The position numbers and the translations under genes are program-made. From positions 1 through 44,905 of the forward strand of contig NZ_BJDO01000019.1 of the NCBI RefSeq assembly GCF_005405185.1: a DNA stretch of 44,905 nt, read 5' to 3'. Below, one piece after another: positions 1 through 44,905 of the stretch (its first letter is position 1; each line of letters starts with the position of its first letter). This stretch comes from Secundilactobacillus hailunensis (GTDB taxonomy: Bacteria; Bacillota; Bacilli; Lactobacillales; Lactobacillaceae). Below the pieces are notes generated by a model, which was not told where the DNA came from, made no database searches, and saw only the letters and a program-made list of their open reading frames with translations.

Positions 1-77
1 CTTTCCCAAAAGAAGCGCAATTGGAGGCTTGTTTACCGTGGAATTATGAACCTGATCAGCAATTAGTAACTGAATGA
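1..77 (+). CDS. C-terminal end of an unidentified protein (partial)
   Basis: An open frame enters from the left edge and ends at TGA 75-77. The last residues read EACLPWNYEPDQQLVTE. The piece is too short to place in a family, and I do not recognise it. It is followed within 10 bases by a strong terminator hairpin, which supports a genuine gene end. Confidence 0.5.
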   Translation, partial: FPKEAQLEACLPWNYEPDQQLVTE

Positions 78-83
78 AATACA

Positions 84-119
84 AAAACGGACTAACTCAA
101 ATATGAGGAAGTCCGTTTT
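84..119. terminator. Intrinsic terminator after the left-edge gene
   Basis: A perfect 10-bp stem (AAAACGGACT at 84-93 with AGTCCGTTTT at 110-119) has A-rich and T-rich flanks, so it can act in both directions. It closes the partial gene at the left edge. Confidence 0.8.
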
Positions 120-163
120 GTGTTTCAATACGTCCGGTTATAGTGTGCTTACCTTTAAACCAC

Positions 164-200
164 AAAAAAAGAGCCAACAGGCAAATTTGCCCATCAGCTC
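164..200 (-). terminator. Terminator of the metI operon
   Basis: On the minus strand a 15-bp stem (171-200, with several G-T wobbles) is followed by seven T (complement of 164-170). It lies just downstream of metI and ends the methionine transport operon. Confidence 0.85.
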
Positions 201-225
201 CTCAAATCAATTTTCTAGTATCTAT

Positions 226-885
226 CTACTTCGTCAATCTCCGACTAACCACATTCCCAATCGTTTGAATGATCTGCACCAGGATAATTAAAATCACGAT
301 GGAGGTATACATAATATCAGGTTGGTAGCGCTGGAAGCCGTATTGGTAAGCAATGTCACCAAGACCACCGGCACCAACTAGTCCAGCCATGGCAGTTGCA
401 CCAATTAAACCAATGGTGGCTAACGTTAAGCCACGGATGATGCCGCTGCGCGCTTCACGTAGCAGTACGCGGGAAATAATTTTATAATTACTAATGCCCA
501 TTGACTGGTAGGCCTCGATAATACCGGGATCCACGTCCAGAATGGAAGATTCGATCAACCGTGCTAAGAAGGGCGCACAGTAGACTACCAGTGGTAAGAT
601 CACACCCCGAATCCCAATGGTCGTGCCCACTAATAGGCGGGTGATTGGTAGGATCAGGAACAGTAAGATGATGAATGGCAGTGACCGGAGGATGTTAACG
701 ATGGTTTCCAAAGTGGCGTGCAGCGTTGTATTGGGATACATGCCGTTAGCGTTAGTTTCAACCAACAGAATGCCTAGCGGAACACCAATGATAACCGTGA
801 TGACCAGGGTAATAATAGTCATCGTTAGTGTATCAGATAACCCACTTACGATGGTGCTTCCCCATTCAGCTATAAAATTCGACAA
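226..885 (-). CDS. metI: Methionine ABC transporter permease MetI
   Basis: This 219-residue integral membrane protein should form the channel of the MetNIQ methionine importer. Several hydrophobic helices are visible. The cytoplasmic EAA loop starts at about residue 124 (EAYQSMG followed by a basic stretch), which is the contact site for the ATPase. The C-terminal part carries the AMAGLVGAGGLGD stretch typical of MetI. The length fits the family (about 215-230). It is the last gene of the operon, three bases after metN, and a terminator follows. The call is firm because ATPase and lipoprotein are adjacent and the upstream T-box is Met-specific. Confidence 0.93.
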   Translation of the reverse strand: MSNFIAEWGSTIVSGLSDTLTMTIITLVITVIIGVPLGILLVETNANGMYPNTTLHATLETIVNILRSLPFIILLFLILPITRLLVGTTIGIRGVILPLVVYCAPFLARLIESSILDVDPGIIEAYQSMGISNYKIISRVLLREARSGIIRGLTLATIGLIGATAMAGLVGAGGLGDIAYQYGFQRYQPDIMYTSIVILIILVQIIQTIGNVVSRRLTK

Positions 886-888
886 TCT

Positions 889-1926
889 CTACCCGACCTC
901 CTCTACAATAACGCCCTGATCCTTAAGATACTGAATCTCTGCGTCGTACTGATCATTATTTTCAATCGAAATGACTAACTTACCATAGGGCTGTTCCTTC
1001 AGATACTCGATGGAACCAGCCATGATGTTTGGTTCAACGCCGAACTTTTTGGTGAGCTGCGCAATCACTGGGAGGGAAGCCTCGTTACCGATAAACTTGA
1101 TCAGCAGTACGTGATTGTGCTTTTCTGTCTCAACCAGCAATGACGCTGGTACACCAGCCAGGTCATTGGAACCCAAGAACTGGCGGGTAACTTCCTTCTT
1201 CGGGCCGGTGAAAACGTCAATGGTTCGGCCTTGTTCAACGACATTACCGGCTTCCATGATGGCAACCTTGTCGCAGATGCTTTTAACCACATCCAATTCG
1301 TGAGTAATGATGAAGATGGTCAAACCTAACTTTTGATTGATGTCTTTTAGCAGGTCCAAGATGGAACTAGTGGTTTCAGGATCCAGCGCACTGGTGGCTT
1401 CATCGGATAGCAAGATAGTTGGTTCATGCGCTAAGGCCCGGGCTACAGCTACTCGTTGCGACTGTCCGCCAGAAAGCTGAGAAGGGTAGCTGTTACGACG
1501 ATCCCACAGACCAACGATTTTTAAATACTTTTCAGCCCGCTGTTCAATTTCGTCCTTAGGGATTTTTTCGAGCTTCAAAGGAATCGTAATGTTTTGGTAA
1601 ATGGTGGCGGTCTTCAGTAAGTTGTAATTTTGAAAGATCATGCCGATCTTATGCCGTAACTGCGCTAAGGGTGCCTTCTTTAATTGCGTAATATCTTGAT
1701 TATCAACTTTGACAGAGCCCTCAGTCGGGTTTTCCAGACCGTTGATCATCCGTATCAGGGTACTTTTACCAGCCCCGGAATAACCAATGACGCCGAAAAT
1801 CTCCCCACGATCAACTGAGATCGACACGTCATGAACCGCATGGACTTCTTTAGTCGTAGCAGTACCCTTGAAGGTTTTGCTGACGTGTTTAAATTCAATT
1901 AATGGTGTCTTTGAATTTTCTACCAT
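889..1926 (-). CDS. metN: Methionine ABC transporter ATPase MetN
   Basis: The 345-residue ATPase energises D/L-methionine import. Walker A GYSGAGKST lies at about 48-56, the ABC signature LSGGQ at 151-155 and Walker B ILLSDE at 171-176. The C-terminal 80 residues (from about 265) form a NIL domain, which in this family binds methionine and causes trans-inhibition. That domain separates MetN from other amino-acid ATPases. The start codon lies inside the end of metQ (ATGGTAG overlap, 7 bases), so translation is probably coupled. Expression should follow the upstream Met T-box. Confidence 0.95.
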   Translation of the reverse strand: MVENSKTPLIEFKHVSKTFKGTATTKEVHAVHDVSISVDRGEIFGVIGYSGAGKSTLIRMINGLENPTEGSVKVDNQDITQLKKAPLAQLRHKIGMIFQNYNLLKTATIYQNITIPLKLEKIPKDEIEQRAEKYLKIVGLWDRRNSYPSQLSGGQSQRVAVARALAHEPTILLSDEATSALDPETTSSILDLLKDINQKLGLTIFIITHELDVVKSICDKVAIMEAGNVVEQGRTIDVFTGPKKEVTRQFLGSNDLAGVPASLLVETEKHNHVLLIKFIGNEASLPVIAQLTKKFGVEPNIMAGSIEYLKEQPYGKLVISIENNDQYDAEIQYLKDQGVIVEEVG

Positions 1927-2741
1927 TGTGCAACCACGGCCCCTTTAAATTCCTTGTTGATGTAGTTTTTAATCGTCTTAGATTGGTAGTACTTCTTGAC
2001 TTGTTTGATGACTTTGTCGTTCTTGTGGCCCTTTTGAACCACGAAGTAGTTAGCATATACGTTATGTTTTAAAGGTTCGTGAGCTAACGCGGTGTTGAGG
2101 TAAATATGGTTAGCCAACGCGAAGTTACTGTTGATTGCGGCAACCGTAATATCATTTAATTGCTTAGGTAATTGTGAAGCATCGAGTTCATAAATTTTGA
2201 GGTGTTTAGGGTTAGAAACAACGTCTTTCTTAGTGGCTTTTTCACCAGCCCCCTTACGTAACTTGATCACGCCATTCTTCTGGAACAGTTCCAGGGCACG
2301 GGTTTCATTAGCGGGATCGTTCGGGACGGCAATCTTGTCGCCGTTCTTAAGGTCCTTTAAGTTCTTGATGGACTTGGAATAGAGACCCATGGGCAGGGCA
2401 ATAGTCTTAAAGGCTTTGTCGAACTTGTAGTTCTTGTCTTGTTCCTGCTGCGTTAAGAACTGACCGGTTTGGTAAGAGTTGGCACCGATATCACCGGAAG
2501 ACAGTGCTGAGTTGGGTGTGTTGTAATCGGTAAAGGAACGCACGGTGATCTGCAGCCCATCTTTAGCGGCTAATTTTTTCACTTGGTCTAAGATCTGTTC
2601 GTGAGGGCCAGCGGTAACGCCGATGGTAATTTTTTTGGTGTTCAGTTGCTTACTTGAACTGTTACCGCAAGCGGCTAACGTTACGCTGGTGGCTAAGACT
2701 AATCCTGCAAGACCTAATAATTTTAAAATTCGATGCTTCAT
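1920..2741 (-). CDS. metQ: Methionine-binding lipoprotein MetQ
   Basis: This 273-residue extracellular solute-binding protein belongs to the NlpA/MetQ family. It starts with a lipoprotein signal: basic MKHR, a hydrophobic core, then the lipobox TLAAC with the lipidated Cys at residue 25. The mature part has family hallmarks such as ITIGVTAGPHEQIL and the PNDPANETRAL stretch of the binding cleft. The SD (GGGGGA) lies right after the stop of the preceding reductase gene and 12 bases separate the two genes, so they are co-transcribed. It delivers methionine to MetNI. Confidence 0.95.
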   Translation of the reverse strand: MKHRILKLLGLAGLVLATSVTLAACGNSSSKQLNTKKITIGVTAGPHEQILDQVKKLAAKDGLQITVRSFTDYNTPNSALSSGDIGANSYQTGQFLTQQEQDKNYKFDKAFKTIALPMGLYSKSIKNLKDLKNGDKIAVPNDPANETRALELFQKNGVIKLRKGAGEKATKKDVVSNPKHLKIYELDASQLPKQLNDITVAAINSNFALANHIYLNTALAHEPLKHNVYANYFVVQKGHKNDKVIKQVKKYYQSKTIKNYINKEFKGAVVAQW

Positions 2742-2753
2742 GTTGAATTCCCC

Positions 2754-3710
2754 CTATTTTTTACTTAAAACGTTGTTGGCGTGTTCGGCTAAATGAACAA
2801 CGTCGCGCAAGAAGTCATGAGTAACGGCATTATAACCGTGTTTTTTACCCAATTCGTAAACGTAACCATTGATATAATCGACTTCTGTTGGCCGATTCTT
2901 GCGAATATCCTGAAACATTGATGAATAATGGTTTGGTGTTAAATCGCGAGTTTCATGATAAATCAACTCGGTGGCTTCTTCCTTAGTCTGAATCGGTTTG
3001 ATGCCCGCTGCGTCAAAGACCGCGTAGTCTTCGGCAACCAACTTATCGACTAGTGTCGGTGCAATATCGGCGGCAATGAATTGACCTTGCTTCAGCTTGA
3101 ACATTGAACTTAGCGTATTAACGACTGAGTTATAAATGATCTTGGTCAATAACGTGCCAATGAAGTTAGTGGTCAGTTCAGGGTTAGTTCCAGCAGCAGT
3201 CCATTCTTTGATAACTTCGTGAGTGAAATCGTCTGGTTTTTCAGTCTGGTTAACTAGGTGAAGTGAACCGGCATGCTTTTTACCGATGAAGTCCACGTCG
3301 CCAGGTTTAGTAAGAACCGTACCGATCATGGCCGTTCCGGCAATCACGTACTTTGGATCAAAGTATTGGTTGATCTTTTCGATATGACCCATGCCGTTCA
3401 TCAGTGTGATGGCGTATTGCCCCTTTTTGAAGAAGTGAGCGCAACGGGTCAACATTTCTTGCAGGCCCATTTGTTTACACATAATGATGTAGGCATCCGG
3501 ATTACCTTTATAATCTTCAGGGTAGTTAATGTTGATGGCTTCCAGGTGACGACCTTCACCGTCACGCGAAACATAAACGCCGCCTTGCTTCTTAATGGCT
3601 TCTACTTGGGGATCCCAATCATCAACGAAATCAACTTGCTGACCCGTTTGCTTAAGTAAAATTCCAAAACGAAGACCCATAGCACCTGAACCTAATACTG
3701 TATAATGCAT
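2754..3710 (-). CDS. 2-dehydropantoate 2-reductase family (PanE/ApbA-like) oxidoreductase
   Basis: The 318-residue protein has an N-terminal Rossmann motif (GSGAMG, residues 8-13) for NADPH and a helical C-terminal domain. The family's catalytic residues look present: Asn in MNGMG, Lys in LLTKIIYN and Glu in PTEVDYING. Family members reduce ketopantoate or other 2-oxo acids; lactococcal PanE is known to reduce branched-chain 2-oxo acids to D-hydroxy acids. It is the first gene behind a Met T-box and directly ahead of metQNI, not near pantothenate genes. I therefore infer a role with a methionine-derived 2-oxo acid rather than in CoA synthesis. Substrate is unproven. Confidence 0.8.
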   Translation of the reverse strand: MHYTVLGSGAMGLRFGILLKQTGQQVDFVDDWDPQVEAIKKQGGVYVSRDGEGRHLEAININYPEDYKGNPDAYIIMCKQMGLQEMLTRCAHFFKKGQYAITLMNGMGHIEKINQYFDPKYVIAGTAMIGTVLTKPGDVDFIGKKHAGSLHLVNQTEKPDDFTHEVIKEWTAAGTNPELTTNFIGTLLTKIIYNSVVNTLSSMFKLKQGQFIAADIAPTLVDKLVAEDYAVFDAAGIKPIQTKEEATELIYHETRDLTPNHYSSMFQDIRKNRPTEVDYINGYVYELGKKHGYNAVTHDFLRDVVHLAEHANNVLSKK

Positions 3711-3765
3711 CTAACCCACATCCTCATCAAAATTTTTAAAAAATGAACCGCTCATGAGTGGCCAA

Positions 3766-4030
3766 ATAAAAAGTCCCTGCATTGCATAATATATGCAACA
3801 CAGGGACGATTGGTTAACCGTGGTACCACCCAGATTACTAGTCAATGAACTAGTCTCTTGAACACAGATAATGTTCGGGGTTATATCGTATCCTCACGAA
3901 TTATTGGCTTTCACCGCAAATTAAACTCCGAGCTCATCTTCTGCATCATTCAATCACCCGTTCTCACCAACCGGGGCTCTCTTGAAATTAAAGGGTGCGT
4001 ACTCTTCTCATCAACGTTCCATTTTTTAAT
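3766..4030 (-). ncRNA. T-box riboswitch, methionine specifier
   Basis: On the minus strand the conserved T-box (TGGGTGGTACCACGG) occupies 3818-3832. It is followed by a terminator hairpin (GTCCCTG...CAGGGAC, 3773-3807) and a T-run. The stem I region contains the AG-rich bulge elements and, in the specifier loop context GAAG-ATG-A, an ATG codon (complement of 3935-3937). Uncharged tRNA-Met should stabilise the antiterminator and turn on the panE-like/metQNI operon. The specifier fits the transport function downstream. Leader ends are approximate. Confidence 0.92.
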
Positions 4031-4038
4031 ATGGTTGA

Positions 4039-4067
4039 ATACTAGCAGGTAATGATTAAATTGTCAA
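4039..4067 (-). promoter_or_regulatory. Promoter of the Met T-box operon
   Basis: On the minus strand a consensus -35 TTGACA (complement of 4062-4067) and -10 TAGTAT (complement of 4039-4044) are separated by exactly 17 bases. Transcription would start about 10 bases before the T-box leader. Confidence 0.85.
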
Positions 4068-4080
4068 ATGGGTTTTAAGC

Positions 4081-4266
4081 TTCTGATTACCTGGTGTATC
4101 GGAATAATATAGTAGAAAACGTTAAAAAGAAAAAATTAAAAAACGAATTCTAAAATGAGAATTATCACATTATTTCTCATAAAGTTAAATTAATTTTGGG
4201 GCAGGTTTTGTCGCGGATTAACGTACTTTAAACACTATTTTTGAAAATCAATGTATTAAAAAAGGT
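4081..4266. other. AT-rich divergent intergenic segment with an imperfect palindrome
   Basis: No gene is visible between the two divergent promoters. The one structured element is 4155-4180, where ATGAGAA and TTCTCAT flank a 12-base AT-rich centre. It could be an operator for either operon or a chance match. No known box is matched convincingly. Confidence 0.35.
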
Positions 4267-4295
4267 TTGACAAGTTCAACTGCAAACGTTATATT
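4267..4295 (+). promoter_or_regulatory. Promoter of the cysteine operon leader
   Basis: Consensus -35 TTGACA (4267-4272) and -10 TATATT (4290-4295) are separated by 17 bases. The first downstream SD and ATG belong to the leader peptide, which begins about 27 bases after the predicted start of transcription. Confidence 0.85.
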
Positions 4296-4328
4296 GAACC
4301 CAAGTTATAAATCGAAGGAGGATCAACA

Positions 4329-4409
4329 ATGACAACCCGTTCATTTAAAGTTCAAATGCAAAATACTTGTTGTCAAACGTCGCGCGAACTGCGATGTTTG
4401 GCCTGTTAA
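4329..4409 (+). CDS. Cys-rich leader peptide of the cysK-cgl-cysE operon
   Basis: A 26-codon ORF has an excellent SD (AAGGAGG, 4315-4321) seven bases before its ATG. Four of 26 codons are Cys, all TGT: an adjacent pair at codons 14-15, one at 23 and one as the last sense codon before TAA. The C-terminus reads RELRCLAC. It lies between a consensus promoter and an intrinsic terminator, ahead of cysteine biosynthesis genes. This is the classical layout of transcription attenuation by ribosome position on Cys codons. Function is inferred from layout; I cannot draw a unique antiterminator. Confidence 0.78.
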   Translation: MTTRSFKVQMQNTCCQTSRELRCLAC

Positions 4410-4414
4410 GCATT

Positions 4415-4473
4415 GACTTTTAAAGGGGTATTGTTGATTTAACCTAAAAGTCTCTGTTCCAGGTGGAACGGAG
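4415..4473 (+). promoter_or_regulatory. Two leader hairpins between leader peptide and terminator
   Basis: Hairpin 1 pairs GACTTTTA (4415-4422) with TAAAAGTC (4445-4452) and begins five bases after the leader stop, so a ribosome on the last Cys codons would cover its 5' arm. Hairpin 2 pairs CTCTGTTCC (4452-4460) with GGAACGGAG (4465-4473), with one wobble pair. Both probably take part in the attenuation switch. Confidence 0.6.
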
Positions 4474-4477
4474 TCGA

Positions 4478-4521
4478 AGAGCGCGCAAATTCTGAAATAT
4501 GGGATTTGGCGCTCTTTTTTT
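4478..4521 (+). terminator. Attenuator terminator of the cysteine operon
   Basis: AGAGCGC (4478-4484) pairs with GCGCTCT (4509-4515). The stem continues with CAAATTC against GGATTTG, and a run of seven T follows. It lies in the leader, more than 200 bases before cysK, so it must be read through for operon expression. Confidence 0.88.
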
Positions 4522-4526
4522 GTAGC

Positions 4527-4667
4527 AGAGCGTGGAACAAAACGGGTTGATGGTGGCGTATAAGGGCGGACTGGGAAAAATCCCGGTTTTGGATTTATCC
4601 CAGTCCGCCCTTCCGCATAACCATCAGTTTTGTGGAACGCGTTTAGGCGTGGTGGCCTAAAAAGGCC
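4527..4667. repeat. Palindromic intergenic element, copy 1
   Basis: A nested palindrome of about 140 bases carries a perfect 15-bp inner stem (4562-4576 with 4598-4612) and outer pairs (GATGGT/ACCATC, CAAAAC/GTTTTG). Its 3' end has a small hairpin (GGCCTAAAAAGGCC, 4654-4667). The last 32 bases (4633-4664) match 31972-32003 at 24 of 32 positions, so this belongs to a dispersed family. It sits in the cysK leader after the attenuator. No ORF is supported in it. Confidence 0.7.
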
Positions 4668-4744
4668 CTACATCTCAAGAAAATCAACAATCACCCCAAC
4701 CAAGATCACCAAGCACAAACAATCAAGGAAGGGGACAACTCAAA

Positions 4745-5665
4745 ATGCTAATTAAAAAAATCCAGCAGCTCATCGGCAACACGCCGTTGATCGACCTGCA
4801 AATCAACATTCCGAAACAGTCGCACATTTACGCCAAACTAGAAATGTTCAATCCGGGAGGCAGCATCAAAGATCGGCTAGGCCAGTACATGATTCAAGAT
4901 GGTATCGACAAGGGTAAGATCAACGCGACGACTACCATCATTGAACCAACCGCTGGCAACACCGGTATTGGCGTTGCACTGGCGACTCAGGAACATCATT
5001 TACCAACGATTTTAGTCGTACCAGAAAAATTCAGTTACGAAAAGCAGACGCTCATGAAGGCGTTGGGGGCCAAACTGATCAATACGTCGTCTGAGGATGG
5101 CATCAAAGGGGCAATTAAAAAAGCCCGAGAGATAGCTGCTAAAACACCTAACAGTTACGTGCCGATGCAGTTTGAAAATCCGGCCAACCCAGCTGCTTAT
5201 TACCACACCTTAGCGCCTGAGTTGATTCAAGATCTCGACCAGCCCATCGATGCGTTCGTTGCTGGTGCCGGTTCTGGCGGCACCTTTGCCGGAATTACGC
5301 AGTATCTAAAAGAACAAAATCCTGCTACTCAGTCGATCGTCGTTGAACCAGAGGGCTCGATTCTCAATGGCGGACCGGAACATCCGCACAAAACGGAAGG
5401 TATCGGAGTTGAGTTCATTCCACCATTTTTCAAAAACGTGCAGATCGACCAAACACTGACGATCTCGGATGCGGACGCTTTTAAGTACGTTCGGCAAATG
5501 GCTGCCCAGCAAGGATTATTTATCGGCAGTTCTTCCGGTGCGGCACTGGCGGCTAGCTTAAAGGTGGCGGAACAACTACCCGAAAATAGTACGATCGTAA
5601 CGGTCTTTCCCGACAGTTCAGAGCGGTATATGAGCGAAAATATTTATCAAAAACCACAAAATTAA
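4745..5665 (+). CDS. cysK: Cysteine synthase / O-acetylserine-dependent cystathionine beta-synthase (CysK family)
   Basis: The 306-residue PLP enzyme adds sulfide or homocysteine to O-acetylserine or serine. The PLP-binding Lys is K42 in NPGGSIKD. The substrate loop reads TAGNTG (69-74), and the phosphate-binding Gly loop is [10 protein letters not shown] at about 175-184. A Ser-rich GSSSGAA near residue 260 contacts the PLP ring. The cluster with a cystathionine lyase and serine acetyltransferase matches the cysK2/cbs-ctl-cysE clusters known in lactobacilli, which make cysteine from methionine-derived homocysteine. CysK or CBS/MccA activity cannot be separated by eye. SD AAGGAAGGGG precedes the ATG. 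Confidence 0.85.
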
Positions 5666-5680
5666 AGAGGAGATTTTAAA

Positions 5681-6868
5681 ATGAAATTTGAAACGAAACT
5701 ATTACACGGCGGCATTAGCGAAGATCCTTATACGGGCGCAACTTCCATTCCCATTTACATGGCATCCACGTTCCATCAAACCAAGATTGGGGAATCTAAG
5801 TACGAATATTCCCGTTCTGGCAACCCCACTCGTGAAGCCGTTGAAGCCCTGATTGCGGACCTTGAAGGCGGCACACAAGGCTTCGCGTTTGCGTCCGGTT
5901 CAGCTGCCATTGATACGGTCTTTTCAATGTTTAGCGCAGGCGATGATTTCATCGTCGGCAATGACGTTTACGGCGGGACGTTCCGCCTAATTAACACGGT
6001 ATTGAAACGGTTTGGGATGACCTTCACAGTTGTTGATACCCGGGATCTGGCGGCCGTTGAAGCGGCGATTAAGCCTACTACCAAAGCCATTTACCTAGAA
6101 ACACCGACTAATCCCTTGCTACGGGTGACAGATATCAAAGCCGTTGCTGACCTGGCTCGTGCCCATGGGTTACTGAGCATCATCGACAACACGTTCAGCT
6201 CACCTTACGTTCAGCGACCATTGGAATTAGGCGTGGACATCGTGTTACATTCAGCTTCGAAATACCTGGGCGGCCATTCCGATGTGATTGCTGGAGTAAT
6301 CGTTACGAAGGATGCCAAGTTGGGTGACAAAATCGGCTATCTGCAAAATGCCATTGGTGGTATTTTGGCACCGCAGGAAAGTTGGTTACTGCAACGGGGA
6401 ATGAAGACGCTGGCGATTCGGATGCAGGCGCATTTAGCCAATGCCCAGACCGTTTTTAATTACCTTTCAGATCAACCGGCAGTGGCTAAAATCTACTATC
6501 CGGGCGATCCGAACAACCCAGATTATGCGGTTGCTAAAAAACAAATGCATCACGGTTTTGGTGCCATGATCTCCTTTGAATTGCAGCCGGGACTTGACCC
6601 TAAAAAGTTCGTGGAAAATCTCAAAGTGATCACCTTGGCAGAAAGTCTGGGGGCGCTGGAATCCTTGATTGAGATTCCAGCACTCATGACTCACGGGGCT
6701 ATTCCGCGTGATATTCGCCTAAAGGACGGTATTAAAGATGAATTGATTCGACTTTCTGTGGGTATCGAGGATGAAAAGGACTTACTGGCTGATCTAGACC
6801 GCGGCTTCCAAGCCGTACAAGGGAGTACTAACCATGTGGCAGACACCGCGAGCCATCCTCAAGCGTGA
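5681..6868 (+). CDS. Cystathionine gamma-lyase / gamma-synthase family PLP enzyme
   Basis: This 395-residue member of the Cys/Met metabolism PLP family has its Schiff-base Lys at K194 ([11 protein letters not shown]). The YSRSGNPT stretch near 44-50 and the [10 protein letters not shown] segment near the C-terminus are typical of cystathionine lyases and synthases. In this operon a lyase role is most likely: cystathionine to cysteine, 2-oxobutyrate and ammonia. It starts 15 bases after cysK with SD AGAGGAGA and overlaps cysE by 35 bases. A cystathionine gamma-synthase or beta-lyase role cannot be excluded. Confidence 0.85.
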
Positions 6869-7400
6869 TCCAGCAGCCCATAGTCTACTGGAAGTCATCC
6901 TGACTTATCCCGGCGTTCGGGCACTATTTTGGCACCGGATTGCCCATTTTCTAGATGGCCTGCATCACTATGTTTTAGCGGCTATGCTGAGCCAGCACGC
7001 GGCTAAAGTCACGGGAATCGCCATTGATCCAGCTGCTCAGATTGGCAAACGGGTCTTTATTGACCATGGCGTTGGCGTTGTAATTGGCGCTACTGCCATC
7101 GTTGAGGATGATGTCACTATTTTGCATGGGGTCACATTAGGTGCACGGAACGGTGTGAAAAATGGTCGGCGCCATCCAATTGTTAAGCGTGGTGCCTTTA
7201 TCGGAGCCAACGCACAGTTGTTAGGCCCAATTGTAATTGGAGAAGGGGCTAAGATCGGTGCTGGGGCGGTCGTTTTGAATGATGTACCAGCACACTGCAC
7301 GGCAGTCGGCAATCCAGCCCGATTGATTCGGAAAAAGCTGACGGTAATGCCTTTGCCCTTAAAGACTGACGAAAAACAGGTAAACTCGAATCGTGCGTAA
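6834..7400 (+). CDS. cysE: Serine O-acetyltransferase CysE
   Basis: The 188-residue enzyme acetylates serine to O-acetylserine, the substrate of the first gene of the operon. A short helical N-terminal region precedes the left-handed hexapeptide-repeat domain (from about residue 65). Active-site His and Asp candidates lie in [11 protein letters not shown] and ILHGVTLG, and NPAR marks the repeat end. The protein is short for CysE (E. coli about 270), as in other Gram-positive short forms. The ATG has SD AAGGGAG eight bases upstream, inside the end of the preceding gene. No clear terminator follows before 7440. Confidence 0.9.
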
Positions 7401-7442
7401 CAACGCGTATCATTGAAAACTCATAAAATTTTAATCTTAACA

Positions 7443-7470
7443 TTGACACTATTTAGATACTGTTTAATAA
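7443..7470 (+). promoter_or_regulatory. Promoter of the D-2-hydroxyacid dehydrogenase gene
   Basis: -35 TTGACA (7443-7448) and -10 TAATAA (7465-7470) have 16-base spacing. The layout and several flanking bases recur at 8676-8703. The 5' UTR of about 115 bases holds a hairpin (AAACAG 7503-7508 with CTGTTT 7534-7539, plus inner AAGG/CCTT) of unknown role. Confidence 0.65.
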
Positions 7471-7592
7471 TGATAATTAAAAGTTATATGTTATCAATGC
7501 ATAAACAGGCCTAAGGGGCTATTCCTTCTGGTTCTGTTTGTAGACTGGAAGAAATTCATTTGATTAAATATTGAGTAGGGGAATGGTATATT

Positions 7593-8585
7593 ATGACGAA
7601 GATTTTAGCTTATCACGTACGAGAAGATGAACAGCCATTTATTGATCAATGGTCTAAAGAACATGGCGTTCAGGTTGACAGTATGTCAGAAGAATTACAT
7701 GACGAAACGGTCGAGAAGGCCAAGGGTTATGATGGTGTTAATTTTAAACAACGGTCCGTTATTAGCCAAAGCCCAGCGTTTTATCAGAAATTAGCCAGCT
7801 ATGGCATCACGCAATTATCTGCTCGTTCTGCTGGTATTGATACGGTGAATTTAAAGTGGGCGAAAGCCAATCATCTGCGGTTGACTAATGTGCCGTCATA
7901 TTCGCCAGAAGCGGTAGCAGAAATGGTGTTAACACAAACTATGCAGCTGATTCGCCACATTCCTCAATTCAATGACCGACTTAGCGACAACAATTACGTT
8001 GTGCTGGGTCTGCGTTCTACTGAACTGACGGAATTAACGGTAGGAATCATTGGCGTTGGCCGAATCGGCGGTAAGCTCGCACGAATTTTTCACGCGCTGG
8101 GTGCAACGGTGATTGGCAATGATTTGCGGGCACCTCGCGAAGATTTACGTGGCATTATGACTTATGTTAGCAAAGAAGAACTCTATAAGCGCGCAGATAT
8201 TATTTCCGTGCACGTTTGGGGCGGCGATGACAACTTTCATTTGATCAACGACAAAGCTTTTGCCCAAATGAAACCAACCGCTTACTTTATTAATGATTCT
8301 CGTGGCCCCGTTGTCGATACGCAAGCGTTGATTAGTGCACTGAATAACCAGCAAATTGCAGGCGCTGCACTCGACGTTGTGGAAGATGAAACTAAAATCT
8401 TCAATCAGAAATTCGATGGTGCAACGCCAATTGATCACTATAATCAACTGAAACAAATGACTAATGTTTTACTGACGCCTCATGTGGCATTTTTCACTGA
8501 CCATGCGGTTAAGAACATGGTGACGCAATCGCTGGATGATACATTGGCGATTATTACTGGTGGAAAGAGTGAGCATGAGTTTTAG
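7593..8585 (+). CDS. D-2-hydroxyacid dehydrogenase (D-lactate / D-hydroxyisocaproate dehydrogenase type)
   Basis: The 330-residue NAD-dependent enzyme interconverts 2-oxo acids and D-2-hydroxy acids. The nucleotide-binding motif is GVGRIG (154-159). The catalytic triad is visible: R237 (DSRGPV), E264 (DVVEDE) and H297 (TPHVAF). The RSAGID motif at 79-83 is typical of the D-LDH/D-HicDH branch. It is monocistronic, between the cysteine operon and a Met T-box cluster, so its substrate may be a sulfur 2-oxo acid rather than pyruvate; that is inference. SD AGGGGAATGG precedes the ATG. Confidence 0.85.
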   Translation: MTKILAYHVREDEQPFIDQWSKEHGVQVDSMSEELHDETVEKAKGYDGVNFKQRSVISQSPAFYQKLASYGITQLSARSAGIDTVNLKWAKANHLRLTNVPSYSPEAVAEMVLTQTMQLIRHIPQFNDRLSDNNYVVLGLRSTELTELTVGIIGVGRIGGKLARIFHALGATVIGNDLRAPREDLRGIMTYVSKEELYKRADIISVHVWGGDDNFHLINDKAFAQMKPTAYFINDSRGPVVDTQALISALNNQQIAGAALDVVEDETKIFNQKFDGATPIDHYNQLKQMTNVLLTPHVAFFTDHAVKNMVTQSLDDTLAIITGGKSEHEF

Positions 8586-8675
8586 AGCAAGGCGTAAAGC
8601 GTATTTTAATTGAATTTGAGAACGTTCTGTTGAATAACATTTTCATCAAATTCCAACTTAATTTTAATTTTTATC

Positions 8676-8703
8676 TTGACACTGATTGTTACATGCTTAA
8701 TAA
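8676..8703 (+). promoter_or_regulatory. Promoter of the second T-box cluster
   Basis: -35 TTGACA (8676-8681) and -10 TAATAA (8698-8703) have 16-base spacing. TTGACACT and TTAATAAT are shared with the promoter at 7443. The segment 8586-8675 between the preceding gene and this promoter is AT-rich and shows nothing else. Confidence 0.65.
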
Positions 8704-8731
8704 TAATCACAACTTAAATCAAACAAAAACG

Positions 8732-9005
8732 TGAGGATGAGTAAATCTATTTGTCAGTCATAGAGAGTCGCTGAGTTGATGAAAAGCGATACTGACAATA
8801 GATTGAAGATGGTCCGAGTAAAGTTGATTCGGCAAACAATCGTGAACTGAATTCGGGAACGCCCGTTATAGCGGTAGGGTATTTGATTTTTATCATGTAC
8901 CTGAAGAGTCATAAATGAGTAAATTTATGAAATTAAGGTGGTACCGCGAAAGAGCGCTTTCGTCCTTTTCTACAATAAGTAGATTAAGGCGAAAGCGCTC
9001 TTTCT
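8732..9005 (+). ncRNA. T-box riboswitch, probable methionine specifier
   Basis: The T-box motif AAGGTGGTACCGCG occupies 8935-8948. A terminator follows (AAAGAGCGCTTTCG 8949-8962 with its complement 8990-9003). Upstream, a stem I-like region with AGAGAG and GTGAGGATGAG elements leads to GAAG-ATG-G, placing ATG (8809-8811) as specifier. The flanking GAAGATG is identical to that of the metQNI T-box. The downstream amino-acid importer and sulfur-type PLP enzyme fit Met starvation control. Leader ends are approximate. Confidence 0.88.
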
Positions 9006-9106
9006 GTCTGTTAGGAGTGATCAAGTTTTTTAATAAACCGTTTGATGATAGTCAATACGCTGACAATTAATATTAACTGATGAACACATGAAAGGGGTAT
9101 TCAATT

Positions 9107-9907
9107 ATGAAAAAGCATCGTTATGGATTATGGACCATAGTTATTATCGTTATCATCGCAATTATTGGTGGAGCGGCCTGGTTTAATGGCAATAAAAAGG
9201 CTAGTTCGTCAACCAAGCCAACAATTAACATCGCTACTGCAGGAACTATTTTTCCAAATGCTTATCGGCAAAATCATAAACTGGTCGGGTATGACGTGGA
9301 TGTTGCAAAGGCTGTTGCAAAAGCAGAAGGATACAAGACTAAATTCACCATTACTGATTTTGACGGTATTTTCGGTCAGGTAGACAGCGGTCGGGTGGAT
9401 ACCGTTGCCAATGATATTGGGGCCACGCCAGAAAGAAAACAAAAGTACATTTTCACTACACCATATAACAATGAAACAACCAATATCGCCGCTAAAAAGG
9501 GTACCAGTTATCAAAATTTAAAGGATTTTGAAGGTAAGACGGTTGCGACAAGTGGTGCAGGTAATAACTTTATCACTACACTTAAAAAGTATGATCCAAA
9601 AATTAAGATCAAAGTTTACGAAACCCGTGATCAAGCCACTCAAGCACTCATTACTGGCCGGGTGGATGGGCTGTTATATTCACGGGCGACACTGAGCGCC
9701 ATTATTAAAAAACAAAACCTGAATTGGCATATTGTGAAAGATAGTGCTGGGCAAGCCTTAGTTGCTTATCCATTTAAAAAAGATGCTAATGGTAAAAAGT
9801 TACGTAAAGTCTTCAACAAAGGCCTTGCCAAGATTACTAAAAATGGCACTTTGAATAAAATTTCAAATAAGTACTTTGGTTACGACATTACAAGTCAAAT
9901 TAAATAA
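9107..9907 (+). CDS. Amino-acid ABC transporter substrate-binding protein, N-terminally membrane-anchored
   Basis: The 266-residue protein has the family 3 (polar amino acid / cystine type) binding fold: a mature start at TINIATAG, then YDVDVAKAVAK, FDGIFGQVDSGRVD and the hinge segment RDQATQALITGRVD. The N-terminus is a single hydrophobic helix (about residues 9-27) with no Cys and no lipobox. It is thus probably a membrane-tethered protein rather than a lipoprotein, which is unusual for Gram-positive binding proteins. Permease and ATPase follow directly. Ligand is unknown; the Met T-box suggests methionine, cystine or a sulfur derivative. SD GAAAGGGG. Confidence 0.85.
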   Translation: MKKHRYGLWTIVIIVIIAIIGGAAWFNGNKKASSSTKPTINIATAGTIFPNAYRQNHKLVGYDVDVAKAVAKAEGYKTKFTITDFDGIFGQVDSGRVDTVANDIGATPERKQKYIFTTPYNNETTNIAAKKGTSYQNLKDFEGKTVATSGAGNNFITTLKKYDPKIKIKVYETRDQATQALITGRVDGLLYSRATLSAIIKKQNLNWHIVKDSAGQALVAYPFKKDANGKKLRKVFNKGLAKITKNGTLNKISNKYFGYDITSQIK

Positions 9908-9922
9908 GGAGACCGGATAGAT

Positions 9923-10642
9923 ATGACGTTTAGTTGGACTTATTTTATACATTTATTTCCACAGTTAATTAAGTACATTCCATTGACCCTGTTCATGGCG
10001 GTTATTGCGATGCTAATTGCAGTGGTGGCTGGCAGTTTATTAACTTTAGTACAACTTTATGCGGCTAAACCATTTCAATTACTCGTCAAACTCTATGTTT
10101 CGTTCTTCCGGGGAGTTCCAACGCTGGTATTACTCTTCATTGTTTATTATGGGTTACCAGAGATTTCGCCAGCTTTTAAAGGCGTTTCGGCTTTAACCGC
10201 TGCGATTGCTGGACTGGGGGTCAAACAGTCAGCTTACCTGATTGAAATTTTCCGTGCTGGAATTGCTTCTGTGGATCAAGGGCAGATTGAAGCTGGTGAA
10301 GCGCTGAACTTTAGCTTTTTACGGATCTTTACGAGTATTGTTCTACCACAAGCGGCGTTGAATGCACTGCCAGCGACTGGTAATACGTTTGTCTCGTTAC
10401 TAAAGGAAACCTCGTTGGCTTTCACGTTAGGTGTGACCGAGATTTTTGCAGATGGTAAATTACTTGCCAGCGCTTCATTGCGATTCTTTGAAGTCTATGT
10501 AGCAGTTGGTTTGATTTATTGGATTATGATTATTATTTATACTTGGGCTCAAAAGCGCGTAGAAAATATACTCAGTAAGCCTTATAGGAGGGTGGTTGCC
10601 AATGTCATTGATTCAAGTCAGCAATCTAGCCGTGCAATTTAG
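9923..10642 (+). CDS. Amino-acid ABC transporter permease (HisM/TcyB family)
   Basis: This 239-residue inner-membrane permease has several hydrophobic helices. The N-terminal region YIPLTLFMAVIAML and the motif SFFRGVPTLVLLF are typical of polar amino-acid permeases. The EAA-type loop reads EAGEALNFSFLRIF near residue 125, followed by ALPATGNTFVSLLKETSLAF. It lies 15 bases after the binding protein gene and overlaps the ATPase gene by 41 bases. The importer probably contains two copies of this subunit. Confidence 0.87.
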   Translation: MTFSWTYFIHLFPQLIKYIPLTLFMAVIAMLIAVVAGSLLTLVQLYAAKPFQLLVKLYVSFFRGVPTLVLLFIVYYGLPEISPAFKGVSALTAAIAGLGVKQSAYLIEIFRAGIASVDQGQIEAGEALNFSFLRIFTSIVLPQAALNALPATGNTFVSLLKETSLAFTLGVTEIFADGKLLASASLRFFEVYVAVGLIYWIMIIIYTWAQKRVENILSKPYRRVVANVIDSSQQSSRAI

Positions 10643-11423
10643 CCGGCGTAAAGTTCTGAAAAATATTAACTTAACCTTAGAAAAAGGTAGCGTAACCGCA
10701 ATTGTGGGACCATCTGGTTCTGGCAAGACAACGTTACTTCGAACGATGAATTTGCTGCAATTGCCATCAGAAGGAACGGTTACTGTTGCTGGTGTAACGG
10801 TGGATGCCAAACATATTAGTAAAACGGATGTGCATAAAATCCGTAATCAGTCGACCATGGTCTTTCAGCAGTTTAATCTATTCAAAAATATGACGGCATT
10901 GGAAAACGTGATGTCACCATTGATTTACAACAAGCTTGCTGGATTTGATGAAGTTAAATCAACTGCATTGGGAGTGCTACGTAATTTTGGACTTGAATCG
11001 ATTGCTGATCAATATCCGGTGACGTTATCAGGTGGTCAGTCACAACGGGTATCAATTGCTAGAGCAATCGTTGCCAAACCCAAGGTCGTGTTATTTGATG
11101 AACCAACGTCAGCTTTAGATCCGGAAATGGTATCGGATGTTCTGACGACCATTGCTCAGCTTGCACAGCAGCATATCACAATGGTGATTGTTACCCATGA
11201 AATTGAATTTGCTCGTCAAATTGCGGATAATGTAATTTTTGTTGAAAACGGTGAAATATTAGCCCAAGGGCCAGCTAATCAAATTTTATCTACTGATGGC
11301 ACTGGTAGAATTGCAGATTTTGTTAACTCGCTAGAAAAGCGAGTGACAATTCCAAAGACACCGCGAGCAAATACTGGTGTGGTAGCGTCTCGTCTAAGAC
11401 TATTACAAAGTGGCACAAATTAA
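10602..11423 (+). CDS. Amino-acid ABC transporter ATPase
   Basis: The 273-residue ATPase has Walker A GPSGSGKT near residue 34, signature LSGGQSQRV near 136, Walker B VVLFDEPTSALDPE and the switch His in VTHE. I start it at ATG 10602 because SD GGAGGG (10587-10592) is correctly spaced; an in-frame TTG lies two codons earlier. The C-terminal 30 residues beyond the ABC core lack a NIL domain, unlike metN in this window. It powers the importer of the T-box cluster. Confidence 0.88.
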   Translation: MSLIQVSNLAVQFSRRKVLKNINLTLEKGSVTAIVGPSGSGKTTLLRTMNLLQLPSEGTVTVAGVTVDAKHISKTDVHKIRNQSTMVFQQFNLFKNMTALENVMSPLIYNKLAGFDEVKSTALGVLRNFGLESIADQYPVTLSGGQSQRVSIARAIVAKPKVVLFDEPTSALDPEMVSDVLTTIAQLAQQHITMVIVTHEIEFARQIADNVIFVENGEILAQGPANQILSTDGTGRIADFVNSLEKRVTIPKTPRANTGVVASRLRLLQSGTN

Positions 11424-11431
11424 GAATTAGA

Positions 11432-11466
11432 ATAGTTTCACTCAAGTTGAGCTGAGACTATTTTTC
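11432..11466 (+). terminator. Internal terminator after the ABC genes
   Basis: ATAGTTTCA (11432-11440) pairs with TGAGACTAT (11453-11461), with an extra CTC/GAG pair inside, followed by TTTTT. It separates the transporter genes from the enzyme genes. With no obvious new promoter, partial read-through would give lower enzyme expression. Confidence 0.72.
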
Positions 11467-11496
11467 ATAATCAATTTTGACTAAGGAGACCTATAA

Positions 11497-12654
11497 ATGG
11501 CGATTTCAGCAACATTGTTATCAAAGATTACTGCTTACCGGCATGAGTTTCATCAGCATCCGGAAGTGTCTGCTCATGAATTTGAAACCACGAAAAGAAT
11601 CACTGAGATTCTTGAACAGTGGGGGATTACAGTCAATAAGACGTCGTTAGTGACCGGTGTCGTGGCAACTATTGAAGGTACGCATCCTGGAAAGCAAGTG
11701 ACATTGCGTGCCGATATTGATGCATTACCAGTGACCGAAGCGACGAATTTAACTTTTAAAAGTGTGAATGACGGCGTGATGCATGCATGTGGTCATGATA
11801 TTCATTTATCTAGCTTATTAGGTGCGGCCTATATTTTGCAACACGAACGATCCGAGTTAACCGGAACAATTCAACTGTTATTTCAGCCTGCTGAGGAAGC
11901 GGAACATGGTGCGGAAAAGGTGTTAAAAGCCCATGTACTTGATCACACGGTTGCAATGGCAAGCTTTCATAATAATCCTAATTTGCCGGTTGGGACAATT
12001 GGACTAAAAGCTGGAAGCTTGATGGCAGGTTGCTATCACTTCGATATCACACTGCATGGTGCCGGAGCGCATGGCGCCAGGCCAGAAAAAAGTCGTGATC
12101 CAATTGTGGCACAGGCTGCTGTGGTATCAGCGTTGCAGACGGTAGTAAGCCGGAATGTGAAACCACTAGAAGCTGCCGTTGTCAGTGTCACACAGGTTCA
12201 TGGTGGTGATACTTGGAATGTCTTGCCGGAGACGGTGACGCTTGGTGGTACAGTTAGAACCTTCAATGATGAAACTACTGAGCTGGTAAAGCGACGGATG
12301 GAACAGCTGGTCATGCAGGTAGCAGCTGCATATGACGTTACGGCAGATTTTGATTGGGCAATTGGCGCCTATCCGATTCAAAATGACGCAGATTTGGTGA
12401 CGGCAATTAAGCCAACAGTAAGTGAACACGCAAAAGTAATTACACCCGAAGTGTCGATGGCTGGCGAAGATTTTGCCACCTTTCAGCAACGAATTCCCGG
12501 TGCTTTCGCGTTTGTGGGTTCTAATGGTGCACCCAATGCGGCAGATTGGCATGATTCGCACTTTGTGGGATTAGACGCTACCTTGGCGTTTGGTATTCAG
12601 TACTTTGTGGATGTGGCCCATGTTTTAGGCGAATATGCGGTTAAGTTAGGTTAG
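11497..12654 (+). CDS. M20D amidohydrolase (N-acyl amino acid deacylase type)
   Basis: The 385-residue cytosolic metallohydrolase belongs to the aminoacylase / IAA-amino acid hydrolase / HipO group. Metal-binding elements are HACGHDIH (about 98-105), PAEEAEHGAEK and the His of SFHNN. RHEFHQHPEVS at the N-terminus is the family signature. Members remove acyl groups from N-acyl amino acids; the Bacillus relatives SndA/SndB act on N-acetylated S-modified cysteines. With an importer before it and a GNAT acetyltransferase at the end of the cluster, a role in N-acetyl sulfur amino-acid salvage is likely but inferred. SD AAGGAGA. Confidence 0.85.
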   Translation: MAISATLLSKITAYRHEFHQHPEVSAHEFETTKRITEILEQWGITVNKTSLVTGVVATIEGTHPGKQVTLRADIDALPVTEATNLTFKSVNDGVMHACGHDIHLSSLLGAAYILQHERSELTGTIQLLFQPAEEAEHGAEKVLKAHVLDHTVAMASFHNNPNLPVGTIGLKAGSLMAGCYHFDITLHGAGAHGARPEKSRDPIVAQAAVVSALQTVVSRNVKPLEAAVVSVTQVHGGDTWNVLPETVTLGGTVRTFNDETTELVKRRMEQLVMQVAAAYDVTADFDWAIGAYPIQNDADLVTAIKPTVSEHAKVITPEVSMAGEDFATFQQRIPGAFAFVGSNGAPNAADWHDSHFVGLDATLAFGIQYFVDVAHVLGEYAVKLG

Positions 12655-12707
12655 CGCACATGATTTTGATCATTGATTGAGAATTTACGAGAGGCAGTGG
12701 TGATAAT

Positions 12708-13802
12708 TTGGCGAAGCGTTATCCAGTAAAAGCCTTGAAGAATTTAGTGAGCCAGATATTTCAACAATTGCAAGTAACACCAGCGGACAGTGAGCTGTGG
12801 GCCAACAATTTGATTGATGCAGATTTGCGTGGCATTCGTTCCCATGGTGTTCAGCGAGTAAGCATGTACGTTCGGAAATTACGTGCTGGCGACATTAATG
12901 TTCAGCAACATGCGATAATCGTAAAAAATGGTGGTGCAGTTACAGTGATTAATGGGCAACACGGCATTGGTCAAAAAATTGCTACAGAAGCCATGCAACA
13001 CGCTATTGATCAAGCACATAGATTGGGTGTCGGTATCGTCAGTGTCCGGCGTTCCAATCATTTTGGAGCAGCTGGGTATTACGCTCGTTTAGCAAGTCAG
13101 GCGGGACTGATTGGCATTTCAATGACCAACACGAACCCGTTAACGGTGCCGACTGGTGCTCGGAATGCTTTCTTGGGTAGCAATCCAATTGCGGTGGCAG
13201 TGCCGGCTGACCCCCATGATTTTGTGTTTGATGGGGCGATGTCCACGGTATCGCTAGGAAAGTTTGAAATATTGGCGAAAAGTAATCAGAAAGTGCCTGG
13301 AACCTGGGCGTTGGATGAGAATGGTCAGGTTACTCAAGAACCAAAACGATTGTTAGATAATATGCAGCAAACACGTCGGCGCGGCGGTGTACTGCCAGTT
13401 GGCGGGTTAGGAGAGACGGATGCTGGCTATAAAGGATTTGGGCTGACACTGATTGTGGAACTATTGACTTCAGTGTTAGCACAAGGACCAATATCCGCTG
13501 ATTTAGGTGGTAAGCAATTTGGTATCAGCCATTTTTTTATGGCGTTGGATCCAGCCTTCTTTGGTGATCCTGTGGCGATTAAGACTCGAGTAACTGCGCT
13601 ATTGGCGCGACTACGTGAATTACCAAGATTGGGACTAACGGGTGTCCGAATTGCCGGTGATCGAGAATGGCAAACTTATCAGCAAAATCGAGTTGACGGA
13701 ATTGTTTTAGAACCGGCAACTATTCAAGAGTTAAGTCAAATTGCAGTTGACCTTGGTGTTGACAGCAGTCTGGTATTTGGGAGAAAGGGTGGATTAAATT
13801 GA
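12708..13802 (+). CDS. LDH2/MDH-family (YlbC-type) 2-hydroxyacid dehydrogenase
   Basis: The 364-residue NAD(P)-dependent oxidoreductase is of the malate / L-lactate / ureidoglycolate dehydrogenase family, unrelated to classical LDH. Hallmarks are RGIRSHGVQR near residue 45, the catalytic-region RRSNHFGAAGYY near 110, NTNPLTVPTG, and GYKGFGLTL near 245. Translation starts at a TTG (12708) 12 bases after a weak GAGAGG; no better in-frame start is visible. The stop overlaps the next start (TTGA). The substrate is unknown; in this context a sulfur-containing 2-oxo or 2-hydroxy acid is plausible. Confidence 0.82.
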   Translation: MAKRYPVKALKNLVSQIFQQLQVTPADSELWANNLIDADLRGIRSHGVQRVSMYVRKLRAGDINVQQHAIIVKNGGAVTVINGQHGIGQKIATEAMQHAIDQAHRLGVGIVSVRRSNHFGAAGYYARLASQAGLIGISMTNTNPLTVPTGARNAFLGSNPIAVAVPADPHDFVFDGAMSTVSLGKFEILAKSNQKVPGTWALDENGQVTQEPKRLLDNMQQTRRRGGVLPVGGLGETDAGYKGFGLTLIVELLTSVLAQGPISADLGGKQFGISHFFMALDPAFFGDPVAIKTRVTALLARLRELPRLGLTGVRIAGDREWQTYQQNRVDGIVLEPATIQELSQIAVDLGVDSSLVFGRKGGLN

Positions 13803-15094
13803 GTAACGAAAAATTTGATACGAAGCGATTACACGCTGGTTATGAGCCAGCAGACCATCAGTATGCCTCATCGGTACCGATTTATGAATCGGCAGCTTTT
13901 GGCTTTGGCGATGCTGCTCGAGCAAATGGCATCATTGGCGGTACGGTGTCTGGTTATAGTTACACACGTAATGGAAATCCCACTACTAAAGTGCTGGAGG
14001 AACGGATTGCCGCTTTGGAAGGCGGTGTCAGTGCAGTAGCGGTCGGGTCAGGAATGGCGGCCATTACGTATACGATTTTAAACGTGGCTGAGGGCGGTGG
14101 CCGCATTTTAGCACCAACTAATATTTATGGTGCCAGCTTAGATGAATTCCGCACGCTGTTTCCGAAATTCGGTATTCAGGTTGATTTTTATGATGATGTG
14201 AATGATTTAGATGAAGTGAAAAAACGACTTCAACCAGATACCAAAGCAATCTACGTTGAAAGTGTCGCTAATCCGAGTACGGAAATCACTGATATTGAAG
14301 CTTTGGCCAAAATTGCCCATGACAACGGGATACCATTAATTGTGGACAATACCTTTCCAACGCCATATCTACTACAACCGTTTAAATTTGGCGCGGATAT
14401 TGTCGTTTACTCATCGACCAAGGGGATTAACGGTCATGGTAATGTGATCTCTGGACTGGTTGTTGATCACGGACAGTTCGACTGGTCAAATGGTAAATTT
14501 CCGCAGTTTACAGAACCTGAATTTACTTTGGGCGATGAGGAAAGCGGTGAGCAGGCAAGTTTCGTTGATAAATTTGGCGCTGGCGCTTTTGCAGCCCGCA
14601 TTCAAGTCAAATACGTGCGGTTATTTGGTGGACTCTTGGGACCATTTGAAGCCTATCTGGTATTGATTGGATTGGAGACAATCTCAGAGCGCTTAGAAAA
14701 GGAAGTCGCCAGTGCCACTGCTATCGCTAAATTCTTAGCAGCCAATTCCCACGTGAAACACGTTTATTATTCTGGTATTGAGCCGAATAATCCGCTGGTA
14801 CATAAGTATTTACCAAAAGGGATTGGTGCTATTTTGGCGTTTGAAGTAGCTGGCAGTGAAAATCAGGTAGCGACCATTTTGAACACGGTTAAAATATTCA
14901 GCTATCTACCGAACGTGGGGGATGCTAAGTCGCTAATCGTGAATCCAACGCGGACAACGCACCGAGAAATTCCTAGTACAATTCGAGCTAAACATGCTTT
15001 AAACAACCAGGTCATTCGATTATCAATTGGTCTAGAAGACGTTGATGATTTAATTGCTGATTTAAATCAGGCAATTGAGCAAGCTTTTAAATAA
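13799..15094 (+). CDS. O-acetylhomoserine sulfhydrylase-like PLP enzyme (MetY family)
   Basis: The 431-residue length and the insertions around residues 220-260 fit O-acetylhomoserine sulfhydrylases better than the about 390-residue cystathionine enzymes. The PLP Lys is K208 (SSTKGINGHG). SYTRNGNPTT near 54 and GDAKSLIVNP with TRTTHREI near the C-terminus are typical. It could add sulfide or methanethiol to O-acetylhomoserine (giving homocysteine or methionine), or perform gamma-elimination. It starts at TTG, coupled by four bases to the preceding gene. No homoserine acetyltransferase gene is visible, so the donor is uncertain. Confidence 0.8.
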   Translation: MSNEKFDTKRLHAGYEPADHQYASSVPIYESAAFGFGDAARANGIIGGTVSGYSYTRNGNPTTKVLEERIAALEGGVSAVAVGSGMAAITYTILNVAEGGGRILAPTNIYGASLDEFRTLFPKFGIQVDFYDDVNDLDEVKKRLQPDTKAIYVESVANPSTEITDIEALAKIAHDNGIPLIVDNTFPTPYLLQPFKFGADIVVYSSTKGINGHGNVISGLVVDHGQFDWSNGKFPQFTEPEFTLGDEESGEQASFVDKFGAGAFAARIQVKYVRLFGGLLGPFEAYLVLIGLETISERLEKEVASATAIAKFLAANSHVKHVYYSGIEPNNPLVHKYLPKGIGAILAFEVAGSENQVATILNTVKIFSYLPNVGDAKSLIVNPTRTTHREIPSTIRAKHALNNQVIRLSIGLEDVDDLIADLNQAIEQAFK

Positions 15095-15109
15095 GTGTGG
15101 AAGAAGTGA

Positions 15110-15541
15110 GTGAGTTTGAAAATCCGGCAAATGGTACCCGATGATTATGAGTCAGCCTACCAACTGTGGACACGGACACCGGGCATGAATTTAAAGTCTT
15201 TGGACAATAGCTATGAGGGCATAAAAAAGATCATCGATTGTAATCCAAAGCTTTGTTTTGTTGCGGAAGATCAACAGCAGATTGTGGGAACCTTACTGGG
15301 TGGCACCGATGGTAGAAAGGGTTATTTTTACCATACAGCAGTTGATGAACGTTATCGGCATCAACATATTGGTAGCCAATTGATTCAGCTGGTGTTAGAA
15401 GGGTTCAAAAAACAAGGTGTTCAGAAAGTCGGTTTGTTTACAACTAATGATAATCTAGAAGGAAAAACGTTTTGGAAACACCTCGGCTTTAGTGAGCGGG
15501 AAGATATTACGTATTTAGATAAGGATCTGACGGATAGCTAA
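15110..15541 (+). CDS. GNAT-family N-acetyltransferase
   Basis: The 143-residue acetyltransferase has the acetyl-CoA loop RHQHIGSQL (about 83-91) after a conserved beta strand (YFYHTAVDE). The C-terminal TNDNLEGKTFWKHLGF motif is typical of small-molecule GNATs. It starts at GTG 16 bases after the PLP enzyme gene and ends the cluster. Paired with the M20D amidohydrolase it recalls the acetylation/deacetylation pair of Bacillus S-modified cysteine salvage (SnaA/SndA); this analogy is inference. Confidence 0.82.
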   Translation: MSLKIRQMVPDDYESAYQLWTRTPGMNLKSLDNSYEGIKKIIDCNPKLCFVAEDQQQIVGTLLGGTDGRKGYFYHTAVDERYRHQHIGSQLIQLVLEGFKKQGVQKVGLFTTNDNLEGKTFWKHLGFSEREDITYLDKDLTDS

Positions 15542-15584
15542 AACGGGTAAAAACAATCTGTTTATAAATGAAACTGAATTTAAT

Positions 15585-15623
15585 AGGGTTCTCAAAGTTG
15601 GAAATAACTCTGAGGACCCTTTT
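15585..15623 (+). terminator. Terminator of the T-box cluster
   Basis: A 15-bp stem with one mismatch (15585-15599 with 15606-15620) is followed by a short T-run. It ends the transcript that begins at the promoter at 8676. Confidence 0.8.
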
Positions 15624-15647
15624 GTGATAAAAGATTATCTGGAACGC

Positions 15648-15679
15648 AAAAAAAGTGCTGATGATTTCTCATCAACACT
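15648..15679 (-). terminator. Terminator of the M20 peptidase gene
   Basis: On the minus strand an 11-bp stem with one G-T pair (15654-15664 with 15669-15679), loop TTTC on the plus strand, is followed by a T-run from the A-tract 15648-15653. Confidence 0.88.
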
Positions 15680-15691
15680 AAATGCAGTTCA

Positions 15692-16849
15692 TTATTTCTT
15701 TTTCAATTCTTTCAAAGCCTTTAAAGCAACTTCTTTATAAACGTCATCCATCACTAAGAACTGGCTGAGTTCAATGTATTCGTTCATCTTGTGCGCGTTC
15801 TCCCAGTCACCAGCACCCATGACGATGATTGGAAATTGGTTTTCTGCTTTCCGGTATTCTGAAGCATCAGTAGCACCGTGGATGACCTTCAATTCAACTT
15901 CCCGGTTAAGGGCTTTGCTGGATTCGGTCTGCGCCAATTGAACCAGTGGGTCTTCCTTATCGGTGACCATTGGATCAAAGGACATGTCCACGTTAAAGGA
16001 CAGGTCGGCACCGGGGGCAGAATTCAGACCACGGGTGATCATGTTCAACCGCTTGATGACGGCGCCGTTACCAAATTCAGGTGTGGCGCGGATGTTACCT
16101 TGCAGTTCCGCGTGGCCGGGAATCGTGTTCACTTGATCGCCACTGTTAAAGATGGTGATACTGTGAACCAGTGGGCCAACTTCCTTGCTGGGCTTCACAT
16201 CGGTAAACAGGTCAGCTTCGGCATTCACAAACTTAACCAAATTGGTCAAAGCGTTCACGCCTTGTTCTGGAATGGAACTGTGAACTGGCGTACCTTCTGA
16301 AGTAACGGTGTAATTCAGCGAACCATTGTGGGCGTATACCACGTCGCCACTGGTTGGTTCACCAATGATCATGCCGTCAACGTCATCGACTTCACCCTGT
16401 TCAGTCAACTGTTTAGAACCGGCAGCACCGTATTCTTCGCCAACCGTTGCTAATAGACGAATCCGGCCGGGAATTTTAGTCTTGCTGTCTGCTAGGTCAA
16501 TCATAGCGATGACCATAGCAGCTAAATTACCCTTCATATCAGCACTGCCACGGCCGTAAAGACGGTCACCGTGGATCTCGGCTGACAACGGGTCATGTGC
16601 CCAGTCGTCTAAATCACCGAAACTGACAGTATCCATGTGGCCGGCAAAGGCAAAGACGGGTGTGGCGTCTGGCTTGCCAAGTTCAGCAATCAGGTTATTG
16701 CGCCCCTTAGACGTTTCAACTTGCTTGACCGTGATGCCGTGATCCGTGAGTAGCTTTTCTAAGTAATCTGCGACCTTCTTTTCATGGTCATTAGCCGAAT
16801 CAATTTGCACCAAGTGCGTTAGGATGTCAATTTTATTTTGTTTATCCAT
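15692..16849 (-). CDS. M20 family ArgE/DapE-type deacylase (succinyl-diaminopimelate desuccinylase-like)
   Basis: The 385-residue zinc hydrolase has the family metal ligands: AFAGHMDTV (His and Asp), GRGSADMKG (bridging Asp), TVGEEYG (catalytic Glu and ligand Glu), IIGEPT, and a C-terminal NAHKMNE. Likely substrates are N-succinyl-diaminopimelate, N-acetylornithine or an acyl dipeptide; these cannot be separated from sequence alone. I start it at ATG 16849 because SD GGAGGT is six bases upstream; an in-frame ATG at 16867 has no SD. It is monocistronic. The intergenic region before it (16850-17050) holds AT-rich promoter-like sequence around 16870-16895 and nothing else. Confidence 0.82.
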   Translation of the reverse strand: MDKQNKIDILTHLVQIDSANDHEKKVADYLEKLLTDHGITVKQVETSKGRNNLIAELGKPDATPVFAFAGHMDTVSFGDLDDWAHDPLSAEIHGDRLYGRGSADMKGNLAAMVIAMIDLADSKTKIPGRIRLLATVGEEYGAAGSKQLTEQGEVDDVDGMIIGEPTSGDVVYAHNGSLNYTVTSEGTPVHSSIPEQGVNALTNLVKFVNAEADLFTDVKPSKEVGPLVHSITIFNSGDQVNTIPGHAELQGNIRATPEFGNGAVIKRLNMITRGLNSAPGADLSFNVDMSFDPMVTDKEDPLVQLAQTESSKALNREVELKVIHGATDASEYRKAENQFPIIVMGAGDWENAHKMNEYIELSQFLVMDDVYKEVALKALKELKKK

Positions 16850-17050
16850 GGTGACCTCCACTTTCATTTTCAGACTTATACTATAAGTATAGACTTTTTT
16901 ACTTCACTTGTCCCTTTTATGGCTTTGTTGGTCATGTATGAAAGAGCTTTGAAATGCGATAATGACGGTCTTTAAATGGATTTTCACGGATTTAGCACTG
17001 TGGGGTGTAAACTGATAATTTATTACATTTTTCACTAACTGATCTAGTCA

Positions 17051-17084
17051 ATAAAAAACGTCATTCTGATATTTGAATGGCGTT
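17051..17084 (-). terminator. Terminator of the PAS-domain gene
   Basis: On the minus strand a 10-bp stem with one mismatch (complement of 17057-17066 with 17075-17084) is followed by a T-run. It starts eight bases after the stop codon. Confidence 0.78.
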
Positions 17085-17092
17085 TTTAATGC

Positions 17093-17650
17093 TTATTTTG
17101 GTTGTTGTGAGGCACCCGTAGTGGTATCGATATTGTCAGGCATCTTCGGCTTGGCGGAAGCTCCCGTTGTGGCATCAGCCGTGTGAGCTGGTTTATCCGG
17201 CTTAGATGATGCACCGGAAATGGCGTCAAACGCACCGTTTCCAGACATTGCTAAAATTTGATCAACGTTGGCGGTACACTCCAGCGTTCCGAGGTAAGTG
17301 CCAGCGTCATCGTGCAACGCGTAATAAGTCGTCATGATCTTATGGCCCTTTTGCGTGCTGGGAATGGTCATTGAATCCCGCTTACCAGCTTTAAAGCTTT
17401 CGATGAGTGATTTGATAGCAGGGAGGATCTTAGCTGGATGAATTTCTGCCAGCGTTTTGCCAAGCTGATCCTTGGAACGCACGTGATTTCGGTTGGGTTG
17501 ATCCGAGTACCAGCCGAAACGGTCGTTAGCATCGACCAGATCTAATTCGAAAGGAAGTGTTTTAAATATTTGCTGCAGTTCAGTCAACGTTAACGTCCCA
17601 CTAGGAAAAGTGACACGGGCGTCCTTCATAAATGGTTTATCATCTGACAT
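17093..17650 (-). CDS. PAS-domain (DUF438/PAS_10-like) protein with three C-terminal flavinylation-like motifs
   Basis: The 185-residue protein starts at ATG 17650, which has SD GGAGGG; an earlier in-frame ATG (17665) overlaps that SD. Residues about 20-132 form a PAS_10-type domain (LTELQQIFKTLPFELDLVD, then EIHPAKI, and YLGTLECTANVDQIL). The last 45 residues are low-complexity and carry three copies of D-x-x-[ST]-G-A-S at 142-148, 159-165 and 175-181, spaced 16-17 residues and separated by KP-rich linkers. This matches the consensus that ApbE flavin transferases modify with FMN. There is no signal peptide, so the protein is cytosolic. A redox or sensory role is inference. Confidence 0.75.
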   Translation of the reverse strand: MSDDKPFMKDARVTFPSGTLTLTELQQIFKTLPFELDLVDANDRFGWYSDQPNRNHVRSKDQLGKTLAEIHPAKILPAIKSLIESFKAGKRDSMTIPSTQKGHKIMTTYYALHDDAGTYLGTLECTANVDQILAMSGNGAFDAISGASSKPDKPAHTADATTGASAKPKMPDNIDTTTGASQQPK

Positions 17651-17741
17651 ATGATTACCCTCCAATATTTAATTGTTACTCTTATTATAGTACGAATTTA
17701 CGGTAGCTTCGAAATTAGGGACCGAAAGATAAAATAAAAGC

Positions 17742-17771
17742 TTGCCAAATACGAACGTGTGTTTGTATAAT
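17742..17771 (+). promoter_or_regulatory. Promoter of the SOS cassette
   Basis: -35 TTGCCA (17742-17747) and -10 TATAAT (17766-17771) are separated by 18 bases. Two LexA boxes surround the -10. Confidence 0.75.
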
Positions 17772-17790
17772 GTAGTCAAACATACGTTCG
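17752..17790. promoter_or_regulatory. Twin LexA (SOS) boxes
   Basis: CGAACGTGTGTTTG (17752-17765) and, inverted, CAAACATACGTTCG (17777-17790) both fit the Gram-positive LexA consensus CGAACRNRYGTTYG. They are 25 bp apart centre to centre and flank the -10 element, so repression would be tight. They control the umuC-like cassette. Confidence 0.88.
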
Positions 17791-17798
17791 AGGTGAGC

Positions 17799-19103
17799 AT
17801 GATGAATTATCAAAATGAACCTCATGGTGTCTTTTTCTTAATTGATAATAAGTCCTTCTATGCCAGCGTTGAAGCGGTGGCACGGGGGCTTAATCCCTTA
17901 AAGGTAACCTTAGTTGTGATGAGCGAAGCCGATAATACCAATGGCGGTCTAGTGTTGGCAACGTCACCGGAAGCCAAGTTACGCTATCATCTGCAGGCGA
18001 ACGTTTCTCGTCAGCGCGAGGTACCGCAAGACCCCCAGTTAATGGTGGTCCCGCCACGGATGAATTTATACATCAAACGTAATTTGCAGATCAATGATAT
18101 TTTTCGCCGCTTCGTCGCCAATGAGGATTTGATGCCATATTCGATTGACGAATCGATTCTTGATGTCACGCACTCGTGGCAGTTATTTGGTCAAACACCG
18201 CGAGAGGTAGCCGTTCGAATTCAAAAAACCGTCCGCCGGGAACTGGGATTATATACCACGGTTGGTATTGGTGATAATCCGCTGCAGGCGAAATTAGCGC
18301 TGGATCTATACGCTAAGCACACACCGGATTTAATTGGTGAGATTCATTATGATACTGTTCCGAAAACCATTTGGCCGGTTGATCAATTGACCGATGTTTG
18401 GAGTATCGGTAAGCGGACTGCCAAACATCTGAATCGTTTGGGGATTCATAATATGTATGAATTGGCGCACGTTGATCCTTATCAATTGAATGCGGAAATG
18501 GGCTTAATGGGTCAGCAGTTATTTGCGCTAGCTTGGGGGATCGACCGGTCACAGCTGCGTAAACGGCGCGGACCCAAGAACGCCAGTCTGGGAAACTCGC
18601 AGGTCTTGCCACGTGATTACGTGCAGCAGGCGGAAATTGAAACCGTGATCAAGGAAGTTGGCGAACAGGTGGCAGCCAGATTGCGGCATCATCACAAATT
18701 AGCTGGCTGTATTTCACTGGGAGTTGGCTTTTCTTACGCTGCTAGCGAAGCGGATGGTCGTAGTGGGTTTCATCAAGAACTGCGGATCGTACCGACTGAT
18801 CAAAATGTCGTCATTAGCCAAGCGCTGTTGCAGATCTTTCACCAGCATTGGCAGGGGCAAGCGATTCGCAACCTGGCCGTTTATACCAGCCGACTTAGTC
18901 CAGCAACTGGCTTGCAACTAAACTTTTTTGAACCGGCTAAAAATCAGATCAAGCGGGTAAAAGCAGATCATGTCGTGGATGATATCCGAGACCAGTTTGG
19001 GTTTACCAAATTAGTTTACGCCAGCAGCCTCATGCACGGTGGCACGGCCATCAGCCGAGCTTCGCTGGTTGGCGGTCATAATGGAGGCAACGCTTATGAA
19101 TAA
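17799..19103 (+). CDS. Y-family DNA polymerase (UmuC/UvrX-like)
   Basis: The 434-residue translesion polymerase has catalytic carboxylates in FLIDNKSFYASVE (first Asp) and YSIDESILD (Asp-Glu pair). Helix-hairpin-helix and little-finger regions follow. A clamp-binding motif QLNFF lies near the C-terminus. The start is ATG 17799 with SD AGGTGA; a longer frame begins inside the promoter and is rejected. Twin LexA boxes make it DNA-damage inducible. It resembles the UvrX/YqjW branch rather than DinB because of its length and YolD-linked context. It overlaps the next gene by eight bases. Confidence 0.9.
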   Translation: MMNYQNEPHGVFFLIDNKSFYASVEAVARGLNPLKVTLVVMSEADNTNGGLVLATSPEAKLRYHLQANVSRQREVPQDPQLMVVPPRMNLYIKRNLQINDIFRRFVANEDLMPYSIDESILDVTHSWQLFGQTPREVAVRIQKTVRRELGLYTTVGIGDNPLQAKLALDLYAKHTPDLIGEIHYDTVPKTIWPVDQLTDVWSIGKRTAKHLNRLGIHNMYELAHVDPYQLNAEMGLMGQQLFALAWGIDRSQLRKRRGPKNASLGNSQVLPRDYVQQAEIETVIKEVGEQVAARLRHHHKLAGCISLGVGFSYAASEADGRSGFHQELRIVPTDQNVVISQALLQIFHQHWQGQAIRNLAVYTSRLSPATGLQLNFFEPAKNQIKRVKADHVVDDIRDQFGFTKLVYASSLMHGGTAISRASLVGGHNGGNAYE

Positions 19104-19416
19104 TGATTTAAAACTGATCACGACACGGCTGGATGCCGGTTTTAAACGCCAAGATCAGGTCCGCTACCAAGTCGTAATTGCCAATGATCCGTATGATCAA
19201 ACCTATAATTTCTTTTTGAACTATCAGCACCGTAATCGGCGGTTAAAGTCACAGCCACTGCATTCAGTTCGCAACTATTCGTTGACTTATCTTGAACAGC
19301 TTATTCAGGGGCTGCGTGACCATACGCAACTCAGTTTTGAATTTGTCGGTTTTACGGGACAGCGCTGGCCGACCAGTCAGCAACGCATTCAATTCAGGCG
19401 ATTAAACGATGAGTAA
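19096..19416 (+). CDS. Small protein of unknown function in the SOS cassette
   Basis: A 106-residue basic protein starts at ATG 19096 (SD GGAGG, 19083-19087) inside the end of the polymerase gene, and its end overlaps the next start. I do not recognise a domain. It is rich in Arg, Gln and aromatic residues (NFFLNYQHRNRRLK) and has no signal or membrane segment. Tight coupling suggests an accessory to the polymerase. Confidence 0.75.
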   Translation: MNNDLKLITTRLDAGFKRQDQVRYQVVIANDPYDQTYNFFLNYQHRNRRLKSQPLHSVRNYSLTYLEQLIQGLRDHTQLSFEFVGFTGQRWPTSQQRIQFRRLNDE

Positions 19417-19789
19417 ATTAAAGCAAATTGATGACGATGTACTGGTTCAACGCTTCTTTGACCACGATTATCAAGACCGCGGTGTCGTTAAATGGCAGGG
19501 CTTTTACCTGTCAGATCACACGGCAGCACTGAAAAAACAAGCGCGACAAGAAGCGGTTAAACATCCCGCTAAGACGCAGCAATCGCTGGAAGAGATGTCG
19601 GCCATTTTGAGTGATGCCTACGCCAATGGGAAGCGCGTCAGCATTCAGTTGAATGCTCGTAATCCTAACGGTGAGTTTGTGCCAGATTTAACGGGTCCAG
19701 TTATCGGTTACGAAGACGATGCCGTTTATTTGGCAGATCAGCCACCGGTATCGTTATCGGAGATGCGCCACGTAACTAAAATTAGCTGA
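19409..19789 (+). CDS. YolD-like protein
   Basis: The 126-residue protein carries the YolD-like pattern: DRGVVKWQGFYLSDHTAALK near residues 23-42, then QSLEEMSAIL, VSIQL and a C-terminal TGPVIGYEDDAVYL strand. YolD-like proteins commonly accompany UvrX-type polymerases and are thought to take the place of UmuD-like partners; the exact activity is not settled. It overlaps the preceding gene by eight bases and ends the SOS cassette. Confidence 0.82.
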   Translation: MSKLKQIDDDVLVQRFFDHDYQDRGVVKWQGFYLSDHTAALKKQARQEAVKHPAKTQQSLEEMSAILSDAYANGKRVSIQLNARNPNGEFVPDLTGPVIGYEDDAVYLADQPPVSLSEMRHVTKIS

Positions 19790-19795
19790 AGAGCG

Positions 19796-19835
19796 TAAAG
19801 AAGCGTTACCTGAAAGTTCAGGCAACGCTTCTTTA
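19796..19835. terminator. Bidirectional terminator between the SOS cassette and the aldo/keto reductase gene
   Basis: TAAAGAAGCGTT (19796-19807) pairs perfectly with AACGCTTCTTTA (19824-19835), with an inner CCTGAA/TTCAGG stem. A-rich and T-rich ends serve both convergent genes. Confidence 0.9.
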
Positions 19836-19844
19836 CTAGTTTAC

Positions 19845-20789
19845 TTATTTAAAAGTACTAAATGCTGTTTCAATCGTTTGATATTCTGCATCGGTGAGTT
19901 CAACGGTCAGTGCTTTAGCGTTAGCAGCGACTTGATCTGGCTTCTTGGCACCTGGAATGACCACACTAATGAGTGGGTCCTTGATGTACCAAGCCAAAAC
20001 AGTTTGCGCTACCGTAGCGTCGTGAGCTTCAGCAATTGGCCGAACTGTATCAACCGCTTTTAAGATTTGGCTATACAGGGGTTCTTGGAAGATCGGCATC
20101 CCGCTGCGAATGTCGTCTTTCGGGAAACTAACATCGCGTTGGTACTTGCCAGTCAGCAAGCCACTTGCCAATGGGAAGTAAGGAACAAAGCTAATATTGT
20201 TCTGCTTTAAATAAGGTAGTGTTTCCGCACCTAAGTCTTGGTGAACCAGACTGAATTGATCCTCGACTACGTCAACGTAACCGTCAGCATTGGCTTCTTT
20301 AATCTGATCCAGACTGAAATTCGAGACCCCAATGGCGCGGATCTTGCCTTGTTCACGCAAGCACTCCAGGGCACCCACGGCTTCTGCTTTAGGGGTGTCC
20401 TTATCTGGGAAGTGCAGGTAGTAAATATCAATGTAATCCGTACCCAGCCGTTTCAGGCTGTTTTCAACCTGCTGCGTGATGAACTTAGGATCGTTGCGAA
20501 CAACTTCTTCGCCCGTTGACATATCCTGAGCACCCTTAGTGGCAATGACCAACTTGTGGCGGTCGAAGTCCTTGATGGCTTGACCCACTAACTCTTCAGA
20601 ATGGCCCAGACCGTAGACGTAAGCTGTATCTAGCAAAGTAATGCCGTTTTCGATTCCCGTTTTAACGATGTTTAAACCGTCGTCATCATTTAAATTGGGG
20701 AATAAATTATACCCACCAACAGCATTGGTCCCGAGGCCTAATGGTGTTGAGGTTACTTCTGATTTACCGATTTTAACTGTATTTGACAT
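19845..20789 (-). CDS. Aldo/keto reductase
   Basis: The 314-residue NADPH-dependent oxidoreductase is of the AKR superfamily. Catalytic tetrad residues are visible: Asp and Tyr in LLDTAYVYG, Lys in IATKG and His in YYLHFPD. VSNFSLDQI and the C-terminal VVIPGAKKPDQV phosphate-binding segment are typical. The start is ATG 20789 with SD AAGGAGGA; the upstream frame extension runs into the promoter region. It resembles the YajO/IolS group; the substrate is unknown. It is divergent from clpL, but the CIRCE element lies on the clpL side. Confidence 0.87.
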   Translation of the reverse strand: MSNTVKIGKSEVTSTPLGLGTNAVGGYNLFPNLNDDDGLNIVKTGIENGITLLDTAYVYGLGHSEELVGQAIKDFDRHKLVIATKGAQDMSTGEEVVRNDPKFITQQVENSLKRLGTDYIDIYYLHFPDKDTPKAEAVGALECLREQGKIRAIGVSNFSLDQIKEANADGYVDVVEDQFSLVHQDLGAETLPYLKQNNISFVPYFPLASGLLTGKYQRDVSFPKDDIRSGMPIFQEPLYSQILKAVDTVRPIAEAHDATVAQTVLAWYIKDPLISVVIPGAKKPDQVAANAKALTVELTDAEYQTIETAFSTFK

Positions 20790-20866
20790 ATGAATCCTCC
20801 TTGTAAGCGTTTCACTACACGGGTTTATTATAACGAATATGGTTACTAAAATAAATGAAAAATATT

Positions 20867-20893
20867 TTAGCACTCTGCTTGCACGAGTGATAA
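20867..20893. promoter_or_regulatory. CIRCE operator (HrcA binding)
   Basis: TTAGCACTC (20867-20875), a 9-base spacer, and GAGTGATAA (20885-20893) match the CIRCE consensus with one mismatch in the right arm. It overlaps the -35 of the clpL promoter, as expected for HrcA repression. Confidence 0.9.
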
Positions 20894-20907
20894 AAATGTG
20901 ATACTAT
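20879..20907 (+). promoter_or_regulatory. clpL promoter
   Basis: -35 TTGCAC (20879-20884) and -10 TACTAT (20902-20907) with 17-base spacing, embedded in the CIRCE element. This leaves a 5' UTR of about 165 bases. Confidence 0.75.
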
Positions 20908-20913
20908 ACAATT

Positions 20914-21079
20914 GTTGGCGGGGATAAAGGAACTATATCAGACTTGTGTTTGATATCATTTCCTTATCCGCCTCGACTGACTAGACTAACCAACTTAATA
21001 GCAATCAGCGAGGCACCGTCGACCAGACGGTGCCTTTGCGTTGCGCTTGGGTGTCAAATCATATGGGGGTGCAAGAAAT
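20914..21079 (+). promoter_or_regulatory. Structured 5' UTR of clpL
   Basis: A long hairpin pairs GGCGG...GGATAA (20917 on) with TTATCCGCC (ending at 20972). GCCTCG (from about 20970) can instead pair with CGAGGC (21009-21014). GGCACCGTC (21012-21020) forms a perfect 9-bp stem with GACGGTGCC (21026-21034). The GCACC of this stem could also pair with GGTGC of the SD region (21065-21072). These exclusive pairings suggest a thermosensor or other RNA switch; no function is proven. Confidence 0.55.
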
Positions 21080-23206
21080 ATGGCAAATAATTTTAACGAT
21101 CCATTCTTCAATAACAATATGGATGATATGTTTAACAACCTTTTTCGACAGATGGGCAACGGTGAATCTGCGCGCTACGAAGTAAACGGGCATGAATTAA
21201 CGCCTGACGAGTTTGCTCAATACCGGGCAACTGGCAAGTTACCAGATCGCCAACACGAAATTCCAGTGAATGATGCCGGTGACCACGCGGTTAAAAAAGG
21301 TGGTATTTTGGAAAAGTTAGGGCGTAACCTGACCCAAGAAGCCCGTGATGGTCTACTAGATCCAGTTATCGGCCGGGATAAGGAAATTCAAGAAACTGCC
21401 GAGATCTTAAGTCGGCGGATCAAGAACAATCCAATCTTAGTTGGTGATGCTGGTGTCGGTAAAACTGCCGTGGTTGAAGGCTTGGCACAGGCGATTGCGG
21501 ACGGTAAAGTTCCTGAAGCCGTGCAAGGTAAAGAAATCTGGTCCATCGATCTGTCCTCACTGGAAGCTGGGACTCAGCTCCGGGGTTCATTTGAAGACAA
21601 CATTAAAAACCTAGTTAAAGAAGTAAAGGCTGCCGGCAACGTGATCCTGTTCTTCGATGAAATTCATCAGATCTTAGGCATCGGCTCTACCGGTGGTGAA
21701 GACGGCGGCAAAGGGCTGGCTGACATCATTAAGCCATCACTTTCCCGTGGTGACATTACCGTAATTGGGGCCACGACTCAGGATGAATATCGCAACACCA
21801 TTTTAAAGGACACGGCGTTAGCTCGTCGGTTTAACGATGTGACGATCAATGAACCATCACCGGCCACGACCTTGGAAATTCTTAAAGGGGTCAAAGGTCT
21901 CTACGAAAAGCACCATCACGTCACGTTACCAGAGGATGTTTTGAAAGCGGCTGTTGACTATTCCGTTCAATATATGCCGCAACGGACTTTACCAGATAAG
22001 GCTATCGATCTGATCGACATGACCGCGGCTCATTTGGCGGCTGGCAATGCCGGTACGGATGAAGCCAGTCTGAAAGAACAGTTGAAGACGGCCGAAAAGA
22101 CGAAGAAAGACGCGGCTAAAGCTGAAGATTACGAAAAAGCAGCCAAAGCTAAGGAACAAGTCGATAAGCTCCAAGCCCAGATCAAGAATACGGATGACAG
22201 CACCGAAAATAAGGTAGTTGCAACGCCTAACGATGTGGCCGAATCAGTTCAACGGTTGACTGGGATTCCAGTGGCTAAGATGGGTACCAACGATATTCAA
22301 CGACTGAAGGGCGTGGCTAAGCGGTTAAAGGCTAAGGTCATCGGCCAAGATGAAGCCGTGGATATGGTTGCTCGAGCTATTCGGCGTAACCGGGCTGGCT
22401 TTGACGAAGGTAATCGGCCAATTGGCAGCTTCCTGTTCGTCGGTCCGACTGGTGTTGGGAAGACGGAATTAGCCAAGCAGTTAGCCTTAGATATGTTTGG
22501 TAATAAGGATGCCATCATCCGGTTGGACATGAGTGAATACAGTGATCGGACCGCGGTTTCTAAATTAATTGGGACCAGTGCCGGTTACGTTGGCTACGAA
22601 GATAACGGCAACACCTTAACTGAACAGGTTCGTCGTAATCCATACTCAATCGTTTTACTAGATGAAATTGAAAAGGCGGATCCGCAAGTTTTGACCCTGT
22701 TGCTGCAAGTTATGGACGACGGCCGGTTGACAGATGGCCAGGGTAACGTAGTCAACTTTAAGAACACGATCATCATCGCCACCTCTAACGCTGGCTTTGG
22801 TAATGAAGCATTGACTGGCGATAAGGATAAGGACGAGAGCCTATCCGATCGTTTGGCACCTTACTTCAGACCAGAATTCTTGAATCGGTTCAACGGTATC
22901 GTCCAGTTCAGTCATTTGACTAAGGATGATCTGAGTCAAATCGTTGACCTGCTGTTAGACGATGTGAACAAGACGTTGGCCAAGAAGGACATTACTTTGA
23001 CGGTATCCGACGATGCGAAGAACTGGTTGATGACTGAAGGCTACGATGAAGCCATGGGCGCACGACCACTGCGTCGGGTCATTGAACAGCAGATTCGTGA
23101 CAAGGTTACCGATTTCTATCTGGATCACTTGGATGTTAAACACCTACAAGCTGACCTAGTAGATGGCACGATTAAAATTAGTGAAAAGGCGGCGGTGACT
23201 GCTTAA
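21080..23206 (+). CDS. clpL: ATP-dependent Clp-type chaperone ClpL
   Basis: The 708-residue two-AAA+ disaggregase has Walker A1 GDAGVGKT (122-129), Walker B FFDEIH, Walker A2 GPTGVGKT (from 455) and LLDEIEKA. A short Asn/Phe-rich N-terminus ([14 protein letters not shown]), no CxxC zinc finger and an [16 protein letters not shown]-like coiled coil between the modules fit ClpL rather than ClpE or ClpC. It acts in heat and stress protein reactivation, usually without ClpP. The start is ATG 21080 with SD GGGGGTG; an upstream in-frame extension of 13 codons crosses the UTR. CIRCE control is visible. Confidence 0.92.
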
Positions 23207-23242
23207 TCAAAACAGTGATTAAACGGTTTGTTGCCACAGATT

Positions 23243-23290
23243 AAAGGACGTTCACTTATCAGTTTATGACTGATAGGTGAACGTCCTTTT
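23243..23290 (+). terminator. clpL terminator
   Basis: A stem of about 20 bp (AAAGGACGTTCACTTATCAGT side 23243-23263, complement 23269-23289, one wobble) ends in TTTT. It may serve the convergent MFS gene as well. Confidence 0.88.
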
Positions 23291-23302
23291 GTGTTTTCAG
23301 AT

Positions 23303-24448
23303 TTATACTTTTCGACGCGCGTAGAACAGCGTTAAGAATAAGTAAGCAATGGTGAAATATAGCATCACTTGAAACATGGTGGTGTAATTGCTGAAATCGA
23401 TAATTTTTCCCAGGAGATAAGCGCCGATTCCCATGCCAAAATCATAGCAGTTCAAAAACTGGCCAGTGGCTGATTCACGGCGTTCGTTACCAGCTGCTTT
23501 CAGAACCCATGATTGTACAGTAGGAAAGATCGCACCATCGGCCGCCCCAAAGAAAACGCCGGCTAAAATGAGCTGCCACTGACTCTGCAGCGTACAGATG
23601 AGGATAAAACTAATGATCAGGCCGACCACGCTTGGCAGCATCACGAAAAATGGTCCTTGTTGGTCGAACAGATTCCCCACGATTGGCCGTAAAACGACGC
23701 CCACGATAGCAGCGGTAAAGAAGAACCAGGCCGTGCCGTGAACGTGACGTATACCAGCGAATAAAGTAATGTAGGAAAGTACGCCGCTTTGAATTAAACC
23801 TAGGCAGAAGATCAGCAGTGATTGGGGCAAAAAATCCTTTTGAATACCGGCTAGCCGAATTTTCTTAGTGACGATAACCGGTTTAACCTTAGGCTTGATA
23901 AAGGTCAGCATGCCCATTGCCAGTATTAATATGATAATGCAGGTCAGAAAAAAGGCGTTAAAGGAGATCTTTTGAGCAATCGGTAAGGCTACTAGGGGTG
24001 CTATGGAAGCAGAAAACATACTGCTGATACCAAAGTAGCCAATGCCTTCGCCCATGCGATTTAATGGCAGTTCATCGGCTGCGGCGGTGGCAAAGTAAGT
24101 GGTCCCCAGGCCATGCCCAATCCCGTTTAACAACCGGAAGGCAATCAGGGGGGCAAAGGCGGTGAATAGCGGATAGCAGACGGATGCTACCAGATAGAGC
24201 AAGACGCCAGCTATCAGCAGAGTCTTCTTTTTAAAATAGTGCAATAACCGTTCCGAAAAGAGCCGTACCACCATCGCTGCGAACATGATCGCCCCAACGA
24301 AGAGGCCAATCTGAGAAGCACTCATTCCCAGTGATTTTCCGTAAAGCGGCAAAACGGGGACCTGCATGTTGTATACCATGAAGAGTAGGGCATCGCCAGC
24401 CATCAGCAGAATAAAGTTTTTCGACCAGATAGAGCGCTTTGAAGCCAT
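23303..24448 (-). CDS. MFS transporter, probable drug exporter
   Basis: This 381-residue membrane protein has about 12 hydrophobic helices. The start is ATG 24448 with SD AAAGG nine bases upstream, and its A is shared with the stop of a leader ORF (TAATG). Features such as GRSLGMSASQIGLFVG-like N-terminal text, GIGHGLGTTYFA and the central Lys-rich loop fit the MFS family; substrates cannot be read from sequence. A leader ORF and terminator upstream suggest induction by a translation-affecting compound. It is divergent from the CoA-disulfide-reductase-like gene. Confidence 0.8.
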   Translation of the reverse strand: MASKRSIWSKNFILLMAGDALLFMVYNMQVPVLPLYGKSLGMSASQIGLFVGAIMFAAMVVRLFSERLLHYFKKKTLLIAGVLLYLVASVCYPLFTAFAPLIAFRLLNGIGHGLGTTYFATAAADELPLNRMGEGIGYFGISSMFSASIAPLVALPIAQKISFNAFFLTCIIILILAMGMLTFIKPKVKPVIVTKKIRLAGIQKDFLPQSLLIFCLGLIQSGVLSYITLFAGIRHVHGTAWFFFTAAIVGVVLRPIVGNLFDQQGPFFVMLPSVVGLIISFILICTLQSQWQLILAGVFFGAADGAIFPTVQSWVLKAAGNERRESATGQFLNCYDFGMGIGAYLLGKIIDFSNYTTMFQVMLYFTIAYLFLTLFYARRKV

Positions 24449-24525
24449 TAAAAACATCCTTTCCAAGCAAAAAGCCAGCCAAAATTATTGCTAATCTTGT
24501 CTGGCTTCTGCCGTCCGATTTTCAT
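24448..24525 (-). CDS. 25-residue leader peptide upstream of the MFS exporter
   Basis: On the minus strand, ATG at 24525 opens 25 codons (start MKIGRQKPDKIS, end FAWKGCF) whose TAA (24450-24448) overlaps the MFS start as TAATG. The coding part spans an intrinsic terminator hairpin. A three-codon ORF (ATG 24538, Met-Thr-Arg, stop 24527) with SD GGAG lies one base upstream. Ribosome passage would open the terminator and feed the MFS start. Its own SD is weak, so initiation may depend on reinitiation. Confidence 0.6.
   Translation of the reverse strand: MKIGRQKPDKISNNFGWLFAWKGCF
24471..24508 (-). terminator. Attenuator hairpin in the MFS leader
   Basis: On the minus strand AAGCCAG pairs with CTGGCTT and, inside, CAAGATTA pairs with TAATTTTG around loop GCAA, giving about 14 bp with one internal mismatch. 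TTTTTG follows. It lies wholly inside the 25-codon leader ORF, upstream of the MFS start. Confidence 0.75.
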
Positions 24526-24575
24526 CTTATCTCGTCATACGATGCTCCGATTAAGTAACTTAAAGCTACCGAAAT

Positions 24576-24604
24576 CCGTTAATTTTGTCAAGCGCAGCAG
24601 AGGG
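24576..24604 (-). promoter_or_regulatory. Probable promoter of the MFS leader transcript
   Basis: On the minus strand TTGACA (in the stretch 24580-24600) is followed after about 17 bases by TAGCTT, a weak -10. It would give a leader of about 110 bases before the MFS start. Edges are approximate. Confidence 0.5.
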
Positions 24605-24612
24605 CTTATCGC

Positions 24613-24663
24613 TTGCGTATCAATGACTGAACCAGTATGCTGAATTCAATGAAAGCGCTTATT
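24613..24663 (+). promoter_or_regulatory. Promoter and cre-like site before the CoA-disulfide-reductase-like gene
   Basis: -35 TTGCGT (24613-24618) and -10 TATGCT (24636-24641) have 17-base spacing. TGAAAGCGCTTATT (24650-24663) matches the CcpA cre consensus except for one core position. Its place just after the start of transcription would favour repression on glucose. Both calls are tentative. Confidence 0.45.
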
Positions 24664-24681
24664 TGAAATGGAGGCTGTATT

Positions 24682-26295
24682 ATGAAAGTCATCGTCATTG
24701 GTGGAATCGCTGGTGGGCCATCATTTGCCACCCGATTTCGGCGTTTAAATGAACAAAATGAGATTATCATCCTGGAACGCGGCGAGCATATTTCAATTGC
24801 CAGTTGCGCGTTACCTTACTATCTAGGTGGTGTTATTACCGACCGTGATTCACTGATCGAACGCACCCCGGAAATTTTAAAACAGAAAAATAATATTGAT
24901 GTGCGGGTGCGTCATGAAGTCACCGCGATTGATCCAAAACGGCATGTTTTAAGTGTGACCAATTTGGACACCGATCAACAGTACGAAGAAAGCTACGATA
25001 AATTGGTTCTTGCAACCGGTGCCCGACCAGTTTTACCGGCGATCAAAGGGATCGAACAGGCAACTAACACGTTTACGTTGCGTAGTCTGGCGGATGGTGA
25101 CCGCATTAAGCAGTTTATTCAAGCCGAATCACCTAAGCGCGTGACGATTCTAGGCGCTGGTGCAGCTGGCGTGGAACTCTCTGAAAATTTTCAGCGCTTA
25201 GGATTGTCAGTGACGCTATTAGATCAGGCAGATCAGGTGATGCAGCCCTATGATCCTGAATTGACCGGTTTTCTAAAGGATGAGCTGATTAACAATGGTG
25301 TCGATGTTCAATTGGGTGAGACGATTAAATCAGTTGAAGATCATGGTCGCCAGCTCCATTTGTCGGATGGCAGCGTACTGACCACGGATATGCTGCTGGT
25401 GGTTACCGGTGTCACGCCTAATAGCGAACTGGCGGAAAATGCGGGTCTTAAATTGTCCGCGAATCGCCACATTGTCGTGGATGATCAGTTGGCGACCTCG
25501 GTTCCTGATATCTATGCGATTGGTGACGTCATTGAAACTACTAGCCGAATTACCAGGTTGCCAATTCCCAGTCTGCTTTCTAGTGCCGCTAACCGGCAAG
25601 GGCATTTATTAGCGGATATTTTGAACGGCGAGCCACTGCATTACCCCGGTTTTGTCGGCGTCAGTGCGGCTAAAGTCTTCAACTACACCGCTAGCATGGT
25701 GGGTTATTCAGAACAAACGTTACAGGCTGCAGGCGTTACCAATTATGCTAGTCTGTTCATCACACCATACGACCACGCCTACTTCTACCCGAATGCCAAG
25801 CGATTGAACATCAAACTCTTATACGAACCAGATACCGGGAAAATTTTGGGTGGTCAGTTCGTTGGTGAAAATGGGGTGGATAAACGCGCTGGTGAACTGT
25901 CGGCTGCCATTGTCGGTGACCTTACCATCGATGAGCTGCCAAGCATTGAATTACCGTACTCACCGCCATACTCAGCACCGCGAGATCCGTTAAATATGGC
26001 GGGTTACGTGGGCATCAACCAGCGACAGCAGGCTAATCAAACGGTGCATTACAGTGATTTATCGGCGACCGAGCGGAATGCTGGTATCTTCCTAGATATT
26101 CACGAAGCTGGCAAATCTGCCAGTGGGACGATTCCATCAGACTTAGCAATTCCGCTGACTGAATTACGGGATCGCTTAAGTGAAATTCCGGCAGACAAAA
26201 CAGTCTATATTCTGTATCGCAAGGGGCTTGGTCCTTACAATGCGACGCGGATATTAGCGGGTAACGGGTATCAAGTGAAAATTGTTGTTGAGTAA
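24682..26295 (+). CDS. CoA-disulfide reductase-like FAD oxidoreductase with degenerate rhodanese domain
   Basis: The 537-residue flavoprotein has N-terminal FAD motif VIGGIAGGPSFA, redox Cys C42 in the motif SCALPYYLGG, second nucleotide motif LGAGAAGVELSE near 165 and YAIGDV near 290. A dimerisation domain follows and a C-terminal rhodanese-like domain starts at about 445. This is the CoADR-RHD layout (CoA disulfide, persulfide or polysulfide reduction). In the rhodanese domain the active Cys is replaced: the loop reads YILYRKGLGPY with Tyr512 at the Cys position. It is monocistronic with SD GGAGG. Likely a thiol-redox or NADH-dependent reductase. Confidence 0.84.
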   Translation: MKVIVIGGIAGGPSFATRFRRLNEQNEIIILERGEHISIASCALPYYLGGVITDRDSLIERTPEILKQKNNIDVRVRHEVTAIDPKRHVLSVTNLDTDQQYEESYDKLVLATGARPVLPAIKGIEQATNTFTLRSLADGDRIKQFIQAESPKRVTILGAGAAGVELSENFQRLGLSVTLLDQADQVMQPYDPELTGFLKDELINNGVDVQLGETIKSVEDHGRQLHLSDGSVLTTDMLLVVTGVTPNSELAENAGLKLSANRHIVVDDQLATSVPDIYAIGDVIETTSRITRLPIPSLLSSAANRQGHLLADILNGEPLHYPGFVGVSAAKVFNYTASMVGYSEQTLQAAGVTNYASLFITPYDHAYFYPNAKRLNIKLLYEPDTGKILGGQFVGENGVDKRAGELSAAIVGDLTIDELPSIELPYSPPYSAPRDPLNMAGYVGINQRQQANQTVHYSDLSATERNAGIFLDIHEAGKSASGTIPSDLAIPLTELRDRLSEIPADKTVYILYRKGLGPYNATRILAGNGYQVKIVVE

Positions 26296-26298
26296 AGT

Positions 26299-26341
26299 AA
26301 GGGCGGGTCATGATGGAAATTTCCATTGTGACCCGCCTTTT
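26299..26341. terminator. Bidirectional terminator
   Basis: GGCGGGTCA (26302-26310) pairs with TGACCCGCC (26329-26337), with an inner ATGGAA/TTCCAT stem and A/T flanks. It serves the two convergent genes. Confidence 0.9.
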
Positions 26342-26345
26342 GTAT

Positions 26346-27458
26346 TTACAGATGATTCAGAAATCCTTGAATAACCCGGATTAAATCAGCAATCCAAGCC
26401 GAATGTAAGTTTAAAATCACTAGGAATAATGAGAACAAAAATATCAGTCCAACCATGATCAAATGTAACTTTCGTTGCCGCATAACTAGGGCAATGTATT
26501 CACGCATCACAGCGTTTGGTAGAAAGAAGCCGGCCGTTTTTGAGCCGATTCCAGCAGCTTTTAGCCCAGCAGAACGGGCAAAAATTGCTGCCCGAAAGGT
26601 ATGGTAGTTATTGGTTACAAAGATGGTTTTTGGTTTGGTAATGCGTGATGCATCAATGATTTTTTTAGAAAACAGCATATTTTCATAAGTGGTTTTGGAC
26701 TGTGTTTCAGCCAGCGCATCGTTAACAGCCACGCCATGAGTGATTGCGTATTGGCGCATGGCTTCACCCTCCGGTATGGTTTCATCGCCGCCTTGACCAC
26801 CCGAAAAGATCATTTTAGGCGCGTGACCGGTCTTTTGCAGTTGCCGTTGGTAAAATTGAATGCCCTTATTGATTCGCTGTCCCAGTAACGGTGTCACCTG
26901 ATCACCATTCATCAATCCCGCGCCCAGCACAATGATGAAATTCTTATTGTGGCGAGGCCAATAAGCTTGATACAGCGCTAATACGGTGAGGTAGTTATAA
27001 AACCAGAAGACCATGTATAAAATACAAAGGACTGGAAAAGTAATGAGTAGGTCTGCCCAAAAGATGGGTAAGTGCGTTTTGATCAAACTGATAACAAACG
27101 GCAATAAGATAATGCCGATACCCAGATACAGCGTCAGTGAATTGGCCAGCGAGTGGCTCTCCCGTCGCCTGACGATGGCTGCGTTCCACAGCAGTAGAAT
27201 GGCTTGCAAGGCAAAGGCCAGCCCAATGCAGAATAAAACGAACAGAAATAAAAAGCCTACTGGATAAATAATGGCGTTATTGTCTGTATTAAGAATAGTT
27301 ATGGCCAGTGTTAACCAAAAACTGTAAAAAAAGAGGTTAAACCAGATCCCGTTTCGTAACCAGGCCCGGTTAAAACTGTAACTGATCCCAAAGATAGCCA
27401 AAAAGAGCGCGGTGAGCACCCAGCCAACCTTAACGTAAACTAAATAATTACCTTGCAA
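26346..27458 (-). CDS. DUF218 (YdcF/SanA-like) multi-pass membrane protein
   Basis: About 370 residues. The N-terminal half has several hydrophobic helices; a DUF218 domain follows, with FIIVLGAGLMNGDQVTPLLGQR, IFSGGQGGDE, EGEAMRQYA and ETQSKTTYENM, then TNNYHTFRAA. One more helix lies at the C-terminus. DUF218 proteins such as SanA/ElyC are linked to cell-envelope integrity; the activity is unproven. I prefer TTG 27458 as start (SD AAGGGGATGGG, 10 bases) over an in-frame TTG at 27509, which has poor SD spacing and precedes a TATAAT. Confidence 0.75.
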   Translation of the reverse strand: MQGNYLVYVKVGWVLTALFLAIFGISYSFNRAWLRNGIWFNLFFYSFWLTLAITILNTDNNAIIYPVGFLFLFVLFCIGLAFALQAILLLWNAAIVRRRESHSLANSLTLYLGIGIILLPFVISLIKTHLPIFWADLLITFPVLCILYMVFWFYNYLTVLALYQAYWPRHNKNFIIVLGAGLMNGDQVTPLLGQRINKGIQFYQRQLQKTGHAPKMIFSGGQGGDETIPEGEAMRQYAITHGVAVNDALAETQSKTTYENMLFSKKIIDASRITKPKTIFVTNNYHTFRAAIFARSAGLKAAGIGSKTAGFFLPNAVMREYIALVMRQRKLHLIMVGLIFLFSLFLVILNLHSAWIADLIRVIQGFLNHL

Positions 27459-27565
27459 TGAAACCCATCCCCTTAAACTATTAACTAAATTATACCTTAA
27501 AAGGAGCAAATCCTTGCTTCGATGCTTGGTTCTTTGGTTGGAAAAACAAGATTAAATCAGCTAAC

Positions 27566-27580
27566 TAATGATGTTCATTA
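27566..27580. promoter_or_regulatory. Palindromic candidate operator
   Basis: TAATGATGTTCATTA is a perfect 6-3-6 palindrome extended by partly matching AGCT flanks. It lies between the divergent DUF218 and MFS genes, about 75 bases before the MFS start. A TetR-type regulator is a possible binder, but none is encoded nearby. Confidence 0.45.
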
Positions 27581-27654
27581 AGCTAATATGAGTTATCATA
27601 GTTAAGGCATTATATTTTACCAAATGAATTACTATATTAGAGAGGATCCTAACT

Positions 27655-29055
27655 TTGGAAGATCAAGCCATTCCTAAAAAGACAATTCTGGCCATTATTG
27701 GTGCTGGATTGCTGGCGTTTTGCGGTGTTTTGACTGAAACATCAATGAACGTCACGTTTCCAACATTGATGAAGCAGTTTAGTCTGTCTATGAGTGTGGT
27801 TCAGTGGCTTTCAACGGGCTATTTATTATTAGTTTCACTGACGATGGCAACATCAGCCTTCGTCCAGCGGCGTTTTAAGATTCGCAGTATTTTTGTTTTT
27901 GCCGGAGTGGCCTTTATTGTGGGCAGCTTTGTGTGCGGTCTGGCCCCTAACTTCATCGGGTTATTGATCGGTCGTTTGATTCAAGCAATTGCTACGGGGT
28001 ACGCGATTCCGCTGTTATTTGCAATTATTTTACAGCAGATTCCAGTTTCCCGGTTAGGCGTGTTCATGGGCATCGGCGGCATGACGGTTGGTGTAGCACC
28101 GTCACTTGGACCAACCTATGGCGGTATGAACACCTTCCTGTTCAGTTGGCGTGAAATCTTCTGGTTTATCTTGCCGGTCGTTGTGGTTGCCGTTCTACTG
28201 GGTGCTTTCACGATTCCACAGAAGATGAAGACGCGTCGTGATGCGTTCGATTTTCTGGGCCTGATACTACTAGGTATTTCCTTTTTCCTGATTGCTGAAG
28301 GGTTCACGGAAGCCGGTAATTATGGCTGGCTCAGCCTTCAGTTCTGGGGTTTCTTGATCGCTGGTATCGTGGTAATCGGACTATTTGTTTACCACTCATT
28401 CCATTCAGAACGGGACTTGTTGGACCTGACCATTTTTAAGTCACCAACGTTCGTTTTGAGCATTATGGCCTATTTCTTGATTCAGTTGATGAACATCGGA
28501 ATCTCATATTTATTGCCAAATTACAGCCAGCTGGTATTTGGTGCCAATTCACTGGTCGCTGGTTCGGCGATCCTGTTAGGCAGTTTGGTTTCTGGCATTG
28601 TACAGCCAATGAGCGGCCGGTTGCTAGATTCACACGGTGCTGGCTACCCGATTCGCTTTGGGATCACGCTGATCGTGATTTCGATGGTACTGTTTGCCAT
28701 CTTTGGTCTGCATTTGACGATTCCGCTGATCGTCTTCTTCTACCTGATTTTTGGCCTTGGCTTTGGGTTTAGCTTTGGTAACACCATGACCAATGGCATC
28801 AAGCAAGTGGACGGTAAATTGCAGCAGGATGCCAACGCGGCGTTCAATACCAGTCAGCAATATGCGGGCTCGATTGGGACCGCCATTATGGCTGCCATCC
28901 TGACCAGTAGTCAGCATAGCAATTCACATTTGTCGCAAGCGGTACTGTCAGCTCGGGGTGGGGCGCACGATTTTATCCTGCTAGCGGTTTTAGCAGTGAC
29001 TGCTCTTATCCTGATTTTGATCAATTTCCAGAAACAAGCTAAGGCAACACGGTAG
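27655..29055 (+). CDS. MFS transporter, DHA2 (14-TM, EmrB/QacA-like) family
   Basis: The 466-residue membrane protein has about 14 hydrophobic helices. TETSMNVTFPTLMKQF near residue 25 and VVQWLSTGYLL are the DHA2 hallmarks; GRLIQAIATGYAIPLLFA and motif C-like text GVAPSLGPTYGG also fit. The predicted role is proton-driven export of toxic compounds. It starts at TTG with SD AGAGGA (27641-27646). The palindrome at 27566 may be its operator. Substrate unknown. Confidence 0.86.
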   Translation: MEDQAIPKKTILAIIGAGLLAFCGVLTETSMNVTFPTLMKQFSLSMSVVQWLSTGYLLLVSLTMATSAFVQRRFKIRSIFVFAGVAFIVGSFVCGLAPNFIGLLIGRLIQAIATGYAIPLLFAIILQQIPVSRLGVFMGIGGMTVGVAPSLGPTYGGMNTFLFSWREIFWFILPVVVVAVLLGAFTIPQKMKTRRDAFDFLGLILLGISFFLIAEGFTEAGNYGWLSLQFWGFLIAGIVVIGLFVYHSFHSERDLLDLTIFKSPTFVLSIMAYFLIQLMNIGISYLLPNYSQLVFGANSLVAGSAILLGSLVSGIVQPMSGRLLDSHGAGYPIRFGITLIVISMVLFAIFGLHLTIPLIVFFYLIFGLGFGFSFGNTMTNGIKQVDGKLQQDANAAFNTSQQYAGSIGTAIMAAILTSSQHSNSHLSQAVLSARGGAHDFILLAVLAVTALILILINFQKQAKATR

Positions 29056-29083
29056 GTGTCATCTAGTTCAATATAAAATAATG

Positions 29084-29117
29084 AAAGGTCACTGGCAGTT
29101 TGTGTCGGTGGCCTTTT
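29084..29117 (+). terminator. Terminator of the DHA2 exporter gene
   Basis: AAAGGTCACTG (29084-29094) pairs with CGGTGGCCTTT with wobble pairs, followed by T-run. Confidence 0.78.
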
Positions 29118-29204
29118 AAGCTCTCCTCAAAGGATTTTAAAGCGGATTGCTTGCAGTTAATTTTTAAAAAGTTACCATAAAATTAAGTAGGGGGGTAAGT
29201 AGGT

Positions 29205-30251
29205 ATGAAAACAATGCGCGCAATTGGATTTGATCGACACCTACCGATTACAGAAAATAGGAGTTTGTTAGACATTACCGTGCCGGTTCCCACGATGAAG
29301 CCACATGATCTACTGGTGAAAGTGGCGGCTGTCTCCGTGAATCCCGCTGATGTCTGGGACCGTGGTGCTAGCGATGAGTTGCTGGAAGAACCGAAGATCA
29401 TTGGCTGGGACGCGGTTGGCGAAGTTGTTGATCATGGCAGTGATGTGACGTTATTTAAGACTGGCGAGCGGGTCTTTTACGCCGGTTCCTTCATTAGACA
29501 GGGCAGTGATGCGCAATATCAAGTGGTTGATGAGCGCATCGTGGGCCACGCACCAACTAGTTTAGCGGATGATGCGGTAGCCGCGATGCCACTGACTAGT
29601 TTGACGGCTTATGAAGCCTTATTTGAACAGCTGCAGATTCCCTTTGATCCGAATCAACCAGTGGCGGCGAATCACGATAAGACGATTTTGATCATCAGTG
29701 GTGCTGGCGGTGTTGGCTCCGTTGCGACCCAACTCGCTAGACTGGCCGGACTCAAAGTGATTGCCACTGCTTCGCGGCCAGAAACTACTAAGTGGACCAA
29801 AGCGCACGGGGCCAAGGTAGTGGTCAACCACCACCTTGATCTGATTACCGAAGTCCGCAAACTAGGAATTCAGTACGTGGATTACATTTTGGGTTTAAAC
29901 GACATTGATGGTCACTGGGATGAGATGTGCGAGCTGATCAAGCCAGGTGGCCGGATAGCATCCATTACTGAAAATCGGGAACCAATTAATTTGAGAAAAA
30001 TGAGCCGTAAACGCGGGACCTTTGCCTGGGAATGGATGTTTTCTAAGTCGTATTATCAGACCGCTGATATGGTGACGCAGCACGAGATATTGGATCAAAT
30101 CGCACAACTGATCGATACCAAAAAATTGGTTTCTACGCGAACGAAAACGTTGTCGCCAATCAATGCTGAGAATTTAAAAAAGGCGCACCAAATGGTTGAG
30201 CAGGGTCACATGATCGGTAAGGTCGTGCTACAAGGCTGGCCTAATAATTGA
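29205..30251 (+). CDS. Zinc-independent alcohol dehydrogenase / quinone oxidoreductase-like (MDR family)
   Basis: The 348-residue protein has a GroES-like N-terminal domain (AAVSVNPADVWDRG, GWDAVGEVVDHGSDV, GERVFYAG) and a Rossmann domain with ISGAGGVGSVATQLARL near residue 165. The Cys cluster of the structural zinc is absent, which points to the quinone oxidoreductase / ZADH group. Substrate is unknown; members reduce quinones or enones with NADPH. It is monocistronic with its own SD (GGGGGGT) and terminator. Confidence 0.85.
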   Translation: MKTMRAIGFDRHLPITENRSLLDITVPVPTMKPHDLLVKVAAVSVNPADVWDRGASDELLEEPKIIGWDAVGEVVDHGSDVTLFKTGERVFYAGSFIRQGSDAQYQVVDERIVGHAPTSLADDAVAAMPLTSLTAYEALFEQLQIPFDPNQPVAANHDKTILIISGAGGVGSVATQLARLAGLKVIATASRPETTKWTKAHGAKVVVNHHLDLITEVRKLGIQYVDYILGLNDIDGHWDEMCELIKPGGRIASITENREPINLRKMSRKRGTFAWEWMFSKSYYQTADMVTQHEILDQIAQLIDTKKLVSTRTKTLSPINAENLKKAHQMVEQGHMIGKVVLQGWPNN

Positions 30252-30258
30252 ATGAACA

Positions 30259-30289
30259 AATGACTCGGTGAGTAGCTGGGCCATTTTTT
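30259..30289 (+). terminator. Probable terminator before lemA
   Basis: AATGACTC (30259-30266) pairs with GGGCCATT (30278-30285) with one mismatch, followed by T-run. Moderate stem only. Confidence 0.5.
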
Positions 30290-30372
30290 GCAATTAAGTT
30301 GTAATTAGGTGATTACTCGCTGAACTGGTAAAATAGACTTAACTTACAGTTAATCGAAACGGAGGAATAAAT

Positions 30373-30936
30373 ATGATTGCATGGATCATCGCAGCAGTAG
30401 TCGTTGTTATTTTGATCATCATTTATATCAGCGCCTATAACGGTTTGATCAAGGGCCGGACCTACGTTCAAGAATCATGGAGCCAAATTGACGTTCAATT
30501 AAAGCGTCGGAACGATTTGATTCCTAACCTGATTGAAACGGTTAAAGGGTACAGCCATTACGAACAAAGCACCCTGGAAAAAGTAGTGGGATTAAGAAAT
30601 CAGTTGGTGAATAGTTCAGGAGACGACCATCAAAAAACGATGGCGGTTTCTGACCAATTGAGTAATTCATTGAAGAGTATTTTTGCGGTGGCAGAAGCTT
30701 ATCCTGATTTGAAAGCTGACCAAGAATATACGAAGTTAATGGAAGAATTGACTAACACTGAAAACAAGATTGCCTATTCACGGCAGCTGTATAACTCAAG
30801 TGTCGCCAGCTTTAACTTGAAGATTCAATCGTTCCCAAGTAACATCGTGGCTTCCATTCACCACTTTAAAATCAGTGAATACCTACAGGTTCCCGAAGAA
30901 GAAAAACAAGCACCAAAAGTTTCTTTTGATAAGTAA
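30373..30936 (+). CDS. lemA: LemA family protein
   Basis: The 187-residue protein has one N-terminal membrane helix (residues about 3-22) and a helical domain with the family marks [52 protein letters not shown] and the C-terminal FPSNIVA. LemA proteins are membrane-bound with an extracytoplasmic or cytosolic helical bundle of unknown activity. The pair lemA-htpX is common in Lactobacillales. SD CGGAGGAA. Confidence 0.92.
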
Positions 30937-30952
30937 GCGAGGATGACGATAG

Positions 30953-31855
30953 ATGCTATACGAACAAATTGCGCGGAATAAACGGCGCACCGTCTATGTC
31001 CTCACCGGGTTCGTCATCTTAGTGCTGGCCATTGGGGCCGCCATTGGGTACGTCTTCTTTGATAGTTACGTTGGCGGGCTCATCTTAGCTCTGGTATTTG
31101 CGGGTGTGTACGCGGCCATCATGATCGGTAATTCAACTAACATCGTGATGTCGATGAATCATGGTCATGAAATTACCAAAGAAGAGCAGGCACCGGAGCT
31201 CTGGCACATCGTTGAAGATATGGCGATGGTGGCACGGGTGCCGATGCCACGAGTATTCATCATTGATGATCCCAGCCCCAATGCCTTTGCCACGGGCAAT
31301 AATCCGCAGCACGCCGCGGTAGCAGCCACGTCTGGTATTATGGAACGGCTCAACCGTGAGGAACTGGAAGGGGTCATGGGCCATGAGATGACCCACGTGC
31401 GCAACTACGATATCCGGCTGCAGACGATTGCGCTGGCTTTGGCAGCGGCGATTACCGGTATGGTCAATCTAGCAGGTAATTTCTTCTGGTGGGGCGGTGG
31501 CAGCCGTCGCGACAATGACGATGATAATGGTGGCAGTGTGTTACAGATCGTGATGCTGATTGTTTCCATTCTGCTGGTCATTTTAGGCCCGATTGCGGCA
31601 ACGCTGGCACAGATGGCGCTGTCACGAAATCGCGAGTATTTGGCGGATGCCGGCAGCGTGGAACTGACGCGTAATCCTCAAGGTCTAATCTCGGCACTGC
31701 AAAAAATTTCCACTGCGGAACCGATGAAAGAGGCGGATCCTAGCAGTGCATCATTGTATATTTCGGATCCAATGAAAAAGAAAAAATCGCTGACTCATCT
31801 GTTTGATACCCATCCGCCGATGGAGGATAGGATTGATAGGTTGGAAAGAATGTAG
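30953..31855 (+). CDS. htpX: Membrane zinc metalloprotease HtpX
   Basis: The 300-residue M48B peptidase has four hydrophobic segments, the zinc motif HEMTH (144-148), and the third ligand Glu in [10 protein letters not shown]. It degrades damaged membrane proteins. It lies 16 bases after lemA, so the two are co-transcribed. The last codons run into the palindromic element that follows: the stop TAG shares two bases with its left end. Length matches the family (about 290-300). Confidence 0.94.
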
Positions 31856-32004
31856 AGTGCGACAAGCGGCGTTTCGCCCCAGAATAGAAGACGAAAAAAT
31901 GATGATACTCCAGTTGAACTTTGACTGGGGTATCATCATTTTTTTGACTTCTATGGCCGGGGCATGCCGCTTGGAGCACGTTTCAGCTAGGTAGCCTAAA
32001 AAGT
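31854..32004. repeat. Palindromic intergenic element, copy 2
   Basis: A nested palindrome of about 150 bases. The inner stem pairs ATGATGATACTCCAGT (from about 31899) with ACTGGGGTATCATCAT (from 31924); a middle stem pairs TAGAAG (31885-31890) with CTTCTA (31948-31953); an outer stem pairs CAAGCGGC with GCCGCTTG. The 3' end (31972-32003) matches copy 1 at 24 of 32 positions, while the inner stem is unrelated. It also serves as a likely bidirectional terminator between htpX and the marR gene. Confidence 0.7.
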
Positions 32005-32005
32005 T

Positions 32006-32497
32006 TCAATCCAACCGAACCTCGCCTACAGCTTTCAAAACCGCCAGTACCGTCGCTACATCCTGCTCAGAAAACTGTGCCAACGCTGCAGCATATAGTT
32101 TGCGTTCCTTAACGTGCAACTGATCATGCAGGTCTGCCAGTATTGCACCAGTAGCCGTAATCTTAAGATTATAGGCTTTTTTATTATCTGGTAGGGTCAC
32201 TTTAGTCAGCAAACTAGCTTTGAGTAGTTTAGTGATGTAACGCGACAACATTCCCTGTGAAAAGGTGACTTGGGTGGTCAAAGTTTTGTATGGCAGTTCC
32301 GTTTTCTGATTCACGAGGCTGAGAATTTCAACCTCTGAGTGATTGAACCGGTTCTTTTTAAGAGCCAGCAGTTGCTCATCAGATAATCGCGGATCGTTGA
32401 TCATTTCTATTTCGAGGACGTGATGAAAATCTTTACGGTGCTCTTCAATCCGTGAAATCGCCTGCTTTAAGGCAATTACGGTGTGTTCAGTAATCAT
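32006..32497 (-). CDS. MarR family transcriptional regulator
   Basis: The 163-residue winged-helix regulator has helices LPYKTLTTQVTFSQGMLSRYITKLLKASLL (recognition helix around residues 76-92) and a wing with KVTLPDNKKAYNLKIT. It has no Cys residue, so thiol oxidation like OhrR is excluded; it probably senses a small ligand. It is divergent from a quinone oxidoreductase gene, with three matching palindromes in between, so I infer it represses both. SD GGAGG. Confidence 0.9.
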   Translation of the reverse strand: MITEHTVIALKQAISRIEEHRKDFHHVLEIEMINDPRLSDEQLLALKKNRFNHSEVEILSLVNQKTELPYKTLTTQVTFSQGMLSRYITKLLKASLLTKVTLPDNKKAYNLKITATGAILADLHDQLHVKERKLYAAALAQFSEQDVATVLAVLKAVGEVRLD

Positions 32498-32520
32498 ATT
32501 TAAGTGACCTCCAAAAAAAT

Positions 32521-32584
32521 ATTACTAGTAATCTATTTACATTACCAGTAATTGATTGTATACTCATTTTACATTACCGGTAAT
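32521..32584. promoter_or_regulatory. Three MarR-type operators
   Basis: Palindromes ATTACTAGTAAT (32521-32532), ATTACCAGTAAT (32541-32552) and ATTACCGGTAAT (32573-32584) share ATTAC-NN-GTAAT. Start-to-start spacings are 20 and 32 bases (about 2 and 3 helix turns). The second lies in the promoter spacer and the third just after the predicted start of transcription of the oxidoreductase; the first is near the marR start. Confidence 0.85.
32536..32564 (+). promoter_or_regulatory. Promoter of the quinone oxidoreductase gene
   Basis: -35 TTTACA (32536-32541) and -10 TATACT (32559-32564) have 17-base spacing, with a MarR-type operator in the spacer. Confidence 0.72.
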
Positions 32585-32621
32585 TAAAATTCAAATTAAA
32601 CTTAAAAAGAGGTTATTTAAT

Positions 32622-33569
32622 ATGAAAGCAGCAATTGTAACAGATTTTAAACAAGCACCCGTATTTCAAAAAGTTGCCTTACCAGAACCAAACAACGATG
32701 AAGTGAAGTTGCGGGTATTAGCCGCTAGCGTTAATCAACGGGTGTTGATGCAAGCAAACGGCAGTCACTATACCAGTGATCAACAATTGCCATTGATTCC
32801 AGGCGTGGATGGTGCTGGTGAAACCGCAGATGGGCAAAAAGTTTACTTCGTAGCCACTCACCCAGGATTCGGGACATTGGCGGAAGAAACACTGGTTGAT
32901 CACCGGGCTATCTTACCTTTAGCTGACGATGTTGATCCAGCCGTAGTTGCCGCCACGGTTAATCCAGCCTTGTCGTCTTATATGGCGATCAAAGGTCGAC
33001 TTGGTGTCGATGCTATTCAAGGTAAAAAGGTTATGATTCTTGGGGCAACGGGTAACGCAGGTAAGTTGGCAGTCACAATCAGTCGTCACTTTGGTGCTCA
33101 GACAATTATTGCGATTGGCCGAAATGAACAAGCATTGGCAGAGACGATAACCCTTGGTGCGGATCAGACCATTAATCTACAAGCCAGTGATTTGAAAGCG
33201 CAGTTGGCTGATATTAGTGATGTTGATGTTGTCCTCGACTATCTGTGGGGTGATGTGACTAAGCAAGTTATGATGGGTATTATCACGCAGCGTACAGACC
33301 ACGCACAAGCATTAAAATGGGTCGAAATTGGTTCGTTAGCTGGTGGTGATTTTGCGTTGCCGAGTGCCGCGCTTCGTAGCACCAATTTAACGTTACTCGG
33401 TAGTGGTCAAGGCTCACTTTCGATGCTAACCATGTTAAAAGAAATGCCAGGATTATTGAAATTGATCAGTAATAAAATATTGCAGGTACCAGTGACCAGG
33501 TTGACGCTCAGCACGGTACATGAAAATTGGCCATCAAAGACCACCAACCGGATTGTATTTATCCCATAA
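32622..33569 (+). CDS. Quinone oxidoreductase-like protein (zinc-less MDR family)
   Basis: The 315-residue protein has a GroES-like domain (RVLAASVNQRVLMQANG, IPGVDGAGE) and a Rossmann domain with ILGATGNAGKLAVTISRHFGA near residue 137. Zinc ligands are missing. Predicted to reduce quinones or electrophiles with NADPH. The start is ATG 32622 with SD AAGAGG; a longer frame starts within the operator region. Control by the divergent MarR is inferred from the operators. Confidence 0.85.
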   Translation: MKAAIVTDFKQAPVFQKVALPEPNNDEVKLRVLAASVNQRVLMQANGSHYTSDQQLPLIPGVDGAGETADGQKVYFVATHPGFGTLAEETLVDHRAILPLADDVDPAVVAATVNPALSSYMAIKGRLGVDAIQGKKVMILGATGNAGKLAVTISRHFGAQTIIAIGRNEQALAETITLGADQTINLQASDLKAQLADISDVDVVLDYLWGDVTKQVMMGIITQRTDHAQALKWVEIGSLAGGDFALPSAALRSTNLTLLGSGQGSLSMLTMLKEMPGLLKLISNKILQVPVTRLTLSTVHENWPSKTTNRIVFIP

Positions 33570-33604
33570 TCCGGTAAAATAAAGCCAATAGCGGGGTGAT
33601 CATA

Positions 33605-33985
33605 ATGAAGCAGCAAAGTTCAGTGCAACTGGTGGGCTGGATCGTGTGGTGGCTTGAAAACGTCCTAATTATTGGCGGCATGATCGTCATGGGGATTACC
33701 AGATTATTTACGGTTAACCTGACCGGCACTATGATCGGTGGCGGTATGATGATGGGGCCGAACCATTGGATGGTTGGGCTTGGCATGCTAGCTGGAATTG
33801 CGGTTTTAATTTGGAAAATTATTCTGCAAGTTGTCGCTTACTATGGCATTCAGCGGCTAAATGACGTTGAAAATCTCACCTGGCCGATTGTTTTGATCGT
33901 TCTAGGATTTTTGGGTGCCAGTGCGTATCTCATCCCTGGTATCTGGGGAATCATTGTTTACTATCAGCAAAATAATCACCGTTAA
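33605..33985 (+). CDS. Small membrane protein of unknown function
   Basis: The 126-residue protein has three or four hydrophobic helices (about 10-30, 50-75, 90-115) and Gly/Met-rich text GGGMMMGPNHWM in a loop. I do not recognise a family. The ATG 33605 has SD GCGGGG; a GTG at 33596 overlaps the SD and is less likely. It lies 36 bases after the quinone oxidoreductase gene and may be co-transcribed. A terminator follows. Confidence 0.7.
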   Translation: MKQQSSVQLVGWIVWWLENVLIIGGMIVMGITRLFTVNLTGTMIGGGMMMGPNHWMVGLGMLAGIAVLIWKIILQVVAYYGIQRLNDVENLTWPIVLIVLGFLGASAYLIPGIWGIIVYYQQNNHR

Positions 33986-33995
33986 ACCGGTTCTT

Positions 33996-34024
33996 AATGG
34001 CTGCCTATTAAGGTGGTCATTTTT
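33996..34024 (+). terminator. Terminator after the small membrane protein gene
   Basis: AATGGCTGCC (33996-34005) pairs with GGTGGTCATT (34012-34021) with wobble pairs, followed by T-run. Confidence 0.75.
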
Positions 34025-34054
34025 AATATCGCAACTTTCAATTAAAAATGGTAG

Positions 34055-34060
34055 TATAAT
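34055..34060 (+). promoter_or_regulatory. -10 element of the L-HicDH gene
   Basis: TATAAT lies 44 bases before the start codon. The -35 position (34032-34037) is weak. Confidence 0.5.
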
Positions 34061-34103
34061 AACAATACCATTAACAAATAATTAGAAAATAGAGGTGCTT
34101 AAC

Positions 34104-35027
34104 ATGACTCGAAAAATTGGTATTATCGGGATGGGAAATGTCGGTGCAGCTGCTGCGCACTATATTGTAGCCAACGGTTTCGCGGATGACTTAGTTTTAA
34201 TTGATCTACGTGAGGATAAAGTGAAAGCCGATGCCTTGGATTTTGAAGATGCAATGCCTAATTTGCCAGTACATACGAATATTGTTGTGAACGATTATTC
34301 AGCATTAGCGGATGCTGATGTGATTATCTCTGCTGTTGGTAACATTAAGTTGCAGGATAATCCGAATGACGATCGTTTTGCTGAATTACCATTTACCAGC
34401 GAGGCCGCTAAGAAGGTCGGTGCTCAGATCAAAGCATCCGGCTTCCATGGCAAGCTGGTTGTGATCACTAACCCAGTGGATGTGATCACCTCTATTTATC
34501 AAGAAGTCACTGGTCTGCCTAAGAATCATGTCATTGGAACTGGGACGTTGCTGGATTCCGCTCGAATGAAACGCGCCGTGGCTGCCGAATTGAACATTGA
34601 TTCACGGTCGGTAGTTGGCTACAATCTAGGTGAACACGGTAACTCACAGTTTACGGCTTGGTCCACGGTTCGCGTGTTGGGCAAGCCAATTACTGAAGTC
34701 GCCAAGGAGAAGCACCTTGACCTCGATGAATTAGACCACCAAGCAAAAGTCGGTGGCTACACTGTGTTCCATGCTAAAAAATACACCAATTACGGGGTTT
34801 CAACTGCGGCGGTTCACTTAGCTAACACGATTTTAAGTGGTGCCGAGACAGAATTACCAGTTTCCAATTATCGTGAAGAATACGGGACTTACCTCTCCTA
34901 TCCAGCCATTGTTGGTCGCGATGGGGTACAGGAACAATTACAGTTGAACTTAACTGAAGATGAACTTAAAAAGCTACAAATCTCAGCAGACTATATCAAG
35001 ACGAAATTTGCTGAAAGCACTAAGTAA
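34104..35027 (+). CDS. L-2-hydroxyisocaproate dehydrogenase
   Basis: The 307-residue member of the LDH/MDH family has the NAD motif [14 protein letters not shown] near residue 6. The long substrate loop [15 protein letters not shown] and [14 protein letters not shown] (catalytic H178) closely resemble the Weissella confusa L-HicDH as I recall it, not L-lactate dehydrogenase. It reduces branched-chain and other bulky 2-oxo acids (from Leu, Met, Phe) to L-hydroxy acids. SD AGAGGTG precedes ATG 34104; an in-frame GTG three codons upstream overlaps the SD. It is monocistronic. Confidence 0.88.
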
Positions 35028-35037
35028 GAGATAATTT

Positions 35038-35079
35038 AAAAACGACGGTCGGTTCGCTTGAGAATCGACCGTCGTTTTT
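35038..35079 (+). terminator. Terminator of the L-HicDH gene
   Basis: AAAACGACGGTCG (35039-35051) pairs with CGACCGTCGTTTT with T-run; about 17 bp in total with one mismatch. Confidence 0.92.
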
Positions 35080-35171
35080 AGTTCGTGCTAATAATAGCAG
35101 TAGAGATATAATAAGAAACCTGATATACTAAAACACTTGTGACCAAAAACGACGTGAAGGGGTATATTCGT

Positions 35172-36362
35172 ATGTCAGCAAAAGTGAAACGCGCCATCTT
35201 GATTTTAATTCTGAGTGAATTCTTGGTTTGTCTGGGTATCGGGCTGGTAATTCCAGTGATGCCCTTTTTAAAGACGCAACTGCACCTGTCGGCCTTTGAT
35301 ATGGGTGTCATGACGGCCTTATTTGCCTTTGCGCAATTCGTTGCCTCACCCATTATTGGCCGGATTTCTGATCAAGTAGGGCGTAAACCGATCATTGCGA
35401 TTGGGCTGGCGCTCTACGCCGTTTCCGAAATTTTATTTGCGTTGACTAATTACCTGTCGATGTTTGATGTTTCCCGCGTGATCGGCGGTATTTCGGCTGC
35501 CATGGTCACGCCAACTGGGATGGCGCTGGCGGCCGACATTACGACTAAAAGGCAACGAGCCAAAGTTATTGGTTGGCTGTCGGCGGCCTTTAGCGGTGGT
35601 CTCATATTAGGCCCCGGGATTGGCGGTCTGCTAGCCGGTATCAGTTATAAAACCCCGTTTTGGTTTGCGGGTGGCTTGGGCATTATCAGTACGATTGCTT
35701 TACTGATTTTATTGCCTAAAGACGCGGAAATTGAAGAACCCAATCACGATGTGGCCCAGCTGCAAAAAGACATAAGTAAGATGAAGGGTGACTGGCATGA
35801 TTTGCTGATTAAACCGGTGATCTTATTATTCGTCTTGATTTTAGTTTCCTCATTTGGTCTGCAGGGATTCGAGAGTATTTACAGTTTGTTTGTGAACGAA
35901 GTATTCCACTTCAGTATCGCCAACATTGCGCTGGTACTGACGTTAAACGGGGTGATCTCGCTGTTCTTTCAAGTGCTGTTATTTGATCGACTGGTGGTGG
36001 CCTTTCAAGAAACTAAACTGATTCGCCTCTGCTTCTTGATTGCCTTTGCCGGTACCGTCTGGATTATTTTGGCACACACTAAAATTGAAGTGATCATTGC
36101 CACACTACTTGTCTTCACGGCCTTTGACCTGTTGCGCCCAGCAATTACCACCTTACTGACGAAGCTAAGCGCTAAGAACCAAGGCCTGATTAACGGGCTG
36201 AACATGTCGCTGACCAGTGTGGGTAACGTGATTGGACCCTTGATGTCCGGCGCTCTGTTAGATATGAACACCCATTATCCATACGTGGTCGTGGCAGGGT
36301 TCTTAGCCGTCTCGTATTTACTGGCGTTTGCTGTTAAAATTAAACCAAAACACATTGCGTAA
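35172..36362 (+). CDS. MFS transporter, DHA1 (NorA/TetA-like) family
   Basis: The 396-residue protein has about 12 hydrophobic helices. Motif A is intact (GRISDQVGRKPII near residue 70) and motif C-like text LILGPGIGG lies near 145. VIPVMPFLKTQL in helix 1 is usual in this exporter group. Predicted drug/H+ antiport; substrate unknown. The start is ATG 35172 with SD GAAGGGG; an earlier in-frame ATG at 35139 lacks an SD. The gene is followed 12 bases later by a short decayed frame. Confidence 0.86.
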   Translation: MSAKVKRAILILILSEFLVCLGIGLVIPVMPFLKTQLHLSAFDMGVMTALFAFAQFVASPIIGRISDQVGRKPIIAIGLALYAVSEILFALTNYLSMFDVSRVIGGISAAMVTPTGMALAADITTKRQRAKVIGWLSAAFSGGLILGPGIGGLLAGISYKTPFWFAGGLGIISTIALLILLPKDAEIEEPNHDVAQLQKDISKMKGDWHDLLIKPVILLFVLILVSSFGLQGFESIYSLFVNEVFHFSIANIALVLTLNGVISLFFQVLLFDRLVVAFQETKLIRLCFLIAFAGTVWIILAHTKIEVIIATLLVFTAFDLLRPAITTLLTKLSAKNQGLINGLNMSLTSVGNVIGPLMSGALLDMNTHYPYVVVAGFLAVSYLLAFAVKIKPKHIA

Positions 36363-36374
36363 TGGAGGGTTATC

Positions 36375-36576
36375 GTGAACAAGACAGAGTTAACGAGTCA
36401 ATTTGTAGATCAGCATTTTAGAGTAGGGCTTGACGCAGATTACAGCTAATTTTGAAGTTGGCGTTGTCACTAAGTAGTCGTTTGAAGAATTTAAATTACA
36501 GAGGGCTTATTCTGCACTGCTGAAGTATAATTGTCCTATAACAAAAAAATTATGTAAGGTTAAAAATAAAATTTAA
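36375..36576 (+). pseudogene. Decayed small gene (frameshift and in-frame stop)
   Basis: GTG 36375 with SD GGAGGG opens MNKTELTSQFVDQHFRVGLD and reaches a stop at 36447-36449. The +1 frame from 36442 continues plausibly (ANFEVGVVTK), hits TAG at 36475-36477, then reads SFEEFKLQRAYSALLKYN to a stop at 36576. The clean amphipathic text across two lesions suggests a broken gene. The family is unknown. It could also be a short real 24-residue peptide. Confidence 0.35.
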
Positions 36577-36751
36577 AAAATCGGCTTTACGGTTGGTTTT
36601 TTAAACAATTGTATGTATACTATAGACGCAATATGATAATTTACCATGATGTTTAGTTGATATTTAGTTAATGTGGTTAACTTTTATTTTAGATATTTTA
36701 TCGAAGGGAGAATGTCTGAGGTAAATTTAAATTTTACGGGGGGTAATATAA
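36577..36751 (+). promoter_or_regulatory. Promoter and long AT-rich 5' UTR of the adhesin gene
   Basis: -35 TTGTAT (36609-36614) and -10 TATGAT (36632-36637) have 17-base spacing. The following 110 bases up to the start are AT-rich with no clear hairpin. SD GGGGGG lies at 36739-36744. Confidence 0.6.
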
Positions 36752-39700
36752 TTGACAAAGCGTGTTATGCAAAAGCAACACGAACGGGTACTGAGAGATA
36801 GTGGCCAGGTCAAAGAACACTTTAAAATGTATAAGGTGGGGAGAAGATGGCTATTTGCCGGGCTTTTCACGGTTTCGTTAGGTGCAGGTATCGCGTTTGG
36901 CGGACAGCAAAATGCTTACGCGGATGCTCCAACTGAAACGAACCCAGCAACTGATGAGGTGTCTTCACAACAGAATAATTTACAGGGTAAAAGCGTTGGT
37001 CTTGGAACTCAAACGCAATCGACAGGTACTACTAACAATATGAAAGCGGATACTTCACAAACAACTGCTCAAACGGCGGTAAAGCCTGTAAGTGAAGATG
37101 CAACTAATGCAGCTCCTGAAAGCTCCGCGCAGGCAGTTCCTGAAGCTGCAGTGAAAACTGTGCCAACGGCAGTTGCTGTACCTACTGGTAAGGGAACACA
37201 AACTAACACAAACAATGTTCAGACAACTAATCTGGGCGATGTGACTGATGAAAATACGATTGACCAAGCTAAGACTGCCGCAGCAGCCGCGTATGCTAAA
37301 ACTGGGACACCACAGGCCATTACGGCAGTTTCTGCTGATACATCTACGACTCAAGTTCCAGCACCAGCAGATCCAACCCAGGCTGTGACAGCTACAGTCG
37401 AAGATGCCACGAAGATCTATGACAGTACAAGTGCTACGCCAGCAACGCTTAATGTTAAATTATCTGATAATTTAACCGCTCCTACTGGCTGGTTTGTTAC
37501 CGGCAATAAGGATGAATATCAAGTCGCCACAGCTTCCGGTGATATTGATTTATCTAAAATCGATCAAAGCGTTGGTTCTTACGATATTTCGCTAAGTACT
37601 AATGGCTTGGCACGGCTTAATGCTGTTCAAGCTAACCAGAAACAGAACCTGGTTGTAAGCAGTGCTGACGTGACTGGTGGTAAATTAACGATTACTAAAG
37701 CACCGGTTGTAACGGGTTCAGTAGCAATTGAAAATACTTCTAAACTTTACGATAATGATGCAACGACGGATCCAACTAGTTTTAAGGTTAAAGTTAATCC
37801 GGGGTTAAAAGCCCCAACTGACTGGACGGTTAATGCTGATGGCACATACACTGTCACCATCGCTTCTGGTGATATTCAAGCCAACGTTGATAGCCAGGAA
37901 GCGGGAACGTATACGGTTAATCTTACAGCAGCAGGACTACAAAAATTAAACACAAGCAACATTAACTATAATATTGTTGCTAGCAATGTTACTGCTGGTA
38001 ACTTTCAAATTCAAAATAATACTAAATTAGGTATTGGTACTGTTCGAATGAGGACTACTGATACTAGTCTACCAGCCACTGTTACCGTGAGCATTTCTCG
38101 TCATGAAACGATTCCGTCTGATTGGGCGGTTAATTATAACAATACGAGTACAGAAAATATTGTTTACAATGTACCAATTAGCTATTTTGATACTACTGCC
38201 GTTCACAAAAGCACGGTTAATACCTACCCACTTAATTTAACCACAACGGCTCTAGATAATTTAAATGCAGCGAACCCTAACACACCAATTAAATTAATCA
38301 ATATTCAACCCGGAAGGCTTATTATTGCTGATGGATCAGTAGACACGCCTGTTCGAAATCTGTCTAATTTTGGTGGTGGCGGTGGTAATTTAAATGGTGA
38401 AATTCTTAATGATGGTGACGGAGCCACGTTACAATTGGGTATTTTTGGGACTTCTAAGGATAAAGTTACTAACTTTACGAACGTTATCGTCATTCCAGTT
38501 GGTTTAGCAGTGGCAAATGTAACCACTGATCCCACTAATCCAACTAAAATCACCAGTTACACTAAATCCGATGACCCAGTAGATGTAATTAAAAGTAGTA
38601 TTACACAAACACTTGCGACTACGAAAACCTCATATACCGATTTGACTGTTGGCCAACTGCCTGATTATAAGGGACGCCAAGCGTTTTACTTTAAACTTGG
38701 GACTGTTGACGAAACTGGAGATACGGCTAAGGTTCCGATTAACGTAGTCGTTGATCCAGATATTAATAATGTAACAACGGGTAATTTTGGTGACCGGACA
38801 GTAGAAAATGATGCTGCTATTTTATATGCTACTGACGATAATGCTTATACGGATGGTGCATACACCATTGATACCGGCGGGGAATATCCCAATGTGCCAG
38901 TCGTTGCAAACGGTCTTGGGTTAACTAATACTGAAACGATTAGTACTACTTATGATAATCCTATGTGGGCTGGTTCTTACACCATCAAGCATATTCCAGT
39001 TCAAGATACTTACAATTTAACAGATGCTGCTGGCAATAAAATTGCTAATGACGTTACAACTTCTGGTATGGTTGGGGATGCCTATGATCCACTGTCAGTA
39101 GTTCCTGAAAAAGTAACTGCTGCCGATGGTACTCAGTACATTCTTGATCAAACTAGTACGCCAGTTGAACAAACTTTTAAGAAGAATGCTACAGTTCCGA
39201 TTAAGCCTGATACTACGTTGGCAACTGGTACCACTTATACCGCAACGTATAAAAAGGTTATCGATACCGCTAATGCTGCTAATCAAGCCAAGGTAAATAA
39301 TAGTCAAATGACATGGAAGTCAACTATGCCATCAACGATGACAGTTACGTTGCCAAGTAATTTGAAAGCTCCCAACGGTTGGACAAAGACCACTGGCAGC
39401 ACCTACACGGTTAATACTGCAGATGGTGATTTAGACTTATCTGCTGTTCAATCCCCAGTAGGTTCTTATGATGTAGCACTTTCGAAACAAGGTTTAACTA
39501 ACTTGGCAGCGGCTAACCCAGACTATCTATTTGATAACTTAATTAACGGAGTTGGGAAATTAACCGTTAATTCGCTTAAAATTCCAGTCACAGTCCAAGA
39601 TACAGCTGGGACTTCGTTAAAGACTGTCCCAGACATTCAACTTGGTGCCAATACCAGTGTCCCTGGTGCTGGTGCTGATGCTGGTGTAAATGGGTATCCA

Positions 39701-42700
39701 ACTTCACAATTGAAGTCAGTTACCTTCAATTATGCACAAAATGCAAATAATACTACAGGCGTTAAATCAGCCACGTTAGTTGCTAATAAGACCGATGGAA
39801 CGATTACTGTCACTACCACGTATTATGGGAACAAACCACAGTCCGTAGCTACTATGACCAAGGAAGAACTTGGTGGAACAGCTCCTGGATCTGGCTTAGC
39901 TCTCCAATTAGATGACGGGACCATGGGTTCTGGATTAGGCTTTAATGTCACACCGCAAATCTCCACAACTCAGGCCAATGGTATGGCTGCTTTAACTGGG
40001 ATTAACGTTGTTTACAATCAAAAGGCGGCAGCTACTGTTACCTATGTTGATGATGATAACAATGGCAACGTTGTCCCTAATACGGGAACTACTTTAAACG
40101 GTTTTGTTGATGATATGCTTCCTTATACGGTTACCATCCCAGCAAATTATGTTGCCGCAAATACTGTCACGACCCCCGCGAATGTTACTCTGACAACTGA
40201 TGATACTGATAATCTTGTTGTTCATTTAAAGCACGTCATTACCTATGGTACTGCTCAAAGCACGCGGACCATTAACTACGTGATGCAAGGTGGCGACAGT
40301 AGTAAAGCCCCGACTAGTGTTGTTCAGAAGATCGATTGGAAGACGATTACGGATCACGTTACCAACACGTCTTATGCAACGCCGCAAACAATTTATGAGG
40401 GTGTAACAGCGCCAACTATTGCGGGATATACACCTGATAAATCAAGCATTGCTCGCGACAATCCGGGTGTCATTAATCCTAGTGCAATCCAAAATACTAC
40501 CGAGAATGTCAAGTACACACCAAATCAATCGACTACAACGATTACGTTTACCGGCCTTCCTGATGGGAAGAAACCAGCTGACAAGACGATCACAACTACA
40601 ACGGATGAGCCATATACCTTTACTGATATTCCAACAGTAGCTGGCTATACGCCGAATACGACTGAAATAACTGGCATTGGCACACCAACTGGTGATACGA
40701 AGACAGTTACTTACACCGCTGATAATAATGCAGCAACTGTAACTTACGTTGACGATTTAACTAACAAAGTTATCGATACCGATTCAATTAACGGTAAAAC
40801 GGATGAAACTGGTACTTATAACGTCAGCGTACCGGCAGATTATGTATTAGCTAAAAATCAGTCTAATGCCGTTAGTTACACGATCACACCGGACGATTCT
40901 GATAATTTCACCGTTCATTTAACTCACGCAGTTGTTCATGGCACAAAGCAAACTCAGCGAGTCATTAACTATGTCATTGATAATCCTGGTGCTGATTCAG
41001 TGCCACGGACATCAGGAACGGTTACCCAAACGATTAAGTGGAATACGTCAACTGATAAGGTTACAAATGACACTGTTGCAACAGCTACAGGTTCCTATCA
41101 AGCAGTAACGATTCCAATAATTCAAGGCTACACCGCTACGATTAATGATCAGAATGCAACTCAGATACCAAATCTATATCCAGGGGCTATGAATGCTAGT
41201 GATTTGACGGATACGTCAGTTACTGTTAATTACAAACCAAATACAGTAACGACTAATGTCACAGTACCAAGTAATAAGGGCAATCAAACCGTTACGGGTG
41301 TGTCTGGAACCGTTGATAATCATGTTCAGGTCTCAGTACCTGATCTACCAGGTTACACTAAAGATAAAACTACGGTACCAGCTACTGTTAATCCAGACGG
41401 TACGATTACCGTGGATAATCCAAACATGACTGGCTTGGTAACTTATACACCAAATCCACAAGGTATCAATGTTAAATTCGTTGATCAAGATAACAATCTG
41501 TTAAACAATACAACATTGACTGGTGTTTCCGATGGCAACGTCGATTACACGCCAGCATTTGCAGAGCAGCAAACGTTACTAAACCAAGGTTATACTTTGA
41601 AAAATGGGAATAATAACGGTTTAGCCGGTGCAACCAAAACTTATGATCATGATGACAACGTTACCCCAACCTACGTTGTTGTTTTGACCAAAATCAACAA
41701 CGTTAAAGTGACAGTCAACTTAGTACCAAGCGATGGCAACGGCAATCCGATTACGGGAATCACACCAACGACGGTTCATAACTATCCTGGCACTAGTGTC
41801 CCGGCACCAAGTGTTCCGGGTTATACCGCAAACACGCCAAACGTGACGATTCCAGGTAACCGTGATGGAAATGTTAACGTGATTTATACACCAGACCCAC
41901 AAAGTATCAATGTTAAATTTGTAGATCAAGATAATAATCCATTAGGTAATACAACATTGACTGGTGTTTCCGATGGCAACGTCGATTACACACCAGCATT
42001 CGCAGAGCAGCAAACGTTACTCGACAAAGGCTACACTTTGAAGAAGGGCAACAATAACGGTTTAGCTAGTGCAACGAAGACTTACGACCGTAATGATAAC
42101 GTGACACCAACCTATGTTGTTGTTCTGTCGAAGATCAATAATGTTAAGGTCACTGCAAGCATTGTTCCAAGTGATGGCAATGGTAATCCAATTCCAAATA
42201 CTACGCCAACCACGGTTCATGACTATCCAGATACTAGTGTTACCGTTCCAGATGTACCGGGGTACAGTACAACGACACCAAATGTGACGATTCCAGCTGG
42301 TCGGGATAACATCGTCAAAGTGATTTACACACCGAAGACTCAAAAGATCAACGTGCACTTCGTGGATGATCAAGGCACTAGCTTGGGGACCACTATTTTA
42401 AGTGGCCCTTCAGACAGCGACATTGATTATACGCCAGCGTTCCAGGCTCAACAGGATTGGATTAACCAAGGCTATACATTGAAGAAGGGTAACAATAACG
42501 GTCTCGACAGTGCAACCAAGGCTTACGATCATGATGATAATGCTACCCCAACGTACGAAGTGGTCTTAACCAAGATTAGCAATGTCAAGGTGACATCTGA
42601 CTTAACACCAGTATTGTCTAATGGTGACCCAGTTCCGGGCGGTCAAATAGCAACCGTGAATAACTATCCTGGTACAGTTATTAATAATCCAGGTATTTCA

Positions 42701-44686
42701 GGTTATACACCAACGACTGACACAACCACAATTCCACCGAAGAATGGTGTTGTCACCGTGGTTTATACCCCCAATACAGTTACTGGTACAGTTGATGTTC
42801 CTTCCAATAAGGGTAACCAAACAGTGCCAAACACCACTGGTAAAACGGGTGATCACATCACGGTTGATGTGCCAACGATTCCTGGATACACAGCGGATAA
42901 GACCACAGTGCCAGCCACTGTTAATCCAAATGGTACGATCAGCGTTGACGGACCGGATGGCAAACTCGGTGATAAGAACTACGTCAACTACACAGCTGAT
43001 CCGCAAACAATCACCGTTAACTTTACCGATGAAAACGGTACGCCTTTGGGCACAACTGTTCTCAATGGTCAGACCGATGGCAACGTTGACTATGGTGCGG
43101 CGGTTACTAAAGAGCAAAGTATTATTAATACGGGTTATACACCTAAGAACGGTTTACAAAATGGCTTAACTGGTATTCCAGCAACATTTACTAGCCATTC
43201 TCAGACCTTTACTGTTCAGTTGACTAAGATTAAGGATGTTGAAGTTGACACGACCTTAGTTCCAAGTAATGATCAAGGAAATCCAATTCCAAATACTACG
43301 CCAACTACGGTTCATAACTATCCAGGTACTAGCGTTACAGTTCCAAATGTTCCGGGTTACACCGCAACGACGCCCAACGTGACGATTCCAGCTGGTCGCG
43401 ATAACACCATTAACGTGGTTTATACACCAAATACCGTTACGACCAATGTTGACGTTCCTTCCAATAAAGGCAATCAAACAGTGCCAAACATTACCGGAAA
43501 GACCGGTGATCATGTCGCTGTTGATATACCAACTGTTCCTGGATACACAGCAGATAAGACCACAGTCCCAGCCACTGTTAATCCAGATGGTACGATCACC
43601 GTTGATGGACCGAATAGCAAACCTGGTGATAAGAACTACGTCAACTACACGGCTAATCCGCAAAGCATTAAAGTTCAATTTATTGACAAGGATAACAAGA
43701 ATGTTGATTTAGGTTCTGTCATCTTGAATGGAGTGTCCGATGCGCCAGTTGATTACAGTCCTGCCTTTGCAAAAGAGCAGGAGTTACTCAATCAAGGTTA
43801 TGCTCCAAGTGAAAATGACAATAATGGTTTAGCTGGTGCTCCCAAGACATTTAACCAATATGGCAAGACACCAACCTATGTTGTCGAGTTAAGTCATCCA
43901 GAGCCCGTCGAAATTGATAAAGTACCAACTGATAATGTTCCGTATGCTAATCAATACACGGTCAACTTTGTCACACCAGACGGTACAGTGGTTGGAACGA
44001 CAACTGTAGTCGGTAACCCAGGTAACAACTTTGATGTTACAGGTAATGTGCCGAATGGCTACAATTTGAAGAATAACGGCAATGGTACCGTTGAAATTCA
44101 GAAGGATCAAAACCCAGCGCAACCAATTAATGTCACTGTTGTCGCACCAAGTATCCCTTCTAATGATACGGATAATGGTACTGGTGTCCCTGGTGGCGAT
44201 TCAACTGATAATGGCACTGGCACTCCTAATGACAATAATGGTACCGATAAGCCTGACAACAATACGACTACTAACGATAAGCCAGATAATAATACCGGTG
44301 CCGATAAGCCTGATAGCAACACGACTACTAACGATAAACCAGATAACAATACTGGTACTGGTAAGACTAATAACAACACTATTTCTACTGGTACCAATAA
44401 CAGCACTGCTGGCCAGTCAACTGGTTCAAATGAGACTAGTAATGGTTCGCAAACTGGGTTAGCACATCAAAATAATTATGTGAAAGCTGGTCAAGCGCAA
44501 CAGTTAACTAGCTCTAGCGTAGGCAACTTGAATGGTTCCAATTCAGATGCGATGAAGAATAAGAATGTTACTTTGCCGCAAACCAATGAACAAACATCTA
44601 GTGTTTGGGCAATGCTTGGACTTGGTATTATGAGTATGTTGAGTTTGTTAGGTTTCAAAAAGAAGAAGCGTGAAGACGAAAAGTAA
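36752..44686 (+). CDS. Giant LPxTG-type cell-wall adhesin with MBG and MucBP repeats
   Basis: A 2644-residue secreted surface protein, starting at TTG with SD GGGGGG. Layout: KxYKxGKxW signal (KMYKVGRRW at 25-33, cleavage after about residue 59, ADA); Thr/Ala/Gln-rich stretch to 212; three MBG domains at about 213-317, 318-420 and 425-530; a 300-residue adhesin segment; a fourth MBG at 845-940; two large MucBP-like units to about 1500; twelve repeat modules of three types to 2383; one more MucBP-like unit to 2467; Asn/Asp/Thr linker; LPQTN at 2608-2612, hydrophobic helix, KKKKREDEK tail. Sortase anchoring and mucus or host-glycan binding are inferred from the family. Start codon TTG and length are unusual but the frame is unbroken. 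Confidence 0.9.
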   Translation: MTKRVMQKQHERVLRDSGQVKEHFKMYKVGRRWLFAGLFTVSLGAGIAFGGQQNAYADAPTETNPATDEVSSQQNNLQGKSVGLGTQTQSTGTTNNMKADTSQTTAQTAVKPVSEDATNAAPESSAQAVPEAAVKTVPTAVAVPTGKGTQTNTNNVQTTNLGDVTDENTIDQAKTAAAAAYAKTGTPQAITAVSADTSTTQVPAPADPTQAVTATVEDATKIYDSTSATPATLNVKLSDNLTAPTGWFVTGNKDEYQVATASGDIDLSKIDQSVGSYDISLSTNGLARLNAVQANQKQNLVVSSADVTGGKLTITKAPVVTGSVAIENTSKLYDNDATTDPTSFKVKVNPGLKAPTDWTVNADGTYTVTIASGDIQANVDSQEAGTYTVNLTAAGLQKLNTSNINYNIVASNVTAGNFQIQNNTKLGIGTVRMRTTDTSLPATVTVSISRHETIPSDWAVNYNNTSTENIVYNVPISYFDTTAVHKSTVNTYPLNLTTTALDNLNAANPNTPIKLINIQPGRLIIADGSVDTPVRNLSNFGGGGGNLNGEILNDGDGATLQLGIFGTSKDKVTNFTNVIVIPVGLAVANVTTDPTNPTKITSYTKSDDPVDVIKSSITQTLATTKTSYTDLTVGQLPDYKGRQAFYFKLGTVDETGDTAKVPINVVVDPDINNVTTGNFGDRTVENDAAILYATDDNAYTDGAYTIDTGGEYPNVPVVANGLGLTNTETISTTYDNPMWAGSYTIKHIPVQDTYNLTDAAGNKIANDVTTSGMVGDAYDPLSVVPEKVTAADGTQYILDQTSTPVEQTFKKNATVPIKPDTTLATGTTYTATYKKVIDTANAANQAKVNNSQMTWKSTMPSTMTVTLPSNLKAPNGWTKTTGSTYTVNTADGDLDLSAVQSPVGSYDVALSKQGLTNLAAANPDYLFDNLINGVGKLTVNSLKIPVTVQDTAGTSLKTVPDIQLGANTSVPGAGADAGVNGYPTSQLKSVTFNYAQNANNTTGVKSATLVANKTDGTITVTTTYYGNKPQSVATMTKEELGGTAPGSGLALQLDDGTMGSGLGFNVTPQISTTQANGMAALTGINVVYNQKAAATVTYVDDDNNGNVVPNTGTTLNGFVDDMLPYTVTIPANYVAANTVTTPANVTLTTDDTDNLVVHLKHVITYGTAQSTRTINYVMQGGDSSKAPTSVVQKIDWKTITDHVTNTSYATPQTIYEGVTAPTIAGYTPDKSSIARDNPGVINPSAIQNTTENVKYTPNQSTTTITFTGLPDGKKPADKTITTTTDEPYTFTDIPTVAGYTPNTTEITGIGTPTGDTKTVTYTADNNAATVTYVDDLTNKVIDTDSINGKTDETGTYNVSVPADYVLAKNQSNAVSYTITPDDSDNFTVHLTHAVVHGTKQTQRVINYVIDNPGADSVPRTSGTVTQTIKWNTSTDKVTNDTVATATGSYQAVTIPIIQGYTATINDQNATQIPNLYPGAMNASDLTDTSVTVNYKPNTVTTNVTVPSNKGNQTVTGVSGTVDNHVQVSVPDLPGYTKDKTTVPATVNPDGTITVDNPNMTGLVTYTPNPQGINVKFVDQDNNLLNNTTLTGVSDGNVDYTPAFAEQQTLLNQGYTLKNGNNNGLAGATKTYDHDDNVTPTYVVVLTKINNVKVTVNLVPSDGNGNPITGITPTTVHNYPGTSVPAPSVPGYTANTPNVTIPGNRDGNVNVIYTPDPQSINVKFVDQDNNPLGNTTLTGVSDGNVDYTPAFAEQQTLLDKGYTLKKGNNNGLASATKTYDRNDNVTPTYVVVLSKINNVKVTASIVPSDGNGNPIPNTTPTTVHDYPDTSVTVPDVPGYSTTTPNVTIPAGRDNIVKVIYTPKTQKINVHFVDDQGTSLGTTILSGPSDSDIDYTPAFQAQQDWINQGYTLKKGNNNGLDSATKAYDHDDNATPTYEVVLTKISNVKVTSDLTPVLSNGDPVPGGQIATVNNYPGTVINNPGISGYTPTTDTTTIPPKNGVVTVVYTPNTVTGTVDVPSNKGNQTVPNTTGKTGDHITVDVPTIPGYTADKTTVPATVNPNGTISVDGPDGKLGDKNYVNYTADPQTITVNFTDENGTPLGTTVLNGQTDGNVDYGAAVTKEQSIINTGYTPKNGLQNGLTGIPATFTSHSQTFTVQLTKIKDVEVDTTLVPSNDQGNPIPNTTPTTVHNYPGTSVTVPNVPGYTATTPNVTIPAGRDNTINVVYTPNTVTTNVDVPSNKGNQTVPNITGKTGDHVAVDIPTVPGYTADKTTVPATVNPDGTITVDGPNSKPGDKNYVNYTANPQSIKVQFIDKDNKNVDLGSVILNGVSDAPVDYSPAFAKEQELLNQGYAPSENDNNGLAGAPKTFNQYGKTPTYVVELSHPEPVEIDKVPTDNVPYANQYTVNFVTPDGTVVGTTTVVGNPGNNFDVTGNVPNGYNLKNNGNGTVEIQKDQNPAQPINVTVVAPSIPSNDTDNGTGVPGGDSTDNGTGTPNDNNGTDKPDNNTTTNDKPDNNTGADKPDSNTTTNDKPDNNTGTGKTNNNTISTGTNNSTAGQSTGSNETSNGSQTGLAHQNNYVKAGQAQQLTSSSVGNLNGSNSDAMKNKNVTLPQTNEQTSSVWAMLGLGIMSMLSLLGFKKKKREDEK
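41249..43900 (+). repeat. Coding repeat array in the adhesin (12 modules)
   Basis: Three module types alternate in the order A-B-C-B-C-B-C-A-B-C-A-B. A (about 70 residues, VPSNKGNQTV...DKTTVPATVNP) starts near 41249, 42776 and 43431. B (about 80, VKFVDQDNN...YTPAFAEQQ) starts near 41461, 41901, 42341, 43006 and 43666. C (about 60, PTTVHNYPGTSV...VTIPAGRD) starts near 41716, 42151, 42596 and 43241. The stretches 41508-41580 and 41948-42020 are nearly identical in DNA, pointing to recent duplication with a period of about 440 bases. Confidence 0.8.
44246..44359 (+). repeat. 57-base tandem repeat in the wall-spanning linker
   Basis: Two copies (44246-44302 and 44303-44359) encode DKPD-N/S-NTTTNDKPDNNTG plus one residue. 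It lies in the Asn/Asp/Thr linker that should span the peptidoglycan, and its copy number may vary among strains. Confidence 0.8.
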
Positions 44687-44717
44687 TCCATCGTTTACGT
44701 AACTCCTAGGGTTTATG

Positions 44718-44757
44718 AAGATAGTGTTGATGAGCAATCACCAGCACTATCTTTGTT
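44718..44757 (+). terminator. Terminator of the adhesin gene
   Basis: AAGATAGTGTTG (44718-44729) pairs with CAGCACTATCTT (44742-44753) with one wobble, followed by TGTTT. The T-run is interrupted, so efficiency is uncertain. Confidence 0.7.
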
Positions 44758-44857
44758 TATGACCAAAAGGTTCTTCTGCAAAAAATGAGCAAGATGAAGG
44801 ATGATTGTAAGCACACTATAACCGAACGTCTATGAATGCGTCTAACGGCGCAGTATG

Positions 44858-44890
44858 ATCACCTTATCAATTATGATGAGGTGATTTTTT
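44858..44890 (+). promoter_or_regulatory. Terminator-like hairpin directly before the last start codon
   Basis: ATCACCTTATCA (44858-44869) pairs along 12 bp with TGATGAGGTGAT (44874-44885) around ATTA, followed by six T, and ATG comes next at 44891. The SD (GAGGTG) lies in the 3' arm. It could be a terminator or an SD-masking switch. Confidence 0.55.
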
Positions 44891-44905
44891 ATGACTAAGC
44901 TTCAA
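44891..44905 (+). CDS. Start of a gene cut by the window edge
   Basis: ATG 44891 opens MTKLQ and runs off the window. SD GAGGTG (44878-44883) lies in the hairpin just upstream. Nothing can be said about its product. Confidence 0.45.

Follow-up and report, generated by a model that had tools for sequence, protein, structure and literature searches.

T-boxes are the usual device for the control of amino-acid genes in Lactobacillaceae. The cysK-cgl-cysE operon in the window analysed here (a stretch of 44,905 nucleotides from a genome of 2.7 Mb) is preceded by a short open reading frame (ORF) that contains four Cys codons. The elements of the locus, all on the forward strand, follow each other in the order promoter, Shine-Dalgarno sequence, 26-codon ORF, three hairpins, intrinsic terminator and cysK-cgl-cysE. 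The promoter (4267-4295) consists of a -35 box (TTGACA, 4267-4272), a 17-nt spacer and a -10 box (TATATT, 4290-4295), and matches the consensus at 11 of 12 positions. Matches of this type are not rarer in the region 4000-9200 than in shuffled sequences (9 found, 10.2 expected); comparable boxes are found 5' of the leaders in close relatives of the window. The leader ORF (MTTRSFKVQMQNTCCQTSRELRCLAC*) has a Shine-Dalgarno sequence AAGGAGG at 4315-4321, starts with ATG at 4329 and ends with the stop codon TAA at 4407-4409. Its TGT codons at 4368, 4371, 4395 and 4404 are codons 14, 15, 23 and 26. The consensus promoter, strong Shine-Dalgarno sequence, 26-codon ORF and four TGT codons given in a preliminary description of this DNA were all found at 4267-4409, and the terminator at 4476-4521, but the two hairpins counted there are three (P1, P2 and P3).

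The three genes downstream all have open reading frames and encode a cysK-type cysteine synthase family protein (4745-5665; TIGR01136, 329.6 bits, not reaching the cut-off of 344), a cystathionine gamma-lyase/synthase family protein (cgl, 5681-6868; best models below their own cut-offs) and a serine O-acetyltransferase (cysE, 6834-7400; EpsC model above its cut-off). A leader ORF with its own ribosome-binding site thus stands before genes for the supply of its cognate amino acid, cysteine, both of which are features of attenuation. The 26-residue leader peptide had no match in NCBIfam. Between the leader terminator and cysK lies a long palindromic repeat (4536-4660), which resembles an inserted repeat element. 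Four other places in the genome have matches to parts of it, and in several Secundilactobacillus relatives the terminator is followed by related sequence.

A T-box or a metabolite riboswitch could control the operon independently of translation. Cys- and Met-specific T-boxes have been reported in L. paracasei, as described in PMC6004538, and the window itself holds a T-box 4 kb downstream of the leader. On the leader, however, no Rfam family reached its gathering score: neither a search of the whole window at gathering scores nor one of 4200-4800 with E up to 5 gave a T-box (RF00230) or riboswitch there, and all seven matches of the relaxed search lay on the palindrome (4551-4623). We consider this explanation extremely unlikely. 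The downstream T-box (RF00230, 107 bits) is located at 8723-8970, before an amino-acid ABC transporter (9107-11423). Its specifier, read by eye, may be either GAU or AUG after GAA.

Distribution of the leader and conservation of its Cys run

Relatives of the leader were found by tblastn with the leader peptide; 21 loci were aligned, and a covariance model built from them was run over 397 Lactobacillaceae genomes. Ninety model matches were examined, the 78 with E < 1e-3 and 12 weaker ones selected from a longer list. Twelve, with either no Cys leader or no cysteine gene, were dropped as chance matches (L124 and L127 with E < 1e-3, and ten of the weaker ones). The other 78 were kept as leaders, 75 of them distinct, from 68 genomes. 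They are followed by cysK (63), cgl (8), oligopeptide-binding-type proteins (5; one is SBP_bac_5 in Pfam and the others resemble it), an amino-acid ABC transporter (1) or the end of the contig (1). The leaders before oligopeptide-binding-type proteins have a CCCC run and occur in one genus (g22; L103, L106, L111 with two copies, and L115), one genome of which holds two copies; the cysteine regulon may here reach peptide uptake. Six genomes of another genus (g19; L091-L094, L100 and L102) have a CFC-type leader before a cgl without cysK, and two of the six also hold a CC-type copy before cysK (L068 and L077).

A survey of cysK genes with at least 60% identity gave at least 109 places in at least 107 Lactobacillaceae genomes, matches beyond those listed being weaker. 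Among the 109 listed places, 104 have a Cys-run leader ORF and a terminator 5' of cysK: 63 carry a leader found by the model, and 41 more have a Cys-run ORF, a Shine-Dalgarno sequence and a terminator according to scripts in which the Cys run was part of the search definition (46 listed places had no model leader; 45 were examined, and 41 passed). The other five comprise one contig that ends too soon (L239), one 3' fragment of an already counted gene, which was left out (G357:C441), and three places where a Cys run, P1 and a complementary terminator arm are seen by eye. Two of these three (L207 and L210) failed the script on the score of start and Shine-Dalgarno sequence, and in the third (L215) the run is situated at the border of the stretch examined. 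The preliminary description had held that a lack of conservation of the ORF or its Cys codons in relatives would speak against attenuation; the survey found the leader at nearly all listed cysK genes instead. Conservation of the ORF and its Cys run between genera shows that the leader is no chance reading frame.

A pattern search across named genomes yielded 19 stretches, from Secundilactobacillus, Lentilactobacillus and Lactiplantibacillus, and a plasmid of Limosilactobacillus fermentum carries a leader copy with CCC. A divergent form of the leader precedes a cysK-like gene in seven genomes of one genus (g83) of a second family of the order (f3), in which 395 genomes were searched; the matches L153-L159 in this family resemble plain terminators by eye, and the partial matches L160-L163 were left out of the count. 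In Enterococcus faecalis (L186, 2774-2911) an ORF with a CCC run, annotated as a hypothetical protein (WP_002355203.1), lies before cysK and is followed by a terminator-like hairpin; it is possibly a related attenuator with another pairing. The leader ORF is missing from the incomplete gene tables of four of the five plasmid records examined; the E. faecalis record lists an ORF in the corresponding position, as hypothetical.

Across the family the Cys run takes the forms CC, CCC, CCCC or CFC, and in the 75 distinct leaders it is spelled in ten ways by exchange of TGT and TGC, as expected of conserved control codons; outside the run the leader peptide drifts between relatives. These observations bear on the possibility that the leader couples transcription to translation in general and is not specific for Cys. 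The logic of the RNA would indeed answer any stall at that spot. Against this, a Cys run with TGT/TGC exchanges is found at the foot of P1 at nearly every listed close cysK, a ubiquity counted with the Cys run as part of the search, and the genes downstream serve cysteine supply. A general coupling device is, in our view, highly unlikely.

Hairpins, terminator and the end of the leader peptide

P1 is a hairpin of 12 bp within the ORF (4372-4383:4391-4402), which begins within the final codon of the Cys run and competes with the antiterminator described below. A hairpin of this type, with at least eight pairs in a 42-mer and starting within 5 nt, adjoins the Cys run in 56 of the 57 distinct 42-mers obtained from the 78 model leaders (the 41 later leaders were left out), with a mean z of -3.0 compared to shuffled sequences and z below -2 in 46. 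The sole failure, L125, results from misplacement of its CCSC run. P1 is followed by P2 (4415-4452; pairs 4415-4421:4446-4452 and 4424-4426:4443-4445), which caps the antiterminator, and by P3 (4452-4460:4465-4473), whose 3' arm doubles as antiterminator strand E. The intrinsic terminator (4476-4521) has its stem at 4476-4517 and its U-run at 4515-4521, and its 5' arm is antiterminator strand C. A simple terminator scan did not list 4476-4517; the stem carries a bulge. The region 4300-4525 folds with -80.5 kcal/mol compared to -51.7 kcal/mol (sd 4.3) for shuffled sequences (z -6.8; 0 of 200 as good), and a terminator stem followed by a U-run, the mark of an intrinsic terminator, is present in all 78 kept model leaders.

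The consensus of P1 in the 21 aligned sequences has 11 pairs, three of which are changed on both sides (columns 13-37 in ten sequences, 14-36 in two and 21-29 in one). Columns 13:37 are G-C in 11 of the 21 and A-U in the other 10, and the residues encoded are R/S or Q/L accordingly. As their codons are partners in P1, residues 16 and 24 of the peptide covary (Q with L, R with S). Likewise, the 21 aligned sequences share the C-terminal motif R-C-[LS]-A-C because its codons form the 3' arm of P1.

Some leader peptides, such as TnaC and SpeFL, sense their ligands by arresting the ribosome. For the window leader the preliminary description had considered that the Cys directly before the stop might mean sensing of Cys by the nascent peptide or slow termination. 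In a sensing leader of this kind the peptide ending in RCLAC would arrest its own ribosome at the last Cys or the stop. The conservation of R-C-[LS]-A-C in the clade of the window and the Cys at the end of 47 of the 75 distinct model leaders could be read in this way. Over the wider set, however, a terminal Cys is present in just 40 of 102 distinct peptides, 23 have no Cys beyond the run, and others have LH, F, Y or unrelated tails at the C-terminus. Whether position 24 holds L or S depends on its partner codon in P1, and in L102 the reading frame is shifted after the Cys run while P1 is kept as an RNA hairpin. C-terminal residues conserved independently of RNA pairing, as in peptides of the TnaC or SpeFL type, were not found, and since a Cys before the stop is not general, nascent-peptide sensing is very unlikely; slow termination likewise finds no support. 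The frequency of Cys ends, the paired changes at residues 16 and 24 and the frameshift in L102 indicate that the conserved tail RELRCLAC is mainly a feature of the RNA. The leader alignment called for in the preliminary description thus bore out the Cys codons, with their synonymous TGT/TGC changes, and assigned RELRCLAC mainly to hairpin pairing. Given the drift of the tail, its P1-coupled changes and L102, selection seems to have acted on the Cys run at the level of its codons and on the tail at the level of RNA. Cys codons 23 and 26 probably arose as by-products of the pairing in P1 and the antiterminator, or else serve as minor sensors.

The antiterminator and the predicted position of the ribosome

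The apical 5' side, loop and 3' side of P1 are complementary to the 3' arm of P3 and the 5' arm of the terminator. Together they can form a long nested hairpin capped by P2 (4380-4486), in which strand A (apical 5' side of P1) pairs with strand C (5' arm of the terminator) and strand B (3' side of P1) with strand E (3' arm of P3). It consists of the pairs 4382-4386:4482-4486 (GCGCG/CGCGC), 4389-4390:4478-4479 (CU/AG), 4392-4395:4473-4476 (CGAU/GUCG), 4396-4399:4466-4469 (GUUU/GAAC), 4401-4405:4460-4464 (GCCUG/CAGGU) and 4409-4412:4455-4458 (AGCA/UGUU), followed by P2. The A:C pairing of the window itself is short (5 + 2 bp). The antiterminator of L126 is stronger, with UUCGCGUUUUUAUGCG and CGUAUGAGGACGCGAA paired at 16 of 16 positions. 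An antiterminator formed from the 3' arm of P1 and P3 alone was rejected, this pairing being only the inner part of the longer helix.

Because the terminator arm slides between genera, co-variation of A and C was assessed by species-swap tests in place of a register-based count. With clusters of less than 72% identity, 36 in number, the own arms paired with -25.1 kcal/mol and swapped arms with -16.3 kcal/mol (z -13.2; 0 of 20,000 permutations), and in 34 of the 36 the own arm paired better than foreign arms did on average. The signal held at less than 65% identity (z -11.7, 28 clusters) and in a narrow A:C window (-12.9 compared to -9.0 kcal/mol, z -9.3, own arm better in 30 of 36). In an earlier test, which used 20 clusters, z was -7.5; the own arm ranked first among all partners in just 4 of the 20 and was no better than the foreign mean in 2. 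Chimeric folds gave 0.72 for own and 0.60 for swapped arms (1 of 20,000), and own A with own C compared to shuffled A gave a mean z of -3.2 (below -2 in 17 of 20 clusters and above -2 in 3). Control windows paired equally well in 103 of 2,800 cases, 75 of them in L119; in L119 and L132 the 5' end of the terminator was set too far out, which weakens their tests. Kinship or common base composition may contribute to the signal of the swap tests. The antiterminator is the element that the preliminary description had lacked, and its predicted, co-varying pairing supports the attenuation of cysK-cgl-cysE by a Cys leader peptide that was proposed there.

The same co-variation bears on a reading that takes the palindrome for an operator bound by a transcription factor and regards the ORF as incidental. 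A palindromic motif before these genes was proposed as regulatory by Liu et al. (2012), as quoted in PMC6004538. At the leaders, however, the palindrome is the terminator stem, with its U-run in every kept model leader, the 5' arm of this stem shows co-variation with the leader hairpin, and the Cys run is conserved. We regard an operator as highly improbable.

In 119 leaders the median distance between the first Cys codon, counted from its first base, and the foot of the antiterminator is 14 nt (interquartile range 12-14; 102 of the 119 within 10-17 nt), and the median for the first 75 leaders was 13 nt. A ribosome whose A site holds a codon extends about 12 nt past the first base of that codon. 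The foot is thus predicted to lie about where a stalled ribosome would end. When RNA from 12 nt past the first base of the first Cys codon to the terminator loop was folded, representing the stall, the A:C pairing had a probability above 0.4 in 77 of 78 leaders (0.39 in the exception, L059) and formed in all 41 further leaders; in the truncated RNA without a ribosome the antiterminator was also preferred in 22 of 78. The antiterminator excludes both P1 and the terminator and is, in silico, freed by a ribosome on the Cys codons. The fold of the ribosome at the stop codon gave an antiterminator in 0 of 78 because that set-up leaves out both strands. In equilibrium folds of full-length leaders the switch between the two states is invisible: even under a stall the terminator has a probability above 0.5 in 77 of 78 leaders (mean 0.95), and antitermination must therefore be kinetic, set by timing.

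Taken in this order, the leader would act as follows. With ample Cys-tRNA, the pioneer ribosome would pass the Cys run and reach the stop or leave, P1, P3 and the terminator would form, and transcription would stop before cysK. With scarce Cys-tRNA, the ribosome would pause once the run's first Cys codon has entered its A site, covering or breaking the base of P1 and leaving the RNA from about 12 nt downstream free. The freed apical 5' side, loop and 3' side of P1 could then pair with the 3' arm of P3 and the 5' arm of the terminator into a single long hairpin with P2 as its cap, and RNA polymerase would continue into cysK-cgl-cysE. The leader is very probably a cysteine-responsive, ribosome-mediated transcription attenuator of cysK-cgl-cysE. 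It has the ORF, the conserved Cys run, P1, the terminator, the co-varying antiterminator, the geometry and the cognate genes of this class, from which we infer stalling, timing and read-through; as judged by the features that can be assessed in silico, it works like such an attenuator and belongs to the class.

A further pairing, P0, connects the ribosome-binding site and start of the leader (4322-4330, AUCAACAAU) with the loop of P2 (4430-4438, AUUGUUGAU). In 12 clusters of the RCxAC type the own partners paired with -11.1 kcal/mol and swapped partners with -7.4 kcal/mol (z -5.9; 0 of 20,000). The test gave z -5.2 for all 42 clusters (0 of 20,000) and only z -1.9 for the 30 divergent ones (551 of 20,000), and a control stretch after the terminator gave no signal (z +1.1). 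We tentatively suggest that P0 closes the leader to further ribosomes once P2 has been made. A family-wide Cys attenuator with two layers, an antiterminator set by the edge of the ribosome and a leader that closes itself through the P2 loop and ribosome-binding site, extending also to the second family, is a reading that we think possible but somewhat less likely than not. If it were true, only the pioneer ribosome would read the Cys codons, terminated leader RNAs would not be translated again and Cys-tRNA would not be wasted on them, and such an attenuator would control cysK-cgl-cysE in Lactobacillaceae in a place where one expects a T-box.

Comparison with known systems

Attenuators of the trp, his and leu type combine a leader ORF rich in codons for the end product, a protector hairpin, an antiterminator and an intrinsic terminator before the cognate operon. 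The Cys leader has the same layout of leader ORF, protector, antiterminator, terminator and cognate operon. It differs in its amino acid, cysteine, in the capping of the antiterminator by P2, and in the make-up of the freed strand, to which the apical 5' side and loop of the protector hairpin belong, so that the foot of the antiterminator starts at the leading edge of the ribosome. It is thus a Cys-sensing family within the known class of attenuation, of which we found no earlier description in the literature searched; no Cys leader peptide in Lactobacillaceae was recognised in this literature, which consisted mostly of papers accessible without subscription. Leader-peptide attenuation is suggested as a common control of cysK-cgl-cysE across Lactobacillaceae, and about a hundred distinct, co-varying leaders make a good set for the study of antiterminator evolution inside coding sequence.

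An operon of the same type in L. paracasei is cysK2-ctl1-cysE2, whose versions found in this species are on plasmids, with cysK3-ctl2-cysE3 on the chromosome (PMC6200037). In strain FAM18149, cysK2-ctl1-cysE2 was reported to be about 8-fold higher expressed (log2 about 3.1) in Cys-deficient than in Met-deficient medium, with high coverage of the 5'-UTR, a terminator motif AAGGGCGCGAAA-N16-TTTCGCGCCCTT and no T-box, and its mechanism of control was termed "yet to be discovered" (PMC6004538). The cysK-ctl-cysE operon on L. paracasei plasmid pW56 has a leader (MSQSMFNAINCCCRTTRFWRCSAC) whose terminator stem is exactly this motif. PMC6004538 thus reports the terminator and the response to Cys, its main text having neither 'leader peptide' nor 'attenuat'. 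The leader offers a mechanism for the open question of the control of this operon by Cys, and the operon is tied to sulfur flavour in cheese.

Leaders with Cys codons have been described outside Lactobacillaceae as well. uORFC-8-2, before cysS in Rhodobacterales, is likewise a predicted Cys attenuator with a terminator, and its two tandem Cys codons are usually at positions 14-15, as in the window leader; compared by its description, it differs in belonging to alphaproteobacteria, in the gene controlled and in having two stems, the first of which contains the Cys codons (PMC8632094). Actinobacterial cys/cbs operons also have a leader ORF with a Cys run before cysteine genes, but the runs lie near the stop, and in Mycobacterium no conserved terminator hairpin was found, according to the account in PMC1262725. 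The leader peptides of hisS in bacilli are, as described in PMC2965389, likewise a case of attenuation replacing T-boxes in Firmicutes, differing from the Cys leader in that they concern histidine and genes of the hisS family.
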